Source: Pseudonocardia kunmingensis
GTDB lineage: Bacteria > Actinomycetota > Actinomycetes > Mycobacteriales > Pseudonocardiaceae
Length of the DNA: 64,000 nt
Assembly (NCBI RefSeq): GCF_006716445.1
Contig: NZ_VFPA01000001.1
Location: 930,001 to 994,000, forward strand
Direction of reading: 5' to 3'
Shown one piece after another: positions 1-64,000 of the stretch (positions are counted from its first letter, which is position 1; every line of letters starts with the position of its first letter). The notes below the pieces were generated by a model. That model ran no database searches and was not told the DNA's origin. It saw only the letters and a list, made by a program, of their open reading frames with translations. A program made the position numbers and the translations under genes.

Positions 1-832
1 CGTCGGCGTTGTCGGCGGGGCTGCCGCCGCGCAGGTCCTCGCGGGACGCCGGTGCGATGCCGAGGGCGGCCGGGTCGATGCTCTCCTGCCGCACCTCTCC
101 CCCGCCGACGACCCACGCACTGGTGGTGGTCGTGGTGGTGAGCTCGTCGAGCCCGTCGTCGCCGCGCACCACGAGCGCCGAGGCACCGCGGCCGGCGAAC
201 ACCTCCGCGAGCACCGGCGCGAGCCGGGCGTCGGCGCACCCGACGAGCGCCGCGAGCGGCTGGGCCGGGTTCGTGAGCGGCCCGAGCACGTTCATGGCGG
301 TGGGGATGCCGATCTCGCGGCGCACCGGCGCCGTGTGCCGGAAGCTCGGGTGGAACACCGGTGCGAAGCAGAACCCGATGCCGACCTCCGCGACGCAGGC
401 CTCCACGCCGGCGGGCGGCAGGTCGATGGCCACGCCGAGGGCCTCCAGCACGTCGGCCGCCCCGCTGGACGACGACGCGGCCCGGTTGCCGTGCTTGACG
501 ATCGGCGCGCCGGCGGCCGCGACCACCACGGCGGTCATCGTGGAGATGTTGACGGTGTGCGCCTGGTCGCCACCGGTGCCGACGACGTCGACGGCCGGGC
601 CGGGCACGGTGACCCGCCGGGCGTGGCGCAGCATCGCCTCGGCGAGGCCCGCGATCTCGGCGGCGGTCTCGCCCTTGGCGCGCAGCGCGACGAGGAACCC
701 GGCCAGCTGCGCGGGGGTGGCCTCGGCCGAGAGCACCCGGTCCATCACCCAGGCGGTGTCGGCGGCGCCGAGGTGCTCGCCGCGGATCAGCCTGCCGAGC
801 AGGGCAGGCCAGGTGTGCCCGGAGTCAGCCAC
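1..832 (-). CDS. trpD: Anthranilate phosphoribosyltransferase, C-terminus outside window
   Basis: Second step of tryptophan synthesis: transfers phosphoribose from PRPP to anthranilate in the cytoplasm. About 277 residues are visible. They include the PRPP-binding loop VVGTGGD near residue 76, followed by NISTM, and a long class-III glycosyltransferase fold. The family is about 340-350 residues, so roughly the last 70 lie beyond base 1. The chosen start is GTG at 832, which overlaps the stop of the upstream receiver-like gene by 8 bases, suggesting translational coupling. trpD next to ctaE-qcrCAB is the usual actinobacterial order. Confidence 0.93.
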
Positions 833-1280
833 GGCCGGAGCCGAGAGGCGCTCCGCCTGCGCTCCGCACCGCGGGCGCCGCGGACTTGCGCAGCACGTCG
901 GCCACCGTCTCGGCGGCGGTGAGGGGGTCGAGCGGGTGCACGAGCACCGCGTCGGCCTGCGACCAGGTGGCGAGCCACCTGTCGTCGCGCCTGCGCACCG
1001 TGACGATGATCGGCGGGCAGTCGTCGATCTCGTTCTTGAGCTGGCGGGAGACGCCCATGCCGCCCGTGGGCTGTGCCTCGCCGTCGAGGATCGCGAGGTC
1101 GAGCCCGCCCGCGTCGGCGGCCTGGAGCACCTCGGCGATCCCGCCGGCCTCGACGAAGCGCACCCGGCCGAGATCCGGCGCGGGACGCCGGCCGATGGCC
1201 GAGATGATGGCCTCGCGGATCTCGGGACGGTGGCTGAACACCAGCACGGTCAGGTTCTCGCGCGCGACGGGGCTGCTCAC
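825..1280 (-). CDS. Degenerate response-regulator receiver-like protein
   Basis: A 151-residue single-domain protein with the alternating strand/helix pattern of a CheY-like receiver. The phospho-acceptor-type Asp is present (AILDGEA, near residue 65). The N-terminal acidic pair is replaced by SHRPE, and the usual Lys near the end is replaced by HPLDP. It is therefore probably an atypical receiver that cannot be controlled by normal phosphorylation; this is inference from missing residues. It overlaps trpD by 8 bases and is divergent from ctaE with a 77-base gap. Its function is unknown. The last ~15 residues are low-complexity Gly/Ala/Arg. Confidence 0.7.
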
Positions 1281-1357
1281 ACCGACGAACTGTAGTGCGA
1301 GGCCCTCGCGGGCCCCGTGGTGCCCGGTCCGGGGGTAAGGACGACACGCTGTAGAAG

Positions 1358-1981
1358 ATGGGTCATACTGCCCCGGTGACGACTGCGGCCCCCAACATCA
1401 GCGCGCGCATCCACTCGCTGAACCGCCCGAACCTGGTCAGCGTTGGCACCATCGTCTGGTTGTCCAGCGAGCTGATGTTCTTCGCCGGGCTGTTCGCGAT
1501 CTACTTCACGGCCCGCGCGCAGAACCCGCCGGCGGAGACGTGGCCGCCGGAGCCGACGCACCTGAACGTGCCGTACGCGCTCGTGGTGACGATCATCCTC
1601 GTGCTGTCGTCGTTCACGTGCCAGTTCGGCGTGTTCGCCGCCGAGAAGGGCGACGTGTTCGGGCTCCGCCGCTGGTACCTGCTCACCCTGGTGATGGGCA
1701 CGGTCTTCGTGATCGGCCAGGGCTACGAGTACTACCAGCTGGTGCACGAGGGCACCACGCTCTCGTCGAGCGCCTACGGCACGGTCTTCTACCTGACCAC
1801 CGGCTTCCACGGCCTGCACGTCATCGGCGGACTCGTCGCCTTCGTCTTCCTGCTGATCCGCACGAAGCTCAGCAAGTTCACGCCGCAGCAGGCCACCGCC
1901 GCGATCGTCGTGTCGTACTACTGGCACTTCGTCGACGTGGTGTGGATCGGCCTGTTCACCGTCATCTACTTCATCAAGTGA
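1358..1981 (+). CDS. ctaE: Cytochrome c oxidase subunit III (aa3-type)
   Basis: A membrane subunit of the terminal cytochrome aa3 oxidase. It has 207 residues and five hydrophobic helices, the short actinobacterial form of subunit III. Family features seen are [15 protein letters not shown] near the N-terminus, GFHGLHV and the C-terminal [14 protein letters not shown]. The start is taken at ATG 1358. GTG 1376 (VTTAAPNIS) is an equally plausible start and fits the usual N-terminus of relatives better. It is followed by qcrC-qcrA-qcrB, with which it forms the bcc-aa3 supercomplex branch of respiration. Confidence 0.95.
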
Positions 1982-2014
1982 CCCCCGAGCGCTAAGGGCT
2001 GGACGACGCCGACG

Positions 2015-2854
2015 ATGACCACCACACCCCCTTCGAAGCCCCGCGGACCGCGCAGCCGGTTCCGCCGCCGTGTGGCCGGCGCCGTGGCGCTGGGCATCGG
2101 GTTGCTCACCGCGGGCGGCCTCTACACCGCATTCGCCCCTGAGCCCCAGGTGGCCACGGCGCAGGAAGGCGACACCGCGCTCGTCGCGCAGGGCCAGGAG
2201 CTCTACAACAACCACTGCATCTCCTGCCACGGGTCCAACCTCCAGGGCGAGGAGGACCGCGGCCCGAGCCTGATCGGCGTCGGGGACGCGGCGACGTACT
2301 TCCAGGTCTCCACCGGCCGCATGCCGCTGGCGCGCCAGGAGGCCCAGGCGATGCGCAAGCCGCCGCTGCCGCAGTTCGACCCCAGCACCGAGGAGGGCGC
2401 GGCCAACCTCGACGCGCTGGGCGCCTTCATCCAGGCCAACGGCGGCGGTCCCACCCGCCCGGGCGCCGACGGTGCGGCACTCGTGGGCGCCGACCCGGCG
2501 CGCGGCGGCGAGCTGTTCCGCCTCAACTGCGCGTCCTGCCACAACTTCACCGGACGCGGTGGCGCCCTGTCCTCCGGCAAGTACGCGCCGGACCTGGACG
2601 CCGCCACTCCCATGGACGTCTACACCGCGATGCTCACGGGCCCGCAGAACATGCCCAAGTTCTCCGACCGGCAGCTCGCGCCGGAGGAGAAGGAGGACAT
2701 CATCGCCTACGTCGAGTCGGTGACGAACGGCAAGAACAACCCGGGCGGTCTCGCGCTCGGCGGAGTCGGGCCGGTGTCGGAGGGTCTCGTCGCCTTCATC
2801 GTCGGCATCGCCGCCATGATCGGCGTCGCCATGTGGCTGGGAGCCAAGTCATGA
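2015..2854 (+). CDS. qcrC: Ubiquinol/menaquinol-cytochrome c reductase, diheme cytochrome c subunit
   Basis: Membrane-anchored diheme cytochrome c that passes electrons from the bc1 complex directly to the aa3 oxidase, replacing a soluble cytochrome c. There are 279 residues: an N-terminal membrane anchor (about 25-45), two heme-binding CxxCH motifs (CISCH near residue 68, CASCH near 172), and a C-terminal membrane helix (about 255-275). The two-heme arrangement is the actinobacterial hallmark. ATGA at 2851-2854 overlaps the qcrA start by 4 bases. Confidence 0.96.
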
Positions 2855-4011
2855 CCACCTCGAGCCAGCACCCACCCGCCCTCGGCACCGAGAACCCGCA
2901 GCCGCCCGTGCCCACGGCAGCCGAGGTCGAGGACATGTCCGTCGAGCAGCGCGCGCGGCTCGCCGGCACCCTCGACGACGTCGACGTCGTCCACAACCAG
3001 CGCAAGTGGCCGCTGGCCGGCACCCGCGCGGAGAAGCGCGCCGAGCGCGCCGTGGCCCTGTGGTTCGTCATCTCCGCGCTCACCGGGCTGGCCTTCCTCC
3101 TCGCCTTCGTGCTCTGGCCCTACGAGTACAAGGCGCCCTCGGAGGAGGGCTACCTCCTCTACGCGCTGTACACGCCGGTCGTCGGGGGCATGTTCGGCCT
3201 CTCGGTCTTCGCGCTGGGCATCGGCGTGATCGCCTACATCAAGAAGTTCTTCCCGGACGAGGTGTCGGTGCAGCAGCGCCACGACGGCGCCTCCGACCAG
3301 GTCGCCCGGCTCACGGTCACCGCCCAGCTGATGAAGGCCGGGCAGGACACCGGGATCGCGCGCCGCAAGCTGATCATCCGCTCCGCCGGTGGTGCGGCGG
3401 GCATCCTCGGCCTCGGCCTCGGCGTCGCCGCCGTCGCGCCGCTGGTGCGCAACCCCTGGAAGGGCGGCGACGAGGCCGCGCTGTGGGTCACGGGGTGGCG
3501 GCCGGTCAACGGCGAGACCGTCTACCTGCGCCGCGACACCGGCGACCCGCACGAGGTCTCGCTCGTGCGGCCCGAGGACCAGGCGCCCGGCTCGATGGAG
3601 ACGGTGTTCCCGTTCCGCGAGTCCGACCGTGACGACGAGGAGGCGCTCATCCACGCGCTGCGCGCCTCGGACGCCCCGGTCATGCTGATCCGGCTGCGGC
3701 CCGGCCAGCAGGTCGTGGAGCGGGAGGGCCAGGAGGACTTCAACTACGGCGACTACTACGCCTACTCGAAGATCTGCACCCACCTCGGCTGCCCCACGTC
3801 GCTGTACGAGGCGCAGACCAACCGGATCCTCTGCCCCTGCCACCAGACGCAGTTCCTGGCCACCGAGTACGGCAGGCCCATCTTCGGTCCGGGAACGCGG
3901 CCGCTCCCCCAGCTTCCGATTACGGTCAACGACGAGGGATACCTCGTGGCCACGAGCGACTTCCGCGAGGCGGTCGGCCCGGCATTCTGGGAACGGAGGT
4001 ACAACCCGTGA
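2851..4011 (+). CDS. qcrA: Rieske iron-sulfur subunit of the cytochrome bc1 complex
   Basis: Carries the [2Fe-2S] cluster that takes the first electron from menaquinol. It has 386 residues, with three hydrophobic helices in the first ~200 residues, as in actinobacteria (other groups have one), then the Rieske domain. The cluster ligands are visible in box 1 CTHLGC (about residue 308) and box 2 CPCHQ (about 329). The start is ATG 2851, inside the ATGA overlap with qcrC; an in-frame start 18 bases upstream would lie inside qcrC and is less likely. The stop overlaps the qcrB start as GTGA. Confidence 0.96.
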
Positions 4012-5726
4012 GCGCGATCACGACACCCACCGGCTCAGGGGGCAACGCACGGGTGGCCGGGGCGCTGGACGAGCTCGACCAGCGCTACCACCCCGCCGCC
4101 GGCATGCGGAAGCAGTTCAACAAGGTCTTCCCGACGCACTGGTCGTTCATGCTCGGTGAGGTCGCGCTCTACAGCTTCATCATCCTGCTGCTGTCGGGCA
4201 CCTACCTCGCGCTGTTCTTCGACCCCTCCATGGAGGAGGTCACCTACAACGGCCCGTTCGACAACCTGCGCGGCATCCACATGTCCCGGGCGTACGAGAG
4301 CACGCTCGAGATCTCCATGGAGGTCCGCGGCGGGCTGTTCGTGCGCCAGGTCCACCACTGGGCCGCGCTGCTGTTCATGGCCGCGATGGTCGTGCACATG
4401 TTCCGCACCTACTTCACCGGCGCCTTCCGCAAGCCGCGCGAGGCCAACTGGGTGATCGGTGTCCTGCTGCTGTTCATCGGCTTCTTCGCCGGCTTCACCG
4501 GCTACTCGCTGCCCGACGACCTGCTCTCGGGCACCGGCCTGCGGATCGCCTCCGGGTTCATGCTGGCCGTCCCGGTGATCGGTACCTGGTCGCACTGGGC
4601 GATCTTCGGCGGGGAGTTCCCCGGCACCGAGATCATCCCGCGCGTCTACATCGCGCACGTGCTGCTCATCCCGGGCATCCTGCTGGCGCTGATCGCGGTG
4701 CACGTCGGGTTGGTCTGGTACCAGAAGCACACCCAGTTCCCCGGCCCCGGACGCACCGAGGGCAACGTCGTCGGCGTCCGGATCCTCCCGGCCTTCGCGG
4801 CCAAGGGCGGCGCCTTCTTCGCCGTCACCACCGGCGTCATCGGGATCATGGGCGGGGTCCTGCAGATCAACCCGGTCTGGAACTTCGGCCCCTACAACGC
4901 GGCGCACGTCTCCGCGGGGTCGCAGCCCGACTGGTACGTGCTCTTCACCGAGGGCATGCTGCGGATCTTCCCGCCGTGGGACATCCACATCGGCGACTAC
5001 AACATCCCACCGGCCTTCTGGGCGAGTCCCGCGTTCCTCCCGGTGCTCTACACGATCGCGGGCGCCTACCCGTGGATCGAGCGGAGGTTCACCAAGGACA
5101 ACGCGCTGCACAACCTGCTGCAGCGGCCGCGGGACGTGCCGGTCCGCACCTCGCTGGGCGTCATGGGCATCTCCTTCTACACGGTGCTCGTGCTCAGCGG
5201 CAGCAACGACCTCATCGCCTACTTCTTCGACGTCTCGCTCAACGCCACGACGTGGGCGGGCCGCATCGGCGTACTGGTCGTGCCGCCCATCGCCTACTGG
5301 GTCACCTACCGGATCTGCCTGGGCCTGCAGCGCTCGGACCGCGCGGTGCTCGAGCACGGCATCGAGACCGGCGTCATCAAGCGGCTGCCCCACGGCGAGT
5401 TCGTCGAGGTGCACCAGCCCCTCGGCGGCGTCGACGCCCACGGCCACGCCATCCCGCTGGAGTACCAGGGCGCCCCGGTGCCCAAGCGGATGAACCAGCT
5501 GGGCTCGGGCGGTGCCCCGGTCCCCGGCTCGCTGCTCACGCCGGACTCCGCCGAGGAGACCGCGGCGCTGGAGCAGGCCCGTGCCGAGGAGGCCGCCGCG
5601 GAGGCGGCCGCCCGCGACGGGCACCGCAACGGCCACCACGGCGGTCAGGTCGGCGACGCGGAGCGCGAGGCCCGTTCCGAGCAGCGGGAGGCGCTCACCG
5701 GCGGTACGCCGGACGCGCGCCACTAG
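4008..5726 (+). CDS. qcrB: Cytochrome b subunit of the cytochrome bc1 complex
   Basis: The membrane core of the menaquinol:cytochrome c reductase, holding hemes bL and bH and the quinone sites. It has 572 residues with eight or more membrane helices. Heme-ligand His pairs are visible in the second helix ([20 protein letters not shown]) and in the fourth ([20 protein letters not shown]). A hydrophilic Ala/Glu-rich tail of ~100 residues follows the last helix, typical of actinobacterial QcrB. GTG start at 4008 in a 4-base overlap with qcrA. A strong hairpin follows the gene. Confidence 0.96.
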
Positions 5727-5747
5727 CCCGCAACGCCAGCACGAGAT

Positions 5748-5773
5748 GGCCCCGCCGGTCCGCCGGCGGGGCC
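5748..5773. terminator. GC-rich hairpin terminator between convergent genes
   Basis: A perfect 11-bp stem (GGCCCCGCCGG / CCGGCGGGGCC) with a 4-base loop lies 22 bases after the qcrB stop and 20 bases before the stop of the convergent GT87 gene. There is no T-run, which is common in actinomycetes. It probably ends transcription from both sides. Confidence 0.7.
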
Positions 5774-5792
5774 GTCGTCGTTCCGGGACCTG

Positions 5793-6932
5793 CTACGACA
5801 CGCCGGCGCGCCCCCGGGTCGGATCCCCGGCCCGGAGGTGGACGGCCGTCACCGCGAGCACGGCGACCGAGAGCAGCAGGTAGGCGTCGGGCCGGAGCGA
5901 GATCAGGCCGGTGGCCGGTACCGGGCCGACCGCGGGACCGGGGAGCCTCGTGACGACGGCGGCGGTCCCGACGAGGACGCCCAGCAGCCCGGCCGCGGCC
6001 CACCGCTCCCCCGCGACGGCGCGGGCGCCGAGCAGCACCGCGAGCGGCACGACCCAGACGTAGTGGTGCGACCAGGCGAAGGGCGACAGCGCGGCCGAGG
6101 CGAGCCCGCACAGCGTCACCGCGAGCACCTCCTGCCCGGCGCGGTGCGCACGCACCGCCAGCACGACGGTGACCGCGCCGAGCACGGCGGCGCCCGCGAG
6201 CCACGGCAACGGCCCCTCGACCCCCATGCGCCCGAGCATGCCGTTCAGCGAGTGGTTGCTCGGACCGGCGACGTCGGAGATCCGGTCGGCGGAGGCGAAC
6301 GTGCCCTCGAACCAGAACGCGACCGAGTCGGCGGGCGCGGCCAGGAAGCCGAGCGCCCCGGCGGCCACGAACGTCGCCACGGCCGTGGCGGCGGCGCGCC
6401 AGCGGCGGGTGACGAGCAGGTAGCCGACGAACACCAGCGGCGTCAGCTTCACCGCCGCGGCGAGCCCCACGCCGACGCCGCGCCAGCGGCTCCCCGGCCG
6501 GCCGAGCAGGTCGCCGACGACGAGCGCGAGCAGCACGATGTTGATCTGGCCGAGGTAGAGCGTGGTGCGCACCGGGTCGAGCGCGGTCGCGACGACCGCG
6601 AGGAGCACAGCCGCAGGCAGGCCCGCCCGCGGCACGCAGCGGCGCACGACGTGGGCCAGCAGGACGACACCCGCCGCCGTCCAGAGGACCTTGAGCAGGC
6701 CCAGCGGGAGCAGCGCCAGCGGGGCGAACAGCACCGCGGCGAACGGCGGGTAGACGAACGGCAGGTCCAGCAGCACCCCGCCCTCGTAGAGCGGCTGCCC
6801 GGCCGACACGTGCTCACCGCCCGCGCGGTAGACCTGCAGGTCGATCAGCAGCAGGTGCGCGTCGGGCCACAGCGCGAGCACGACGGCCTGCGCCACGAGC
6901 ACCAGCGCGGCCGCCCCGGCGAGGACGGGCAC
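5793..6932 (-). CDS. GT87 family (DUF2029) polyprenyl-phosphate mannosyltransferase-like membrane protein
   Basis: A 379-residue polytopic membrane protein. An Asp-containing first outer loop (DLQVYRAGGEHVSAGQPLYE, about residues 30-50) matches GT87/DUF2029, the family of PimE-type mannosyltransferases that use polyprenyl-phosphate-mannose outside the membrane to build lipoglycans. The acceptor cannot be told. Around ten hydrophobic helices are visible. The start is GTG 6932: its first base is the last base of the DUF397 stop codon (TAGTG), so the two genes are translationally coupled. A longer reading frame upstream of this start is a shadow of the DUF397 gene. Confidence 0.82.
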   Translation of the reverse strand: MPVLAGAAALVLVAQAVVLALWPDAHLLLIDLQVYRAGGEHVSAGQPLYEGGVLLDLPFVYPPFAAVLFAPLALLPLGLLKVLWTAAGVVLLAHVVRRCVPRAGLPAAVLLAVVATALDPVRTTLYLGQINIVLLALVVGDLLGRPGSRWRGVGVGLAAAVKLTPLVFVGYLLVTRRWRAAATAVATFVAAGALGFLAAPADSVAFWFEGTFASADRISDVAGPSNHSLNGMLGRMGVEGPLPWLAGAAVLGAVTVVLAVRAHRAGQEVLAVTLCGLASAALSPFAWSHHYVWVVPLAVLLGARAVAGERWAAAGLLGVLVGTAAVVTRLPGPAVGPVPATGLISLRPDAYLLLSVAVLAVTAVHLRAGDPTRGRAGVS

Positions 6933-7138
6933 TACCCGGGCAGGTCGAACTCGCCGGCGTCGACGCCCTTGACGAACGCCTCCCACTCCGCGGCCGTGTA
7001 GACGTGCGGCTCGCAGTCGGGATCGGCGGCGCGGCGCAGCGCGGCGCCACCGTCGGGCAGCCGGGCCACCTCCACGGCGTCGTCGCCGTCGCTGGCGCTG
7101 GCGCGCATCCAGACGACGTCGTCGGGCACGCGGCTCAC
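6932..7138 (-). CDS. DUF397 domain protein
   Basis: A 68-residue protein matching the actinomycete DUF397 family: conserved EVA near the start, a central variable segment and WEAFVKGVDAGEFDLPG at the end. Members are often coupled to XRE/DUF5753-type regulators; none is adjacent here. The GTG start at 7138 (VSRVPDDVVW) is chosen because the sequence upstream is low-complexity and not family-like. It abuts the GT87 gene. Role unknown, perhaps a small partner or antitoxin-like protein. Confidence 0.75.
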   Translation of the reverse strand: MSRVPDDVVWMRASASDGDDAVEVARLPDGGAALRRAADPDCEPHVYTAAEWEAFVKGVDAGEFDLPG

Positions 7139-7266
7139 CGGTCGTGCTCCCCCGGGGCGAGACCGGGAACCATGGCGCCACCTCCGGCTCTGGGTACTCG
7201 TTCGACGGCCCGGCTGGGCCACTTGCGCGCCGACCGAGCCGCACCAGATCCTAGTCAACGGGATCC

Positions 7267-7323
7267 CCCTGACGAACGGCACTTTCGTCGGTTAGGTACC
7301 GACGAGGGTGCCGTTCGTCAGGG
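7267..7323. repeat. ~50-bp palindromic element, copy A (intergenic)
   Basis: Two arms of about 26 bp (outer CCCTGACGAACGGCAC, inner TCGTCGGT) around a short TAGGT centre; the arms differ only at two T/C positions that would still pair as G-U in RNA. It lies between the stop of the carboxyltransferase gene (7331) and the DUF397 start (7138) and could act as a terminator. The same element recurs at 38649, 43396 and 56999. Confidence 0.9.
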
Positions 7324-7330
7324 ACCGCGG

Positions 7331-8743
7331 TCAGCGGAGGGCGACGACGCACTCGTCGACCACGCGGCGCACGAACGACCGCGGGTCCTCGTGCGCCGCG
7401 GGGCGTTCCGGCACCACCACGTGCACGGTGCCGTCCTCGAGCAGGTCGAAGGCGCTCACCCGCTGCTGCTGCGCCATGAGCGGCGCGTGGGCGGTGTCGT
7501 GGTGCACGATCTCGCTCGCGCCCTCCGGGGGCAGCGGGGCGAGCCATGCGTGCTCGGCGGCGATCACGCGGTCGGCGGGGAGCAGAGCGAGCGCCGCGCC
7601 GCCGCTGCCCTGCCCGAGCAGCACCGACACGGTGGGCACGGTCAGGCTGGACATGTCGGCCAGGCACCGGGCGATCTCCCCGGCGAGCGCGCCCTCCTCC
7701 GACTGCGGCGACAGGTCCGCGCCCGGCGTGTCGATCACCGCGACGACCGGGAGGCGCAGTTCCTCGGCGAGCCGCATGCCCCGGCGCGCCTCGCGCAGCG
7801 CGGTCGGCCCCAGCGGCCGCTCCGGGGTCTGGCGGCGGCGGTCCTGCCCGATCAGGACGCACGGCGTGCCGCCGAAGGAGGTGAGGGCGAGCAGCAGCGC
7901 GGCGTCACGCTGGCCGTCGCCGGTGCCGCTGAGCGGGATGACGTCGTCGGCGCCGAACCGCAGCAGCTCCCGCACACCGGGCCGGTCGGGACGCCGCGTC
8001 AGGAGCACCGACTCCCACGTCGACGTCGTGCGCGGCGGTGGCGCGGAGGGTTCGGCCGCCGCTGGGGCCGGCACCCCCTCGCCGGGGCGGAGCAGCCGCA
8101 GCACGCGCCCGGCCACCGCGGCCAGCTCGTGCGGCGCGACGACGGCGTCGATCACGCCCTTCCGCACCAGGTTCTCGGCGACCTGGACGCCGCTCGGGAA
8201 CGGCGTGCCGGTGATCGCCTCGATGACCCGGGGGCCGAGGAAGCCGATGAGCGCCCCGGGCTCGGCGACCGTGACGTGTCCGAGCGACCCCCAGGACGCG
8301 AAGACCCCGCCCGTCGTCGGGTTGCGGAGGTAGACGAGGTAGGGAAGGCCCGCCGCCTTGTGCGCCACCAGGGCCCGGGAGATCGGGATCATCTCGACGA
8401 ACGCGGGCGTGCCCTCCTGCATCCGGGTGCCGCCGGAGGCGGTGGTGACGAGCAGCGGGAGGCGTTCCCGCGTGGCCCGCCGCACCGACGCGACGATGCG
8501 CCGGGACGTGGCGCGCCCGATCGTCCCGCCGAGGAAGCCGAACTCCCCGAGGATCACCGCGACCGGGATCCCGTCGATCACACCCGCACCGGTGACGACG
8601 GCTTCGTCGGTGCCGGAGCGTTCGCGCGCCGCCGCGAGCTGGGCCGCGTACTCGGGGTCGGCACCCGTGTGGTCGATCGGGGTGTCCCAGCCGACGAAGG
8701 TGTCGCCCAGGGTGAGTCGGATGAGCTCGCGGGCGGTCGCCAT
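7331..8743 (-). CDS. Acyl-CoA carboxylase carboxyltransferase, beta-alpha fusion
   Basis: Transfers CO2 from biotin-carboxyl carrier protein to an acyl-CoA, probably acetyl-CoA. It has 470 residues in two crotonase-fold halves. The first (about 1-240) is AccD-like, with GEFGFLGGTIG and SGGTRMQEG. The second (about 250-470) is AccA-like, with VLIGQDRRR, IDTPGADL and GQGSGGAALAL. The halves are joined by an Ala/Pro linker. The start is ATG 8743, preceded by GGAGGAGGAGACCTG. No biotin carboxylase or carrier gene is nearby. The zinc-finger Cys cluster of classical AccD is not present. Confidence 0.85.
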   Translation of the reverse strand: MATARELIRLTLGDTFVGWDTPIDHTGADPEYAAQLAAARERSGTDEAVVTGAGVIDGIPVAVILGEFGFLGGTIGRATSRRIVASVRRATRERLPLLVTTASGGTRMQEGTPAFVEMIPISRALVAHKAAGLPYLVYLRNPTTGGVFASWGSLGHVTVAEPGALIGFLGPRVIEAITGTPFPSGVQVAENLVRKGVIDAVVAPHELAAVAGRVLRLLRPGEGVPAPAAAEPSAPPPRTTSTWESVLLTRRPDRPGVRELLRFGADDVIPLSGTGDGQRDAALLLALTSFGGTPCVLIGQDRRRQTPERPLGPTALREARRGMRLAEELRLPVVAVIDTPGADLSPQSEEGALAGEIARCLADMSSLTVPTVSVLLGQGSGGAALALLPADRVIAAEHAWLAPLPPEGASEIVHHDTAHAPLMAQQQRVSAFDLLEDGTVHVVVPERPAAHEDPRSFVRRVVDECVVALR

Positions 8744-8834
8744 CAGGTCTCCTCCTCCGACCACGCCGGTGGGTTCCTCTGGTCCGGGCCGTCGGCCCGC
8801 GGTGCGCCGCTGGCGACGACCAGGCATGGCTCAG

Positions 8835-8845
8835 TGGACTAGCCA
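8835..8845. promoter_or_regulatory. Possible GntR/FadR operator
   Basis: TGGACTAGCCA is an imperfect TGG-N5-CCA palindrome upstream of the carboxyltransferase start and 54 bases after the stop of the FadR-like regulator gene. FadR-type proteins bind TGGTNNNACCA-like sites. A single weak match, so only a candidate. Confidence 0.25.
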
Positions 8846-8898
8846 ATAGCGGCCCACGCCGTTCGTCAAGGGGTCGGGGTACGGGTCGCAGCTTCGGC

Positions 8899-9612
8899 TC
8901 ACGCGTCGCGCAGGAGAGCCACGTCGGACACCGCCGCGATGTGCTCCCCCATCGCGGCGGCGGCAGCGACCGCGTCACCGTCCCGGATCGCCGCCGCCAC
9001 CTCGCGGTGCGCGTCGAGCGACTCGCGCGGGCGGCCGGGCTGGGACAGCGACTCGACCCGGCTCTCCCTGATCAGCTCCGCGATCTCGGCCATCAGCCGG
9101 GCGAGCAGACCCGAGTGCCCGGCGGCCGTGACGGCCGCGTGGAAGCGCTCGTCACCGGCCGCACCGCGCCCGCCACCCGCGATGTCGCGGGCCATCTCGT
9201 CGAGCGCGGCGTCGATGGCGGCGAGGTCGTCCTCGGTACGCCGCTCGGCCGCGAGACCGGCGAGCTTGACCTCCAGCGCCTCACGGGCCTCGATCACGTC
9301 CCGCAGGCGGTCGCGCCGCGCGCGCAGGGCGGCCAGCACCTGCCGCTCGGGCGGGACGTCGCGGATCACGGCGCCGTCACCGTGGCGGACGTCGACCACA
9401 CCCTGCACCTCGAGCGCGACGAGCGCCTGGCTGATCGACGCACGGCTGACGGCGAGCTGCGCGGCGAGCTCACGCTCCGCCGGCAGGCGGTCGCCTGCCT
9501 TCAACCCCTCGGCCTGGATGTGGTCGAGCAACCGCTCGACGAGCTGCTCGTACAGCCGGGGCCGGACGAACGGGCGCAGCGCACCTCCCCGGGGACGATG
9601 GGGTGCACTCAT
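8899..9612 (-). CDS. GntR family (FadR subfamily) transcriptional regulator
   Basis: A 237-residue regulator. A winged helix-turn-helix occupies residues ~15-85 (LYEQLVERLLDHIQ ... LPAERELAAQLAVSRASISQAL). An all-helical FCD effector domain follows (about 95-230) with metal/ligand-type residues such as DERFHAAV and the HREVAAAI helix. The start at ATG 9612 has a GGAGAGGA ribosome site. It is co-oriented with, and upstream of, the acyl-CoA carboxyltransferase, which it may control; this is inferred from position. The ligand is probably a small organic or acyl acid. Confidence 0.88.
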   Translation of the reverse strand: MSAPHRPRGGALRPFVRPRLYEQLVERLLDHIQAEGLKAGDRLPAERELAAQLAVSRASISQALVALEVQGVVDVRHGDGAVIRDVPPERQVLAALRARRDRLRDVIEAREALEVKLAGLAAERRTEDDLAAIDAALDEMARDIAGGGRGAAGDERFHAAVTAAGHSGLLARLMAEIAELIRESRVESLSQPGRPRESLDAHREVAAAIRDGDAVAAAAAMGEHIAAVSDVALLRDA

Positions 9613-10313
9613 GATCCGGTCCTCTCCGCGCTGGTCAGGACGGTACGAGTGTCTCACTGGACAGGCCTCTGGCCGCCGACACCGGGCCACCAGCGCGAGC
9701 AGGGGCCCGCCCTTGATCGCGAAGTCGGCGCGAACACGGGTGGAATCCGCCCGGGAACGCGCCGAACCGGCGATCATCGAGGAATCACGGGCCGCCGGGT
9801 GCCACTCCACCGGCTGTGGTGCCGTTCCGAACCCCTTCGGCCCGCCCTTGATCAGCGAACCAGGGACTTCAGCCGCACCCCTGCAGTACATGTCCCGTTT
9901 CCGCCGACCAAGAGCGCCTGGAGGGCCCCGAAGCCGTCCGATGATCACTAGGACGGGGTGCAACGGGACCACAGCCAGGTGCCCACCCACCCGGCAGGGA
10001 CGGACTCGTCCGAACAGGCCTGGGCCATGTCGGGGACGGCCGCCCGGCCGGCCACAATATTCGGTAGTTGCACCAACCCGGCCATCCCGCCGACGGGCGG
10101 GGTCGAGCCGAACCGGCCGACTGCGCCGAAGACCCGGGCCGAGGCGGACGGCAGTGGCATCGAGCCGGGAACGGCCCGCCCACAGAAGTCGCGGAGACAA
10201 CGAATATCCCGGCACGCAGCCACCCAATCAACAGCCGCAGCATTCACTATCGCAAACACAAACCACCCGAACGCCACCTGCGTTCGAAAACATGTTCGAC
10301 TAAACTCAGGGGC
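9613..10313. other. 700-bp gene-free stretch with a 15-bp direct repeat
   Basis: No convincing gene is seen; open frames here run through on both strands only because of base composition. An exact 15-mer, GGCCCGCCCTTGATC, occurs at 9704-9718 and again at 9839-9853. The stretch is less biased than its flanks towards the end (A/T-richer from about 10190) and ends in the SOS box in front of the DUF222 gene. It may be decayed coding or mobile sequence. Confidence 0.5.
10284..10299. promoter_or_regulatory. LexA (SOS) box
   Basis: TCGAAA-ACAT-GTTCGA differs at one base from the actinobacterial LexA site TCGAAC-N4-GTTCGA. It lies 14 bases before the ATG of the DUF222/HNH gene. 13E12-repeat genes of mycobacteria are known to be controlled by LexA, which supports the reading. 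Confidence 0.75.
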
Positions 10314-11585
10314 ATGTCCGCAGTCGCCGCCGCACACCAGCACCTCCAACAGGCGCTGGACGAATTGCGGCAGGCCGCGGAATCCGGCCTGACCTCCGAT
10401 CCCGAGTTGTTGTCGGTGCTGACGGTCAGCGAAGGACTGTCACGACAGCTGGAGCACCTCACCGTCGCCACCACCGCCGCCCTGCAACGGCGCGGGACCT
10501 TCACCGAACGCGGGTATCGGGACACCACCGGCGCGTTGACCGACCTACTGGGCTGTGACCGGTTCGAGGCGCACCGCCGGGTCGTCGCCGCGGAGCAGGC
10601 GTGCGAGCAGATCGGGCTGGACGGCACCATCGTCGCGGCCCGGTTGCCGGCCACCGCGAAGGCGTTCGCCGCCGGGCAGGCCGGTCTGCGTCACGTCGAG
10701 GTCATCGCCGGCCTGCTGAACACCCCGGCGGCGGGGCGGCTCACCGACAGCCAACGCGGCGGGCTGGAAGAACAACTCGCCGCCCTGGCCGGCGAGTACC
10801 GGCCCACGCAACTGCGCAACCTCGGCGCCCAGCTGATCGAAGCCCTCGACGACGACGGCCCCGAACCCGACGACACCCCACCCGCCCCGGTCAACACACT
10901 GCACCTGCGCCGTCACCGCGGCGGATCCGGCGGGAAGATCACCGCCCAGATCGACGACGCCGCCATGTTCGACGCCATCGCCACCGTCATCGACGCGAAC
11001 TCGAAGCCGCTCGGCAAGGATGACCAGCGCCCCACCGCACAACGCCAGGCCGAAGCACTCGCCGATGCCTGCGGGTATGTCCTCGCCCACGGCGAGGCCG
11101 ACACCCTGCCTGAGACCGGCGGGCGCCGCCCGCAGTTGAACGTGATCATCCGGCTGGAGGACCTGGAGCAGCGGGCGCGGTCGGCGATGCTGGACTTCGG
11201 CGGCACCCTCACCCCCGAGTCACTGCGGATGCTGGCCTGCGACGCCGCCGTCGTCCCGATCGTCATGAACGGCGCCGGACAGCCCTTGGACGTCGGCCGT
11301 TCGACCCGCGTCATCCCCGACGGGCTACGCCGGGCGGTCACCGCCCGGGACCGGGGATGCGCCCACCCGGGGTGTGATCGTCCGCCTGCTTGGTGCGAAA
11401 TCCACCACATCCTCGAATGGGAACACGACGGCCACACCGTGCTGTGCAACCTGGTGATGTTGTGCAAGGCGCACCACCGCCTGATCCACCATTCCGGATG
11501 GACCGTCCGGATGCGGGACGGGCGACCGGAGTTCATACCCCCGAAATGGATCGATCCGCAGCAGAGGCCGCGGCGGAATCACTGA
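10314..11585 (+). CDS. DUF222 / HNH endonuclease protein (13E12 repeat family)
   Basis: A 423-residue protein with an N-terminal helical DUF222 domain (about 20-290) and a C-terminal HNH nuclease motif. In the latter, CAHPGC, then WCEIHHILEWEHDGHT, then LCKAHHRLIHH show the Cys pairs and the catalytic HH. This family is multicopy in actinomycetes and linked to phage attachment sites and the SOS response; its biochemical role is not settled. ATG 10314 follows directly after an SOS box. The gene is intact, with no frameshift, and no integrase or att repeat is seen nearby. Confidence 0.9.
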   Translation: MSAVAAAHQHLQQALDELRQAAESGLTSDPELLSVLTVSEGLSRQLEHLTVATTAALQRRGTFTERGYRDTTGALTDLLGCDRFEAHRRVVAAEQACEQIGLDGTIVAARLPATAKAFAAGQAGLRHVEVIAGLLNTPAAGRLTDSQRGGLEEQLAALAGEYRPTQLRNLGAQLIEALDDDGPEPDDTPPAPVNTLHLRRHRGGSGGKITAQIDDAAMFDAIATVIDANSKPLGKDDQRPTAQRQAEALADACGYVLAHGEADTLPETGGRRPQLNVIIRLEDLEQRARSAMLDFGGTLTPESLRMLACDAAVVPIVMNGAGQPLDVGRSTRVIPDGLRRAVTARDRGCAHPGCDRPPAWCEIHHILEWEHDGHTVLCNLVMLCKAHHRLIHHSGWTVRMRDGRPEFIPPKWIDPQQRPRRNH

Positions 11586-11928
11586 AACGGCTTTCCCACG
11601 CGCCGACTGACTCGAGCACGTCATCGGGCCACCCCACCGGCGCGGCGGCGGTCGGTGCCGGACCTCGGTCGTCCCACCAGGTGCCTGGCCGAGGACGTGC
11701 GTCCCGCCCGGCGCCGCCGTGCCCCGGCAGCGCCGGCCGCCCTCACCGTCGTCCCCGACGGGCGGCGGCTCACCGGGGTGATCGGAGCGTCGCGACCCGT
11801 TCCCGGTGCTCACGGCGCCTGTCACGACCGGGTGCATCAGAGCCGTTGATCACAACCAGGGGATTGACCTGGAGTGTGTGCCGGGTCACCCTGGGTGCCC
11901 CACGGTGTCGAGGAGAGGAACGGTCAGG
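11586..11928. other. 343-bp gap without a supported gene
   Basis: Between the HNH gene and the STAS gene. Long open frames cross it but their composition (Arg/Pro/Ser-rich) has no family character, and none carries a good ribosome site. The 3' end (about 11840-11928) is slightly A/T-richer and may hold the promoter of the STAS gene. Confidence 0.5.
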
Positions 11929-12342
11929 GTGTTTCGAGCCGAGGTCAGCTGCCACCCGGGCGACGGGTACGTCGCCGTCCGGGTTGCCGGTGACGTCGAC
12001 ACGGGCACCCGCGCCCAGCTGGCCGACGCCCTCGACCGCGCGGTGGGCGCCGGGGCGCACACGGTGGTGGTCGACCTCAGCGGCGTCCGGTTCTTCGCCG
12101 CGGCGGGTGTCCACTGCGTGGAGCTCGCCGTCGGGACCATCGAGGCTCGCGGCGGCGCGGCCCACCTGGTGTGCCCCCGCCCTGGAGCGGCGTGGCGGGT
12201 GGTGTCGCTGCTCGGGCTGCACCAGCAGTGGCGGGTGCACCAGGACGTGGCCGGCGCCGTCTCCGGCGCCGCGGCGGAACGCCTCCCCGACCGGCTCATC
12301 CCCCGGCCCCGGGCCGCGCTGCAACAGCCGCGCACCGGCTGA
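11929..12342 (+). CDS. STAS domain protein (anti-sigma factor antagonist-like)
   Basis: A 137-residue protein with one STAS fold: strand GYVAVRVAGDVD, helix, strand VVVDLSGVRFF, then helix and strand up to residue ~110, then an Arg/Pro-rich tail. STAS anti-anti-sigma factors are switched by phosphorylation of a Ser in a DSSG-type motif. Here the equivalent is AAAG (residues ~64-67), so the classical switch is absent. The GTG start at 11929 is chosen because the upstream extension is not family-like and AGGAGAGG lies about 10 bases before it. No anti-sigma kinase is adjacent. Confidence 0.75.
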   Translation: MFRAEVSCHPGDGYVAVRVAGDVDTGTRAQLADALDRAVGAGAHTVVVDLSGVRFFAAAGVHCVELAVGTIEARGGAAHLVCPRPGAAWRVVSLLGLHQQWRVHQDVAGAVSGAAAERLPDRLIPRPRAALQQPRTG

Positions 12343-12472
12343 CGCCCACGCGACTCCGCCCCTTCCCCGCACCGCAGCGCCCCGCGACGATGTCCGCGGC
12401 GTCGGCGCACACGGCCACGCCGCCCGCGGGCTACCGCGGCGAGCCGGACACGACGATGGCGACGGAGGGCCC

Positions 12473-13495
12473 ATGAAGGTCGATGCGATGCTGCGGGGCA
12501 CCGGGCTGGCGGAGATCGCCGGCGAGGCACGCGAACGTGAGGCCGCGGGCGTCGACGGGCTGTGGAGCTTCGAGGGCCCGCACGACCCGTTCCTGCCGCT
12601 GATGCCCGTGGCCGAGCACACCTCGCGGGTGGCCATGGGCACCGCAATCGCGGTCGCCTTCGCCCGCAACCCGATGAGCACCGCCTACGTCGCGCACGAC
12701 CTGCAGGTGCACTCGGAAGGGCGCTTCCTGCTCGGGCTGGGCAGCCAGGTCAAGCCGCACGTCGAGCGCCGTTTCGCGATGCCGTGGAGCCACCCGGCGC
12801 GACGCATGCGCGAGTACGTCCAGGCCCTGCGCGCGATCTGGTCGGCCTGGAACGACGGCGAGCGGCTGGCGTTCCGCGGCGAGTTCTACTCCCACACCCT
12901 GATGACGCCGTTCTTCACGCCCGCACCCAGCGCCTACGGGCCGCCCGCCGTGTACCTCGCCGCCGTCGGCGACCAGATGACGCGCGTGGCGGGCGAGGTC
13001 TGCGACGGGCTGCTGCCGCACGCCTTCACCACCGAGCGCTACCTGCGCGAGCACACGCTGCCGGTGCTGGAAGGGGGGATCGCCGCGAGCGGGCGTTCCC
13101 GCGCGGACTTCTCGATCGCGCTGTCCGGCTTCGTCGTTTCCGGCACGAGCGAGGAGGAGATGGCCGCCGCGGCACGGGGTGTGCGCGAGCAGATCGCCTT
13201 CTACGGCAGCACCCCGGCCTACCGCCCGGTCCTGGAGCTGCACGGGTGGGGTGAGCTCGGCGTCGAGCTCAACCGGCTCTCCCGCGGCACCGACCCCGAC
13301 CGGTGGCGGCGGATGGGCGAGCTCGTCGACGACGAGGTGCTGGCCACCTTCGCCGTGGTGGCGGAACCGGACCGGCTCGGCGACGCCCTGCTCGCCCGGT
13401 TCGGCGGGATCGCCGACCGCTTCACCTTCTACGCCCCCTACCCGCACGAGGACGCCCTGTTCGCGCCGGCGGCGGAGGTGCTGCGGCGGGGGTGA
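12473..13495 (+). CDS. LLM-class (F420-dependent type) oxidoreductase
   Basis: A luciferase-like monooxygenase fold protein of 340 residues. Family features are MGTAIAVAFARNPMSTAY, LGLGSQVKPHVERRF, the HPARRMREYVQALRAIW helix and YLAAVGDQMTRVAGEVCDG. In actinomycetes this subgroup generally uses F420; the substrate cannot be deduced. The start is ATG 12473. It sits 130 bases after the STAS gene, and a small membrane-protein gene follows. Confidence 0.85.
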   Translation: MKVDAMLRGTGLAEIAGEAREREAAGVDGLWSFEGPHDPFLPLMPVAEHTSRVAMGTAIAVAFARNPMSTAYVAHDLQVHSEGRFLLGLGSQVKPHVERRFAMPWSHPARRMREYVQALRAIWSAWNDGERLAFRGEFYSHTLMTPFFTPAPSAYGPPAVYLAAVGDQMTRVAGEVCDGLLPHAFTTERYLREHTLPVLEGGIAASGRSRADFSIALSGFVVSGTSEEEMAAAARGVREQIAFYGSTPAYRPVLELHGWGELGVELNRLSRGTDPDRWRRMGELVDDEVLATFAVVAEPDRLGDALLARFGGIADRFTFYAPYPHEDALFAPAAEVLRRG

Positions 13496-13562
13496 GGCGT
13501 CCGCCGGTTGGGATCACCCGACAGGGGGAACAGGTCCTCATCGGACCTGCGGAAGGACTCCC

Positions 13563-13742
13563 ATGCTCGCTGTCGTCGCTGCCGTCCTGTTCGGTCTCGC
13601 CCTCCTCTTCGAGCTCGCCGGGATCTCCGTCCAGGTGATCACGAGCTCGCTGCTCGTCACCGCCGGACTGCTGTGCCTCGCGCTGTACTTCGCCGGCGTC
13701 GGGTCGCGGCAGGTGACCTACCGGCGGCGCACCCGCCGCTGA
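13563..13742 (+). CDS. Small two-helix membrane protein
   Basis: A 59-residue protein with two hydrophobic helices (about 2-20 and 26-44) and a basic tail, VTYRRRTRR. The ATG is preceded by GCGGAAGGACTCCC, a fair ribosome site. Function unknown. It could belong with the upstream oxidoreductase or stand alone; the next gene is an exporter. Confidence 0.6.
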   Translation: MLAVVAAVLFGLALLFELAGISVQVITSSLLVTAGLLCLALYFAGVGSRQVTYRRRTRR

Positions 13743-13789
13743 GCCGAATCCCGTTGTCGGCCGGCGCCGGCTGACGCGATCCTGGCCCG

Positions 13790-15034
13790 ATGAGGGCTCG
13801 GGGCGAACCGCTCGGATCGGCGTTCGGCCGGTTGTGGGCGGCTGCCGCCGTCTCCAACGTGGGGGACGGGGTGGCGCTCGCGGCGGGCCCGCTGCTGCTC
13901 GCGTCGCTGACGTCGGACCCGGCGCTCGTGGCCGGCGCGATGTTCGTGCAGCAGCTGCCCTGGCTGCTGTTCGCCCTGCCGGCCGGCGTGTACGTCGACC
14001 GGCTGGACCGGCGGCGCGTCATCGTGCTCGTCAACCTCGTGCGCGCGGCGGTGATCGGCGGGCTCGCCGTGGCCGTCGCGACCGGCAGCGCGACGGTCGC
14101 GCTCGTCTACGGCGCGCTGTTCGTCGTCGGCGCGATGGAGACGCTCGCGGACAACGCGAGCACGGCGCTGTTGCCCGCCGTCGTCCCCGCGGCGCAGCTG
14201 CCGAGGGCGAACGCGCGCCTGATGGGTGTGCAGCTCGTGGGCAACCACCTGGTCGCGCCGCCGCTGGGCGCCGCCCTGTTCGTCCTCGCGGCGGCGTGGC
14301 CGTTCGGGCTCAACGCGGTCACCTTCCTCGTCGCGGCACTGCTCCTGGCCACGCTGCGGGGGCGGTTCCGGCCGGTGAGCGACCAGCCGCACCGCCCGGT
14401 GCGCCAGGACATCGCCACCGGCATGCGCGCGCTGCTCGGCCACCCGGTGCTGCGCATGCTCGCGGTGTGCCTGTGCCTGATGAACGTCACGCTCGTCGGG
14501 GCGTTCGCGATCCTCGTGCTCTACGCCCGTGAGCGGCTCGGCCTCGACGAGATCGGGTTCGGGCTGCTGCTCGCCGCGAGCGCCGTCGGCGGCATCGCCG
14601 GCACCCTCGCCGCGGCACGTCTGCAGGAGCGGTTCGGCACCGCCCTGCTGCTGCGCGCCGGCCTGGTGATCGAGACCTGCACCCACCTGTCGCTCGCACT
14701 CGCCCGGGTGCCGTGGGTCGCGGTCGCGACCATGGTCGTGTTCGGTGCGCACGCCAGCCTCTGGGGCATCCTCTCGGTGTCCTGGCGCCAGCGCGTGGTG
14801 CCCGACGCGCTGCGCGGGCGCGTCAACAGCGGGTACTTCCTGTTCTCCGTGGGTGGGGCCGCGCTGGGCGCGCTCGGCGGCGGCCTCGTGGCGCGCGGCA
14901 TGGGGATCACGGCGCCGTTCTGGATCGCGTTCGCCGGCATGGTCGTGCTGACCGCGCTGGCGTGGCGGCGCTTCACGCCGGCACTGCTCGACGTGGCCGA
15001 CCCGCTCCCGATCGGCCCTACCCCCGCCGGCTGA
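13790..15034 (+). CDS. MFS transporter, EntS/MFS_3-like
   Basis: A 414-residue inner-membrane transporter with about 12 hydrophobic helices. The N-half motif YVDRLDRRRVIVLVN and the general layout match the MFS_3 group (EntS-like exporters of siderophores or drugs). The likely substrate is unknown. The 3' end overlaps the stop of the convergent epimerase remnant by 17 bases. Confidence 0.87.
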   Translation: MRARGEPLGSAFGRLWAAAAVSNVGDGVALAAGPLLLASLTSDPALVAGAMFVQQLPWLLFALPAGVYVDRLDRRRVIVLVNLVRAAVIGGLAVAVATGSATVALVYGALFVVGAMETLADNASTALLPAVVPAAQLPRANARLMGVQLVGNHLVAPPLGAALFVLAAAWPFGLNAVTFLVAALLLATLRGRFRPVSDQPHRPVRQDIATGMRALLGHPVLRMLAVCLCLMNVTLVGAFAILVLYARERLGLDEIGFGLLLAASAVGGIAGTLAAARLQERFGTALLLRAGLVIETCTHLSLALARVPWVAVATMVVFGAHASLWGILSVSWRQRVVPDALRGRVNSGYFLFSVGGAALGALGGGLVARGMGITAPFWIAFAGMVVLTALAWRRFTPALLDVADPLPIGPTPAG

Positions 15035-15293
15035 ACCGGGGCTCGTAGCCCAGCACGCGGCGGGCCTTGTCGATCGACAGCATCGTCTCGTGCTCGCCGA
15101 GCTCCCGGGTGACCGGCACGCCCGGGTAGACCTCGGCGGCCAGATCCACGCTGGGCCGCGACATCACGCTGTCGGCGTTGGCGATCACGAACACGTCCGT
15201 GGTGAGCCCCGGCGCGAGCGCGACCACCCGGTAGCCGTGTTCCTGCAGGTGGCGCACCACGTGGCGCCCGAGCTTCCCGCTGCTGCCGGTCAC
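15018..15293 (-). pseudogene. NAD-dependent epimerase/dehydratase remnant with internal deletion
   Basis: The 91 residues join an extended-SDR N-terminus (TGSSGKLGRHVVRHL, the glycine-rich NAD loop) to a typical SDR C-terminus (FVIANADSVMSRPSVDL ... SIDKARRVLGYEPRFS). A normal member has about 280-300 residues, so the central ~190, including the catalytic YxxxK, are missing without loss of frame. It is probably non-functional. Confidence 0.75.
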
Positions 15294-15379
15294 GGCGACG
15301 GTCGTCCTCCCCGTTGCTTCTCACCCGGGAGGGGCGGGTCGGCGCACCCGCCGGGTGTGATGCGCGTTATCCTCATGTC

Positions 15380-15430
15380 ATGCGCAACGCCCTCGCCCTC
15401 GCCGCGGCCGTAGTGCCGCGCGTCGGCTGA
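15380..15430 (+). CDS. Leader peptide of a probable attenuator
   Basis: A 16-codon frame, MRNALALAAAVVPRVG, rich in Ala, Val and Leu. A -10-like TATCCT lies 6 bases before the ATG, so the transcript may be leaderless. It is followed by two competing hairpins and then by an IlvM-like ACT gene, the arrangement of branched-chain amino-acid attenuators. Assignment is inference from layout. Confidence 0.5.
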   Translation: MRNALALAAAVVPRVG

Positions 15431-15431
15431 A

Positions 15432-15507
15432 CCAGGCCGCCGGCGCGCCGCGCTCCCCCACGCACCCGAGGCCTGGCTCGGCCCCCACCCTCCGTGGAAC
15501 TGGAGCC
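15432..15507 (+). promoter_or_regulatory. Mutually exclusive hairpins between leader peptide and IlvM-like gene
   Basis: Stem 1 pairs CCAGGCC (15432-15438) with GGCCTGG (15470-15476). Stem 2 pairs GGCTC (15475-15479) with GAGCC (15503-15507), which covers most of the ribosome site GGAG (15502-15505) of the next gene. They share bases 15475-15476, so they cannot form together. This suggests translation control of the downstream gene by ribosome movement on the leader. Confidence 0.45.
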
Positions 15508-15512
15508 GAACG

Positions 15513-15791
15513 ATGAGCGTTCTCGACCACCAATCCCCCCGCGCCACCTGGGCCCCGCGCCTGCAGCGCCGCCACGAGATCGTCACCACCGGTGGCATGC
15601 AGGGCGTCCTCGACATCGCCTCGGCCCTGCGCGCCGGCGGCTTCCCCGTGCGGGAGTTCACCGTCGAGGTCCGTGACGGGGTCCCGTACAGCTCGGTGAC
15701 CTGCACGGTCTCCCTCACCGCCGCGGAGTGCGCCGGCTTCGCCGACCGCCTCGGCGCGGTCCCGGCGGTCGTCTCCGTCGAACCCTGCTGA
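15513..15791 (+). CDS. IlvM-like ACT-domain protein
   Basis: A 92-residue protein whose residues ~25-90 (VLDIASALRAGGFPVREF ... SSVTCTVSLT ... FADRLGAVPAVVSVEP) follow the helix-strand-strand-helix-strand order of the small ACT regulatory subunit IlvM of acetolactate synthase. The resemblance is judged by eye. No catalytic acetolactate synthase gene is nearby. GGAG lies 7 bases before the ATG. The Leu/Ala/Val-rich leader peptide upstream fits a link to branched-chain amino acids. Confidence 0.55.
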   Translation: MSVLDHQSPRATWAPRLQRRHEIVTTGGMQGVLDIASALRAGGFPVREFTVEVRDGVPYSSVTCTVSLTAAECAGFADRLGAVPAVVSVEPC

Positions 15792-15848
15792 CGGCCCGAC
15801 CCGCGCGCACGCGGAGCTCGACGGACCCGCCCGGGGCCTGTCCATCCG

Positions 15849-15908
15849 TTGACATCACGTCGGCAGAGCCATACGGTTCTCGTATTGTCTGAGTTCTGTA
15901 TTATCTGA
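15849..15908 (+). promoter_or_regulatory. Promoter with tandem operator upstream of an NAD(P)-binding protein
   Basis: A -35 TTGACA (15849-15854), 17 bases, then -10 TACGGT (15872-15877). At and just after the expected start point is a tandem repeat: GTTCTCGTATTGTCTGA (15876-15892) followed by GTTCTGTATTATCTGA (15893-15908). The A/T-rich island stands out from its surroundings. A repressor binding the repeat would block initiation. Confidence 0.6.
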
Positions 15909-15928
15909 CCATCGTATGGAGAGCGCCC

Positions 15929-16594
15929 ATGCACCTCACGATCGTCGGGGCAACCGGCGGCATCGGTTGCCACGTCGTCGACCAGGCGCTCGCTGCCGGG
16001 CACGCGGTCACCGCTGCCGTGCGCAACCCGCAGAACGTCGACCGCGATGTTTCCGCTGTCGCGGTGGACCTCGCACGCCCCGACCCCGCGGCTCTGCGGT
16101 CCGCTGTGGAGGGGGCCGACGCGGTCCTGTCCTGCCTGGGACCGCGGGGCAGGCACGAGTACGGAGTCGTCTCCACGGGCACCGAGGCGATCCTCGCGGC
16201 GATGCAGGACACCGGCTGCCGCCGCATCATCGCGATCAGCGGCGCCGGGGTGTCGACCGCCGCCACACCGGCCCGGCCCCACCCGCCCAAGCGCGAACCC
16301 GGAGCCGGTCTCTACAACCAGTACTTCGCCACACCGCTGGCGCGACTCGCCGTCGGCTCACACTTCGTCGACGTCGCGAAGATGGAGGACCTCCTCCGTG
16401 CCAGCGGCTTCGCCTGGACCGCGCTGCGCACGCCGTACTTGACGAACTCGGCCCTGACCGGTCGGTACCGCACCGCCGTCGAACGCAACGTCCGACGCGG
16501 CGTACGCCTCTCCCGCGCCGACGCCGCGCATCTCATGCTCCGAGCACTCGGGGAACGGTCGACGTTCGGCCGTGCGATCGCCGCCGCCTACTGA
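15929..16594 (+). CDS. NAD(P)-binding atypical SDR (NmrA-like) protein
   Basis: A 221-residue Rossmann protein. The glycine-rich loop VGATGGIGCHVV near the start binds NAD(P). The family-typical DAVLSCLGPRG and RRIIAISGAGVS strands follow, and the classical YxxxK catalytic pair is lacking. Such proteins act as flavin reductases, quinone reductases or redox sensors; the role here is not known. The start is ATG 15929. A good promoter with a tandem operator lies upstream. It is convergent with fprA. Confidence 0.8.
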   Translation: MHLTIVGATGGIGCHVVDQALAAGHAVTAAVRNPQNVDRDVSAVAVDLARPDPAALRSAVEGADAVLSCLGPRGRHEYGVVSTGTEAILAAMQDTGCRRIIAISGAGVSTAATPARPHPPKREPGAGLYNQYFATPLARLAVGSHFVDVAKMEDLLRASGFAWTALRTPYLTNSALTGRYRTAVERNVRRGVRLSRADAAHLMLRALGERSTFGRAIAAAY

Positions 16595-16641
16595 GCTCCG
16601 ACAGGAGCCCATCATGGTCGGCCACTCACGACCGCAACCAC

Positions 16642-18012
16642 TCACGGGCCGGTGCACGCGCGGTGCGCGGCGTCGAGCATCTCGCTCAGCTCCGCGACCT
16701 TCACCCGCTCGGCGCCGCGCAGCCCGCCGCGCCGCACCTCCTCGGCGTCCAGGCGCAGCCACGCCGACCAGTCCACCGGCCGCACCCCGTGGGCGGTCAG
16801 CGCGGCCCGCAGCGCGGCCGGCTCGGGGTGCGCCGGGGCGGGTAGGCCGGGCAGGTCCTCCAGGAGCGCGGCGACGGTCTCCACCGCGTCCGCCTTGTTG
16901 GTGCCGATCACGCCGGTCGGCCCGCGCTTGATCCAGCCCGTGACGTAGGCCCCGGGCACCGGCACGCCGTCCCGCACCACGCGGCCCCCCTCGTTCGGGA
17001 CCGTGCCGGTGGCGGCGTCGAACGGCAGGCCGGGGATCGGCTCGGCGTCGTAGCCGATCGCCCGCACGACCAGCCCGACGTCGATCGTCTCCTGCTCACC
17101 GGTGCCGGTCACGCGGCCGTCGACGATCTCGTTGCGCTCGACGACCACGCCGCTCACCCGGCCCCCCGTGCCGAGGATCCGCACCGGGGAGCGCAGGAAG
17201 CGCAGGTGGATCCGCCGGCTCCGGCCGGTCGGCGCCGTCGCCGACCACTCCGCCAGCAGGTCGAGCATCTGCCGGTGGCGCCGGTCCTCCGGCTCCTCGA
17301 CGCCCGCCGCGAGCAGGCCGTCGTCGTGCACGAGGACGTCGGCGTCGGCCAGCTCGCCGATCTGGCGCAGCTCGGCCGGCGTGAACCGCACGTGCTGCGG
17401 GCCGCGCCGGACCAGCACGTGGATGTCGCGGACCGCGCTCGTGCGCAGGACGTCGAGCACCGGATCGGGCACGTCCGTGGCCGCCATCTCGTCGGCGGAC
17501 TTGGCGAGCACGCGCGCGACGTCCAGCGCGACGTTGCCGGCGCCGACCACGGCGACGCCCGGGTGGTCGAGCAGCGGCCGCAGCCCGGTCCGGTCGGGGT
17601 GGCCGCAGTACCAGCTGACGAACGCGCCCGAGCCCAGCGAACCGGTCAGGTCCTCGCCGGGGACGCCCAGCGCGCGGTCCACCGAGCTGCCGGTGGCGTG
17701 CACGACCGCGTGGACGTGCTCGCGCAGCACCTCGAGCGGGATGCCGCCGTCGCCGACGTGGACGCCGCCGAGGAACTCGACGGCGGGGAGCTCGCCGCGC
17801 CCCCGTTCGAACGGTTGCTGCAGGACGCGGATGACCGACTTCATCTTCACGTGGTCGGGGGCCACGCCGTAGCGCACGAGGCCGTACGGGGCGGGCAGCC
17901 GGTCGAGCACCTCGACGCTCACCGGCTCCCCGGAGGTCAGCAGCGCGGCGGCGGCGTACAGCCCGGAGGGGCCCGCTCCGATCACCGCGACCCGGGCAGG
18001 TCGCTGCTGCAT
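16642..18012 (-). CDS. fprA: FAD-dependent ferredoxin-NADP+ reductase, FprA type
   Basis: A 456-residue two-dinucleotide-domain flavoenzyme that passes electrons between NADPH and ferredoxins, and so feeds P450s. The FAD loop VIGAGPSGLYAAAALL is at residue ~10, and the NADPH loop VVGAGNVALDVARVL at ~155. The adrenodoxin-reductase-like feature YGVAPDHVKMKSVI is at ~45-60, and a C-terminal RGPTGVIGTNKADA segment caps the FAD. Matches mycobacterial FprA in length and motifs. A P450 gene lies 6 kb away. The 281 bases upstream hold no gene. Confidence 0.9.
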   Translation of the reverse strand: MQQRPARVAVIGAGPSGLYAAAALLTSGEPVSVEVLDRLPAPYGLVRYGVAPDHVKMKSVIRVLQQPFERGRGELPAVEFLGGVHVGDGGIPLEVLREHVHAVVHATGSSVDRALGVPGEDLTGSLGSGAFVSWYCGHPDRTGLRPLLDHPGVAVVGAGNVALDVARVLAKSADEMAATDVPDPVLDVLRTSAVRDIHVLVRRGPQHVRFTPAELRQIGELADADVLVHDDGLLAAGVEEPEDRRHRQMLDLLAEWSATAPTGRSRRIHLRFLRSPVRILGTGGRVSGVVVERNEIVDGRVTGTGEQETIDVGLVVRAIGYDAEPIPGLPFDAATGTVPNEGGRVVRDGVPVPGAYVTGWIKRGPTGVIGTNKADAVETVAALLEDLPGLPAPAHPEPAALRAALTAHGVRPVDWSAWLRLDAEEVRRGGLRGAERVKVAELSEMLDAAHRACTGP

Positions 18013-18293
18013 GTGTCATCTCCTGTGGTGGGGGAGGTCAGTCCGGGAAGGGACGGGCGGCAGGCGCCGCCCGGGGGTGCAGGTCACCCCCTCCCGCCTG
18101 CGGGCCGACCGTGCGCAGCGGTCGGCGGTGGGCGCCGGTGGTGCGGCGCGGGGAGACGGGGACGCCGAGGCGCCCGGCAGCGGGCGGCGGGCGGGCGCGG
18201 CGCATCCGCCGCCGTCGGTGCCCGTGCCCTCGGTCACCCCACCGACCCTAGTGGCCCCCGGCGGAAGTCCGTCGGTGAAGCGGCGCGGGCGCG

Positions 18294-19259
18294 TCAGCTC
18301 CCGGCCAGCGCCGTGCGCGTGGCGAAGGTGCGCCGGAAGTCGGCCGGGGCCACCCCGACGACCTTGCGGAAGTGGTGGCGCAGCAGCGCGCCGCTGCCGA
18401 AGCCGCAGCGCTGGGCCACCTCGTCGATGCCGAGATCGGTGTCCTCCAGCAACCGCTGGGCGCGCAGCACCCGCTGCAGGGTGAGCCAACGGTGCGGGGT
18501 GGTGCCGGTCTCGGCGACGAAGCGGCGGGCGAAGCTGCGGTCGGACATCCGCGCGCGTCGCGCCAGGTCGGAGACCGAGTGCTCGATCTCCAGGTTCTCC
18601 ACGACCCAGTCCAGCACCGGGGCGAGCCCGTCGGCGCGGCAGTGCGGTACCGGCTGCTCCACGAACTGCCGCTGCCCGCCGTCGCGCTGCGGGGGCACCA
18701 CCATGCGGCGTGCGATCACGTTGACCGCCGCGCTGCCCAGCTCCCGGCGCACGACGTGCAGGCACGCGTCGATGCCCGCGGCCGTGCCGGCGCTGGTGAC
18801 GAGGTCGCCGTCGTCGACGAACAGCACGTCCGGATCGATGCGGGCCCGTGGGAACCGCTGCCGCAGATCGTCCACGTTCATCCAGTGCGCGGTGCACGGC
18901 CGGTCGTCGAGCAGCCCCGCCGCGCCGAGCACGAACGCGCCCGAGCACACGCCGAGCATCGTGCTCCCCGACGCGGCGGCCTCCCGCACGGCGTCGACCA
19001 CGTCGTCGGGGAACTCGCGGAGTCGGGTGGCCGACACCGCGACCAGGTCGGCGCCGCGCAGCCCCTCGAGCCCGTACTCCGGCACCACCTCGCACCCGAC
19101 GGTGCTCGGTATCGGCACCCCGGCCTCGGGCCCGCACACGCGCAGCTCGAACGGGGGCAGCCCCTCGGCGGTGCGGTCGATGCCGAAGACCTCGCAGATC
19201 GTGCCGAACTCGAACGGCGAGACCTGCGGGAGGACGAGCACGGCGATGGAACGGAGCAT
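18294..19259 (-). CDS. GlxA-family regulator: DJ-1/PfpI domain plus AraC DNA-binding domain
   Basis: A 321-residue protein. The N-terminal DJ-1/PfpI-like domain (about 5-190) has the nucleophile-elbow-like GVCSGAFVLGAAGLLDD. The C-terminal AraC/XylS double helix-turn-helix (about 210-310) has ARRARMSDRSFARRF and DEVAQRCGFGSGALLRHHF. These proteins sense small metabolites and activate neighbouring genes. It is divergent from a small membrane-protein gene; an inverted repeat lies between them. Confidence 0.9.
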   Translation of the reverse strand: MLRSIAVLVLPQVSPFEFGTICEVFGIDRTAEGLPPFELRVCGPEAGVPIPSTVGCEVVPEYGLEGLRGADLVAVSATRLREFPDDVVDAVREAAASGSTMLGVCSGAFVLGAAGLLDDRPCTAHWMNVDDLRQRFPRARIDPDVLFVDDGDLVTSAGTAAGIDACLHVVRRELGSAAVNVIARRMVVPPQRDGGQRQFVEQPVPHCRADGLAPVLDWVVENLEIEHSVSDLARRARMSDRSFARRFVAETGTTPHRWLTLQRVLRAQRLLEDTDLGIDEVAQRCGFGSGALLRHHFRKVVGVAPADFRRTFATRTALAGS

Positions 19260-19286
19260 GACCCGAGTATGGCAGGATTTTTACAG

Positions 19287-19307
19287 CAGTGGTCAGTTCC
19301 GCCACTG
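19287..19307. promoter_or_regulatory. Inverted repeat between GlxA-type regulator and small gene
   Basis: CAGTGG (19287-19292) and CCACTG (19302-19307) form an inverted repeat with 9-base spacing in the 82-base divergent gap. A likely operator for the adjacent regulator; inference from position. Confidence 0.4.
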
Positions 19308-19341
19308 GTGGCAGTAAGTTGGCGGGCGAAGACTTCGTGCC

Positions 19342-19521
19342 ATGACTTCAGCGATCGTCCTCCTGCTCGTCGTCGCCGCGCTCGTGACCCTGTCGATCGT
19401 GCGCCCGGCCCGCCTGCCCGACCTCGACCTCCCCACCGTGGAGAAGGACCGCGACCGGGCGCGACAACTCGCCGAGCTGCGCGCCCTGCCCGACTCGCGC
19501 GCGGAACTCCCTCCGATCTGA
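19342..19521 (+). CDS. Small membrane-anchored protein
   Basis: A 59-residue frame with one N-terminal hydrophobic helix (about 3-20, IVLLLVVAALVTLSIV) and a charged, helical tail ending RAELPPI. It is divergent from the GlxA-type regulator with a shared control region and convergent with the AlkZ-like gene. No family recognised. Codon use (G/C at third positions throughout) supports coding. Confidence 0.5.
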   Translation: MTSAIVLLLVVAALVTLSIVRPARLPDLDLPTVEKDRDRARQLAELRALPDSRAELPPI

Positions 19522-19530
19522 ACCCGCCGC

Positions 19531-20577
19531 TCAGGCGTGGAACGCCGCCAACCGCTCCGCCTCCTCGGCCAGTTCCCGGCCTGCGGAGGCGGGCAGCGGG
19601 TGGAACGGTTCGCAGCGCACCGCCCCGTCGACGAGGCGCCAGGTGCCGGCCACCTGCCCGTCGACGAGGAACGTGGGCACCGACTGCGGGATGTTCCGGG
19701 CGAAGACGCGCGGGCGGTGCTCCTCGGGGAGGATCTGCGCCCGCCGCACGTGCACCAGCAGGTTGGCGTCCCACTGACCGAGGAACCGCACCGGCGCGGG
19801 CGTGTCGGCGGCCGGGAGCGGCGCGTCCGGCACGTCGACCAGCTCGGCGCCCGACTCGCCCCGGAAGCGGCGCAGCTCCATGCGGGCGAGGACGGCGCGC
19901 GCCGCCGTGACGCTCCAGCCGCAGAACGAGGCGAGGTCGCCCGCCGCGGCCGGACCGAAGGCCCGCAGGTAGCGGCCTGCGAGCAGCTCCGCGGCCACCT
20001 CGGGGTCGACCGCCTCGTGCGGCACCGTCCGTTCGGCGAGCCCGTACACGTGGGCGCGCGGAGTGCCCCACGTTCCTGCGGGCGGCACGCGCACGAGATC
20101 GAGCCACAGCTGCACGCCGGGCCAGACCTCGCGGGGGAAGCCGTCGGCGACGAGCCGCTTCTGGATCTCGGCCTGCTTGAGCGGGCCGTCGACGAGGTGG
20201 CCCCGCACCGCCGCCGCGACCGCCGTCATGTCGCACTGCGCCGGCAGCGGGCTCACCCGCCGCCACCACTCCCGGCGCGCCTCCCGCACCGCCTCCGTGA
20301 ACGGCCAGTAGTCACCCGCCGCGACCATGTGGATGGTGCAGCGCATCATCCAGGCCTGCACGATGCGCCCGTCGAGCAGCGCCTCGGTGAGCACGTCGCG
20401 CCGGAACCCGGCAAGGCGCGACCACAGGCCGACGTACCCCGAGGGGGCGTACTGCGTCTGCAGCCCCGCCACCTGCTCGACGACCCGCTCCGGCCCGGCC
20501 GTGGAGCGCTCCAGGAGCAGCTGCCTCGCCAGCAAGGCGCGGTTGAGCTCCCGGGTGGACAGCACGCGCTCGACCAT
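19531..20577 (-). CDS. Winged-helix DNA-binding protein, AlkZ/YcaQ-like (HTH_42)
   Basis: A 348-residue protein of the winged-helix family that includes the DNA glycosylases AlkZ and YcaQ, which unhook interstrand crosslinks or remove alkylated bases. A QTQ motif (AGLQTQYAPSGY, about residue 37) matches the catalytic Q-x-Q of that family. A HMVAAGDYW segment and a C-terminal LGQWDANLLVHVRR block follow. The start is set at ATG 20577, because the in-frame extension upstream is made entirely of the 22-bp repeat cluster. No toxin-biosynthesis genes are nearby, so it may be a general repair enzyme. Confidence 0.75.
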   Translation of the reverse strand: MVERVLSTRELNRALLARQLLLERSTAGPERVVEQVAGLQTQYAPSGYVGLWSRLAGFRRDVLTEALLDGRIVQAWMMRCTIHMVAAGDYWPFTEAVREARREWWRRVSPLPAQCDMTAVAAAVRGHLVDGPLKQAEIQKRLVADGFPREVWPGVQLWLDLVRVPPAGTWGTPRAHVYGLAERTVPHEAVDPEVAAELLAGRYLRAFGPAAAGDLASFCGWSVTAARAVLARMELRRFRGESGAELVDVPDAPLPAADTPAPVRFLGQWDANLLVHVRRAQILPEEHRPRVFARNIPQSVPTFLVDGQVAGTWRLVDGAVRCEPFHPLPASAGRELAEEAERLAAFHA

Positions 20578-20601
20578 GCGGCGAAGTCTGCCGCCCACCC
20601 C

Positions 20602-20689
20602 CGACACCGCGAGTCCCCCACCCCGACACGGCGAGTCCCCCATCTCGACACGGCGAGTCCCCCATCTCGACACGGCGAGTCCCGCATAT
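20602..20689. repeat. 22-bp tandem repeat, four units
   Basis: Four contiguous 22-bp units (consensus CGACACGGCGAGTCCCCCAT + 2 bases). The first and last differ slightly. The core GCGAGTCCC is the reverse complement of the core of the next cluster, 46 bases away. Confidence 0.92.
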
Positions 20690-20735
20690 CGACATTCCCT
20701 CACCCCCGCGCGAGGGGCCCCGAGGCCTCCGGCCC

Positions 20736-20930
20736 GGACGGGAGACTCGCGCTGTCCGGACGGAGACTCGCCCGGCCCGAACGGGAGACTCGCGCTGTCC
20801 CGACGGGAGACTCGCGCTGTCCGGACGGGAGACTCGCGCTGTTCGGACGGGAGACTCGCGCTGTCCCAACGGGAGACTCGCGGTGGCGGCGGGGGGCTCG
20901 CGGTGGGTGGGCGGGAGGCTCGCGGGGTCA
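20736..20930. repeat. 22-bp tandem repeat, about nine units, opposite orientation
   Basis: Nine units of 21-22 bp with core GGACGGGAGACTCGCGCTGT, degenerate in the last three. Units 1, 4, 5 and 6 are nearly identical. It runs into the stop codon of the IclR gene (20928-20930). With the cluster at 20602 it fills the gap between the IclR gene and the AlkZ-like gene and forms a large imperfect inverted repeat. Three related units lie inside cobB. Confidence 0.9.
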
Positions 20931-21713
20931 GGCGCCTGCGGCGAGGTCTGCGGTGATGGCGGCGGCGCAGGCCCGCAGGGCCGGGAGGACGTCGCGGACG
21001 ACGTCGCGCGAGCCCGCCCTGGTGCTGACGTTCGCGGCGGCGACGACCTCACCGTTCCGGTCGCGGACGGGCACCGAGATCGAGCGGAGCCCGAGCTCCA
21101 GCTCCTGGTCGACGACGCAGTAGCCGGCCTCCCGGACGGCGTCCAGCTCGCGCCCGAGGGCGTCCGGGTCGGTGATCGTGCGTTCGGTCAACGGCCGGGC
21201 CGGGGCGGTGGACAGGAGCCGTGCTCGCTCGTCGGGCGGGAGGGCGGCCAGCAGCACCCGGCCCATCGACGTCGCGAAGGCGGGTAGCCGCGTGCCGATC
21301 GTGATCGCCACGGTCATGATCCGGGACGTCGGGACGCGCGCGACGTACACGACGTCGGCACCGTCGAGCACCGACACCGAGGCGGACTCCTGCACCTCCC
21401 GCACCAGCGCCTCCAGGTGCGGTGCGGCGACCTCGGGGAGCGAGAGGCTGGACAGGTAGGCGTAGCCGAGCTCGAGCACGCGGGGCGTCAGCGCGAACAG
21501 CTTCCCGTCGGTGCGGACGTAGCCGAGCTCGGCGAGGGTCAGCAGGAAGCGGCGGGCGGCGGCCCGGGTCAGGCCGGTGCGCCGGGCGACGTCGCTGAGG
21601 CTCTGCTCCGGGTGCTCGGCGTCGAACGCCCTGATCACGGCGAGACCCCGGTCCAGCGACCGGACGTGCTCGCTGCGCGGTGCCGGTCCGTCCGCGCCGT
21701 CCCCGGCGCTCAC
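20928..21713 (-). CDS. pcaR: IclR-family regulator of the protocatechuate pathway (PcaR-like)
   Basis: A 261-residue regulator with a winged helix (about 14-75: [20 protein letters not shown], then a [18 protein letters not shown] recognition region) and an IclR effector domain. Its location, overlapping pcaB by 4 bases (GTGA, GTG 21713) and next to pcaIJ, supports the PcaR assignment; the effector is expected to be 3-oxoadipate or protocatechuate. A matching palindrome lies in the pcaB-pcaI gap. Confidence 0.85.
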
Positions 21714-22840
21714 CGCACCCGCTCGGCGAGCAGCCGGTCGACCAGTTCGCCCGCGTGGCCGGGCGCCGCGGCGCCCACCGGGGGCAGGGCGAGGTTCGCG
21801 GCCATCCGCTCGGGGTGGACCTGCAGTCCTTCCAGCGACGTGCGCAGCCGCGCCGCGGCGCCGCCTGCGGCGCGCAGCAGCTCGTCGAGGGTCTGCCACT
21901 CGGCGTGCCACGGCCCGGCGGCGCGCTGGTGCTCGTGGTCGGCCGCGGCGAGCAGCACGGCCGCGAGCCCGGGCGCCCGGCGCGCGGCCGCGCGGGCGGT
22001 GACCGCGGCGATCGGGTTGCGCTTGTGCGGCATCGACGACGAGTCGCCGGGCGCCGCCTCCGACACCTCCCCCAGCTCGGTGCCGGCGAGCAGCACCACG
22101 TCGGTGGCCGGCTTGGCGCAGGCTCCCGCGGCGACCGCGAGCGCGCCGGCCAGCTCCCCGATGCGCGTCCGCTCGGTGTGCCACGGGGCCGCGTCGGCGA
22201 GCCGCAACGCGCGGGCGAGCGACGCGGCAACGGCCGGCCCGTGCGGGTGCAGGGCCGCGAGCGTGCCGGCAGCCCCGCCGAGCTGCACCGGCAGCGCGCC
22301 CACCACCTCGGCCAGCCGGGCCCGAGCGCGGTCCACGCCGGTGCACCATCCGGCCGCGACGAGCCCGAACGTCGTGGGCAGCGCCTGCTGCCCGAGCGTG
22401 CGGGCGATCATCGGGGTGTCGCGGTGCTCCTGTGCGAGGGCCGCGGCGGCGTCGGCGGCGCCGCGCAGGTCGTCGAGCACGACCTCGCCCGCCCAGCCGA
22501 CGAGCAGCACCGCGGCCGTGTCCATGACGTCCTGGCTGGTGGCACCGGGGTGGACGGACGCGCCCGCCTCCCCCGCCGCCGCCCGCAGCATCCGCACCAG
22601 CGGGATCACCGGGTTGCCGCCCTCGACGGCCGCCCGGCCCAGCGCGGCGGGGTCGACCCGCAACCCGGCGGCGACGGCCTCGATCCGCTCGGCGTCGGCG
22701 GTGGGCACGACACCGTGCTCGGCCGCCGCGCGCACCAGCGCCACCTCGACGGCGACGAGCGCCGCCACCCACGAGGCGTCGTCGAGGCGAGCAGCCACCC
22801 GGTCGGCCCCGAACACCGGGTCGAACAGCGCACTGACCAT
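21710..22840 (-). CDS. pcaB: 3-carboxy-cis,cis-muconate cycloisomerase
   Basis: Converts 3-carboxymuconate to 4-carboxymuconolactone in protocatechuate breakdown. It has 376 residues, in the shorter range for the family. Fumarase/aspartase superfamily signs are [14 protein letters not shown] (about 95-110) and the signature [12 protein letters not shown] (about 265-277). The start is ATG 22840. It is transcribed with the IclR gene, divergent from pcaIJ. Genes for protocatechuate dioxygenase and PcaC/D are not in the window. Confidence 0.88.
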
Positions 22841-22907
22841 GACGCGGAACCGTACGTCGCGCGGGGACGCGGGCTCGCGCCCGGGCCGACCTCGTCCGAA
22901 CGAGCGT

Positions 22908-22941
22908 GTTCGCATTGCGAACGCTTGTGCGAACAGCGAAC
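22908..22941. promoter_or_regulatory. PcaR/IclR-type operator in the divergent pcaB-pcaI gap
   Basis: GTTCGCA-T-TGCGAAC (22908-22922) is a perfect palindrome, followed by two more half-sites, TGCGAAC (22928-22934) and AGCGAAC (22935-22941). IclR regulators of aromatic pathways bind repeats of this kind. It lies 68 bases from pcaB and 24 from pcaI, so it could control both directions. Confidence 0.6.
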
Positions 22942-22964
22942 CGCTCGATACAGTGCCGGGCGTG

Positions 22965-23711
22965 ATGGACAAGGTGGTCGCAACAGCGGCGCAGGCCGTC
23001 GCCGACGTGCCCGACGGCGCGTCGCTGGCCGTCGGCGGGTTCGGGATGTCCGGCGTGCCGGCGGCGCTGATCGCGGCGCTGCTCGAACAGGGCGCCACGA
23101 ACCTGGAGACGATCAGCAACAACCTCGGCGTCGACGGGTTCGGGCTCGGCACCCTGCTCGCCGCGGGCCGCATCCGGCGCACGATCGGCTCCTACGTGGG
23201 CAACAACAAGGAGTTCGCGCGGCAGTACCTGGCCGGGGAGATCGAGCTCGAGCTCACCCCGCAGGGCACGCTCGCCGAGCGGCTGCGCGCGGGCGGCGCC
23301 GGGATCCCCGCGTTCTTCACGCCCGCGGGCGTCGGCACCCAGGTGGCCGACGGCGGGCTGCCCTGGCGCTACGACGCCGACGGCGGGGTGGCGGTCCGCT
23401 CGCCCCGCAAGGAGGTCCGCGAGTTCGGCGGGCGCGGCCACGTGCTGGAGGAGGCGATCGTGCCCGACTACGCGCTCGTGCACGCCTGGAAGGGCGACCG
23501 GCACGGCAACCTCGCCTACCGGCGCAGCGCGCGCAACTTCAACCCGGTGTGCGCCACCGCGGGACGGATCACGATCGCGCAGGTCGAACACCTCGTGGAG
23601 CCCGGCGAGCTCGACCCGGACGCCGTGCACACGCCCGGCGTCCACGTCCAGCGGGTGGTGCACGTGCCCGACGCCGCGAAGCCCGTCGAGTTCCGGACGG
23701 TGCGGTCGTGA
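22965..23711 (+). CDS. pcaI: 3-oxoacid (3-oxoadipate) CoA-transferase subunit A
   Basis: The alpha subunit of a family-I CoA-transferase that activates 3-oxoadipate with CoA from succinyl-CoA. It has 248 residues, with the CoA-binding loop [13 protein letters not shown] near residue 23 and GVGTQVADG and [11 protein letters not shown] further on. SCOT (acetoacetate) is the alternative; proximity to pcaB and a PcaR-like gene favours 3-oxoadipate. ATG 22965 is used; GTG 22962 directly before it is possible. A 4-base GTGA overlap joins it to pcaJ. Confidence 0.85.
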
Positions 23712-24334
23712 AGCGCACGCGGGAGCAGCTGGCCGCGCGGGTGGCCGAGGAGCTGCCCGACGGGGCCTACGTCAACCTCGGGATCGGGATGCCCACCCTC
23801 GTCCCCGGGTTCGTGCCGCCCGGCCGCACGCTGGTGCTGCACTCCGAGAACGGCATCCTCGGCGTCGGCCCCTACCCGAGCGAGGACGAGGTCGACCCGG
23901 ACCTGATCAACGCGGGCAAGGAGACCGTCACCGTCCTGCCGGGGGCGTCCTACTTCGACTCGGCAGCGAGCTTCGGCATGATCCGCGGCGGGCACGTCGA
24001 CGTCGCCGTGCTGGGCGCCATGCAGGTCAGCGCCCGCGGCGACCTCGCGAACTGGGCGGTGCCCGGCAAGATGATCAAAGGCATGGGCGGCGCGATGGAC
24101 CTGGTCCACGGGGCGGCCCGCGTGATCGTCATGATGGAGCACACCGCCCGCGACGGCGCCCCCAAGATCGTGCCGGAGTGCACCCTGCCGCTCACCGGCC
24201 TCGCCTGCGTCGACCGGATCGTCACCGACCTCGCCGTGATCGACGTGACCGACGGCGGGCTCGCGCTGGTCGAGACGGCGCCGGGCGTGAGCGCCGACGA
24301 GGTCCGCGCGGCGACCGGAGCGCCGCTGCGCTGA
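23708..24334 (+). CDS. pcaJ: 3-oxoacid (3-oxoadipate) CoA-transferase subunit B
   Basis: The beta subunit, 208 residues, carrying the catalytic Glu in [11 protein letters not shown] (about residue 48). Also visible are [11 protein letters not shown] near the start and [13 protein letters not shown] at ~120. GTG 23708 overlaps the pcaI stop. It forms the heteromeric transferase with PcaI. The thiolase step that would follow is not in the window. Confidence 0.87.
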
Positions 24335-24370
24335 GGATTCCGAGGACCGCGCATCGGTGAAGTCGGAGCC

Positions 24371-25558
24371 TCAGGCGGCGGGGCCCAGCTCCACCGGCAG
24401 CTCGGTCAGGCCCCGGATCAGCGTGCTGCGCCGGTGCACGAGCTCCTGCGCGTCGACGGCGAGCGCCAGCTCGGGCCGGCGCGCCAGCAAGGCCGCGATC
24501 GCCTCCTGACCCTCGATGCGGGCCAGCTGCGCCCCGAGGCAGTGGTGCAGGCCGTGCCCGAAGGCGACGTGCCCGCCCGCGTCCCGGTCGACGCGCAGCT
24601 CCTCGGCGTCGTCGAACCGACCGGCGTCGCGGTTGGCGGCGGCCAGCGACAGGGTGACGACCGCGCCGGCCGGGATCGTGACGCCCGAGTACTCCACGTC
24701 CTCGGCCGCGAACCGCACCGGCGCGCTGTGCACCGGGGAGTCCCAGCGCAGGAACTCCTCGACGGCCGCGGGCAGCAGGTCGGGCCGCTCCTGCAGCAGC
24801 GCGCGCTGCGCGGGGTGGGTGAGCAGCGCGAGCACGCCGTTGCCGATGAGGTTGACGGTGGTCTCGTGGCCGGCGATGAGCAGCATCATCCCCATCGCGA
24901 CGAGCTCCTCCTGCGACAGCCGGTCGCCGTCCTCGGCCACCTCGACGAGCGCGCTGAGCAGGCCGCCGTCGGGACGGGCGCGCTTGGCCTCGACGAGGTT
25001 CCCGAGGTAGGAGTGCATCGCGGCGGACGCGGCCTGGGCGTCGCCCTGCGCCGACTCGTCGACCATCGTCCGCGACCACGCGGCGAACTCGTCGCGGTCC
25101 TCCTTGGGCACCCCGAGCAGCTCGCAGATCACGAACACCGGCAGCAGGAAGGCGTACTCGGCCATGAGGTCCACGCGCCCCGCGGGCGGCAGCGCATCGA
25201 GCAGCTCGCCGGCGATCTCCTCCACGCGCGGGCGCAGCTCCTCCATCCGCCGCAGGGTGAACGAGCGCGACACCAGCTTCCGGAGCCGGGTGTGCTCCGG
25301 CGGGTCCATGAGGATCATCATCGGGATCGGCGTCGCCGGCATCGACGCGCGCTGCTCCGGCGGGAGCGTGTAGCGCCAGTCCTTGGACAGGCGCGGGTCG
25401 GCGAGCGCCGCGCGGACGTCGGCGTAGCGGCTGATGAGCCACACGGTGCCGTCGGGCCGCTGCACCTCGCGCACCGGTTCGTCGGCGCGCAGGGCCGCGT
25501 AGGCCGGGTAGGGATCGCGCCAGAACGCGCCGTCGAAGAGCTCGAGGGTGGCGGTCAC
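24371..25558 (-). CDS. Cytochrome P450
   Basis: A soluble class-I bacterial P450 of 395 residues. The I-helix oxygen-binding motif is AGHETT (about 230), the K-helix ExxR is EEFLR (about 272), and the heme loop is FGHGLHHCLGAQLAR with the Cys ligand near residue 340. The start is GTG 25558 with GGGAGGATCA directly upstream; an earlier in-frame GTG lies inside the operator-like palindrome and is less likely. Electron partners are not adjacent, though fprA is at 16.6 kb. Substrate unknown. Confidence 0.93.
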   Translation of the reverse strand: MTATLELFDGAFWRDPYPAYAALRADEPVREVQRPDGTVWLISRYADVRAALADPRLSKDWRYTLPPEQRASMPATPIPMMILMDPPEHTRLRKLVSRSFTLRRMEELRPRVEEIAGELLDALPPAGRVDLMAEYAFLLPVFVICELLGVPKEDRDEFAAWSRTMVDESAQGDAQAASAAMHSYLGNLVEAKRARPDGGLLSALVEVAEDGDRLSQEELVAMGMMLLIAGHETTVNLIGNGVLALLTHPAQRALLQERPDLLPAAVEEFLRWDSPVHSAPVRFAAEDVEYSGVTIPAGAVVTLSLAAANRDAGRFDDAEELRVDRDAGGHVAFGHGLHHCLGAQLARIEGQEAIAALLARRPELALAVDAQELVHRRSTLIRGLTELPVELGPAA

Positions 25559-25576
25559 TGATCCTCCCGCAGTCGA

Positions 25577-25594
25577 TGTAAGCACCAGCTTACA
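25577..25594. promoter_or_regulatory. Palindromic operator candidate before the P450 gene
   Basis: TGTAAGC-ACCA-GCTTACA is a perfect 7-bp inverted repeat 18 bases upstream of the P450 start, in an A/T-richer patch. TetR-type repressors often bind sites of this shape. No regulator gene is directly adjacent. Confidence 0.45.
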
Positions 25595-25815
25595 GACGTC
25601 GCCGGAGGTCGCCGGAAAATCCGTGGCGCGCCGGATCGCCCGCGCCTATCGTTCCTCTCATGCGCCTGTAAGAGACGGCCGCCACGCGCGGCACCGCGGC
25701 CCGGGAGCCAGTCCCCCGCCGCCCCCGTCCCAGCCAACCGGCCGGCCCCGGACCCGATCCGGGAGCCGCCTCGGCTCCGCTGCGCCGGCCCCGTCACCCC
25801 TGCAGGAGGCACCCC

Positions 25816-26019
25816 TTGCGTGATCCGTTGCTCTCGTCCCTGCTCGCCGTCGACGGCGAGCCCGTTCCCGCCGACGCCGCTCCGGCGCCGGCCAACCGGG
25901 CGGCCCGTCGCGGCCGCGCGGGCCGGAAGACCCCGAGTGGAGCCGTCCACGCCGGCTCCTCGGGGCAGGCCCGCGCCGCGCAGGGCCGCCGGATCAACCC
26001 GGTGCGCCGCACCGGTTGA
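25816..26019 (+). CDS. Small basic protein of unknown function
   Basis: A 67-residue frame starting at TTG, chosen because AGGAGG (25804-25809) stands 6 bases before it. The sequence begins MRDPLLSSLLAVDGEP, then an Ala/Pro stretch, then a strongly basic half with RRGRAGRK and GRRINPVRRTG. It may bind nucleic acid; that is a guess from charge. A long hairpin follows at once, marking a complete short transcription unit. No family recognised. Confidence 0.45.
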   Translation: MRDPLLSSLLAVDGEPVPADAAPAPANRAARRGRAGRKTPSGAVHAGSSGQARAAQGRRINPVRRTG

Positions 26020-26025
26020 TCCTCG

Positions 26026-26093
26026 CGGACGACCGAGCAGTACGAGCGCCACTCCGCTGAGGAGCGCTCGACGTCCTGCTGCTCGGTCGTCCG
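26026..26093. terminator. Long hairpin terminator between convergent genes
   Basis: A perfect 15-bp outer stem (CGGACGACCGAGCAG, 26026-26040, with its complement at 26079-26093) enclosing a second stem of CGAGCGC/GCGCTCG. It lies just after the small basic gene and just before the stop of the convergent XRE gene. Confidence 0.75.
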
Positions 26094-26103
26094 TGACCTC
26101 ACC

Positions 26104-26937
26104 TCACGACGTACCGGAGGCACCCAGCCGCGCGAGTGCGGTGGCGCTCGGGCTGCCGGGATCCGCGGTGTAGAGCACCAGCCGCAGGTCGGTGCCGGGC
26201 ACCAGCAGGGTCTGGCGGTCCAGCTCGAGCTCGCCGAGCTCCGGGTGGTGCAGGTGTTTGCGCAGCGTCGGCACGGGCCGCACGTCGTGGCTGCGCCATG
26301 CGGCGGCGAACTGCGGGCTGTGCGCGGCGTACTCGTCGACCAGCTCGCCGAGCGCGCGGTCGGCCGGGCGCCGGGCGCTGCTGGCGCGGAGGTCGGCGGC
26401 CGCCTGCCGGGCGAACCCGTCCTCCTCGCCCGCCGGTGACGAGCAGAGCGAGCCGCCCAGCCGGACGGACAGCCGCACGGTGTTGCGCTCCTCGACGGGC
26501 AGCCGGGCGAAATCGATGATCAACGCGACCGCCGCGGCGTTCCAGGCCACGACGTCCCCGCGCTCGTCGACCAGGTAGGCCGGAACCGGCCCGAGCCGGT
26601 GCAGCATCCGGCGGGCATCGGCGGGCACGGGCGCGCGGTCCCCGTCGGTGCCGGGTGCGGTCTGCCCCGCCAACCGCGCCAGGTACTCGCGCTCCGCCGC
26701 GGTGAGCCGCAGCGCCGTGCCCAGCGCGGCCAACACCTGCGGCGACGGGCGCGGCCCCCGGGCCTGCTCCAGCCGCTCGTAGTAGCTGTGGGACACCGCC
26801 GCCCGCTCGGCCACCTCCTCCCGGCGCAGCCCCGGAGTGCGCCGGGCCCGCCGGCCGGAGGCGTGGGCCGGCACCTGCTCCGGGCGCAACGCCTCCCGAC
26901 GACGGCGCAGGAAGTCGGCCAGCTCACCTCTGCTCAC
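26104..26937 (-). CDS. XRE-family regulator with MmyB-like ligand-binding domain
   Basis: A 277-residue protein. A Cro/C1 helix-turn-helix occupies residues ~10-85 (TPGLRREEVAERAAVSHSYYERLEQARG). A PAS-like MmyB domain (about 105-270) follows, recognisable by DERGDVVAWNAAAVALI and the LRKHLHHPELGELELDRQTLLVPG block. Members often repress a neighbouring oxidoreductase or SDR gene. The start is GTG 26937. It is divergent from the SnoaL/NmrA pair at 27.1-28.4 kb, its most likely target. Confidence 0.88.
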   Translation of the reverse strand: MSRGELADFLRRRREALRPEQVPAHASGRRARRTPGLRREEVAERAAVSHSYYERLEQARGPRPSPQVLAALGTALRLTAAEREYLARLAGQTAPGTDGDRAPVPADARRMLHRLGPVPAYLVDERGDVVAWNAAAVALIIDFARLPVEERNTVRLSVRLGGSLCSSPAGEEDGFARQAAADLRASSARRPADRALGELVDEYAAHSPQFAAAWRSHDVRPVPTLRKHLHHPELGELELDRQTLLVPGTDLRLVLYTADPGSPSATALARLGASGTS

Positions 26938-27071
26938 GCCGACCAGCGTGGCACGGCGGCACCCGCCCCATCCACGGACCGGCGGTCCGGGTCTCACCCG
27001 TCCGTTCCGCGGCGGCGGCCCCCGCACCCAACCTGGTGTCGTCACACCTCGCGAGACGCTGGAGGACCACG

Positions 27072-27515
27072 GTGCCACGCACCCCCGAGCAGACGTTGCG
27101 GCTGCTGCTGGAACTGCTGCTGACCAAGGACATGGATGCGATCGCCGAGCTGTGGGCGCCGGACGGCGTCGCCGAGTTCCCGTTCGCGGAGGGCAGCTCG
27201 CCGGGCCGGGTGGCCGGGCGCGAGGCCGTGCGCGCCTACCTGGCCGGCTACCCGGAACGGATGGATGTGCGGGCGGTCCCGGAGGTCACCGTGCACCACA
27301 CGCAGCATCCGGACACGGTCGTCGCCGAGTTCACCGCGCACGGGCGCACGGTCCGCACCGGCGAGCCCTACCGGTTGGACTACATCACCGTGATCACCAC
27401 CCGGGACGGGTTGATCACCCGGTACCGGGACTACTGGAACCCGCTGGCCGCCGCCTCGGCGGCCGGCACGCTCCCCGATCTGCTCGGCTCGCTGGGTCCC
27501 GGGAGCGCCCGGTGA
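27072..27515 (+). CDS. SnoaL-like / NTF2-fold protein
   Basis: A 147-residue protein with the cystatin-like SnoaL fold: LTKDMDAIAELWAPDGVAEFPF, GREAVRAYLAGYPERM, and the C-terminal LDYITVITTRDGLITRYRDY. Such proteins are small isomerases, hydrolases or accessory proteins. The start is GTG 27072 with GGAGGACC before it. It overlaps the NmrA-like gene by 4 bases (GTGA), so the two probably act together. Confidence 0.8.
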   Translation: MPRTPEQTLRLLLELLLTKDMDAIAELWAPDGVAEFPFAEGSSPGRVAGREAVRAYLAGYPERMDVRAVPEVTVHHTQHPDTVVAEFTAHGRTVRTGEPYRLDYITVITTRDGLITRYRDYWNPLAAASAAGTLPDLLGSLGPGSAR

Positions 27516-28378
27516 CCGGCGTGCTGATCACCGGGGGCACCGGGAAGACCGGGTCCGCGCTGGCCGAGCTGCTGCGCAGCGGTGGGGTGCCGGTCCGCGT
27601 GGCCGGGCGCCACCCGGCGGCAGGTGATCCCGACGCGGTCCGGTTCCACTGGGACGACCCGGCCACCCACAGCGCGGCGCTGCGCGGCGTGGACCGGGTC
27701 TACCTGGTGCCTCCGCCGCTCACGGTGGACCCGATGCCGCTGGTCGGGCCGTTCCTGGCCGAGGCGGAGCGGCTCGGCGTGCGCCGCGTGGTGCTGCTCG
27801 GTTCCGCCATCGAGCTGCCCGGCGCCCCCGGCGCGCTGGAGATGGCCGCGCGGGTGCGGGCCCGGCCCGGCTGGGTGGTGCTGCGCCCGTCCGCGTTCAT
27901 GCAGAACTTCCTGAGCCCGCACCCGATGGGCGAGCGGATCCGGCAGCACGGCGAGATCCGCACCGCCGCCGGGTCGGGCCGGGTGGGCTGGATCGACGCG
28001 CGCGACATCGCCGCCGTCGCCTCCGCGCTGCTGTCCGACCCCGACGGCCACCCCGGCGACGGGAGCGACCACCTGCTCACCGGCCCGAAGGCGCTCGGCT
28101 ACGCGGATGCGGCGGCGATCATCACCGCCCGCACCGGCCGTCCGGTCCGCGTGCTGCGCAGCGGGACCGGCGAGGTGGCGGAGCAGTACCGGGCCGCAGG
28201 CCTGCCCGCCGGGTTCGCCGCCTCCCTCGCCGCCGTGGACGCCGGGCTCGCCGCCGGCCGGGACGACGCGGTCAGCACGGCGGTGCTCGACCTGACCGGT
28301 CACCCGCCCCGCACCTTCGCCGAGTTCGTGCAGGACCACGTCACCGAGTGGACGACCGACGGGCCTGCCACGCGGTGA
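27512..28378 (+). CDS. NmrA-like NAD(P)H-binding protein
   Basis: A 288-residue atypical SDR. The glycine loop is ITGGTGKTGSALAELL at the N-terminus; then WDDPATHSAALRGVDRVYLVPPP and RPSAFMQNFLSPHP (about 128-141) match NmrA/QOR2-type quinone oxidoreductases. No YxxxK pair. The GTG start overlaps the SnoaL gene. A strong hairpin follows. Confidence 0.85.
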   Translation: MTGVLITGGTGKTGSALAELLRSGGVPVRVAGRHPAAGDPDAVRFHWDDPATHSAALRGVDRVYLVPPPLTVDPMPLVGPFLAEAERLGVRRVVLLGSAIELPGAPGALEMAARVRARPGWVVLRPSAFMQNFLSPHPMGERIRQHGEIRTAAGSGRVGWIDARDIAAVASALLSDPDGHPGDGSDHLLTGPKALGYADAAAIITARTGRPVRVLRSGTGEVAEQYRAAGLPAGFAASLAAVDAGLAAGRDDAVSTAVLDLTGHPPRTFAEFVQDHVTEWTTDGPATR

Positions 28379-28379
28379 C

Positions 28380-28417
28380 GCCACCCGGGCCCGCCCCGTC
28401 AGCCGGGCCCGGGTGGC
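28380..28417. terminator. 14-bp-stem terminator shared by convergent genes
   Basis: GCCACCCGGGCCCG (28380-28393) pairs perfectly with 28404-28417 around a 10-base loop. It begins 1 base after the NmrA gene and covers the last codons of the TetR gene (PPPGPG). Confidence 0.7.
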
Positions 28418-29082
28418 GGGCGGGTGCCGATCATCCGCAGCGCCAGGTCGGCGTAGAACTCGCCGAGGGCCTCGGGCGGGTCCGCGCCGTCGAGGCGGTA
28501 CCAGCGCACGAGGTCGATGCCCAGCGACAGGATCGCGCGTACGGCGCGGTTGACGTCGGGGACGTCGAAGACGCCTTCCTCCACACCGCGTGCCACCGCG
28601 GAACGCAGCACCGCCGAGAACTGCTGCCGCAGGGCGAGGACGGCGGCGTGGTGCGCGGGCTCCAGGGCGCCCAGCTCGTACTGGCAGACCCGGGCGATGG
28701 TGTGGTGGCGGGCGTGCCAGGTCACGAGGCCGGCCACGAGCCGCCGGACGTAACGCGCGCTGTCACCGTCGTCGGTCCGGGACCGCAGCGCGTCCAGGGC
28801 GCGCTCGTGGCCGGTCCGCGCGATCTCGAACAGCAGCTCCTCCTTGGACGCGAAGTGGACGTAGAGCGCGCCCGGGCTCAACCCGACCCCCGCCGTGATG
28901 TCCCGCGTGGTGGTGGCGTGGAAGCCCCTGCGGGCGAAGCACCGCACCGCCGAGGCCAGCAGCGCCCGGGAGACCGGCGAGGTCCCCTCGTCCCAGAAGC
29001 GGTCGGGGACCTCACCTGCGTCGAGGTCCGCCACGGGCGCGGGTCGCCTCCCACCGCTGCGCCGATGTTCCTTCGACGGCAT
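28399..29082 (-). CDS. TetR-family regulator
   Basis: A 227-residue protein. A helix-turn-helix occupies about 40-85 (ALLASAVRCFARRGFHATTT ... GVGLSPGALYVHFASKEELL), followed by an all-helical ligand domain with a KstR2-like layout. It is divergent from the SMP-30-like gene at 29.2 kb, which it may regulate. Effector unknown; such regulators often sense acyl-CoAs or hydrophobic compounds. Confidence 0.85.
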   Translation of the reverse strand: MPSKEHRRSGGRRPAPVADLDAGEVPDRFWDEGTSPVSRALLASAVRCFARRGFHATTTRDITAGVGLSPGALYVHFASKEELLFEIARTGHERALDALRSRTDDGDSARYVRRLVAGLVTWHARHHTIARVCQYELGALEPAHHAAVLALRQQFSAVLRSAVARGVEEGVFDVPDVNRAVRAILSLGIDLVRWYRLDGADPPEALGEFYADLALRMIGTRPPPGPG

Positions 29083-29121
29083 TGGTCCCCTCTCCCTCGT
29101 CAGGACGGGCTGCGGGCTCCC

Positions 29122-29149
29122 TTGACACCACCCCGGCCCACGGTAACTA
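29122..29149 (+). promoter_or_regulatory. Promoter of the SMP-30-like gene
   Basis: A -35 TTGACA (29122-29127) and -10 TAACTA (29144-29149) with 16-base spacing, about 70 bases before the ATG. A direct repeat, ATGCGCT at 29149-29155 and 29163-29169, sits at the expected start point and could be the repressor site. Confidence 0.5.
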
Positions 29150-29218
29150 TGCGCTCAGTCACATGCGCTGCCAGCGACTCTCCGAACTGCCGACGACGAC
29201 GTGCGGAGCGAGGTCACG

Positions 29219-30127
29219 ATGGGGCAAGGACAGCCGGCGACCAGGGAGCTGACGGTCGTGCTGGACGGGTTCTCCTTCCTGGAGTGCCCGCGCTGGCGCG
29301 ACGGCAGGCTGTGGGTCTCGGACTTCTACACCGAGAAGGTCGTGACGACCGACGGACGGGGCGGCACCGAGGTCGTGGCCGAGGTGCCCGGCCAGCCGTC
29401 CGGGCTCGGCTTCCTGCCCGACGGGCGCGCGCTCGTCGTGTCGATGCGCGACCACCGCGTCCTCGTGCGCGACGAGGCGGGAGAGCTCCGCGAGCACGCC
29501 GACCTGTCGGGCGTCGTCAGCGGGTTCCTCAACGACATGCTCGTCGACGAGCGGGGCCGCGCCTACGTGGGCAACTTCGGCTTCGACCTCATGGGCGGTG
29601 GCGCGCTGCGCTACACGACGCTCACCCGGGTCGACCCGGACGGCACCGTCACCACGGTGGCCGAGGACCTCGGCTTCCCCAACGGGATGGTGCTCCTCCC
29701 CGGCGGCGTGCTGGTCGTCGCCGAGACGTTCGCCGGGCGGCTGACCGCCTTCGACGTGGACGACGACGGGGGCCTGCACAACCGGCGGGTCTGGGCACAG
29801 TTCGGGGAGACCCCGCAGACCGGGGACGTCGGCGAGGCCGTGCAGCTGCTCGAGGTCGCCCCCGACGGCATCTGCGCGGACGCCGAGGGCGCGATCTGGG
29901 TGGCCGACGCCCTGCACGACCGGGTGCTGCGGGTCCGCGAGGGCGGCGAGGTCGCCGAGGAGGTCCCGGCCGGCACAGGGGTCTTCGCCTGCATGCTGGG
30001 CGGTGACGACGGCCGCACCCTGTTCCTGTGCGCCGCGCCCTCGTTCCCGGAGCACGAACGCCGCCCGGTCCGCGAGGCCCAGCTGCTGGCGGTCCGCGTC
30101 GACGTCCCGCACGCCGGCCTGCCCTGA
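29219..30127 (+). CDS. SMP-30/gluconolactonase-like lactonase
   Basis: A 302-residue six-bladed beta-propeller of the SMP-30/Cgr1/LRE family, which hydrolyses sugar lactones and similar esters with a divalent metal. Metal-site type residues are seen in LECPRWRDGRLWVSDF (about 15-30), GFLNDMLVDERGRAYVGNF (about 102-120) and APDGICADAEGAIWVADA (about 215-232). ATG 29219 has GAGG about 8 bases before it; an upstream GTG at 29201 is possible. It is followed 48 bases later by an LLM oxidoreductase. Confidence 0.85.
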   Translation: MGQGQPATRELTVVLDGFSFLECPRWRDGRLWVSDFYTEKVVTTDGRGGTEVVAEVPGQPSGLGFLPDGRALVVSMRDHRVLVRDEAGELREHADLSGVVSGFLNDMLVDERGRAYVGNFGFDLMGGGALRYTTLTRVDPDGTVTTVAEDLGFPNGMVLLPGGVLVVAETFAGRLTAFDVDDDGGLHNRRVWAQFGETPQTGDVGEAVQLLEVAPDGICADAEGAIWVADALHDRVLRVREGGEVAEEVPAGTGVFACMLGGDDGRTLFLCAAPSFPEHERRPVREAQLLAVRVDVPHAGLP

Positions 30128-30175
30128 TCATCCCCTGCCGACCCGTCCGACCCGTTCCTGAACAGGAGGGGCCCC

Positions 30176-31177
30176 GTGGAGGTGTCCTGCGCTTTCCCGA
30201 CCGCCCTGGACTCACCGGACAACATCGCGCTGGCCGAGCGCCTGGGCTACGCCCGGGCGTGGGTCTACGACACGCCGCAGCAGAGCCCGGACGTGTGGAT
30301 GACCCTCGCGCTGGCCGCCGAGCGGACGGAACGGATCGGGCTGGGCCCCGGCGTGCTGGTGCCGAGCCTGCGCCACCCGATGGTCAACGCCGCCGCGACC
30401 GCCACCCTCGCCGCACTCGCCCCCGGCCGGGTCGCGATCTCCTTCGGCACCGGGTTCACCGGGCGCCGGGCCATGGGGTACCGCGCGATCACCTGGTCGT
30501 ACATGGCGTCCTACATCCGCGCCTACCGGGGCCTGCTGCGCGGCGAGGTCGTCGAGTGGGAGGGCGCGCAGATGCGGATGATGCACCCCGACGGGCACGC
30601 ACCCGCCCGCCCCGTCGACGTCCCCGTGCTGGTCGGCGCGCTCGGCCCCAAGGGCCACGAGGTGGCCCGCGAGCTCGGCGACGGGCTCTACCTCACGCTG
30701 CAGCTGCCGGAGTTCACGGCCGAGTACTCCTGGGTTCCCTACCTGGCATGGGGCACGGTGCTCGACGAGGAGGAGGCCGTGGACTCCGAGCGCGTCCGCG
30801 TGGCCGGCGGCCCGGGCTGGGCGCTGGCCTACCACGGCGCCTACGAGTTCGGCGGCCCCGACGCCGTGCGCGGGCTCCCCGGCGGCGCGCAGTGGTGGGA
30901 CGTCGTGGCCGAGACGCCGCAGGAGCAGCGGCACCTCGCCGTCCACACCGGTCACTGCGTCCACCTCAACGAGGCCGACCAGGCGGCGTGGGACGCGGGC
31001 GGCCACGCGATGCTGCGGGACGTGACGATCAGCGGGACCCGCGCCCAGGTGCGGCACCGCCTGGACGAGCTCGCCTCCCGCGGCGTCACCGAGATCGTGT
31101 TCCAGCCCTGCGGCCCCGACATCCGCGGCGAGCTCGAGAGGTTCTTCGAGGCGGCCACCTCCGACCCGGACGGGTGA
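30176..31177 (+). CDS. LLM-class (F420-type) oxidoreductase
   Basis: A 333-residue luciferase-fold protein. Seen are RLGYARAWVYDTPQQSPDVW, the IGLGPGVLVPSLRHPMVNAAAT segment, GRVAISFGTGFTGRRAMG and LVGALGPKGHEVARELGDG. These match F420-dependent reductase/monooxygenase groups of actinomycetes. GTG 30176 has AGGAGG about 9 bases upstream. It probably forms a transcript with the SMP-30-like gene. Substrate unknown. Confidence 0.85.
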   Translation: MEVSCAFPTALDSPDNIALAERLGYARAWVYDTPQQSPDVWMTLALAAERTERIGLGPGVLVPSLRHPMVNAAATATLAALAPGRVAISFGTGFTGRRAMGYRAITWSYMASYIRAYRGLLRGEVVEWEGAQMRMMHPDGHAPARPVDVPVLVGALGPKGHEVARELGDGLYLTLQLPEFTAEYSWVPYLAWGTVLDEEEAVDSERVRVAGGPGWALAYHGAYEFGGPDAVRGLPGGAQWWDVVAETPQEQRHLAVHTGHCVHLNEADQAAWDAGGHAMLRDVTISGTRAQVRHRLDELASRGVTEIVFQPCGPDIRGELERFFEAATSDPDG

Positions 31178-31247
31178 TCGTCGTGGCTCCGTTGCGCTAC
31201 GGTCACGGCGCCGCTACCGCCCGCACCCTCGCCAGGAGGACGTCTCC

Positions 31248-32042
31248 GTGACCGACCAGCCCCTTCCGGACATCCGCACCGACGTTCCGCACGGAGCCCG
31301 GATCTGGAACTACTGGCTGGGGGGCAAGGACAACTACGCCGCCGACCGGGAGATCGCCGACGCGGTGAGCGCGACGTTCCCCGAGATCGTGGACATGGCG
31401 TTCAAATCCCGCCAGTTCCTCAACCGCGCGGTGCGCTACCTCGCAGGGGAGGCCGGGATCCGCCAGTTCCTCGACGTCGGCACCGGCCTGCCCACCATGC
31501 AGAACACCCACGAGGTCGCGCAGTCCGTCGCGCCCGAATCCCGGATCGTCTACGTCGACAACGACCCCCTGGTGCTCGCGCACGCCCGGGCGCTGCTGGT
31601 CAACACGACCCCCGAGGGCGTCACCAAGTACGTCGACGCCGACTACCACGACCCGGCCCGCATCATCGAGCAGGCACGGGAGATCCTCGACTTCTCCCAG
31701 CCCGTCGCCGTGATGTTCATGGGCGTCTTCGGCTACGTCCCCGACTACGACGAGGCTCGAAGGATCATCTCGCACGTGGTCGACGCCACCCCGTCCGGCA
31801 GCTACCTGGCCCTCTGGGAGGGCACCAGCACCAGCGAGGCGGTCGTCCGGGGCGCCCAGGCGCAGGCCGACCTGGGATCGCCTTACCAGCTGCGCACCGT
31901 CGACGAGGTCGCGGGCTGGTTCGCGGGCACGGAGCTCGTCGAGCCCGGGCTGGTGCCGCTCACCCAGTGGCGGACGGACGGCGTCGAGGTCGGCAGGCCC
32001 GAGCCGATCGACGCCTACTGCGCCGTCGGGCGCAAGCCCTGA
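31248..32042 (+). CDS. DUF574 S-adenosylmethionine-dependent methyltransferase
   Basis: A 264-residue member of the actinomycete-specific DUF574 (methyltransf_19) family. The family opening ARIWNYWLGGKDNYAADRE (about 16-34) is present, with the SAM loop FLDVGTGLPTMQNTHEVAQ at ~75-93 and VYVDNDPLVLAHARALL after it. Genomes of this group carry dozens of copies; substrate unknown. GTG 31248 is preceded by AGGAGGACGTCTCC. Confidence 0.92.
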   Translation: MTDQPLPDIRTDVPHGARIWNYWLGGKDNYAADREIADAVSATFPEIVDMAFKSRQFLNRAVRYLAGEAGIRQFLDVGTGLPTMQNTHEVAQSVAPESRIVYVDNDPLVLAHARALLVNTTPEGVTKYVDADYHDPARIIEQAREILDFSQPVAVMFMGVFGYVPDYDEARRIISHVVDATPSGSYLALWEGTSTSEAVVRGAQAQADLGSPYQLRTVDEVAGWFAGTELVEPGLVPLTQWRTDGVEVGRPEPIDAYCAVGRKP

Positions 32043-32055
32043 CGCGAGCCCACCC

Positions 32056-32721
32056 GTGACCGTCGTGTGGTGGGCGGCCCCGGTGGCGCCTGTGGACGCC
32101 CCCGGGCTGCTCGCGCTGCTGGACGATCACGAGCGCGACCGGCTCGCCCGCTTCCGCCGCCCCGCCGACCAGGCCCGCTACCTCGCCGCCCACGCGCTGG
32201 TGCGCCTCGTGCTCGCCGAGGCCGCGGCTGGGCCCGCGGCCGCGCTGGTGTTCGACCGCACCTGCCGGTGCGGCGCGCAGCACGGCAAGCCGGTGCTGCC
32301 CGGCGGCCCCGGGTTCTCCCTGACCCACGCCGGCGACCTCGTCGGCGTGGCCGTCCACCCGCCGGGACCGGTCGGGCTGGACGTCGAGCAGGTCCGGGAG
32401 CTCACCGACCTCGCCGCGATGGCCGCGCACGCCTGCTCCCCCCGCGAGACCGTGCCCGACGCGGAGGCCTTCTTCACGCTCTGGACGCGGAAGGAGGCCC
32501 TGCTCAAGGCGGCGGGCACCGGGCTCGCGGCGCCGATGTCGGCGATCACGCTCGGCCCGTCGGGCGTCCTCGACTGGGCGGGCGAGGACGCCCCCGCCGG
32601 CCCCGTCTGGCTGCGCGACCTGCACCCGGCGCCCGGTTACCGCGCCGCCGTCGCCGGGTTCGGCGCGAGGCCCGCGGTCACCGAGGAGACCGGGGACGAC
32701 CTGCTGGCTCAGGCCCGGTAG
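32056..32721 (+). CDS. 4'-phosphopantetheinyl transferase (Sfp type)
   Basis: Transfers phosphopantetheine from CoA to carrier proteins of fatty-acid, polyketide or peptide synthases. It has 221 residues, with the Mg-binding VGLDVEQ (about 107-113), FFTLWTRKEALLKA (about 138-151, with catalytic KEA) and an N-terminal domain of the Sfp half. No synthase gene is in the window, so it probably serves distant clusters or the general lipid machinery. The 3' end overlaps the convergent pyridoxamine-oxidase-like gene by 13 bases. Confidence 0.9.
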   Translation: MTVVWWAAPVAPVDAPGLLALLDDHERDRLARFRRPADQARYLAAHALVRLVLAEAAAGPAAALVFDRTCRCGAQHGKPVLPGGPGFSLTHAGDLVGVAVHPPGPVGLDVEQVRELTDLAAMAAHACSPRETVPDAEAFFTLWTRKEALLKAAGTGLAAPMSAITLGPSGVLDWAGEDAPAGPVWLRDLHPAPGYRAAVAGFGARPAVTEETGDDLLAQAR

Positions 32722-33362
32722 AGCTGCTCGGCGTAGGACGCCGGGCTGTAGTAGCGCTCGAGCTCCTCGAGCGGGGTGTCCTTGCGGACGAGGGCCTTCG
32801 AGATGCGGGCCGTGGACGGGATCGCCTCGTGGTCCCAGGTCTCGGGTCGCCACAGCTTCGAGCGCATGAACGCCTTCGCGCAGTGGTAGAAGACCTCCTC
32901 GATCGCCACCTCGAGCGCGAGGATCGGCCGGTGGCCCTTGACGACCATCTCGTCGAAGTACGGGGCGTCGCGCAGCACCCTGGCCCGCCCGTTGACGCGC
33001 AGGGTGTCGCTGCGCCCGGGCACCAGGAAGAGCAGGCCGACGTGCGGGTTGACCAGGACGTTGCGGTAGCCGTCCACCCGCTTGTTGCCGGGCCGCTCCG
33101 GGATCGCCAGCGTGTGGTCGTCGATCACGTGGGCGAGCAGGCCCGCGGGGTCGCCCTTGGGGGAGACGTCGCCGCGCCCCTCGGCGTCGCTCGTGCCGAC
33201 GAGGCACAGCGGGGAGTGGGCGAGCCACACCCGGTCGATCGGGTCGAGGGAGGGGCGGACCTTCTCCGCGACCGCCGGCTGGGGCGTGCCGACGACGGCC
33301 TCCAGCTCGGCGATGCTGGTGATCTCGGTACTGGTCCCGGTACTGCTCTGGGTGGACGTCAC
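32709..33362 (-). CDS. Pyridoxamine 5'-phosphate oxidase-like split-barrel protein
   Basis: A 217-residue FMN-binding split-barrel protein: DRVWLAHSPLCLVGTSDAEGRGDVS-type strands near 25-50, then NKRVDGYRNVLVNPHVGLLFLVPG (about 75-98), and FYHCAKAFMRSKLW near 150. This subgroup (MSMEG_1061-like) is distinct from true PdxH and its substrate is unknown. The start is GTG 33362, 32 bases from the divergent dinB start. Confidence 0.85.
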   Translation of the reverse strand: MTSTQSSTGTSTEITSIAELEAVVGTPQPAVAEKVRPSLDPIDRVWLAHSPLCLVGTSDAEGRGDVSPKGDPAGLLAHVIDDHTLAIPERPGNKRVDGYRNVLVNPHVGLLFLVPGRSDTLRVNGRARVLRDAPYFDEMVVKGHRPILALEVAIEEVFYHCAKAFMRSKLWRPETWDHEAIPSTARISKALVRKDTPLEELERYYSPASYAEQLYRA

Positions 33363-33394
33363 GTTCCCAGGACGGTACGGCGGAAGATGTCGGG

Positions 33395-34738
33395 GTGTCC
33401 AGGGAGAATGTCGGTGTGGGCGCACGCTGGGTCCTCCACCTGGACATGGATGCGTTCTTCGCCGCGTCCGAGCAGCTCACCCGTCCCACCCTGCGGGAGC
33501 GGCCGGTGCTGGTCGGCGGGCTGGGGCCGCGGGCCGTCGTCGCCGGGGCGAGCTACCAGGCCCGCGTGTTCGGCGCCCGCTCGGCGATGCCGATGGGCCA
33601 GGCGCGGCGGCTGTGCCCGCACGCGGTGGTGCTGCCCGCGCGGTTCGCGCTCTACCAGGCGCTCAGCGCGCGGGTGATGGCCGTGCTCGCGGACGCCTCC
33701 CCCGTCCTCGAGCCGGTGTCGATCGACGAGGCGTTCCTCGAGCCGCCCGCCCTCGCCGGAGCACCGGCAGCCGAGGTGGAGCGGTTCGCCGCGCGGCTGC
33801 GCGCCGACGTGCGGGCCGCCACCGGCCTGCCGGCGTCGGTCGGCGCCGGCTCGGGCAAGCAGCTGGCCAAGATCGCCTCGGAGCTGGCGAAGCCGGACGG
33901 GATGCGGGTCGTCGCGCCCGCGCAGGAGCGCGAGGTGCTGGGGCCGCTCCCGGTGCGGTCGCTGTGGGGCGTCGGGCCGGTGGCCGAGGCCGGGCTGCAC
34001 AAGCTCGGCGTCCGCACGATCGGCGAGCTGGCCGCCATGGACCTGCGCGAGGTGCACGGGCTGCTCGGCACGGCGATCGGCACCGAGCTGCACCGCCTCG
34101 CCCGGGGGATCGACGAGCGGCCGGTCGCGCCGCGGGGCACGGCCAAGCAGGTCAGCGCGGAGACCACGTTCGACACCGACCTCACCGCGATGACCGCGGT
34201 CCACGACGCCGTCACCCGGATGACCGAGGCCGCCCACCGCAGGCTCGTCGCGTCCGGGCGCGCGGCGCGCACCGTCACCGTGAAGGTGCGCAGCGCCGAC
34301 TTCACGACGTCGAGCCGCTCCGAGACGGCCGCCTACGCGAGCTCCGACCTCGGGGCGTTCACGTCCGTGGCCCAGCGGCTGGCCCGCGCCGCCGTGCCCG
34401 AGGGCGGCGTGCGGCTGATCGGGGTGTCGCTGGCCGGGCTCACCGACGACCCGCCGCCGGCGCTCTTCGAGGCCCTCATGCCGGCGCCGGACGCGCCCGC
34501 CGCGGTGGAGGAGCCGCCGTCCGCGGTGGCCGAGCCCGCCGCGGACCCGGAGCGCCCCTGGCGGCCCGGCGACGACGTCGCCCACGCCGAGTTCGGGCAC
34601 GGATGGGTGCAGGGCGCCGGGCACGGCCGCGTCACGGTGCGCTTCGAGACGCGCAGCACGGGCCCCGGCCGCGCGCACACGTTCGCGGCGGAGGACGCGG
34701 CCCTGACCCGAGCCGACCCTTTGGCCAGCCTCGACTGA
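33395..34738 (+). CDS. dinB: DNA polymerase IV (Y family)
   Basis: An error-prone translesion polymerase of 447 residues. The catalytic acidic residues are in LHLDMDAFFAASEQ (about 14-27) and VSIDEAFLE (about 108-116). Helix-hairpin-helix KIASELAKPDGMRVV and the little-finger domain follow. The last ~70 residues (from about 375) form the actinobacterial extension with AEFGHGWVQGAGHGRVTVRF. No beta-clamp motif QxxLF is obvious. No SOS box is visible in the 32-base gap upstream. GTG start. Confidence 0.92.
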   Translation: MSRENVGVGARWVLHLDMDAFFAASEQLTRPTLRERPVLVGGLGPRAVVAGASYQARVFGARSAMPMGQARRLCPHAVVLPARFALYQALSARVMAVLADASPVLEPVSIDEAFLEPPALAGAPAAEVERFAARLRADVRAATGLPASVGAGSGKQLAKIASELAKPDGMRVVAPAQEREVLGPLPVRSLWGVGPVAEAGLHKLGVRTIGELAAMDLREVHGLLGTAIGTELHRLARGIDERPVAPRGTAKQVSAETTFDTDLTAMTAVHDAVTRMTEAAHRRLVASGRAARTVTVKVRSADFTTSSRSETAAYASSDLGAFTSVAQRLARAAVPEGGVRLIGVSLAGLTDDPPPALFEALMPAPDAPAAVEEPPSAVAEPAADPERPWRPGDDVAHAEFGHGWVQGAGHGRVTVRFETRSTGPGRAHTFAAEDAALTRADPLASLD

Positions 34739-34761
34739 GCACCTTGGGGCCTGAGGGCCTG

Positions 34762-36108
34762 TCAGGCCGGTGGGCGCCAGGGGCGGGGAGGGAGCACCGG
34801 GAGGCCGGTCGGGGCGCACTGGCCGCCGCGCTCGCCCGCCACCCGGAAGATCAGCCAGCCGATCAGGCCCGCGAGCAGGGAACCGGTCAGGATGCCGATC
34901 TTCGCGTCGGTCACGAGGGCCTCGTCGTCCAGCGCGAGCTCGGTGACGAACAGCGCCACGGTGAACCCGATGCCCGCCAGCCCGGCGCCGCCGATCAGCT
35001 GGCCCCACCGCAGGGTGTCGGGAACGCGTCCGAGGCCGGTGCGCAGCGCCACCCACGTGCCCGCCGACACGCCGATGAGCTTGCCGACCGTGAGCCCGAC
35101 GATGATGCCCCACGTGATGGGTGAGACGAAGGCCGCGGCCAGCGTCTCCCCCGTGAGCACCACACCCGCGTTGGCCAGCACGAACAGCGGCACGATCACA
35201 TAGCTGCTCCACGGCTGGATGCGCAGCTGCAGCCGCTCGTTGGGCGACACCGCCTCCGTCACCGCGGCCTGCGCGGCGAGCGCCCGCTCCGGGCTCGGGT
35301 CGAGCAGGAAGCTGCCGCCCATCACGTGCGCACGGGCGATGTCGCGCGGCCGCGGGGCGTAGGCGTTGACCAGCAGGCCCAGCACGACGCCGACGACGCT
35401 CGGGTGCACGCCGGAGTCGAGCACCGCGAGCCACATCACGACGCCGATCAGCACGTAGATCGGGGTGCGCCAGAACCGCGCGAAGCGCAGCCCGAGCAAC
35501 GCCGCGAAGAGCACGACCGACACCAGGAGCGAGGTGAGGTCCACGTCCTCGGTGTAGAAGATCGCGATGGCCGCGACGGCGCCGATGTCGTCGACGATCG
35601 CGAGGGCCAGCAGGAACACGCGCAGCTGGTCCGGGCACCGCGGACCGACGAGCGCGAGCACGCCGATCACCACCGCGGTGTCCGTGGAGATCGCGATGCC
35701 CCACGCCCCCGCGCCCGGCCCGCCCGCGTTGAACAGCAGGAACAGCACGGCGGGGACGACGAGCCCGCCGATCGCCGCGATCGTGGGCGCCGCGAGCGCG
35801 CGGAGCCCGCGCAGCTCTCCGAGCACCATCTCGCGCGAGATCTCCAGGCCGACGCTGAAGAAGAACAGCACCATCAGCCCGTCGTTGACCCAGTGCCGCA
35901 GGTCGAGGGCGAGCTCCGTGCCACCGAAGGAGAACGCCACCTCGGTGTGCCAGAACTCCTCGTAGCCCGGGCCGAGGTTCGCCCACGCGAGGGCGAGCAC
36001 CGCGGCGGTGAGGAGCAGCGCGGCCGACCCTGACTCGGTGCGCAGGAACGAGCGCGCGGCGCGGCTGAGGTCACCGCGCTCGGCTAAGGTCGTGACCGTC
36101 ACCTGCAT
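34762..36108 (-). CDS. nhaA: Na+/H+ antiporter NhaA
   Basis: An inner-membrane electrogenic 2H+/Na+ exchanger of 448 residues with 11-12 helices. Family signatures seen are WVNDGLMVLFFFSVGLEI (about 68-85), ISTDTAVVIGVLALVG and LLALAIVDDIGAVAAIAIFY with the adjacent Asp pair of the ion site (about 165-185). The start is ATG 36108 with GGTGGCAGGATC before it. It is divergent from a DsbA-like gene by 64 bases. The two could share control but their roles are not linked. Confidence 0.93.
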   Translation of the reverse strand: MQVTVTTLAERGDLSRAARSFLRTESGSAALLLTAAVLALAWANLGPGYEEFWHTEVAFSFGGTELALDLRHWVNDGLMVLFFFSVGLEISREMVLGELRGLRALAAPTIAAIGGLVVPAVLFLLFNAGGPGAGAWGIAISTDTAVVIGVLALVGPRCPDQLRVFLLALAIVDDIGAVAAIAIFYTEDVDLTSLLVSVVLFAALLGLRFARFWRTPIYVLIGVVMWLAVLDSGVHPSVVGVVLGLLVNAYAPRPRDIARAHVMGGSFLLDPSPERALAAQAAVTEAVSPNERLQLRIQPWSSYVIVPLFVLANAGVVLTGETLAAAFVSPITWGIIVGLTVGKLIGVSAGTWVALRTGLGRVPDTLRWGQLIGGAGLAGIGFTVALFVTELALDDEALVTDAKIGILTGSLLAGLIGWLIFRVAGERGGQCAPTGLPVLPPRPWRPPA

Positions 36109-36172
36109 GATCCTGCCACCTGGAGATCCCGCCCGGATCTGCACGCCGTCCACGAGCCATGGAGGTCAGACG

Positions 36173-36715
36173 ATGCCGCTCGAACCCCGCATCGGCAGCT
36201 ACGACCACCTGCAGGGCGTGCTCGGCGCGGAGCTCACGCTGGTGGAGTACGGCGACTTCGAGTGCCCCTACTGCCGCCTCGCCGCGCCCGTGATCGACGA
36301 GGTCGTCACGCGCCTGGGCAACCGGATCGTCTTCGCGTTCCGGCACTTCCCGCTGGCCGAGCTGCACCCGTTCGCGCTGTCGGCCGCCGTCGCCGCCGAG
36401 GGCGCGGCGCTGAAGGGCCAGTTCTGGCCGATGCACGCCCGGCTGTACGCGGGCGACGAGCCTGCGTTGCGGCAGGAGGACCTGCGCCGCTACGCGGAGG
36501 AGATCGGCATCCCGCCGGAGAAGGTGCTCTGGCCCGCCACGCGGTTCGTCGAGGACCGGGTGGAGGCCGACTTCAACTCCGGCGTGCGCAGCGGTGTGCG
36601 GGGCACGCCGTCGCTGTTCGTCAACGGGGAGCTCTTCCACGGCTCGATCACGGTCGAGAACCTCCTCGACGCGCTGGAGAGCACGGCCCCGGCTCCTGTG
36701 GGCCCCGCTCTCTGA
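36173..36715 (+). CDS. DsbA-like thioredoxin-fold protein
   Basis: A 180-residue DsbA-family protein with active site CPYC (YGDFECPYCRLAAP, about 27-40) and the cis-Pro loop VRGTPSLFVNGELF (about 143-156). There is no signal peptide, so it is cytoplasmic, resembling the soluble thioredoxin-like proteins often linked to nhaA. The start is ATG 36173; GGAGGTC lies 5 bases upstream. Confidence 0.88.
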   Translation: MPLEPRIGSYDHLQGVLGAELTLVEYGDFECPYCRLAAPVIDEVVTRLGNRIVFAFRHFPLAELHPFALSAAVAAEGAALKGQFWPMHARLYAGDEPALRQEDLRRYAEEIGIPPEKVLWPATRFVEDRVEADFNSGVRSGVRGTPSLFVNGELFHGSITVENLLDALESTAPAPVGPAL

Positions 36716-36780
36716 TCCGGGAACACACCACCCGGCTCGCCGCGTTCGGATGATCGCGCGGCGACGAACGGGGGGCCAGG

Positions 36781-37515
36781 ATGAGGGGTGTGCAGCGGTC
36801 GAGGTTGTTGAGCGTGGCGACGCTGCTGCTCGCCGTGCTCGCGCTGCTCGCGGCGGCCCGCGCGAGCTTCATCATGATCTACCTCGGCTTCGCCTACCGC
36901 GACGAGCTGAACCCGGTGACCGCCCCGCTGAGCTACTACGTCCTCGTCGACGGCGGCGAGCAGCTGTTCACCTCGGCCGCGGTGGCGATGGCCGTCGGGG
37001 CCCTCGCCGTGCTGGTCGGGATGGCGCGGTCGGGGGTGCGGATGGCCGGGCGCCCCACCGTCCTGTTCGCGGTGTGGGCGCTGTGCCTGGTGCTCGCCGC
37101 GGTGTTCCCCATCGACGACTCCCCGCGGATCCTCACCTTCGCCGGCTGGGTGCACCAGTTCGCCGGAGCCGGAATCCTCGCGCTGCTGTCGTTCGCGGGC
37201 CTCGCGGCCGCTCCGCGCCTGGCCGAGAGCCCGGCGTGGCGGCCCGTCGTCCCGACGGTCCGGATGCTCTCGATCGGCGCGGCCGTCATCGCCGCGGCCT
37301 ACATCGTGGGCCGGCTGGACGACCTCGTGCCCGGGCTGTTCGGATCCGTCGACGTCGGAGGCGTCCTGCAGCGGGTGGTCCTCGGTTTCCAGGTCGCGGT
37401 CGTGTCGGCCCTCGCGGTCCAGCTCGTGCGCGTGTCGTGGTCGGCGGTCCGCTCGGGCGCAGCGACGGGGGCGGCGACGGGCGCGGCGGCCCCGACCGTG
37501 CTGCCCCGCCCCTGA
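36781..37515 (+). CDS. DUF998 integral membrane protein
   Basis: A 244-residue protein with six or seven hydrophobic helices. The first-helix exit YLGFAYRDELNPVTAPLSYY and the central VFPIDDSPRILTFAGWVHQF (about 102-121) are characteristic of DUF998. Function unknown. The C-terminus ends in AATGAATGAA-type repeats. It is convergent with cobT. Confidence 0.8.
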   Translation: MRGVQRSRLLSVATLLLAVLALLAAARASFIMIYLGFAYRDELNPVTAPLSYYVLVDGGEQLFTSAAVAMAVGALAVLVGMARSGVRMAGRPTVLFAVWALCLVLAAVFPIDDSPRILTFAGWVHQFAGAGILALLSFAGLAAAPRLAESPAWRPVVPTVRMLSIGAAVIAAAYIVGRLDDLVPGLFGSVDVGGVLQRVVLGFQVAVVSALAVQLVRVSWSAVRSGAATGAATGAAAPTVLPRP

Positions 37516-37530
37516 CGCAGCGCGCGGGAG

Positions 37531-38715
37531 TCAGCGCGCGCGTGTCGCGGTGGTCTTGTCGGTGGTCTTGTCGGTGGTCTTGTCGGTGACGCCGGCCGCG
37601 TCGAACGTGGCGACGTCCTGGAGGGCCTGGGCCGCGCTCTGCAGCACCGGGAGGGCCAGGAGCGCGCCGGTGCCCTCGCCGAGGCGCATTCCGAGGTCCA
37701 GCAGCGGCTCGAGGCCGAGGTGGGCGAGGGCGCGGGCGTGGCCCGGTTCGGCCGAGCGGTGACCGGCGATCCACGACGGCACCGCGGCCGGGGCGAGCGC
37801 GGCGGCGGCGAGCGCCGCGGCGCCTGCGCTCACCCCGTCGAGCAGCACCGGGACGCGCAGCGCGGCCCCGCCGAGCGCGAACCCGGCGAGTGCCGCGTGC
37901 TCCAGCCCGCCGAAGGCGGCGAGCACGCCGAGGGGGTCGGCCGGGTCGGGCCGGTGCCGGTGCAGCGCCGCCGCGACCACGGCCGTCTTCCGGGCCAGCG
38001 TGGCGTCGTCGACGCCGGTGCCGCGGCCCGTCACCTCCTCCGCGCCCGCCCCCGTGAACGCGCTGATCAGCGCCGCGGCCGCGGTGGTGTTGGCGATGCC
38101 CATGTCGCCCGTGACGAGGCAGCGGTTGCCCGCGGCCACCAGGTCGCGCGCGGTCTGGATCCCCACCCCGACGGCGGCCTCGACCTGCTCGCGCGTGAGC
38201 GCGGGACCGGTGGCGAGGTCGGCGGTGCCGTCGGCGACGCGCCGGGGCAGGAGGCCGGGCACGGGGTCGAGCGGGGGCGCGGCCACGCCGACGTCCACCA
38301 CGCACACCTCGACTCCGAGCCGCCGCGCGAACGCGTTGACCACCGCTCCCCCGCCGAGGAAGTTGGCCACCATCTGCGCGGTGACCTCCTGCGGCCACGG
38401 CGTCACGCCCTGCGCGTGCACCCCGTGGTCACCGGCGAACACGGCCACCGCGGCGGGCTCGGGCACCGGCGGCGGGCAGGTCCCGGCGATGCCGGCGAGC
38501 GCGATGGCGAGGTCCTCCACGCGGCCGAGGGCCCCGCGCGGCTTCGTCATCCGGTCCAGCCGCTCGACGGCGGCGGCCCGGGCCGTGGCGTCCCCAGGGG
38601 TGATCGCGGCGACGGTCTCGGCGAGCAGGTCGCGCGGGAAGCAGTCCCGACGAACGGCACTTTCGTCGGCTAGGTACCGACGAGAGTGCCGTTCGTCACG
38701 GGGATCGGGGTTCAC
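37531..38715 (-). CDS. cobT: Nicotinate-nucleotide:dimethylbenzimidazole phosphoribosyltransferase
   Basis: Makes alpha-ribazole phosphate, the lower-ligand precursor of cobalamin. It has 394 residues, longer than the usual ~350-360. Visible are MTKPRGALGRVEDLA, AVFAGDHGVHAQGVTPWP and the C-terminal catalytic Glu in DLGMRLGEGTGA. The start is GTG 38715, which overlaps the cobI stop as GTGA like other pairs in this operon. This places palindrome copy B in frame at residues ~6-23 (DERHSRRYLADESAVRRD) before the conserved domain starts. No ATG, GTG or TTG start lies between. The C-terminus holds three TDKT repeats. Confidence 0.92.
   Translation of the reverse strand: MNPDPRDERHSRRYLADESAVRRDCFPRDLLAETVAAITPGDATARAAAVERLDRMTKPRGALGRVEDLAIALAGIAGTCPPPVPEPAAVAVFAGDHGVHAQGVTPWPQEVTAQMVANFLGGGAVVNAFARRLGVEVCVVDVGVAAPPLDPVPGLLPRRVADGTADLATGPALTREQVEAAVGVGIQTARDLVAAGNRCLVTGDMGIANTTAAAALISAFTGAGAEEVTGRGTGVDDATLARKTAVVAAALHRHRPDPADPLGVLAAFGGLEHAALAGFALGGAALRVPVLLDGVSAGAAALAAAALAPAAVPSWIAGHRSAEPGHARALAHLGLEPLLDLGMRLGEGTGALLALPVLQSAAQALQDVATFDAAGVTDKTTDKTTDKTTATRAR
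37549..37584. repeat. 12-bp tandem repeat at the 3' end of cobT
   Basis: Three perfect copies of GGTGGTCTTGTC, coding for the TDKT repeats near the C-terminus of CobT on the minus strand. Probably arisen by slippage. Confidence 0.9.
38649..38697. repeat. ~50-bp palindromic element, copy B (inside cobT)
   Basis: Arms of 21 bp (GACGAACGGCACTTTCGTCGG and its complement with one difference) around CTAGGTA. It is read as coding sequence in the N-terminus of CobT. Confidence 0.92.
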
Positions 38716-39446
38716 AACGCTCCGCCTCGGCCCGTGCGCTTCGGTGGGACTATCAGCGTCGCCAGGTACGGGCCCCGCTTCCGGGGATCGAGGTCCTTGG
38801 CCGGGCGGATGTCCTCCTCCGGCAGGCCCAGGCCGGCGCCGTACACGGCCTCGTCCAGGCGTCCGGTCTCCTCCAGCACGGCGAGGGTCTCGGGCAGCAT
38901 CCGGCCGAACTTGTAGGCGGCCACGGCGTCGCCGCGCTCCAGGGCCTCGCGGAACCGCTCGGGTCCGGCCGTCATCGGGAACAGGGACAGCGGCTCCCGG
39001 CCCTCCACCAGCGGTGTGCCGGAGCGGGCGGCGAGGTCCTGCATCGCCGTGATGCCCGGGACGAGCTGCACGTCCAGCTCCCCCAGCACCTCCCGCACGG
39101 AGGCGGCGAGGTAGCTGAAGGTGGAGTAGACGCACGGGTCGCCGATGGTCGCGAACACCGCGGTGCCGCCCGGGTGCGCGGCGAACCAGGCCGCCACCTG
39201 GGCGGCGGCGGCGTCCCACGCGCGCTCGCGCCGCTCGGTGTGCTCGCGGTCGTGCAGCGCGAACACCACGCGCTCCACCCGCCACGCCTCGGCGTAGTAG
39301 AGGACGGTCTGCTCGGCGCGGCCGGTCTCCCCGGAGTCGGCCACCGGGACGAACACGACGTCGGCCTTCGCGAGCAGGTTCGCGGCCCGGACGGTGACCA
39401 GCTCGGGGTCGCCGGGTCCGACGCCGACTCCGACCAGGGTGTTCAC
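38712..39446 (-). CDS. cobI: Precorrin-2 C20-methyltransferase
   Basis: Adds a methyl group from SAM at C20 of precorrin-2. It has 244 residues with the tetrapyrrole methylase fold: GVGVGPGDPELVTVRAANLL at the N-terminus, ATIGDPCVYSTFSYLA (about 92-107) and the VPGITAMQDLAARSG loop. GTG 39446 overlaps the cobN stop and the gene's own stop overlaps the cobT start, both by 4 bases. It is transcribed with cobN and cobT behind a cobalamin riboswitch. Confidence 0.93.
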   Translation of the reverse strand: MNTLVGVGVGPGDPELVTVRAANLLAKADVVFVPVADSGETGRAEQTVLYYAEAWRVERVVFALHDREHTERRERAWDAAAAQVAAWFAAHPGGTAVFATIGDPCVYSTFSYLAASVREVLGELDVQLVPGITAMQDLAARSGTPLVEGREPLSLFPMTAGPERFREALERGDAVAAYKFGRMLPETLAVLEETGRLDEAVYGAGLGLPEEDIRPAKDLDPRKRGPYLATLIVPPKRTGRGGAL

Positions 39447-42400
39447 TCCTGGCCCTCCAGGTCCCCTTCGAGGTCCAGATAGGTCTGCCGGAGCCGGTCG
39501 AGCACGGCGTCGTCGGGCTTGGCCCACATGCCGCGGTCGGCGGCCTCGAGCAGCCGCTCGGTGATCCCGCGCAGCGCCCAGGGGTTGCTCTTCTCCATGA
39601 ACGCGCGGTTGGTCTCGTCGAACACGTAGCTCTCGGCGAGCCGGCCGTACATCCAGTCGTCGACGACGCCCGCGGTGGCGTCGTAGCCGAACAGGTAGTC
39701 GACCGTGGCCGCGAGCTCGAACGCACCCTTGTAGCCGTGGCGCTGCATCGCCGCGATCCACTTCGGGTTCACGACGCGGGCGCGGAAGACCCGCTTGGTC
39801 TCCTCGGCCAGCGTCCGCGTCTTGACGGCCTGCGGCACCGCGGAGTCGCCGACGTAGGCCGCGGGCGAGCGGCCGGTGAGCGCGCGGACCATCGCGACCA
39901 TGCCGCCGTGGTACTGGAAGTAGTCGTCGGAGTCGACGATGTCGTGCTCGCGGGTGTCCTGGTTCTTCGCCGCCACCGCGATCCGGCGGAACGACTGCTC
40001 CATGTCGGCGCGCGCCTCGCGCCCGTCGAGGCCCCGGCCGTAGGCGTAGCCGCCCCAGACCGCGTAGACCTCGGCGAGGTCGGCGTCGCTGCGCCAGTTG
40101 CGGGCGTCGATCAGCGGCAGCAGGCCCGCCCCGTACGCGCCCGGCTTCGACCCGAAGATCCGCGACGTGGCGCGGCGGCGGTCGCCGTGCTCGGCCGTGT
40201 CCTCCTCGACGTGCGCGCGCAGGTAGTTCTGCTCGGCCGGCTCCTCCAGCTCCGCGACGGCCCGGATCGCGTCATCGAGCAGCGTGATGACGTGCGGGAA
40301 CGCGTCGCGGAAGAACCCCGAGATGCGCACGGTGACGTCGATGCGCGGGCGGCCCAGCTCGTCGAGCGGCACGATCGCGAACCCGGTGACCCGGCGCGAC
40401 GCGTCGTCCCAGACCGGGCGGCACCCGATGAGCGCGAGGATCTCGGCGAGGTCGTCGCCCTGGGTGCGCATGGCGCTCGTGCCCCAGACCGTGAGCCCGA
40501 CGCTGGACGGGTAGGCGCCGGTGTCGGCGAGGTGGCGGGCGACCAGCGAGTCGGCGAGCGCCGAGCCGATCTCCCACGCACTCCGCGAGGGGATCGCCTT
40601 CGGGTCGACCGAGTAGAAGTTCCGCCCGGTCGGCAGCACGTTGACCAGCCCGCGCGTCGGCGAGCCGGACGGCCCGGCCGGGACGTAGCCCCCGTCGAGG
40701 GCGTGCAGGACGGCCGTGACCTCGTCGGTGGTGCGCTCCAGGCGCGGCACGACCTCGCGGCAGCCGAAGTCGAGCACGGCCACGACGGAGGGGATCTCCT
40801 CGCCCAGCAGGTCGGCGCAGACGGCGGCGGGCTCGGCCCACCCCCGCTCCTGCAGGCGGGTGACGAGCGCCCGGGCCACGCCCTCGAGGACGTCGACGAG
40901 ATCGGCTCCGGTGACGGCAGGCCCGGGGGCGACGGCGAGGAGCCGCCCGAGCCGCGCCGGCCCAGGTTCAGGAAAGCCACTTTCATGAACCTGCAGGACA
41001 GGAAAGTGGCTTTCCTGAACTTCGGAAGCGGCCGCTCCGGGGCGCTCGCCCGGGTTCGCCAGGAGCGCCTGCTCGTCCCAGCCCGCCCACGCCGCCAGGG
41101 CCGCGCGCAGGCCGGGGAGGGCCGCCTTCCCGCCCCACACCTGGCTGGCCCGCAGGATCGAGAGCACCAGGTTCACCTGGGCCTCGTCGGCCGGCGGGCC
41201 CCCCAGGATGTGCAGGCCGTCCCGGATCTGGACGTCCTTGACCTCGCAGAGGTAGCCGTCGATGTGGAGGATGAAGTCGTCGAAGTCGTCCTCGCCGGGG
41301 GCCGCGTCGACGTGCAGGTCGTGGTGCAGCTGCGCCGCCGTCACGACCTCCCAGATCTGCGTGCGCAGGGCCGGGAGCTTCGCCGGGTCCATCGCCTGCA
41401 CCGTGGCGTACTCGTCGAGCAGCTGCTCCAGCTTGGCCATCTCGCCGTAGGTGTCGGCGCGGGCCATCGGCGGCACGAGGTGGTCGACCACCACGGCGTG
41501 CCCGCGGCGCTTGGCCTGCGTGCCCTCGCCGGGGTCGTTGACGATGAACGGGTAGACCAGCGGCAGCTCGCCGAGCACGGCGTCGGGGGCGTCCTCTGCG
41601 GCGAGGCCGAGGCCCTTGCCGGGCAGCCACTCGAGGGTGCCGTGCTTGCCCAGGTGGATCACCGCGTCGGCGCCGAAGCCCTGCTGATCTGCTGAGGCGT
41701 CCAGCCAGCGGTAGGCGGCCAGGTAGTGGTGCGAGGGCGGCAGGTCCGGGTCGTGGTAGATCGCCACCGGGTTCTCGCCGAACCCGCGCGGCGGCTGGAT
41801 CATCAGCACGACGTTGCCGAAGGTCAGCGACGCCAGGACGATCTCGTCGCCGTCCACGTAGAGCGACCCCGGCGGCTCCCCCCAGTGCTCCCGCATCCCG
41901 TCGGTGAGCGGGGACGGCAGGGCGTCGAACCAGCGCCGGTAGTCGGCCAGGCGCACGCGGGCCGGTGCCGCGGCCAGCTGCTCCTCGGTGAGCCACTCCA
42001 CGTCGTGGCCACCGGCCGCGATGAGCGAGTGGATCAGCTCGTCGGAGTCCTCGGGGAACTCGCCGACCGCGTAGCCGGCCTCCCGCAGCGCGCGCAGCAG
42101 CACGACGGCGGACGCGGGCGTGTCCAGCCCGACCGCGTTGCCCACCCGCGAGTGCTTCGTCGGGTAGCTCGACAGCACCACGGCCAGCTTCCGGTCCGCG
42201 ACCGGGGTGGCGTGCAGCCGCGCGTGCCGCACCGCGAGCCCGGCCAGCCGGGCGGCGCGCTCGGGGTCGGCGCGGTAGACGGGGATGTCGTCGCCGGGCT
42301 CGGTCTCCTTGAACGAGAACGGCACCGTGATCAGCCGGCCGTCGAACTCGGGGATCGCGACCTGCATCGCGGCGTCCATCGGGGAGAGCGCGGCGTCCGA

Positions 42401-43183
42401 CTCCGCCCACGTCGCGCGCGAGGTCGTCAGGCACAGCCCCTGCAGGACGGGCACGTCGAGGGTGGCGAGGGCGCCCGCGTCCCAGGAGTCCTCTTCACCG
42501 CCCGCGCTCGCGTCGGCGGCGACCGTGCCGCCGGCCGCGAGCACCGTGGCGACCAGCGCGTCCGCCCCGCCCAGCAGCCCCATCAGCTCCGGCTGCGCGC
42601 CCCGCAGCGAGCCGCAGAACACCGGCAGCGCGTTGGCTCCACGGGCCTCGATCGCGTCGCACAGGACGTCGACGAACGCGGTGTTGCCCGACAGCGCGTG
42701 GGCCCGGTAGAAGACCACGCCGACGGTCGGGCGCGCCGGGTCCTGCACCCGCGAGCCGTGCACCCCGAACTCCGGCGTCGCGGCGGGCGGGTCGAAGCCC
42801 TCGCCCGTGAGCAGCACGGTGTCGGACAGGAACCGGTGCAGCTCCCGCAGGTTCGCGGTGCCGCCGGCCGCCAGGTAGGCCAGCGCCTCCGACGCGACGC
42901 CCGCGGGCACCGTGGACGCGGCCATCAGCTCGGCGTCCGGCGCGGACTCCCCGCCCAGCAGCACGACCGGCAGGCCGGACGCCACCAGCGCGTCGACCCC
43001 CTCCGGCCACGCCCGGCGCCCGCCCAGCAGCCGCAGCACCACGACGGCCACGCCGTCGAGCAACGGAGGCAGCCCGTCGGGCTCGACGCGGGCCGGGTTG
43101 GCGGTGCGGTAGAGCGCCCCGGAGCTGCGGGCGGCCAGCAGCTCGGTGTCGGCGGTGGAGAGCAGCAGGACGGGCTGCGTCAT
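39443..43183 (-). CDS. cobN: Aerobic cobaltochelatase large subunit
   Basis: The large ATP-dependent subunit that inserts cobalt into hydrogenobyrinate a,c-diamide; it works with ChlI/ChlD-like CobS/CobT partners, which are not in the window. It has 1246 residues. Family blocks include SSYPTKHSRVGNAVGLDTPAS (written here in two parts: SSYPTKHSRVGNAV and GLDTPAS), IHLGKHGTLEWLPGKGLGL, VYPFIVNDPGEGTQAKRRGH and RIFGSKPGAYGAGLL. ATG 43183 follows GGGAGGAACACCG. A palindromic insert codes for VQESHFPVLQVHESGFPEP near residues 722-740, between two conserved parts. Confidence 0.95.
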   Translation of the reverse strand: MTQPVLLLSTADTELLAARSSGALYRTANPARVEPDGLPPLLDGVAVVVLRLLGGRRAWPEGVDALVASGLPVVLLGGESAPDAELMAASTVPAGVASEALAYLAAGGTANLRELHRFLSDTVLLTGEGFDPPAATPEFGVHGSRVQDPARPTVGVVFYRAHALSGNTAFVDVLCDAIEARGANALPVFCGSLRGAQPELMGLLGGADALVATVLAAGGTVAADASAGGEEDSWDAGALATLDVPVLQGLCLTTSRATWAESDAALSPMDAAMQVAIPEFDGRLITVPFSFKETEPGDDIPVYRADPERAARLAGLAVRHARLHATPVADRKLAVVLSSYPTKHSRVGNAVGLDTPASAVVLLRALREAGYAVGEFPEDSDELIHSLIAAGGHDVEWLTEEQLAAAPARVRLADYRRWFDALPSPLTDGMREHWGEPPGSLYVDGDEIVLASLTFGNVVLMIQPPRGFGENPVAIYHDPDLPPSHHYLAAYRWLDASADQQGFGADAVIHLGKHGTLEWLPGKGLGLAAEDAPDAVLGELPLVYPFIVNDPGEGTQAKRRGHAVVVDHLVPPMARADTYGEMAKLEQLLDEYATVQAMDPAKLPALRTQIWEVVTAAQLHHDLHVDAAPGEDDFDDFILHIDGYLCEVKDVQIRDGLHILGGPPADEAQVNLVLSILRASQVWGGKAALPGLRAALAAWAGWDEQALLANPGERPGAAASEVQESHFPVLQVHESGFPEPGPARLGRLLAVAPGPAVTGADLVDVLEGVARALVTRLQERGWAEPAAVCADLLGEEIPSVVAVLDFGCREVVPRLERTTDEVTAVLHALDGGYVPAGPSGSPTRGLVNVLPTGRNFYSVDPKAIPSRSAWEIGSALADSLVARHLADTGAYPSSVGLTVWGTSAMRTQGDDLAEILALIGCRPVWDDASRRVTGFAIVPLDELGRPRIDVTVRISGFFRDAFPHVITLLDDAIRAVAELEEPAEQNYLRAHVEEDTAEHGDRRRATSRIFGSKPGAYGAGLLPLIDARNWRSDADLAEVYAVWGGYAYGRGLDGREARADMEQSFRRIAVAAKNQDTREHDIVDSDDYFQYHGGMVAMVRALTGRSPAAYVGDSAVPQAVKTRTLAEETKRVFRARVVNPKWIAAMQRHGYKGAFELAATVDYLFGYDATAGVVDDWMYGRLAESYVFDETNRAFMEKSNPWALRGITERLLEAADRGMWAKPDDAVLDRLRQTYLDLEGDLEGQE
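40966..41020. repeat. Palindrome inside cobN
   Basis: A perfect 19-bp inverted repeat (GTTCAGGAAAGCCACTTTC, 40966-40984; complement at 41002-41020) with a 17-base centre that is itself similar (ATGAACCTGCAGGACAG). It is unrelated to the other palindromic element. It is read in frame in CobN, giving two similar peptides, VQESHFP and VHESGFP. Confidence 0.92.
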
Positions 43184-43224
43184 CGGTGTTCCTCCCGAGG
43201 GTCCGCGCCCTCTGCTCGGTGGAG

Positions 43225-43335
43225 TCGTGACGGCAGCGAGTGTCTGGCTCCCGGGGTCGCCCCCGGTGACAGTGGCGGGACCGCGCCGGACTCGCACCGG
43301 CTTCCTGCACTGCCGTCGCGAGCACTGCAACACAC
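43225..43335 (-). ncRNA. Cobalamin riboswitch upstream of cobN
   Basis: On the minus strand, GCCGGTGCGAGTCCGGC is followed by GCGGTCCCGCCACTGT and then the B12-box region GGGAGCCAGACACTCG, the conserved core of the cobalamin aptamer. It ends about 40 bases before the cobN start, so adenosylcobalamin probably represses the cobN-cobI-cobT transcript. Confidence 0.9.
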
Positions 43336-43395
43336 CCGCGGGTCGCGGGTCAACGCGGGGTGATGATCCCGACCGTCCCGGCGACGCCGGCGTGA

Positions 43396-43448
43396 CCGAC
43401 GAACGGCACTCTCGTCGGCTAGGTACCGACGAGAGTGCCGTTCGTCGG
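43396..43448. repeat. ~50-bp palindromic element, copy C (intergenic)
   Basis: The best-preserved copy: two perfectly complementary 23-bp arms around CTAGGTA. It lies between the stop of the cyclodeaminase gene (43463) and the cobN riboswitch, where it may end transcription of the former. Confidence 0.95.
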
Positions 43449-43462
43449 GAGGCGGGCGGCGG

Positions 43463-44041
43463 TCACTCCCGGCCCACCTGCGTCGTGAGCACCCGGGCGG
43501 CTTCGGCGATCTCGCGGGCGCGGTCGCGTTCGGCGGCCCCCTGCTCGCCCTTGACGTTGGCGGCGAGGAGCTCGGCCGCCGTCGCCGCCGCGCCCGCCGC
43601 GAGGTGGACGGCCGCGGCCGCGTCGCTGCGCAGGTTGGGGTTGCCGTTCAGGACGAGGTCGGCGGCGAGGCCTGCGACCTCGCCGGCCACGTCGGCGATC
43701 ACGACGGGGACCGCAATGGTGTCCGCGCGGGCCCGCGCGACCGCCTCCGCCCGGCCGGGCTCGTCGCGCGGCCGCCGGGTCGCGGCGAGGAACGCCCCGT
43801 ACGCGGCGGCGTCGGCGTCGGCGAGCGGGGCCGCCGCGGCGCGCAGCTCGTCCGCCCGCGCGGCCACGGCGCCGTCGCCGAACCGGGCGGCCATGCCGGT
43901 GAGCCCGGCTGCCATTGCCGTGACGAGCGCGGCGACCCCGCCCCCGCCGGGCGCGGGCGTGCGGGCGGCGACGGAGTCGAGCAACTCGCGGACGGTCAGG
44001 TCGAGCAGGGACCGCTCCGGTTCAGAGGCTGCATCGGGCAC
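43463..44041 (-). CDS. Cyclodeaminase/cyclohydrolase family protein
   Basis: A 192-residue helical protein of the formiminotetrahydrofolate cyclodeaminase (FTCD-C) family. The characteristic TPAPGGGGVAALVTAMAAGL lies at ~25-44, and NLRSDAAAAVHLAAGAA near 145. It is involved in one-carbon folate chemistry. Its place between the two cobalamin transcripts may be chance or may reflect a folate/B12 link. The start is GTG 44041. A compound hairpin separates it from the upstream cobH-cbiX-cysG unit. Confidence 0.8.
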   Translation of the reverse strand: MPDAASEPERSLLDLTVRELLDSVAARTPAPGGGGVAALVTAMAAGLTGMAARFGDGAVAARADELRAAAAPLADADAAAYGAFLAATRRPRDEPGRAEAVARARADTIAVPVVIADVAGEVAGLAADLVLNGNPNLRSDAAAAVHLAAGAAATAAELLAANVKGEQGAAERDRAREIAEAARVLTTQVGRE

Positions 44042-44079
44042 GCGGCCACTCTCGCAGACCGCCGGGCCCGCGCTCCTGC

Positions 44080-44145
44080 CGCACAGATCCCGTCGTGGCC
44101 GCACACACCACAGGACGTGTGTGCGGCGCAGGTCGGGTCTGTGCG
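44080..44145. terminator. Compound hairpin after the cobH-cbiX-cysG unit
   Basis: An outer stem pairs GCACAGATCCC with GGGTCTGTGC; an inner stem pairs GCCGCACACAC with GTGTGTGCGGC. It begins 5 bases after the cysG/cobA stop on the minus strand and so probably ends that transcript. Confidence 0.65.
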
Positions 44146-44150
44146 GCGGT

Positions 44151-45380
44151 TCAACCGCCGCCGTCGGTGACCCCGTCAGCCAGGCCCGCCACCGACCCCA
44201 CCACGACCACCGCGGGCGGGTTGATCCCCTGCTCGCGCACCGCGTCGGCGACCGTGGCCAGCGTGGCGCGCAGCGAGCGCTGGATGCGCATCGTGCCGTC
44301 CTGCACCACGGCCACGGGCGTGTCGGCGGGGCGGCCGCCGTCGATCAGCGCCGCGGCGAACGCCCCGATCCGCTCGACCGCCATGAGCAGCACCACCGTG
44401 CCGCGCAGCCGCGCGAGGGCGGGCCAGTCGACGAGGCTGCGCGGGTCGTCCGGCGCGACGTGCCCGGACACCACGACGATCTCGTGCGCCACGCCGCGGT
44501 GGCTGACCGGCACGTCGGCGACGGCCGGGGCGGCGAACGCGCTCGTCACGCCAGGCACGACCGTGACCGGCACCCCGGCCTCGGCGCAGGCCAGCGCCTC
44601 CTCGAAGCCGCGGCCGAAGACGTAGGGGTCACCGCCCTTGAGCCGCACCACGAACTTGCCCGCCCGCGCGTGCTCGACGAGCAGCTCGTTGATCCGCGCC
44701 TGGTTCATCGCGCGCCCGTAGGGGATCTTGGACGCGTCGATCACCTCGACGTGCGGGGCGAGGGAGTCGAGCAGGTCGCGGGGGCCGAGCCGGTCGGTGA
44801 CCACGACGTCGGCGCGTGCGAGCAGCCGCCGCCCGCGCACCGTGATCAGCTCGGGGTCGCCGGGACCGCCGCCGACGAGCGCGACGCCCGGGTGCACCGG
44901 CTCCGCGGAGTCGTCGACGAGGCCGGCGTGCAGGGCCTCGACCAGCGCCGTGCGGACGGCGGCGGAGCGGCGCGGGTTGCGCCCGGCGAGGACGCCGACG
45001 GTGAGCCCGTCGTGGCGCCCGACGGCGGGGGTGACCGCGCTGCCGGCCGGGGCGTCGTCGGCGCGGACGCAGAACACGCGCCGCTCGTGGGCCTCCGCGC
45101 CCACCGCGGCGTTCACGTCCGCGTCGTCGGTGCAGGCGATCGCGTACCAGGCGCCGTCGAGGTCGCCGGGGCGGTAGCCGCGCGCGGTCCAGCGCACCTC
45201 GCCCGCGCCTGCCATGCCCTCGACGGCCGGGGTGACCTCCGGGGCGACGACCTCCACGTCGGCGCCCGCCGCGAGCAACCCGCCGAGGCGGCGCTGGGCG
45301 ACGACGCCGCCGCCGACCACGACGACGCGGCGGCCGGCGAGGTCGAGCCCGACGAGATACGGGTCCATGGGCAGCATCAT
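44151..45380 (-). CDS. cobA: Siroheme synthase-type protein: precorrin-2 dehydrogenase domain fused to uroporphyrinogen-III C-methyltransferase
   Basis: A 409-residue fusion. The N-terminal NAD-binding precorrin-2 dehydrogenase/ferrochelatase-like part (about 1-165) has RRVVVVGGGVVAQRRLGGLL. The C-terminal SAM-dependent uroporphyrinogen-III methyltransferase (about 170-409) has LVGGGPGDPELITVRGRRLL, VRLKGGDPYVFGRGFEE and VPGVTSAFAAPA. It supplies precorrin-2 for cobalamin and siroheme. ATG 45380 overlaps the cbiX stop as ATGA. It is the last gene of the riboswitch-controlled unit. Confidence 0.93.
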   Translation of the reverse strand: MMLPMDPYLVGLDLAGRRVVVVGGGVVAQRRLGGLLAAGADVEVVAPEVTPAVEGMAGAGEVRWTARGYRPGDLDGAWYAIACTDDADVNAAVGAEAHERRVFCVRADDAPAGSAVTPAVGRHDGLTVGVLAGRNPRRSAAVRTALVEALHAGLVDDSAEPVHPGVALVGGGPGDPELITVRGRRLLARADVVVTDRLGPRDLLDSLAPHVEVIDASKIPYGRAMNQARINELLVEHARAGKFVVRLKGGDPYVFGRGFEEALACAEAGVPVTVVPGVTSAFAAPAVADVPVSHRGVAHEIVVVSGHVAPDDPRSLVDWPALARLRGTVVLLMAVERIGAFAAALIDGGRPADTPVAVVQDGTMRIQRSLRATLATVADAVREQGINPPAVVVVGSVAGLADGVTDGGG

Positions 45381-46273
45381 CCCGCCTGCACGTGACCGTG
45401 CCCGTGCCCGTGTCCGTGCCCGTGGGACGGGTCGTCCGGGTGGTGGTGCGGGGTCTGCGCGGCGCCGAGCTTGTCCTCGAACCCGGGCAGCAGCACCCGG
45501 TAGGCGCAGGTGTCGCAGTTCATCCGGATGTCGCCGTGCAGGGCCTCGCGGTAGCGCTCGAGCACCAGCTCGGCGAGCTGGGGGCAGTCGCCGATGTGCG
45601 GGGCCACGCGCACGTCGACGTCCGGGTGCGCGGCGGCGAACGCACGGGCCTGGTCGCCGACGCGGCGCGGCAGCACGCCGTCGAACAGGAAGTAGGGCGC
45701 CACGACGACGCGGCGCGCGCCCAGCGCCCGGCAGCGGGCGAGGCCGCCGGGCACGTCCGGGCCGGTCAGGGAGACGAACGCGGGCTCGACGAAGTCGTAG
45801 CCGCGACCCTCCTGCAGCAGCCGGGCGACCTTGCAGACCTCGGCGTTCGCGTCCGGGTCGGTGGAGCCGCGGCCGACGAGCAGCACGGCCGTGCCCTCCG
45901 CGGGCGCGACCTCGGCGATGCGGGCCTCGACGGCCTGCTGCAGCAGCGGGTGCGGGCCGAGCGGGCGCCCGAAGACGTAGCCGGTGGCCGGGTCGCGCAC
46001 CACCTCGCGCTGCAGGGCCGCGGGGATGTCGCCCTTCGCGTGCCCGGCGGCGACCAGCACCATCGGCACCGCGGCCATCGTCGTGTGCCCGCGGCCGGAC
46101 AGGTCGGTCCAGGCCTCGTGGACCGTCGGCGCGGACAGCTCGATGAAGCCGCCCGCGGCATCGATCCCGTCGGCGGCGAGCAGCCCCCGCATCCGGTCGG
46201 TGAACGCGACGAACTCCGCGACGCCCCCGGCGTCGACCGTTCCGTGCCCGACGAGCAGCAGCGGCGCGCTCAC
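45377..46273 (-). CDS. cbiX: Sirohydrochlorin chelatase/CbiX-like protein with His-rich tail
   Basis: A 298-residue class-II chelatase with two CbiX halves: LLLVGHGTVDAGGVAEFVAF at the N-terminus (active-site His) and LLVGRGSTDPDANAEVCKVAR at ~130. A four-Cys/His-like segment (MNCDTCAYR) is near 250, and the C-terminus holds HHHPDD and five HG repeats, a metal-binding tail. It inserts cobalt or iron into sirohydrochlorin. Occurring beside CobN it may serve siroheme or act as a cobalt chaperone. GTG 46273 overlaps the cobH stop. Confidence 0.88.
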   Translation of the reverse strand: MSAPLLLVGHGTVDAGGVAEFVAFTDRMRGLLAADGIDAAGGFIELSAPTVHEAWTDLSGRGHTTMAAVPMVLVAAGHAKGDIPAALQREVVRDPATGYVFGRPLGPHPLLQQAVEARIAEVAPAEGTAVLLVGRGSTDPDANAEVCKVARLLQEGRGYDFVEPAFVSLTGPDVPGGLARCRALGARRVVVAPYFLFDGVLPRRVGDQARAFAAAHPDVDVRVAPHIGDCPQLAELVLERYREALHGDIRMNCDTCAYRVLLPGFEDKLGAAQTPHHHPDDPSHGHGHGHGHGHVQAG

Positions 46274-46866
46274 GGTGCCTCCTCGGCGTAGAGGAGCGCG
46301 TTGACGGCGGCGGCCGCGACCGCCGCACCGCCGCGCTCGCTGCGGTTGGACACGGCCGGGAGCCCGGACGCGCGCAGCGCCGCCTTGGCGTCGACGGCGC
46401 CGACGAACCCGACCGGCAACCCCACGACGAGGGGGGTGCGCAGCAGCCCCTCGGCGGCGCAGCGGACGAGCTCGGCCAGCGCGGTCGGGGCGTTGCCGAT
46501 GGCCCACACCGCGCCGTCGGGGTGCTGGGCGACGGCGGCGCGGATCCCCGCGGCCGAGCGGGTGAGCCCCGGCTCCGGCGCGGCGGCCAGGTCGAGCGCG
46601 ACCGTCGCCTGCCGGGCGGTGATCCCGGCGGCGACCATCCGCACGTCCGTGACCAGCGGCGCGCCCGCGAGCAGCGCCTCCCGGCCGGCGCGCAGGGCGT
46701 CCTCGGCGGTGACGAGGTCGCCCACCCACGTGGTGTCGGCGCTCGTGTGCACCACGCGCTCGACGACGGCGCGGGTGAGCGGCGGCAGATCGGTGGTGTC
46801 GAGCCTGCGGCGCAGGATCGCGTACGACTCCTGCTCGATCGGGTGCACGGCGGCGCGCGCGTTCAC
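46270..46866 (-). CDS. cobH: Precorrin-8X methylmutase
   Basis: Moves the C11 methyl to C12, giving hydrogenobyrinate. It has 198 residues. Family blocks are HPIEQESYAILRRRLD with the catalytic His at the start, ERVVHTSADTTW, and the C-terminal VGLPVGFVGAVDAKAALRAS followed by SNRSERGG. The start is GTG 46866 with GGGGAGGAGCACC upstream. First gene of the cobH-cbiX-cysG unit, behind a riboswitch. Confidence 0.94.
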   Translation of the reverse strand: MNARAAVHPIEQESYAILRRRLDTTDLPPLTRAVVERVVHTSADTTWVGDLVTAEDALRAGREALLAGAPLVTDVRMVAAGITARQATVALDLAAAPEPGLTRSAAGIRAAVAQHPDGAVWAIGNAPTALAELVRCAAEGLLRTPLVVGLPVGFVGAVDAKAALRASGLPAVSNRSERGGAAVAAAAVNALLYAEEAP

Positions 46867-46909
46867 GGTGCTCCTCCCCGGGTGTCCACGCCCGGACGGG
46901 GTCGGTGGT

Positions 46910-47012
46910 GGGTGCGCCACGCGAGGTCTGGCTCCCCGGCGCCGCGGCGCCGGATCACAGTGGCGGGTCCGCCCCGGTCTCGCACCGGGTTCCCGCGCAG
47001 CCGGGCGAGCCT
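46910..47012 (-). ncRNA. Cobalamin riboswitch upstream of cobH
   Basis: On the minus strand, AACCCGGTGCGAGACCGGG is followed by CGGACCCGCCACTGTGA, a GC-rich hairpin, and the B12 box GGGGAGCCAGACCTCGC. It sits about 45 bases before the cobH start. This is the second independent aptamer in the window; it probably represses cobH-cbiX-cysG. Confidence 0.9.
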
Positions 47013-47039
47013 ATCCCGGCGTCGGCCCCGGCCCGTCCG

Positions 47040-47948
47040 TCACGTGCGCGAGGTCGCACCCGCCGAGCCACCACCGGGATCGTCGACGCCGAGAACGGCG
47101 AGGAACGCGGCGGCCGCGGGCGTGGCGCCGTCGCGGCTCCAGACGACGTGTTCGACGCGGGTCGGCGCGTCGACGACCTCGATCGTGGTCACGCCGGTGA
47201 GCTGGGGCACGTAGGCGGACGGGAGCATCGCGATCCCGAGGCCCTGTTCGACGAGCCGGGCGATGAGGAACGCGGTCGTCACCTCGAAGGCGACGTCGCG
47301 GGTGAGACCGGCGGCCGAGAAGGCGTCGTCGGACTCGGCACGGCCGGCCGTCCTGGCCGGCAGGTCCACGAACACCTCGCCGGCGAGCCTGCGGAGGTCG
47401 ACCACCTGCTCCCCGGCGAGCGGGTGGTCCGGGGCCACCACCGCGACGAGCCGGTCGCGGGCGAGCTCGTGGGCGTGGACACCGCGGGGGCGTACCGACG
47501 TCGGCAGGCCCAGGAACGCCACATCCACGGCTCCCTGCTCGACCTGCTCGACGAGCTCCTCGCTCGCGCGCACGCGCAGGCCGACTCGGACGTGCGGATA
47601 CCGCTCGCGGAAGGCACGCAGGGCCGCGGGGATGTCGACGGCGGCGACGGTGGAGATCAGGCCCACGGCGAGCCGGCCGCGCACCTCCCCGACTGCCGCG
47701 GCGGCCTCGGCGGCCGCGCGCTCGGCGGCGTCCAGGCACTGGCGGGCGGCCGGGAGGAACGCTGTACCGGCCGGTGTCAGCCGCACCCGCCGGCTGGTGC
47801 GCTCGAACAGCCGCGCTCCCAGCTCCCGCTCCAGGCGGGCGATCTGGTGGCTGAGCGCGGACTGAACGACGAGGCAGCGCTCCGCGGCCCGGGTGAAGTT
47901 GCTCGTCTCGGCGACGGCGACCACGTAGCGCAGCTGCTGGAGCTCCAT
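47040..47948 (-). CDS. LysR-family regulator
   Basis: A 302-residue regulator. The winged helix occupies residues 1-60 (ELQQLRYVVAVAETSNFTRA, QSALSHQIARLERELGARLF), followed by a periplasmic-binding-protein-like effector domain. ATG 47948 is chosen as the normal LysR start, MELQQLRYV; an earlier ATG would add 13 odd residues. It is divergent from the nitroreductase relic and two exporter genes, which it may have regulated. Confidence 0.9.
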   Translation of the reverse strand: MELQQLRYVVAVAETSNFTRAAERCLVVQSALSHQIARLERELGARLFERTSRRVRLTPAGTAFLPAARQCLDAAERAAAEAAAAVGEVRGRLAVGLISTVAAVDIPAALRAFRERYPHVRVGLRVRASEELVEQVEQGAVDVAFLGLPTSVRPRGVHAHELARDRLVAVVAPDHPLAGEQVVDLRRLAGEVFVDLPARTAGRAESDDAFSAAGLTRDVAFEVTTAFLIARLVEQGLGIAMLPSAYVPQLTGVTTIEVVDAPTRVEHVVWSRDGATPAAAAFLAVLGVDDPGGGSAGATSRT

Positions 47949-47960
47949 CCATCCATCGTG

Positions 47961-47974
47961 CATCGAGATCGATG
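47961..47974. promoter_or_regulatory. Probable LysR operator
   Basis: CATCGA-GA-TCGATG is a perfect 6-bp inverted repeat containing a T-N11-A type core, 13 bases upstream of the LysR start in the divergent gap. LysR regulators usually bind such a site and repress themselves. Confidence 0.5.
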
Positions 47975-48026
47975 GAATGACAAGCATGTATTGGACTCAT
48001 AGGTTGATGCGGATGAGACTTCGGGC

Positions 48027-48647
48027 GTGACCGAAAAGCAGTCCACCACCGTCCACATGTGGTTCGATCCGCGCTGCCCGTGGGCGTGGATCACCTCGCG
48101 CTGGTTGCGGGAAGTCGAACAGGTCCGTCCCATCGAGACGCGTTTCCACGTGATGAGCCTCTCGGTCCTCAACGAGGGTCGGGAAGTTCCGGAGAAGTAC
48201 CGGAAGGGAATGGTCGAGGGTCGGGGCCCGGTGCGCGTCTGCATCGCCGCCGAGCAGCAGTACGGGGGCGACGTGCTGCGACCGCTCTACACCGCCCATG
48301 GGCAGCCGGATCCATCACCAGCAATCCGGCTTGGGATCCGGCATGGCGCTCGCCGATGCCGGTCTCCCGGCCGACCTCGTCGCCGCGGCGGATGTGAGCG
48401 ATTTCGACGCGGCGCCACGCGCGAGTCACCACGCCGGCATGGATCCCGTCGGCGCCGAGATCGGCTCCCCCGTCATCCATGTCCCGGGGCCCGACGGGGA
48501 ACTCATCGCGTTCTTCGGCCCGGTGGTGTCCCCCACTCCGCGGGGAGAGGCCGCGGCCGCCTCTGGGACGGCGTACTCGCCGTGACGGGCACCGACGGGT
48601 TCTTCGAACTCACACGCAACCGCAACCGCGACCACGCCTTCGCGTGA
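48027..48647 (+). pseudogene. Mycothiol-dependent nitroreductase (Rv2466c-like DsbA family), two frameshifts
   Basis: Frame 1 codes for the N-terminus ([20 protein letters not shown], with CPW active site) up to LYTAHG near base 48300. The homologous middle part ([20 protein letters not shown] to [12 protein letters not shown]) is in another frame. From about 48562 the first frame resumes with [20 protein letters not shown]. The simplest reading is a one-base gain near 48300 and a one-base loss near 48556. Unless the sequence is in error, the enzyme is inactive. The stop still overlaps the next gene by 4 bases. Confidence 0.8.
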
Positions 48648-49543
48648 CCGCGAACCTGAACGCACGTGGACCGCGCGCGACGACGAGCCGCCGGCGGTTG
48701 CGCACCGCGGGTATGACGGCGCTGGCGCCGGCGATCTGGGGCAGCACCTACCTGGTGACGACCGAGTGGCTGCCGCCGGACCGCCCGCTCCTCGCCACCA
48801 CGGTGCGGGCACTTCCCGCAGGCCTGATCCTGCTGCCCTTCGCCCGCATGCTGCCGACCGGTATGTGGCTGTGGCGCGCCCTGGTGCTCGGGACGCTCAA
48901 CGTCGGCGCGTTCAACTTCCTGCTGTTCGTCGCGGCCTACCGCCTACCCGGTGGGGTCGCAGCGATGATCATGGCGGTGCAGCCGATGGTCGTGCTGGTC
49001 CTGGCGGCCCTGCTCCTCAAGGACCGGATCCGCGTCCCGCACGTGGTGGCGTGCCTCCTCGGCGCAGGCGGTGTCGTACTGCTCGTGTTCCAGGGCGCGG
49101 CGGCACCGGATCTCGTCGGTGTGGCGGCGGCACTGGCCGCGGCAGCCTCCATGGCCACCGGCATCACGCTGACCAAGCTGTGGGGACGTCCCGACGGAGT
49201 GGGGCTGCTCGCGTTCACCGGTTGGCAGCTCACCGCCGGCGGGCTCGTGTCGTTGCCCTTCACGCTGGCGATCGAAGGGCTGCCGAGAGTACTCACCGGA
49301 GCCAACATCGCCGGTTTCGGCTATCTCATCGTGCTGGGTGCCGTACTCAGTTATGCGATCTGGTTCCGCGGGATCGAGAGGTTGCCGGCATTCGCGGTCT
49401 CCTTCCTCGCCCTGGGCAGCCCGATCGTCGCCACCCTGCTCGGATACCTGTTCCTGCGCCAGACGCTGTCGCTCCTGCAGGTGGTCGGGATCCTGGTGAT
49501 CCTCGCCGGCGTGCTGCTCGCACAATTCAAACCCACGATGTGA
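48644..49543 (+). CDS. EamA/DMT-family transporter
   Basis: A 299-residue membrane protein with ten helices in two EamA repeats ([20 protein letters not shown] in helix 1, [20 protein letters not shown] and [18 protein letters not shown] in the second repeat). Exports amino acids or metabolites; substrate unknown. GTG 48644 sits in a 4-base overlap with the frameshifted nitroreductase, which may affect its translation. An MFS exporter gene follows after 17 bases. Confidence 0.88.
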
Positions 49544-49560
49544 ACAGTCAGAAGGATGAA

Positions 49561-50760
49561 ATGGTCACACAGGATGAACGTACGCACTCCACCGCGAGAG
49601 GATGGCTGGGAGTAGCGGCGATCACGGCGAGCCTGTTCGTCTTCCTCACCACCGAACTGATGCCCATCGGCCTGCTCACCCCGCTGAGCACGAGTTTGGA
49701 GATCACTGCCGGAACCGCCGGCCTGATGGTCACCCTGTACGGCATCTCGGCCGGGATGGGCGTGCCGTTCATCGTGGCCTGGACCAGGCGCGTCAACCGG
49801 CGCGTCCTGTTGTCCACGCTCCTGGTGGTGCTGTCGGTGGGGAACCTCGTCACCGCGATCTCCCCGAACTACCCCTTGGTCCTCACCACGCGACTCGTCA
49901 TGGGATTCGCCAGCGGCGTGTTCTGGGCGATCGGTGTGAGCATGGCGATGCGCATCGTTCCGCCGCACCACGCGAGCCGGGCGGCCGCGGTCGTGATGTC
50001 GGGCATCTCGATCGCCACGGTGGCGGGCATCCCCCTGGGAACGGTCGTCGAGAGCCTCACCAGCTGGCGCACCACGTTCCTGATCTGGGCCGGTCTCGGC
50101 GTGCTGGTGCTCGTCGCGGTCGCCGCCACGGTCCCCTCACTGCCGTCGCAGAACGCGGTTGCGGTTCGGGAGGTCTTCGGGCTCCCGCTATGGAACGTGC
50201 GGCTGCGGCTGGTGCTGGTCGTCGTCGTGCTGTTCGTGCTCGGCCACTTCGGGGCGTACACCTTCGTGCGCCCCTTCCTGGAGAGCGACGCCTCCGCCAC
50301 ACCCGTCTACATCACGGCCGCGCTGATGATCTTCGGTGCGGGCGGTGCGATCGGCAACGTCATCGCCGGGTACACCGTGACCAGGAGCGTGCGGACCAGC
50401 TTCGTCGTCGGCGCTGCGGGACTCGTGGGGTCCTTGCTGTTGCTGCTCGCCATCGGTCAGGTCCCGGCAGCCCCGCTCGTCCTGCTGGGCCTCTGGGGGA
50501 TCTCCTTCGGCGTCGTCCAACTGAGCCAGCTCACCATGACGCAGGCCGCGGCACCCGACACCTTCGAAGCCGCCATGTCGCTCAACACCCTGGCGTACAA
50601 CTCGTCGATCGCGATCGGCGCGCTCCTCGGCGGGCTGCTGGTCGACAACGCCGGTGTACGGAGCGTCATCTGGTTCGGCGCGGCGCTGACGGCGGCGTCG
50701 CTGCTCGTCATGCTCACCACCCGCCGGACGACGTCGGGCGCGCCGGCCGGCAGTGGGTGA
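49561..50760 (+). CDS. MFS transporter, DHA1/AraJ-like efflux protein
   Basis: A 399-residue, 12-helix transporter. SLFVFLTTELMPIGLLTPLS in helix 1, MVTLYGISAGMGVPFIVAWT and NRRVLLSTLLVVLSVGN match sugar-efflux/drug-efflux DHA1 proteins. Substrate unknown. ATG 49561; AGAAGGATGAA precedes it. It is co-transcribed with the EamA gene, and both are divergent from the LysR gene. Confidence 0.9.
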   Translation: MVTQDERTHSTARGWLGVAAITASLFVFLTTELMPIGLLTPLSTSLEITAGTAGLMVTLYGISAGMGVPFIVAWTRRVNRRVLLSTLLVVLSVGNLVTAISPNYPLVLTTRLVMGFASGVFWAIGVSMAMRIVPPHHASRAAAVVMSGISIATVAGIPLGTVVESLTSWRTTFLIWAGLGVLVLVAVAATVPSLPSQNAVAVREVFGLPLWNVRLRLVLVVVVLFVLGHFGAYTFVRPFLESDASATPVYITAALMIFGAGGAIGNVIAGYTVTRSVRTSFVVGAAGLVGSLLLLLAIGQVPAAPLVLLGLWGISFGVVQLSQLTMTQAAAPDTFEAAMSLNTLAYNSSIAIGALLGGLLVDNAGVRSVIWFGAALTAASLLVMLTTRRTTSGAPAGSG

Positions 50761-50766
50761 CCGCGA

Positions 50767-51140
50767 TCAGCGGGCCGGGGACCAGGCGGCGAGCTGGGCC
50801 GCGATCTCGTCCAGGTCGTCGAGGGTGCCGGCGGCGACGGCAACCACCAGGTCGACCACCTCGTCCTGGCCGATGACGACCCGATGGCCGTTGATGCCGA
50901 GGAAGACCGCGGGCGCCGCCCAGGCCAGGCGCTTGTTCCCGTCGACGAGCGCGTGGTTGCGCGCCAGCGAGTGCAGCAGCGCGGCGGCCTTCAGATGGAG
51001 GCTCGGATAGGCGTCGGCGCCGAAGACCGTGGGCGACCCAGCGCGGAATCCAGGAGCCCGATGTCGCGCACGAGGACGTCGCCCTCCACCGACGCGTCGG
51101 CGATCCGCAGGAGGTTGTCGAGCGAGAGGTAGCGGGTCAC
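50767..51140 (-). pseudogene. Doc-type (Fic fold) toxin, frameshifted
   Basis: The frame from GTG 51140 reads TRYLSLDNLLRIADASVEGD ... LLDSALGRP and then ends early. The rest of the Doc fold, with TVFGADAYPSLHLKAAALL and the active-site loop HALVDGNKRLAW, is in the next frame and ends at 50767. A one-base loss at about 51031-51040 explains this. Doc toxins phosphorylate EF-Tu. GTGA overlap with the antitoxin gene shows the original pair. Confidence 0.8.
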
Positions 51141-51343
51141 GAGTCGCCGAGACGGCGGAGCGCCTCCTCGTACGTGGTGACGACGTACTGCAGCTCCTCG
51201 TCCACGAGCCGGGCGTTGCCGCGGCGCGCGACGTACTCGCGCAGGGCGGCTCGGGCCACCTCCTGCATCGAACGCGATTCGATCTCGGCCTGTGCGCGGA
51301 GGGCCTCGGTCTCCTCGTCGGTGAGTCGCAGGGTCATCGCCAT
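51137..51343 (-). CDS. Antitoxin, ribbon-helix-helix type, partner of Doc
   Basis: A 68-residue protein with the short strand MTLRLTDEETEALRAQ followed by two helices (SMQEVARAALREYVARR), an Arc/CopG-like DNA-binding fold, and a C-terminal helix for toxin binding. The start is ATG 51343, since the upstream extension is Arg-only. It overlaps the toxin by 4 bases. Still intact although its toxin is frameshifted. Confidence 0.78.
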   Translation of the reverse strand: MAMTLRLTDEETEALRAQAEIESRSMQEVARAALREYVARRGNARLVDEELQYVVTTYEEALRRLGDS

Positions 51344-51392
51344 GCGACGACGATACCGCCGTGATACCACCGCTGTCAGAAGATGGTTCCGG

Positions 51393-52586
51393 TCAGGCGT
51401 CCTCGACCAGGCGCGCCCGCCGCGTCCGGAGGAAGGCCCGTTCGGTGTCGTTGGCGGCCAGGGAGATCGCCTCCTCGTAGGCGGCGACGGCGTCGGCGGT
51501 GCGGCCGAGGCGGGCGAGCAGGTCCGCGCGGGTGGCGGGCAGCAGGTGGTAGCCGGGGATCTCGAGCCGGTCGATGATCGCCAGTGCCGGCGCCGGTCCG
51601 TGCACCTCCGCGACGGCGACCGCGCGGTTGAGCGCCACGATCGGGGTCGGGGTGTGCTGCAGCAGCAGGTCGTAGAGCGCCAGCACCTGCGTCCAGTCGG
51701 TCGCGGGCCCGTCGGTGTGCACGGCGTTGATCGCGGCCTGCAACTGGTAGGGCCCCGGCCGGTTGCGGCGCAGGCACCGGCGCACCAGCTCGTGCCCCTC
51801 GGCGATCAGCTCCCGGTCCCACAGCGACCGGTCCTGCTCCGGGAGCACCACCAGCTCACCGGAGGGCCCCACCCGCGCGGGCCGGCGGGCCTCGACGAGC
51901 AGGAGCAGCGCCAGCAACCCGGTCACCTCCGGTTCGTCGGGCATCAGCTCGGCGAGCGCCCGCGCCAGGCGGACGGCCTCCAGGCACAGGTCGGTGCGCA
52001 GCAGCTCCCCCGACGTGGACGCGTAGCCCTCGTTGAAGATCAGGTAGAGGACGGTGAGCACCGAGGCCAGCCGATCCGGGAGGTCGGCGTCGTCGGGCAC
52101 GCGGTAGGGGATCCCGGCGTCCCGGATCTTCTTCTTCGCCCGGACGATCCGCTGCGAGACGGTCACTTCCGGCACCAGGTAGGCCCGGGCGATCTCCGCC
52201 ACCTCCAGCCCCCCGAGCAGGCGCAGCGTGAGCGCGGCCTGCGCGGCGGGCGACAGCGCCGGGTGGCAGCAGGTGAAGATCATGCGGAGCTGGTCGTCGC
52301 GCACCGGTCCCACCTCCTGCGGCTCGTCGGGGCCGTGCAGCAGCAGCGCCTGCGCGTGGCGGGCCTCCCGGGTGGACTCCCGGCGCAGCCGGTCGATCGC
52401 CCGGTTGCGGGCGGTGGTCACGATCCATCCGCCCGGGTTGGGGGGCAGTGCCCGATCCCACTTCTGGACGGCGACCGCGAACGCGTCCTGGACGGCCTCC
52501 TCGGCGAGCCCGATGTCACCGAGCAGCCGCGTCAGCGTGGCCACGCACCGGCCGTACTCCGCCCGGTAGACGCCGTCCAGGTCCAT
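51393..52586 (-). CDS. ECF42-type RNA polymerase sigma factor with TPR-like C-terminus
   Basis: A 397-residue sigma factor. Sigma-2 (DLDGVYRAEYGRCVATLTRL ... AVQDAFAVAVQKW) and sigma-4 (ALTLRLLGGLEVAEIARAYL, VPEVTVSQRIVRAKKKIR) occupy the first ~170 residues. A long C-terminal helical region (DUF6596/TPR-like, with the conserved YLIFNEGY near 205) is the ECF42 hallmark and replaces an anti-sigma factor. It ends a four-gene unit with a DGPF/YCII gene 6 bases upstream, the standard ECF42 neighbour. Confidence 0.9.
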   Translation of the reverse strand: MDLDGVYRAEYGRCVATLTRLLGDIGLAEEAVQDAFAVAVQKWDRALPPNPGGWIVTTARNRAIDRLRRESTREARHAQALLLHGPDEPQEVGPVRDDQLRMIFTCCHPALSPAAQAALTLRLLGGLEVAEIARAYLVPEVTVSQRIVRAKKKIRDAGIPYRVPDDADLPDRLASVLTVLYLIFNEGYASTSGELLRTDLCLEAVRLARALAELMPDEPEVTGLLALLLLVEARRPARVGPSGELVVLPEQDRSLWDRELIAEGHELVRRCLRRNRPGPYQLQAAINAVHTDGPATDWTQVLALYDLLLQHTPTPIVALNRAVAVAEVHGPAPALAIIDRLEIPGYHLLPATRADLLARLGRTADAVAAYEEAISLAANDTERAFLRTRRARLVEDA

Positions 52587-52592
52587 CCGCGC

Positions 52593-52946
52593 TCACGCCC
52601 GCTGCGCGTCTTCGAACGGGCGCACCTCGATCGGGGACCCGCAGGCCAGCACGCACTTCTGCGCCCAGGCCAGCGCCTGGTCGAGATCGTCGCACTCGAT
52701 CACCCAGAACCCGCCGAGCTGCTCCTTGGTCTCGGCGAACGGGCCGTCGGTCATCGTGGTCGTGCCGCCCGCGGGCCGCACGACCGTGGTGGCGTGCGAG
52801 GGCCGCAGGCCCCCGACGAACACCCACGGGACGGCGGCCTGCATCTCGGCGGTGACCCGGGCCGTGCGGGCCATCTGCTCCCGGCGTTCCTCGTCGGTCT
52901 CCGGCGCGCTCTCGTCGTACTGGACGGCGAGCAGGTACTTCGTCAT
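52593..52946 (-). CDS. YCII/DGPF-domain protein
   Basis: A 117-residue alpha/beta protein with MTDGPFAETKEQLGGFWVIE (about 70-89), the DGPF motif, and CDDLDQALAWAQKC. DGPF genes are the conserved partners and targets of ECF42 sigma factors. Biochemical role unsettled. The start is ATG 52946 with GAGGAGCTCGCC before it. Confidence 0.88.
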   Translation of the reverse strand: MTKYLLAVQYDESAPETDEERREQMARTARVTAEMQAAVPWVFVGGLRPSHATTVVRPAGGTTTMTDGPFAETKEQLGGFWVIECDDLDQALAWAQKCVLACGSPIEVRPFEDAQRA

Positions 52947-52965
52947 GGCGAGCTCCTCGGAAAGA

Positions 52966-53550
52966 TCAGGCGTGCGGGGTGGGCCGGTAGACGAGCTCCT
53001 GGATGTTGCCATCGAGCGTCCGGTGCTCGAGCAGTTCGAGGTCGAAGTCGCCCGCGCCGCCGAAGACCGGGTCCGTCCCGGTCCGGCCGGTGATCACGGG
53101 GAAGAGGGTCACCTGCACGCGGTCGACCAGGCCGGCGGCCATCAGCGCCCAGTTCAGCGACAGGCTGCCGTGGGAACGCAACGGCACCTCCGACTCCTCC
53201 TTGAGCCGCGCGACGACGTCGACGGCGTCGCCGCGCACGACGGTCACGTCCGGCCAGTCCTGGGGGCCGTCCAGGGTGGAGGACACCACCGTGGCCGGCA
53301 TGCTCCGCATCCGGGTGACCCACGGGTCGCGCACCTCGTCCCCCTCGGTGCTCGAGGCGAGCATCTGCACGAACTGCCGGAACGTGGTGGCCCCGAGGAC
53401 CATCCGCTGCTCCGCCTCGAACGAGGCGAGGCGGTGGTCGAGCAGCTCGGGGCCCTGCTTGCCCCAGTAGCCGCCCCAGTCGCCGTCGCCCCCGTAGGAG
53501 CCGTAGCCGTCGAGGCTGCTGAAGACGTCGAAGGTGTACGTGGCGGTCAT
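52966..53550 (-). CDS. Dihydrofolate reductase-like protein (RibD C-terminal family)
   Basis: A 194-residue NADPH-binding protein: TYTFDVFSSLDGYGSY at the N-terminus, MVLGATTFRQFVQML (about 50-64), LRSHGSLSLNWALMAAGLVD (about 125-144), and the LFPVITGRTG loop. Related to YyaP/RibD reductases; substrate unknown. It lies 19 bases upstream of the YCII gene in the ECF42 unit. Confidence 0.85.
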   Translation of the reverse strand: MTATYTFDVFSSLDGYGSYGGDGDWGGYWGKQGPELLDHRLASFEAEQRMVLGATTFRQFVQMLASSTEGDEVRDPWVTRMRSMPATVVSSTLDGPQDWPDVTVVRGDAVDVVARLKEESEVPLRSHGSLSLNWALMAAGLVDRVQVTLFPVITGRTGTDPVFGGAGDFDLELLEHRTLDGNIQELVYRPTPHA

Positions 53551-53599
53551 GATGTCGCTCCTCGCGTGCGGTCGGTCGGCGGTGGTCGGTCAGGACAGG

Positions 53600-54019
53600 T
53601 CAGGACAGCTTGCGGGCGACGGCGGGGATCACGATGGCCGCTGCCACGACGTGGGTCACCATCAGGAACACCTTCGTGGTGACGGTGGCGTCGGCGAGCA
53701 CGTCCGGCACGAAGGACAGCACGGTCAGCGCGACGGTGGTGCGGACCCACGCGACGCGCGGGCTGCGGGCGAACCGGCGCAGCAGCGCGGCGATCCCCAG
53801 GCCGAGGACGGAGAAGATCACCGTCAGGACGGCGAACCCGGACGGGGGGATCGACGCGCCCGAGACGGCCGTGCTGATGCCGGCCGCCTGGCCGGCGACG
53901 GCCACGAGGGCGGTGGCGGCCGCCGCGGCGACCGTGGCGGCCGAGCCGGCCAGCAGCAGGGAGCCGGCGGTCGGGGCGTCGGTGCGGGCAGGGGCGTCGA
54001 TCGAGGCGGTGCTGGTCAC
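53600..54019 (-). CDS. DUF6069 membrane protein
   Basis: A 139-residue protein with four hydrophobic helices; IPPSGFAVLTVIFSVLGLGI (about 61-80) and the HVVAAAIVIPAVARKL end match DUF6069. Function unknown. The start is GTG 54019 with CGGAGGTCCCC before it. First gene of the ECF42 unit (DUF6069, reductase, YCII, sigma). Confidence 0.75.
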   Translation of the reverse strand: MTSTASIDAPARTDAPTAGSLLLAGSAATVAAAAATALVAVAGQAAGISTAVSGASIPPSGFAVLTVIFSVLGLGIAALLRRFARSPRVAWVRTTVALTVLSFVPDVLADATVTTKVFLMVTHVVAAAIVIPAVARKLS

Positions 54020-54071
54020 GGGGACCTCCGGTGGTGCGGAGACCGGCGGGATGCCGGTCCCTCACCATGGC

Positions 54072-54098
54072 CACGAACGCGCCCACCGGGATTCGACA
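54072..54098 (-). promoter_or_regulatory. Candidate ECF42-type promoter
   Basis: On the minus strand, TGTCGA (54098-54093), 17 bases, then CGTG (54075-54072), about 50 bases before the DUF6069 start. ECF42 promoters are described with TGTCGA at -35 and a CG-containing -10; the -10 match is partial. Confidence 0.4.
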
Positions 54099-54135
54099 CC
54101 GCGATGCGAATCCCCCGAGATTTTTTCGGCGCCGC

Positions 54136-55812
54136 TCAGCTCCAGCGGTAGCCGCGCGGCGTGACCATCCGCCCGCCCACCATCCGCGTGGCCGAGGACC
54201 CGACGACCACCGTCGTGAGCATGTCCACCTCGACCGGGTCGAACTCGGACAGCGGCGCGGTCCAGACCCGCTGGCCGGTGCGGCTCGCCTGCCGCACGGC
54301 CCCGACCGGCGTGGACGGCGGGCGGTGTTCGCGGAAGGCGTCGAGGGCGGCGCCCAGCTGCCAGTGCCGGCCGCGGCTGCGCGGGTTGTAGAAGCAGGTG
54401 ACGAGGTCGGCCGCCGCGGCCGCGGCGACCCGCCGCTCGATCACCGGCCACGGCGTGTGCAGGTCCGACAGCGAGATCAGCACGTGGTCGTGCCCGAGCG
54501 GGGCGCCGAGCAGCGCGGCGGCGGCGAGCGCGGCCGTGACGCCGGGGACGCCGACGACCTCGATGTCCGCCCCGGCCTGCTGCAGCGCGGGGCTCGCCAT
54601 CGCGTAGACGCCCGCGTCGCCGGAGCCGATCAGCGCGACGGCGCGGCCCTTCCCGGCGAGCGCGACGGCGTCGGCGGCGCGCTGCTCCTCGTCGCCGAGG
54701 CCGCTCGCGTGCACCTCGGTGCCGGGTCGCAGCAGGTGGCGGACCTGCTCGACGTACTGGTCGAGCCCGACGACGACCGACGCGCGCCGCAGCTCGGCCT
54801 CGGCGCGCGGCGTCCGCAGGTCGGCCGCACCCGGCCCCAGCCCGACGATCGCCAGCCGGCCGCGGGGCCGGATCCGCGCGGCCGCGACCGTGACGTTCTC
54901 GCCCTTGACCTTCTCCACGACGAGCTCGACGGGGCCGCCACCGGCCAGTTCGTCCGCGGCGTGCAGGGCGGCGGCCTCGGCCACGCTGGCCGTCCCGACC
55001 TCGGCCCGCACGACCTCGCTCGGGTTCGGCACCTCGACGCGCGCGAGCACCTCCGCCGGGTAGGTCCGCAGCTCCGCGGGCGCGATGGCGGCGAGGATCC
55101 CGGCCTCGTCGGCCTTGAGGTCGACGCTCGCGTAGGCGCGGACGGCGCGCAGGTCGTACCCGTGGTCGGTCTCGATCCGCCGCAGCGCCGCGGCGACGGC
55201 CTCCGCGGGAACGCCCCGGGCGGACCCGATCCCGACGACGAGCGTGCGCGGCACGACCAGGGTGAGGTCCTCGCCCGCGGGCCCGGGTCGGTCGGTGACG
55301 ACGATCCGGTGCCCCGACCCGACCTCTGTGGGAACCGGCAGCGGGGGCAGCGGCACGCCCGCGGGGTTCTCGACCACCGCCGTGCCGTCCAGCAGGGCCC
55401 GACCGGCCGCGGCCGCGTCGCCGTCCACCACCGCGTCCAAGGCGGCGGCCAGCTCGTCCATCCCGGTGCTGCCTGCGGCGTCGGAGGCCGTCGTGACCAC
55501 CGGCTGCGCGCCGAGCAGCCCGCCGACGCGCTCGGCCAGCGCGTTCGCCCCGCCCTCGTGCCCCCCGGTGAGTGCGACGGCGAAGCGGCGGGCCTCGTCG
55601 ACGCAGACGACCCCCGGGTCCGAGCGCTTGTCGGCCAGCAGCGGCGCGACCAGCCGGACGGTGGCGCCGGTGGCCAGGAAGAACACCGCGCCGTCGAGGC
55701 GGGGCCACAGCGCGGGCAGCGCGTCGAGCGGGTGCACGTCCGCCTCGAGCGCGGGCGCCACCTCGGCGGCGGCGCGGCGCCCGGCGTCGGTGACGGCGAA
55801 CAGGGCGATCAT
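54136..55812 (-). CDS. cobJ: Fused cobalt-precorrin-5A hydrolase (CbiG) and precorrin-3B C17-methyltransferase (CobJ)
   Basis: A 558-residue fusion. Residues ~1-310 are CbiG-like: FFLATGATVRLVAPLLADKR, ALTGGHEGGANALAERV, and VVGIGSARGVPAEAVAAAL at the start of the CobE/GbiG C-terminal part. Residues ~315-558 are CobJ: LAIVGLGPGAADLRTPRAEAE, GSGDAGVYAMASPAL and CFYNPRSRGRHW. ATG 55812 overlaps the cobL stop (ATGA). The ring-contraction enzyme CobG is not in the window; CbiG suggests part of the route resembles the anaerobic pathway. Confidence 0.92.
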   Translation of the reverse strand: MIALFAVTDAGRRAAAEVAPALEADVHPLDALPALWPRLDGAVFFLATGATVRLVAPLLADKRSDPGVVCVDEARRFAVALTGGHEGGANALAERVGGLLGAQPVVTTASDAAGSTGMDELAAALDAVVDGDAAAAGRALLDGTAVVENPAGVPLPPLPVPTEVGSGHRIVVTDRPGPAGEDLTLVVPRTLVVGIGSARGVPAEAVAAALRRIETDHGYDLRAVRAYASVDLKADEAGILAAIAPAELRTYPAEVLARVEVPNPSEVVRAEVGTASVAEAAALHAADELAGGGPVELVVEKVKGENVTVAAARIRPRGRLAIVGLGPGAADLRTPRAEAELRRASVVVGLDQYVEQVRHLLRPGTEVHASGLGDEEQRAADAVALAGKGRAVALIGSGDAGVYAMASPALQQAGADIEVVGVPGVTAALAAAALLGAPLGHDHVLISLSDLHTPWPVIERRVAAAAAADLVTCFYNPRSRGRHWQLGAALDAFREHRPPSTPVGAVRQASRTGQRVWTAPLSEFDPVEVDMLTTVVVGSSATRMVGGRMVTPRGYRWS

Positions 55813-57068
55813 GGACGGGTCCCCCACAGGATGGTGATCGGGTTGGTGGCCGCGAGCCGGACGCTCCCGTCGGGCAGGTCGGCGAACCGGGACGCCGCGA
55901 GCTGCACCCCGTCCACCGCGAGCCCTGCGGCGTGCAGCGCGGCGCGGGTGGGCGCGATCCGGTCCAGGGCCGCGAGCGCCACGACGACGCGGTCGGCGCC
56001 GGTGGCGGCCGCGACCACCTCCGGGCCGCCGCCACCGACGAACACCGCGTCCGGGTGCGGCAGGCCGGCGAGCGCGGCGGGCGCCTCCCCCTCGACCACC
56101 CGGACGTCGACGCCGTGCGCGGCGGCGTTGGCGGCGATCCGGGCGGCGTCGTCGGCCCGCCGCTCGACGGCGAGCGCGGCGGCCCCCAGGCGGGCGCACT
56201 CGACCGCGACCGACCCGGAGCCCGCGCCCACGTCCCAGACGAGCGTGCCGGGGCGCGGCGCGAGCCGGGCCAGCACCAGCGCCCTGACCTCGGCCTTCGT
56301 GACCATCCCGGCGCGGTGGTCGAACGCGTCGTCGGGCAGGGCCCATCCGCGGCCGGGCGGGACGGGCTCGCCACCCGCGTGCCAGCCGCGGCCGGGCACG
56401 GCGTCGGGGTCGCGCAGGCACAGCACGACCGTGAGCGGGTGCCAGTCGCGCGCGGCCGCCTCGGCGGCGGGCAGCGTGGTGAGCCGCTCGTCCGGCCCGC
56501 CGAGGTCCTCGGCCACGACGAGGGTGCGGGGCCAGCCGTCCAGGGCGGCACCGATCTCGGCCGGCCCGGCGCCCGGCGCGGTGAGCACGGCGACGGCCGG
56601 TCGCGCGCGGCAGACGTTGACGGCCGGGCCGAGGGCGCGCCCGTGCGCGCTGACGACGGCGACGTCGTCCCACGAGCGGCCGAGCCGGGCGAACAGGAGC
56701 TGGACGCTGGAGCGCGCCGGCAGCACGACGGGCTCGTACCCGCGCTCGCGCAGCAGCCGCACGATGCCGAAGAAGCCGGGGTCGCCACTGGCCAGCACGA
56801 CGCCGCGGCGCCCGGCCAGCCGTTCCAGGGCGGGCTCGACCGGCCCCAGCTCCACGCGCGAGGCGGACGGCGGCACGGGCACGGAGCGGAGGTGACGAGC
56901 GCCCCCGAGCACGACCTCGGCGGCGGCGAGCGCGTCATCGGCACCCGGCGGCAGGCCACCGCCATCGATCCCGATCACGGTGACGCGAGCCCCCTGCGGC
57001 AACGAACGGCACTCTCGTCGGTACCTAGCCGACGAAAGTGCCGTTCGTTGCTCGGGGGTGCGGGTCAC
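55809..57068 (-). CDS. cobL: Precorrin-6Y C5,15-methyltransferase, decarboxylating
   Basis: A bifunctional enzyme: an N-terminal CbiE-like C5-methyltransferase (ASGDPGFFGIVRLLRERGYE) and a C-terminal CbiT-like C15-methyltransferase with decarboxylation (FDHRAGMVTKAEVRALVL, VWDVGAGSGSVAVECARLG). It has 419 residues from GTG 57068, which overlaps the cobM stop as GTGA, as throughout this operon. Then residues ~6-23 are coded by palindrome copy D. The conserved domain begins at VIGIDGGGL; GTG 56978 there is the alternative start (389 residues), but its ribosome site is weak. Confidence 0.9.
   Translation of the reverse strand: MTRTPEQRTALSSARYRRECRSLPQGARVTVIGIDGGGLPPGADDALAAAEVVLGGARHLRSVPVPPSASRVELGPVEPALERLAGRRGVVLASGDPGFFGIVRLLRERGYEPVVLPARSSVQLLFARLGRSWDDVAVVSAHGRALGPAVNVCRARPAVAVLTAPGAGPAEIGAALDGWPRTLVVAEDLGGPDERLTTLPAAEAAARDWHPLTVVLCLRDPDAVPGRGWHAGGEPVPPGRGWALPDDAFDHRAGMVTKAEVRALVLARLAPRPGTLVWDVGAGSGSVAVECARLGAAALAVERRADDAARIAANAAAHGVDVRVVEGEAPAALAGLPHPDAVFVGGGGPEVVAAATGADRVVVALAALDRIAPTRAALHAAGLAVDGVQLAASRFADLPDGSVRLAATNPITILWGTRP
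56999..57051. repeat. ~50-bp palindromic element, copy D (5' end of cobL)
   Basis: Arms of about 24 bp (GCAACGAACGGCACTCTCGTCGG region, given in part) around TACCTAG, with one internal mismatch; the centre is inverted relative to copies A-C as read on the plus strand. It lies between the cobM/cobL overlap and the first conserved codon of cobL. Confidence 0.92.
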
Positions 57069-57889
57069 GGGGCCGGGCGGGACGCGGCGCGGGACGCGCG
57101 CAGGGCCTGGCGGGCCGCCTTGTCCGGCTTGCGGAACGTGTGGAAGTGCCCGGGGTGGTAGAGGTGGCTGCGGGTACCGCTCGCGCCCAGGGCGGGGCCG
57201 ACGAGGAAGAGCGTGTGCCGCCACAGCTTGTGTCGCTTGCAGACGGACTCGACCTCGTCGAGCCGGCAGCGCAGCGTCAGCTCGTCGGGCCAGCTGGTGC
57301 GGTGGGCGACGACCACCGGGGTGTCGTCGGCGTAGCCGCCCGCGCGCAGCTCGGTGACCATCTGCGCCGAGCGCGCCGCGGACAGGAAGATCGCCATCGT
57401 GGTGCCGTGCCGGGCGAACTCGCGCAGCCGCTCCTTGGGCGGCATCGGGGTCTTGCCGCCCTCCAGCCGCGTGAGCACCACCGACTGCGCGACCTCCGGG
57501 ATGGTCAGCTCCCGGCCCGCGACGGCCGCCGCCGCCCCGAACGCCGACACCCCGGGCACGATCTCCACGTCGAGCCCGAGCTCCTCGGCCGCGTCGTACT
57601 GCTCCTGGACCGCACCCCACAGCGACGGGTCGCCGGAGTGCACCCGCGCGATCCGCAGGCCCTCCTCGGCGGCGCGCCGGTAGAGCGCGAGGACGTCCTC
57701 GTGCGCGATCTGCGAGGAGTCGACCAGCTCGGCGCCGGGTCGCGCGTGCTCGGTGACGCACTCCGGCGTGACCAGGCTCGCCGCCCAGACCACGACATCG
57801 GCCTCGGAGATCCGCCGCGCCCCGCGCAGCGTGATGAGGTCGGCCGCGCCCGGCCCGGCCCCGATGAACGACACCTTCCCGCGCTCCAC
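57065..57889 (-). CDS. cobM: Precorrin-4 C11-methyltransferase
   Basis: A 274-residue tetrapyrrole methylase: FIGAGPGAADLITLRGARRI at the N-terminus, RVHSGDPSLWGAVQEQYDAA (about 81-100), VPGVSAFGAAAAV, and LTRLEGGKTPMPPKERLREF, the CobM-type signature. Adds the C11 methyl. First gene of the cobM-cobL-cbiG/cobJ unit; no riboswitch is visible in the 83 bases upstream. The C-terminal ~25 residues are a basic extension. Confidence 0.94.
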   Translation of the reverse strand: MERGKVSFIGAGPGAADLITLRGARRISEADVVVWAASLVTPECVTEHARPGAELVDSSQIAHEDVLALYRRAAEEGLRIARVHSGDPSLWGAVQEQYDAAEELGLDVEIVPGVSAFGAAAAVAGRELTIPEVAQSVVLTRLEGGKTPMPPKERLREFARHGTTMAIFLSAARSAQMVTELRAGGYADDTPVVVAHRTSWPDELTLRCRLDEVESVCKRHKLWRHTLFLVGPALGASGTRSHLYHPGHFHTFRKPDKAARQALRASRAASRPAP

Positions 57890-57972
57890 GCCGGTCAGTC
57901 TGTGCCGCGCACGGCGGCCGCGTCCATCCAGCCGAGCGGACTGCGACGTTGCGCACGTCAGGACGTCGGACG

Positions 57973-58509
57973 TCAGCCGGGTTGCAGGGCCCGCAGCGCC
58001 GACGCGAGCGCGGCGTCCCGGTAGCTCGAGAGCGGCTCGTCACCCATCAGCACCACGCAGTCCTGCAAGCCGCCGAAGGCGATGATCGCGCGCACGCGGT
58101 CGGCAGGCCGGTCGCTGCCGACCAGCGCCCGGTCGATCTCCAGGCGCCGGTAGAGCAGCGCGGTGAGCACGTCCAGCCGGGCGAGCGCCGCCGGGTCGCG
58201 CAGCATGCCCTGTAGCAACGAGCGGTTCCGGTGGCACAGCGCGAGGTAGCGCTCGACCACGTCGAGGGCGTCAGCCGGGCCGGCGTCCGCCATGTCGGCG
58301 AGGAAGGCGTCGAGATCGTCGATCATGGGTTGGGCGAGGTCGGCCAGCAGGTCGTCCTTGGACGGGAAGTGGTAGTACAGCGCCGCCTTGGTGATGTCGA
58401 GCCGCTCGGCGATCTGGCGCAGGCTCGTCTGCTCGAACCCGTTCGCGGCGAACAGTTCCCTCGCGACGGCGCGGATCTCCTCGCGCGTGTCGGTGTTGCG
58501 GCGCGGCAC
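57973..58509 (-). CDS. TetR-family regulator
   Basis: A 178-residue repressor: the helix-turn-helix at ~5-55 contains AVARELFAANGFEQTSLRQI and LDITKAALYYHFPSKDDLL. The start is GTG 58509 with GGAGGAGGGAG upstream. It is divergent from a flavin monooxygenase gene with a clear inverted repeat between them, so it most likely represses that gene. Confidence 0.88.
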   Translation of the reverse strand: MPRRNTDTREEIRAVARELFAANGFEQTSLRQIAERLDITKAALYYHFPSKDDLLADLAQPMIDDLDAFLADMADAGPADALDVVERYLALCHRNRSLLQGMLRDPAALARLDVLTALLYRRLEIDRALVGSDRPADRVRAIIAFGGLQDCVVLMGDEPLSSYRDAALASALRALQPG

Positions 58510-58564
58510 GGCGCTCCCTCCTCCGGCTCTCCGGAGCGTAGCCAACTGCCGGTCGCCCGGTTAC

Positions 58565-58608
58565 CTACTTGCCAGCCGGTCAGTACCAGCCTACCGTGCG
58601 GCAAGTAG
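58565..58608. promoter_or_regulatory. TetR operator in the divergent gap
   Basis: CTACTTGCC (58565-58573) and GGCAAGTAG (58600-58608) are perfect complements 26 bases apart, flanking an A/T-richer core with CGGTCAGTACCAGCC. It is centred between the tetR and monooxygenase starts. Confidence 0.6.
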
Positions 58609-58627
58609 ACAACCAGGAGGGAACATC

Positions 58628-59848
58628 ATGCCCCGCACCGTCCTGATCTCCGGCGCGAGCATCGCCGGGCCGGCACTCGCCTTCTGGCTGCACCACCACG
58701 GCTTCCGGCCCGTGGTCGTGGAACGGGCGGCCACCGTGCGGGGCGGCGGCTACCCGATCGACGTCCGCGGCTCGGCGATCGAGGTCGTCGAGCGCATGGG
58801 GCTGCTGCCCGCATTGCGGGACGCCCACGTCGACACGCAGCGCACGACGTTCGTGGACGCCCGCGGCCGCGTGATCGCCCGGATCACCCCCGAGATGTTC
58901 ACCGGCAGCCCCGAGGGCCGCGACGTCGAGCTCTCCCGGGGCGAGCTCGCCCGCCTGCTGTACGAGCGCACGCGCGACGACGTCGAGTACGTCTTCGAGG
59001 ACTCGATCACCGCGCTCGACCAGCGGTCCGACGGCGTGCACGTCACCTTCCGGCACGGCCCGCCCCGGACGGTGGACCTCGTCGTCGGCGCCGACGGCCT
59101 GCACTCGGCGGTCCGCAGGCTCGCCTTGGGCGCCGAGACCGCCTTCCGCCACGACCTCGGCTTCGCGTTCGCCGGCTTCTCCCTGGACCGCACCGGGTTC
59201 GCCGAAGGGGTCGAGCGCGAGGTGCTCGTGCACAACACCCCCGGGCGGATGGCCGGGTACTACGCGGTGCGCGGGCAGCCGGGGCTCGTCGGGGTGCTGG
59301 CCTTCGCGACCCCGCCGGGGTTCACCGTCGAGCCCGGCGACACCGACGGGCAGCGCGACGTCGTGGCCGCCGCCTTCGCCGACGGCCGGTGGGAGGTGCC
59401 CCGACTGGTCGCCGCCATGCGGACGGCCGAGGACTTCTTCTTCGACACGGTCAGCCAGATCCGGATGCCGCGCTGGAGCACGGGGCGGGTCGCGCTCGTC
59501 GGCGACGCCGCCTACGCCCCGGCGCTGCTGTCGGGCCAGGGCACCAGCCTCGCCCTGGTCGGGGCCTACGTCCTGGCCGGGGAGCTCGCCCGCGCCGGCG
59601 GTGACCCCGCCGTGGCGTTCGGCTCCTACGAGCAGGCGCTGCGCCCGTTCGTCGACCGCAACCAGGACCTCGCCCGGTCCGGCGGCGCCACGCTGATCCC
59701 GGCCACGCGCACCGCGCTCTGGCTGCGCGACCGATTCCTCGCCGCGCTCCCCCACCTCGGGCCGCTGAAGCGGCTGCTGTCGGGGCGGATCGACGGGGCG
59801 GCGCAGTCGTTCACGCTGCCCGACCACACGCGCCCGACCGTGGGCTGA
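58628..59848 (+). CDS. FAD-dependent aromatic-type monooxygenase
   Basis: A 406-residue group-A flavoprotein monooxygenase. The FAD loop is ISGASIAGPALAFWLHHHGF (about 6-25), the middle DG motif is VVGADGLHSAVRRLALG (about 155-171), and the second FAD motif is GRVALVGDAAYAPALLSGQG (about 288-307). Resembles TetX/PgaE-like hydroxylases acting on aromatic compounds or antibiotics. The start is ATG 58628 after AGGAGGGAACATC. Probably induced when the TetR repressor binds the substrate. Confidence 0.92.
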   Translation: MPRTVLISGASIAGPALAFWLHHHGFRPVVVERAATVRGGGYPIDVRGSAIEVVERMGLLPALRDAHVDTQRTTFVDARGRVIARITPEMFTGSPEGRDVELSRGELARLLYERTRDDVEYVFEDSITALDQRSDGVHVTFRHGPPRTVDLVVGADGLHSAVRRLALGAETAFRHDLGFAFAGFSLDRTGFAEGVEREVLVHNTPGRMAGYYAVRGQPGLVGVLAFATPPGFTVEPGDTDGQRDVVAAAFADGRWEVPRLVAAMRTAEDFFFDTVSQIRMPRWSTGRVALVGDAAYAPALLSGQGTSLALVGAYVLAGELARAGGDPAVAFGSYEQALRPFVDRNQDLARSGGATLIPATRTALWLRDRFLAALPHLGPLKRLLSGRIDGAAQSFTLPDHTRPTVG

Positions 59849-59864
59849 GAGCCGCCGGTCCGGA

Positions 59865-60905
59865 TCAGGCCGCGTCGCACCGGGCAGCCGCGTCCAGCGC
59901 GGCCGCCGACGTCGCCAGTGCCGTGTCCAGCACCCGCGCCCGCCGGCGCGGGTTCATCAGGTTGCCGCCCATGGCCTGCAGGTCGGCGGGGCCCGGGGTG
60001 AGCACGGTGACGCGGACGCCCCGGGCCCGCACCGCGCGCACCTCGGCGTCGAGCCAGCGGGTGAGCAGCCTGCGCACCCGGCGCTCCACGACGGCGACGG
60101 GGTCGACGGGCCGGTCGTAGGCGTGGCTGGCCATCGGGGCCAGTACGTACACCTCGTCCAGCGCCGGGGCGCCGGGCCGGGCCAGGAGCGCCACCGAGGT
60201 GGCGGAGGCGACGGCGCCGTCCACGTAGCGCCGCCCGCCGATCACGTGCGGGGCGAACCAGCCCGGGATCGAGCAGGACGCCAGCACGGCGTCGGCCACG
60301 GGGGCCGCGGGCGCGCCCGGCCGTCCGAACACGACCCGGCGTCCGGCGTCGTAGTCGACCGCCACGACCCACAGCGCCCGGCCCGCCACCCAGCCGTCGG
60401 CGCTCGTGCCCCCGCGGCTCGCCAGGACGTCCACCATCCGCACGAGCGAGGTCATGCGGGCCCGGCCGCGCGGCAGCAGGCCCGACGCGGCCACCACGGG
60501 GTTCATCCGGCGCGGCGCCGCGGCGGCGGCCGCCAGCAGCCGGGGCGAGCCGAGCAGCGGCACCGGCACCGGGGGCCATCCATCTCCGGACTCCCACTCG
60601 AGGTCGCGGACCTGCGGCAGGTCGCCGGGCCTGCGGTCCGGGGCGGCGGCGGGGTCGTCGCCGCGCTGGTGCGCCACCAGCTCGGGGACGTCCATGCCGC
60701 ACCGCAGCGCGGCCCCGAGCACGGCGCCCGCGCTGGTGCCGAGCACGAGGTCGGCATCGCCCGGGGGGCGGTCGAGGCGCTCGGCGAGGACGGCGAGGGC
60801 GCCGGCCGTCCAGGCGGACCCGAGCAGTCCGCCGGCTCCGAGCACGAGGCCCACGCGAGGCGCGCGGCGGCGGGAGCGGGACCGAGGCGTGAGCGCGTCC
60901 GGCAC
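59865..60905 (-). CDS. Patatin-like phospholipase
   Basis: A 346-residue patatin-fold hydrolase with the oxyanion loop LVLGAGGLLGSAWTAGAL (about 19-36), the nucleophile GTSAG (about 56-60) and the catalytic Asp in DGAVAS (about 225-230). No signal peptide. Such proteins release fatty acids from lipids. It is convergent with the monooxygenase (16-base gap) and lies 69 bases downstream of cobB, with which it may be co-transcribed. Confidence 0.9.
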   Translation of the reverse strand: MPDALTPRSRSRRRAPRVGLVLGAGGLLGSAWTAGALAVLAERLDRPPGDADLVLGTSAGAVLGAALRCGMDVPELVAHQRGDDPAAAPDRRPGDLPQVRDLEWESGDGWPPVPVPLLGSPRLLAAAAAAPRRMNPVVAASGLLPRGRARMTSLVRMVDVLASRGGTSADGWVAGRALWVVAVDYDAGRRVVFGRPGAPAAPVADAVLASCSIPGWFAPHVIGGRRYVDGAVASATSVALLARPGAPALDEVYVLAPMASHAYDRPVDPVAVVERRVRRLLTRWLDAEVRAVRARGVRVTVLTPGPADLQAMGGNLMNPRRRARVLDTALATSAAALDAAARCDAA

Positions 60906-60974
60906 GACGACCTCCCCGGTGAGCGTCGGTTACCGAACGGTAGCAAGCGAGGAGGCGCGGGCGGGATCCCCTGA

Positions 60975-62408
60975 TCAGGGACGCGCCGCGGCCGCGGCGG
61001 CAGCGGCGAACCGCGCGACCGCCTCCGGGTGTCCCGCGGGGTGCGTGTGCAGGAACGACGCGTGCACGCCGCCTGCGACGAAGCCCTCCGGGCCCGCCCC
61101 GCGCCACCCCCACGCCGCGGTCGCGCCGGCACGGGGGGTGACCGACCAGTGGTGGAACTCGTGCCCGGCCACCCGCGTGCCCTGCGGGAACAGCGGGGAG
61201 TCACCGAGTGCGACGGCGTCGCGGTAGCCCAGCGTGAGCCGCCCGGCGCGGGTCGCCGCCGCCGGCAGCACCCCCGCCATCGGCGCGCCGTCGAGGGTCG
61301 CGCACAGGTACAGCAGCCCGCCGCACTCGGCGTGCACGGGTGCTCCGGACGCCGCCAGCTCGCGCACCGCGGCGAGCAGCGGCGTGTTCGCGGCGAGCTC
61401 CGCGACGTGCTCCTCGGGGAAGCCGCCGGGCAGCACGAGCGCCGCCGTACCGGGCGGGAGGCCCTCGTCGCGCAGCGGGTCGACGGTCACCGGCTGCGCC
61501 CCCGCCGCGGCTAGCAGCTCGACGTGCTCGGCGTAGCCGAACGTGAACGCGGCCCCACCGAGCACGGCGACGACCGGCCCCACCCCGGCGAGTCCCCCGT
61601 TCCGCCCCGGCGAGTCTCCCGTTCGGACAGGGTGAGTCGCGCGTCCGGACCGTCCCACGGCGTCCGCGGGCGTCCACGCCGGTACCGCCGGCAGCGGCGC
61701 TGCCAGCGCGACCACGGCGTCCAGATCGACGTGCGCGGCCACCAGATCGGCCATCGCGTCGACGGCGCCGGTCGCCGCGGCGCCGTGCTCCGCCGCGGTG
61801 ACGAGCCCGAGGTGCCGGGACGGGACCGCCAGCGCGTCACGGCGCGGGAGGGCCCCCAGCACCGGGAGCCCTGCCTCGTCGGCCGCGGCGCGCAGCGCGT
61901 CCTCGTGCCGCTCGCTCCCGACCCGGTTGAGCACGACACCGGCGATCCGCAGGCCAGGGTCGAACGAGCGGAACCCGTGCAGCAGCGCGGCCAGGCTGCG
62001 CGACATCCCCCTGCAGTCGACGACCAGCACGACCGGCGCCCCGAGCAGGGACGCGACCTGCGCGGTGGACCCGGCCCCGGCCGTGCCGACGCTCGCTGCG
62101 CCTGCGCTCCGCTCGGGCACCCGGCCGTCGAACAGCCCCATCACGCCCTCGACGACGGCCACCTCGGCACCCGCGGACCCGTGCCGGGCCAGCGGGCCGA
62201 TCCGGTCGGCGCCGACGAGCACCGGGTCGAGGTTGCGCCCCGGCCGACCCGCGGCGAGCGCGTGGTAGCCGGGGTCGATGTAGTCCGGCCCGACCTTGAA
62301 CGGCGCCACGGCCGTGCCCCGGCGGCGCAACGCGGCCATCAACCCGGTCGCGACGGTCGTCTTGCCGCTGCCCGAGGCGGGCGCGGCCACCACCAGGGCG
62401 CGGGTCAC
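60975..62408 (-). CDS. cobB: Hydrogenobyrinic acid a,c-diamide synthase
   Basis: An ATP- and glutamine-dependent amidase of 477 residues. An N-terminal dethiobiotin-synthetase-like ATPase (P-loop APASGSGKTTVATGLMAAL; FKVGPDYIDPGYH) is joined to a C-terminal class-I glutamine amidotransferase (PGGFPEEH; nucleophile Cys in HAECGGLLYL; catalytic His near HASFLHTHPAGHPEA). The linker (about 252-276) is coded by three units of the 22-bp repeat (THPVRTGDSPGRNGGLAG). A second unusual segment, VPERSAGAASVGTAG, lies near residue 96. It stands apart from the other cob genes. Confidence 0.94.
   Translation of the reverse strand: MTRALVVAAPASGSGKTTVATGLMAALRRRGTAVAPFKVGPDYIDPGYHALAAGRPGRNLDPVLVGADRIGPLARHGSAGAEVAVVEGVMGLFDGRVPERSAGAASVGTAGAGSTAQVASLLGAPVVLVVDCRGMSRSLAALLHGFRSFDPGLRIAGVVLNRVGSERHEDALRAAADEAGLPVLGALPRRDALAVPSRHLGLVTAAEHGAAATGAVDAMADLVAAHVDLDAVVALAAPLPAVPAWTPADAVGRSGRATHPVRTGDSPGRNGGLAGVGPVVAVLGGAAFTFGYAEHVELLAAAGAQPVTVDPLRDEGLPPGTAALVLPGGFPEEHVAELAANTPLLAAVRELAASGAPVHAECGGLLYLCATLDGAPMAGVLPAAATRAGRLTLGYRDAVALGDSPLFPQGTRVAGHEFHHWSVTPRAGATAAWGWRGAGPEGFVAGGVHASFLHTHPAGHPEAVARFAAAAAAAARP
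61583..61648. repeat. Three 22-bp repeat units inside cobB
   Basis: Units at 61583-61604, 61605-61626 and 61627-61648 (core CCCCGGCGAGTCTCCCGTTC) belong to the family of the 20.6-20.9 kb clusters. Total 66 bp, a multiple of three, so the frame is kept although each single unit shifts it. Confidence 0.88.
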
Positions 62409-62432
62409 AGGCCGGGAGGCTACCCAGCCGCG

Positions 62433-63362
62433 TCAGCCGCTCGTCCAGGAGCGGAGCTTCTCGGGGTTGCGCACGCTCCAGATGTGCGTGATCCGCCCGC
62501 GCGCCACGGCGAAGGCGAACACCGTCACCGTCCTGCCGTCCTGCATGGCGAGCAGCCCAGGCTGGCCGTTGACCGTGGTCTCCACGACCGTCATGTCCGG
62601 AACCCGCACGGCGATGTCGAGGCAGGCGCGCGCGATCCGCTCGCCGCCGTCCAGCGGGTGGAGCAGGGCGCTGACGAGGCCGCCGCCGTCGGTGACCGCG
62701 GTGGCGTCGGGGTCGAGGAGGCCGACGAGGGCCCGGATGTCCCTCGCCTCCCACGCCTGTCTGAAAGCCCTCACGAGCCCGGCCTGCTCGGCCGACGAGG
62801 AGACCGGCGCCGGTGACGCGCGAACGCGGCGGCGGGCCGACGAGGCCAGCTGGCGGCAGGCCGCCGGAGAGCGCCCGACGACATCGCCCACCTCCGCGAA
62901 GGGGTAGCCGAAGACGTCGTGGAGGACGAAGGCGACGCGCTCGGCCGGCGTCATCGACTCGAGGACGACGAGGAAGGCCATGCTGACCGACTCGTCGAGC
63001 GTGACCCGGTCGGCCGGGTCGCCCTCGGCCCCACCCGGCAGGCCCCTGATCCACTCCGTCGGTCCGGGCAGCGGCTCGGGGATCCACTCGCCGACGTAGC
63101 GCTCCCGGCGCGCCCGCGCCGAGCCGAGCAGGTCGAGGCAGATGCGGCTCGCCACCCGCGTCAGCCAGGCGCCGGGGACCTGGATGGCGCCCTGCTGCTC
63201 GGTCGACATGGCGTACCAGCGGGCATAGGTCTCCTGGACCGCGTCCTCGGCCTCGGCCAGCGATCCCAGCATCCGGTAGGCGAGACCGAGCAGCTGACGC
63301 CGCTCGCTCATGATCGCGTCCAGGCCCGGATCGGGCCCTCCTCGCCCGGCTTCGCTGCTCAT
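62433..63362 (-). CDS. sigJ: ECF41-type RNA polymerase sigma factor (SigJ-like)
   Basis: A 309-residue sigma factor. Sigma-2 and sigma-4 fill the first ~190 residues (RQLLGLAYRMLGSLAEAEDA, QETYARWY; SMTPAERVAFVLHDVFGYPF), and a C-terminal SnoaL-like domain (about 205-305; FRQAWEARDIRALVGLLDPD) replaces an anti-sigma factor, the ECF41 hallmark. The upstream region holds a promoter of the ECF41 type, so it is probably autoregulated. Divergent from yceI. Confidence 0.92.
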   Translation of the reverse strand: MSSEAGRGGPDPGLDAIMSERRQLLGLAYRMLGSLAEAEDAVQETYARWYAMSTEQQGAIQVPGAWLTRVASRICLDLLGSARARRERYVGEWIPEPLPGPTEWIRGLPGGAEGDPADRVTLDESVSMAFLVVLESMTPAERVAFVLHDVFGYPFAEVGDVVGRSPAACRQLASSARRRVRASPAPVSSSAEQAGLVRAFRQAWEARDIRALVGLLDPDATAVTDGGGLVSALLHPLDGGERIARACLDIAVRVPDMTVVETTVNGQPGLLAMQDGRTVTVFAFAVARGRITHIWSVRNPEKLRSWTSG

Positions 63363-63402
63363 GGTGTCGCCGCTCCCCTCCTCGCCCTGTCCTCCCCCTT
63401 CC

Positions 63403-63456
63403 GACGGGACAGCACAGCGGAACGTGAGGCCTCACATTCCCCCGCGCCCTGCCGTC
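63403..63456. promoter_or_regulatory. Back-to-back ECF41-type promoters for sigJ and yceI
   Basis: Towards yceI: CCTCACA (63430-63436), 16 bases, CGTC (63453-63456). Towards sigJ: CCTCACG (63429-63423), 16 bases, CGTC (63406-63403). The two -35 elements form the palindrome GTGAGGCCTCAC. The described ECF41 promoter has a TGTCACA-like -35 and a CGTC -10. Confidence 0.7.
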
Positions 63457-63495
63457 GTACCCGGCGACGACGTACCCGCATCCGAGGAGGGAATC

Positions 63496-64000
63496 ATGAC
63501 CACCGCTCCCACGACCGCCGCGATCCCGGGATACCTGGCGGGCACCTGGACGGCCGACCCGGCGCACTCCGACATCGCCTTCACCGCCCGGCACCTCGTG
63601 ATCGGCCGGACCCGTGGCCGGTTCACGGGCTACGACGTCAGGATCGTCACGGGCGAGGACCTGCTCTCGTCGTCGGTCGTCGCGACGATCGACCTCGCGT
63701 CCGTCGACACCGGCAACGAGACCCGGGACGCCCACCTCCGCTCCGCCGACCACCTGGCGGTCGAGACCCACCCGACGATGACCTACCGCTCCACCGGGAT
63801 CCGGCCCGCCGGCGACGGCTGGGTGGTCGAGGGCGAGCTGACGCTGCACGGCGTCACCCGGCAGGTGCCGCTCGCCGTCGCGGTGAACGGGTTCCGCCCC
63901 GACCCGTGGGGCGGGCAGCGGGCGGGCTTCTCCGCGACGGCCCGGATCGACCGGCGCGACTTCGGCATCGGCCCGACGGTACCGGTGGAAGCAGTGGGCG
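63496..64000 (+). CDS. YceI-family protein, C-terminus outside window
   Basis: At least 168 residues of a lipocalin-like YceI domain that binds isoprenoid or other lipids: WTADPAHSDIAFTARHLVIG (about 18-37), ETRDAHLRSADHLAVETHPT, and the GELTLHGVTRQVPLAVAVNG signature (about 114-133), then FGIGPTVPVEAVG at the edge. No signal peptide, so cytoplasmic. ATG 63496 follows GAGGAGGGAATC. Probably the target of the adjacent ECF41 sigma factor. Confidence 0.92.
   Translation, partial: MTTAPTTAAIPGYLAGTWTADPAHSDIAFTARHLVIGRTRGRFTGYDVRIVTGEDLLSSSVVATIDLASVDTGNETRDAHLRSADHLAVETHPTMTYRSTGIRPAGDGWVVEGELTLHGVTRQVPLAVAVNGFRPDPWGGQRAGFSATARIDRRDFGIGPTVPVEAVG

Follow-up and report, generated by a model that had tools for sequence, protein, structure and literature searches.

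The cobT gene of Pseudonocardia kunmingensis begins with a palindromic repeat of a family, F1, whose copies lie mostly between genes. The reading that we favor, with a probability of about 0.68, is that an F1 repeat behind cobI became the N-terminus of a bluB-cobT fusion gene, and was then joined to CobT by deletion of BluB. The window, the whole stretch of DNA that was analyzed, comprises 64,000 nt (contig 1, bases 930001-994000); the genome, labeled G000 in comparisons with other genomes, measures 9.14 Mb.

Position and reading frame of the cobT palindrome

The cobN, cobI and cobT genes run on the minus strand of the window, with the following features at and around the palindrome.

37531-38715, minus strand: cobT, 394 codons plus stop
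37588-38604, minus strand: CobT catalytic domain, Pfam DBI_PRT, residues 38-376, E 1.9e-125
38635-38640, minus strand: proposed scar of a BluB deletion, TTC/CCG, residues 26/27, from comparison with G010, G033, G081 and G021 (exact joint presumed)
38649-38697, minus strand: palindrome of family F1, 49 nt, codons 7-22 of cobT plus the first base of codon 23, DERHSRRYLADESAVR
38713-38715, minus strand: cobT GTG start codon, with GGAG four bases upstream
38712-38714, minus strand: cobI stop codon TGA, overlapping the cobT GTG as GTGA, 14 nt from the palindrome
38712-39446, minus strand: cobI, upstream of the palindrome
39443-43333, minus strand: cobN ORF, conserved part from about 43183
40965-41023, minus strand: palindrome GGAAAGTGGCTTTCC, of a family other than F1 (F2), read in frame within a linker of cobN

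The near-perfect palindromic core of the cobT copy, GACGAACGG...CCGTTCGTC, spans 49 nt, a length that is not divisible by three; the check proposed in the initial annotation of this DNA concerns the length of the insertion. The predicted RNA fold of positions 38640-38720 (minus strand) has an energy of -44.5 kcal/mol (z -6.94), which was equaled by none of 200 shuffles. The translated start of cobT reads VNPDPR-DERHSRRYLADESAVRR-DCFPRDLLAE, in which the palindrome itself contributes DERHSRRYLADESAVR(R), and the stretch that can be aligned with other CobT proteins begins 11 nt further on. The initial annotation was correct that the palindrome is in frame near the cobT start, but the core begins after codon 6 (GTG counted) instead of five codons on, so that 18 nt, GTG included, separate the start from it. 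The overlap of the cobT GTG with the cobI stop was borne out by the GTGA at 38712-38715, and cobN/cobI, the sole further pair of the operon checked, overlaps likewise. It also proved true that no ATG, GTG or TTG lies between the palindrome and the CobT domain, since the only in-frame standard start codons up to residue 60 are GTG 1 and ATG 56, the latter inside a domain that begins at residue 38; CTG codons occur at residues 30 and 53. If CobT uses a standard start ahead of its domain, this absence means that the repeat is translated, and we infer that translation of the palindromic segment starts at the GTG.

The F1 repeat family and its usual location

The window contains four F1 copies, namely that in cobT and three others.

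7271-7319, plus strand: F1 copy
43398-43446, plus strand: F1 copy upstream of cobN, matched by one at the corresponding position in G010
57001-57049, minus strand: F1 copy; the loop of the corresponding copy in G010 is inverted, and G033 has one arm only

A search of the window for the F1 arm pattern at up to three mismatches gave 10 matches, eight of them arms of these four copies, where 0.43 were expected and none of 100 shuffles had as many. The genome as a whole has 210 F1 matches at up to three mismatches, compared with 0 for a backwards control pattern. Among 80 genomes searched, F1 was found in six (G000 included), all of the same genus, with 27, 12, 9, 4 and 3 matches in the other five; other species have their own variants, for example GGCGCGTTCGTCGG...CCGACGAACGCGCC, in which both arms are altered together. 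When 25 F1 copies chosen from those genomes were analyzed for pairing, 94.8% of pair cells were standard pairs, and 14 cells were changed on both sides compared with 6.0 in shuffles, a value reached in 1 of 500. Because these both-side changes sit in just three of 20 pairs (a number attained in 345 of 500 shuffles), and because the copies are related, the sequences lend moderate support to the view that the F1 palindrome has been kept.

The F1 stem is about 20 bp long and ends in GACG/CGTC, which are paired, and with conserved flanks the long form of the repeat reaches about 75 nt. Requiring 8 of 10 positions, the left flank is conserved in 58 and the right flank in 43 of 98 distinct G000 copies, while 32 of the 98, the cobT copy among them, have neither.

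The location of F1 was analyzed mainly in 1.234 Mb of contiguous G000 sequence, 87.7% of which was called coding by a home-made gene caller. This sample contains 36 F1 sites at up to 11 mismatches and 34 at up to nine; 25 of the 34 lie between tandem, seven between convergent and two between divergent genes, with none inside called genes. The intergenic gaps of at least 60 nt in the same sequence (298 tandem, 173 divergent, 61 convergent) predict about 11 divergent copies among 34, as opposed to the two observed. The median distance is 14 nt to a flanking stop codon (n=39) and 94 nt to a start codon (n=29). At 14 nt from the cobI stop, the cobT copy matches the median of the family and occupies the usual F1 spot behind a stop codon. 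It was counted as extragenic, as one of the 25 tandem copies, because the caller set the CobT start behind the palindrome, and it is coding because cobI and the next gene overlap.

The 98 G000 copies whose flanks were compared, which were taken from the low-mismatch part of the match list and are thus biased to well-kept copies, comprised 44 convergent, 41 tandem and eight divergent copies, plus three at an edge and two inside an ORF (cobT not counted), whereas ORFs contained 310 of 400 random control positions drawn from these stretches. Convergent copies are fewer in the contiguous stretch (seven of 34) than in this low-mismatch set (44 of 98). ORF calling took the place of an earlier frame-score test of the flanks, which had scored 71 of the 98 copies as non-coding on both sides and just one as an in-frame part of a gene. 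A further F1 copy is found in frame, in another phase, at position 1490 of a separate locus (G000:C1:1718500-1721500), with an acyltransferase domain on one side of it and a part that looks hydrophobic on the other.

The initial annotation had proposed a mobile-element origin for the cobT segment. The sequence is indeed that of a dispersed repeat read in frame, but the family is overwhelmingly extragenic behind stops, and neither a Y1 transposase in G000 nor a clean empty site was found. No match to PF01797, the sole transposase family searched, is present in G000, and among G000 and seven relatives the family was matched in G021 only, so a REP driven by a RAYT was dropped as an explanation. 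The Y1-type transposase gene of G021 (G021:C1:7636072-7636425) is the only one among the eight genomes. Single arms flanking a transposase were likewise dropped, as the 1.234 Mb contain 10 unpaired F1 arms compared with six arms in a Markov control. No clean empty site was obtained for the copy at 57001, where no insertion boundary can be read because G033 retains one arm. A 74-nt F1 consensus had no blastn match among plasmids and phages, in a search from which records very near G000 may be left out, and spread on such replicons was dropped; so was a known RNA family, as Rfam gave no match for positions 38400-39000 up to E 1.

Other repeats accompany F1 in this genome. Across bases 1-1234000 of contig 1 (loci L217-L256 and L258-L276 plus the window), 83 strong hairpins were found compared with three in a Markov control, a scan that superseded one with a stricter threshold (43 sites); they include several families besides F1, one of which (CACACCGACTGCAGTCGGTGTG) was seen by eye about 16 times. 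The window also contains 22-nt tandem repeats of the GGCGAGTCCCCC type at 20577-20721 and of the opposite-sense GGGAGACTCGCGCTG type at 20719-20907, and a related sequence at 61578-61656.

CobT and BluB in related species

CobT-like matches were found in all 62 genomes of the genus that were searched, a few of them only distant or broken. Among named loci, those most similar in CobT belong to Pseudonocardia, and one of these, from Pseudonocardia sulfidoxydans (L062), agrees in junction sequence and in identity with the locus of G022 (L040), a genome of this genus. The best matches mostly begin at query residue 25-32; those of G047 and G008 begin at residues 9 and 5, and in neither upstream stretch was the G000 palindrome present in frame. 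In the nearest relatives the CobT frame runs upstream into BluB, forming a BluB-CobT fusion. A BluB/CobT2 fusion enzyme is known from Propionibacterium freudenreichii, and BluB/CobT has been described as rather widespread among Actinobacteria (PMC4657239).

The gene order cobN-cobI-bluB-cobT is common to G010, G033, G081 and G021, and the G010 BluB is matched at 91-94% in the other three. With this query no close BluB was found in G000: the best-scoring match there covers 201 residues at 35% (E 1.4e-8), G010 itself containing one like it at 34%, and the other match covers 47 residues at 57%. In a CobT tree of 33 rows, G000 is placed next to G010 (96/93), and both belong to a clade of five (100/98) in which the remaining members, like G010, are fused; the unfused CobTs elsewhere in the tree are that of G014 and six that form a distant group (100/100). 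Since four of the five clade members are fused, parsimony suggests that G000, alone in this clade, lost the BluB half. Several other Pseudonocardia loci (L307-L310, L313, L314 and L319) have a CobT without BluB behind cobI, with start codons of their own.

These relationships bear on the alignment with orthologues that the initial annotation had recommended. Most orthologues lack the palindrome, as such a comparison would have it, but the CobT of the nearest relatives is a BluB fusion, and the test is not a simple one because the BluB to which these CobTs are fused was lost in G000.

The junction behind cobI across species

The junction behind cobI was readable in 31 cases, comprising G000, 21 of the 29 loci L032-L060 (the other eight are without cobI in the locus) and nine further ones. 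Judged by eye, with folds for those among L032-L060, and leaving out weaker inverted repeats such as that of G023, a clear palindrome is present at nine of the 31. In five of these nine (G000, G010, G021, G033 and G081) an uninterrupted frame extends to the domain from a start codon that lies at the cobI stop or shortly ahead of it, and a start codon also lies within the repeat of G033 and G081 (ATG) and of G010 and G021 (GTG). In the other four (G034, G038, G047 and G006) a GTG behind the palindrome serves as the start. With the ATG of G033 and G081 also considered, a palindrome left wholly or partly untranslated is common at the cobI joint.

The four starts behind the palindrome raise the alternative that the palindrome of G000 is a purely extragenic REP, with CobT starting behind it at CTG 30 or another non-standard codon, in keeping with the view that many N-terminal REPs are not coding (PMC3733652). 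We regard this as unlikely: the four species that start behind the palindrome have a GTG right before the domain, whereas G000 reads CCG CGC at the matching place, with no start; it is without ATG, GTG or TTG before residue 56; and no Shine-Dalgarno-like run stands directly ahead of CTG 30 (GACTGCTTCCCGCGCGAC).

Sequences of the F1 family also lie before BluB in G033 and G081, in the same frame as in G000 (SDERR...), at 12 and 18 nt, respectively, from the first base of the GTG; the palindrome of G033 is reduced, and that of G081 has extra sequence nested between its arms. This location suggests that the palindrome is probably older than the present N-terminus of CobT. A direct jump of the element into the beginning of CobT, as the initial annotation would have it, is a natural reading of an in-frame repeat missing from most orthologues, but it now seems very unlikely, given that CobT had no N-terminus of its own in the clade of five, being fused to BluB, that F1-family sequence occupies the same place before BluB in G033 and G081, and that the position fits the F1 distance from the cobI stop.

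The end of the putative deletion can be approximated by comparing G000 with its fused relatives. Behind the palindrome, GTTCGTCGGGACTGCTTC of G000 resembles GTTCGTCGGAACGCCTTC of G081 up to the first BluB codon, after which G000 continues with the CobT part, and the ATG that heads this part in the four fused relatives (CCGATGGAC) corresponds to CCGCGCGAC in G000. The loss of BluB would thus amount to an in-frame deletion of about 630 bp, whose exact ends are deduced from this comparison.

The palindromes that other species have at the joint count against the favored reading. Those of G010, the CobT sister of G000, and of G021 belong to another family, F3 (GTGAGTGG...CCACTC), and the ends of cobI in these two genomes are likewise unlike those in G000, G033 and G081. 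The occurrence of F1 at the joint, and with it the whole stretch, therefore conflicts with the CobT tree; there may have been separate insertions or exchange at the joint, and the mixed distribution of F1 and F3 makes exchange or repeated insertion likely somewhere.

State of the cobT gene

The dN/dS ratio of the CobT part is 0.16-0.24 between G000 and five relatives, slightly above the 0.13-0.20 of G010 against the other four relatives. In an AlphaFold model (19 sequences) the CobT domain is mostly well predicted (mean 80.8, pTM 0.85), and residues 1-26 and 379-394 have pLDDT below 50. A disordered leader is consistent with a tail that is tolerated and offers no proof of its translation, and the 26 leading residues of CobT are probably disordered ballast, presumably without function. 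At the other end of the protein (37549-37587), TDKT is encoded by a 12-nt unit repeated three times, which in G010 and others aligned occurs once or not at all.

We give little credence to the proposal that cobT is a decaying, unexpressed remnant left after the loss of BluB. The genome retains no close BluB, it has a CobT paralogue at C2:276576 (45%) and dN/dS is slightly raised, as a remnant might lead one to expect; set against this are an intact frame of 394 codons, dN/dS values of 0.16-0.24, the full-length Pfam match, and the presence of such a paralogue in the four nearest fused relatives too. Palindromes are hard to sequence and G000 has a contamination value of 6.83%, but an assembly error at the palindrome as the source of the BluB deletion is scarcely credible when one palindrome is left, with no two whole copies to collapse between, and an assembly of 10 contigs has no close BluB elsewhere.

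Proposed history of the CobT N-terminus

The favored reading, in which F1 reached CobT by way of the fusion gene, can be set out as a series of putative steps. The REP-like F1 would settle, or survive, at a distance of about 14 nt past stop codons. Downstream of cobI this spot would fall within the first codons of the next gene, then bluB-cobT, because cobI and bluB-cobT overlap. A palindrome that is in phase and free of stops could be read as a loose N-terminal tail, while other species would use instead a start codon that follows the palindrome. In the G000 lineage the BluB half would then have been deleted in frame, joining palindrome and CobT in a gene whose start codon would be the GTG overlapping the stop of cobI. 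We infer this order of events, palindrome first and BluB deletion later, from the comparison of species.

In-frame palindromes in GlcE and CobN

Palindromes are also found in frame within other proteins, such as a GlcE-like FAD oxidoreductase.

G000:C1:1415845-1417176 (L277): GlcE-like FAD oxidoreductase with two in-frame F1 copies; relatives' loci L278-L306

GlcE matches occur in all 62 genomes of the genus, and among the best 30 loci, which were compared (those of G024 and G082 are alike), 12 F1 matches at up to 13 mismatches were found in nine of 30 genomes, all in phase 0 and in the same orientation. All of them lie in one linker, and the rest of the gene is free of them. Two are present in each of G000, G081 and G010 (in G010 the second is very worn), and G034 and G017 show weak traces of F1 in the alignment, below threshold. 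The GlcE copies may stem from one or two old insertions, so their shared phase does not amount to 12 independent events. In the CobN linker, F1 is present in G033 and G081, half an F1 in G021 and the unrelated F2 in G000 and G010, all in frame.

The CobN linker and the cobI joint thus contain different palindrome families in different species. A bolder proposal is that these two places and the GlcE linker are repeatedly occupied by palindromes through active swapping or re-insertion at marked places, becoming protein segments, and that the palindrome helped to delete BluB; we consider this possible but doubtful. A more immediate value of these genes is that filled, half-filled and empty versions of one linker can be compared across a series of species in both GlcE and CobN.

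Comparison with known repeats and fusion enzymes

The fused enzyme type of the relatives of G000 is like BluB/CobT2 of P. freudenreichii (PMC4657239); G000 is unlike it in that the BluB half is missing and CobT opens with a palindrome.

The F1 family resembles the REPs of the GTAG and CGTC super-families, which are short, many-copy palindromes located mostly between tandem or convergent genes, close behind stops, with few between divergent genes and some within genes (PMC3733652). F1 likewise has many near-identical, mostly extragenic copies that lie behind stops and are rare between divergent genes. It differs in its stem of about 20 bp, compared with 8-9 bp in CGTC families, and in having no unpaired GTAG or CGTC tag, as its GACG/CGTC ends are paired (PMC3733652). 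CGTC families have no dedicated transposase (PMC3733652); GTAG REPs with a RAYT are unlike F1 in G000, which is without a PF01797 Y1 transposase. The words Actinobacteria and Streptomyces are absent from the main text of that study, which mentions untagged REP-like families for M. tuberculosis, an actinobacterium (PMC3733652). No description of such repeats in Pseudonocardia or Actinobacteria was recognised in a literature search conducted mostly outside subscription journals, and F1 is a new REP/RPE-like family by comparison with the GTAG and CGTC REPs and with the elements of Rickettsia.

The initial annotation had likened the cobT segment to Rickettsia palindromic elements (RPEs), two of which, RPE-4 and RPE-6, are CGTC repeats (PMC3733652). 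The analogy holds insofar as F1 is a palindrome read in frame within unrelated proteins, giving a similar peptide each time (PMC10969869), as found in GlcE (nine of 30 genomes), in CobN and in the CobT leader. It is incomplete in that RPEs are about 150 bp long with nearly half of them in genes (PMC10969869), whereas the F1 core measures 49 nt (about 75 nt once flanks are included) and almost every sampled copy is extragenic, with two of 98 in ORFs. As judged from the sequences, in-frame F1 palindromes inside proteins are real, yet rare among all copies. The cobI joint suggests a simple route from extragenic to coding repeat, in which the next gene starts inside the landing zone, and with F1 the range of bacteria that have palindromic repeats in frame extends to a high-GC actinobacterium.
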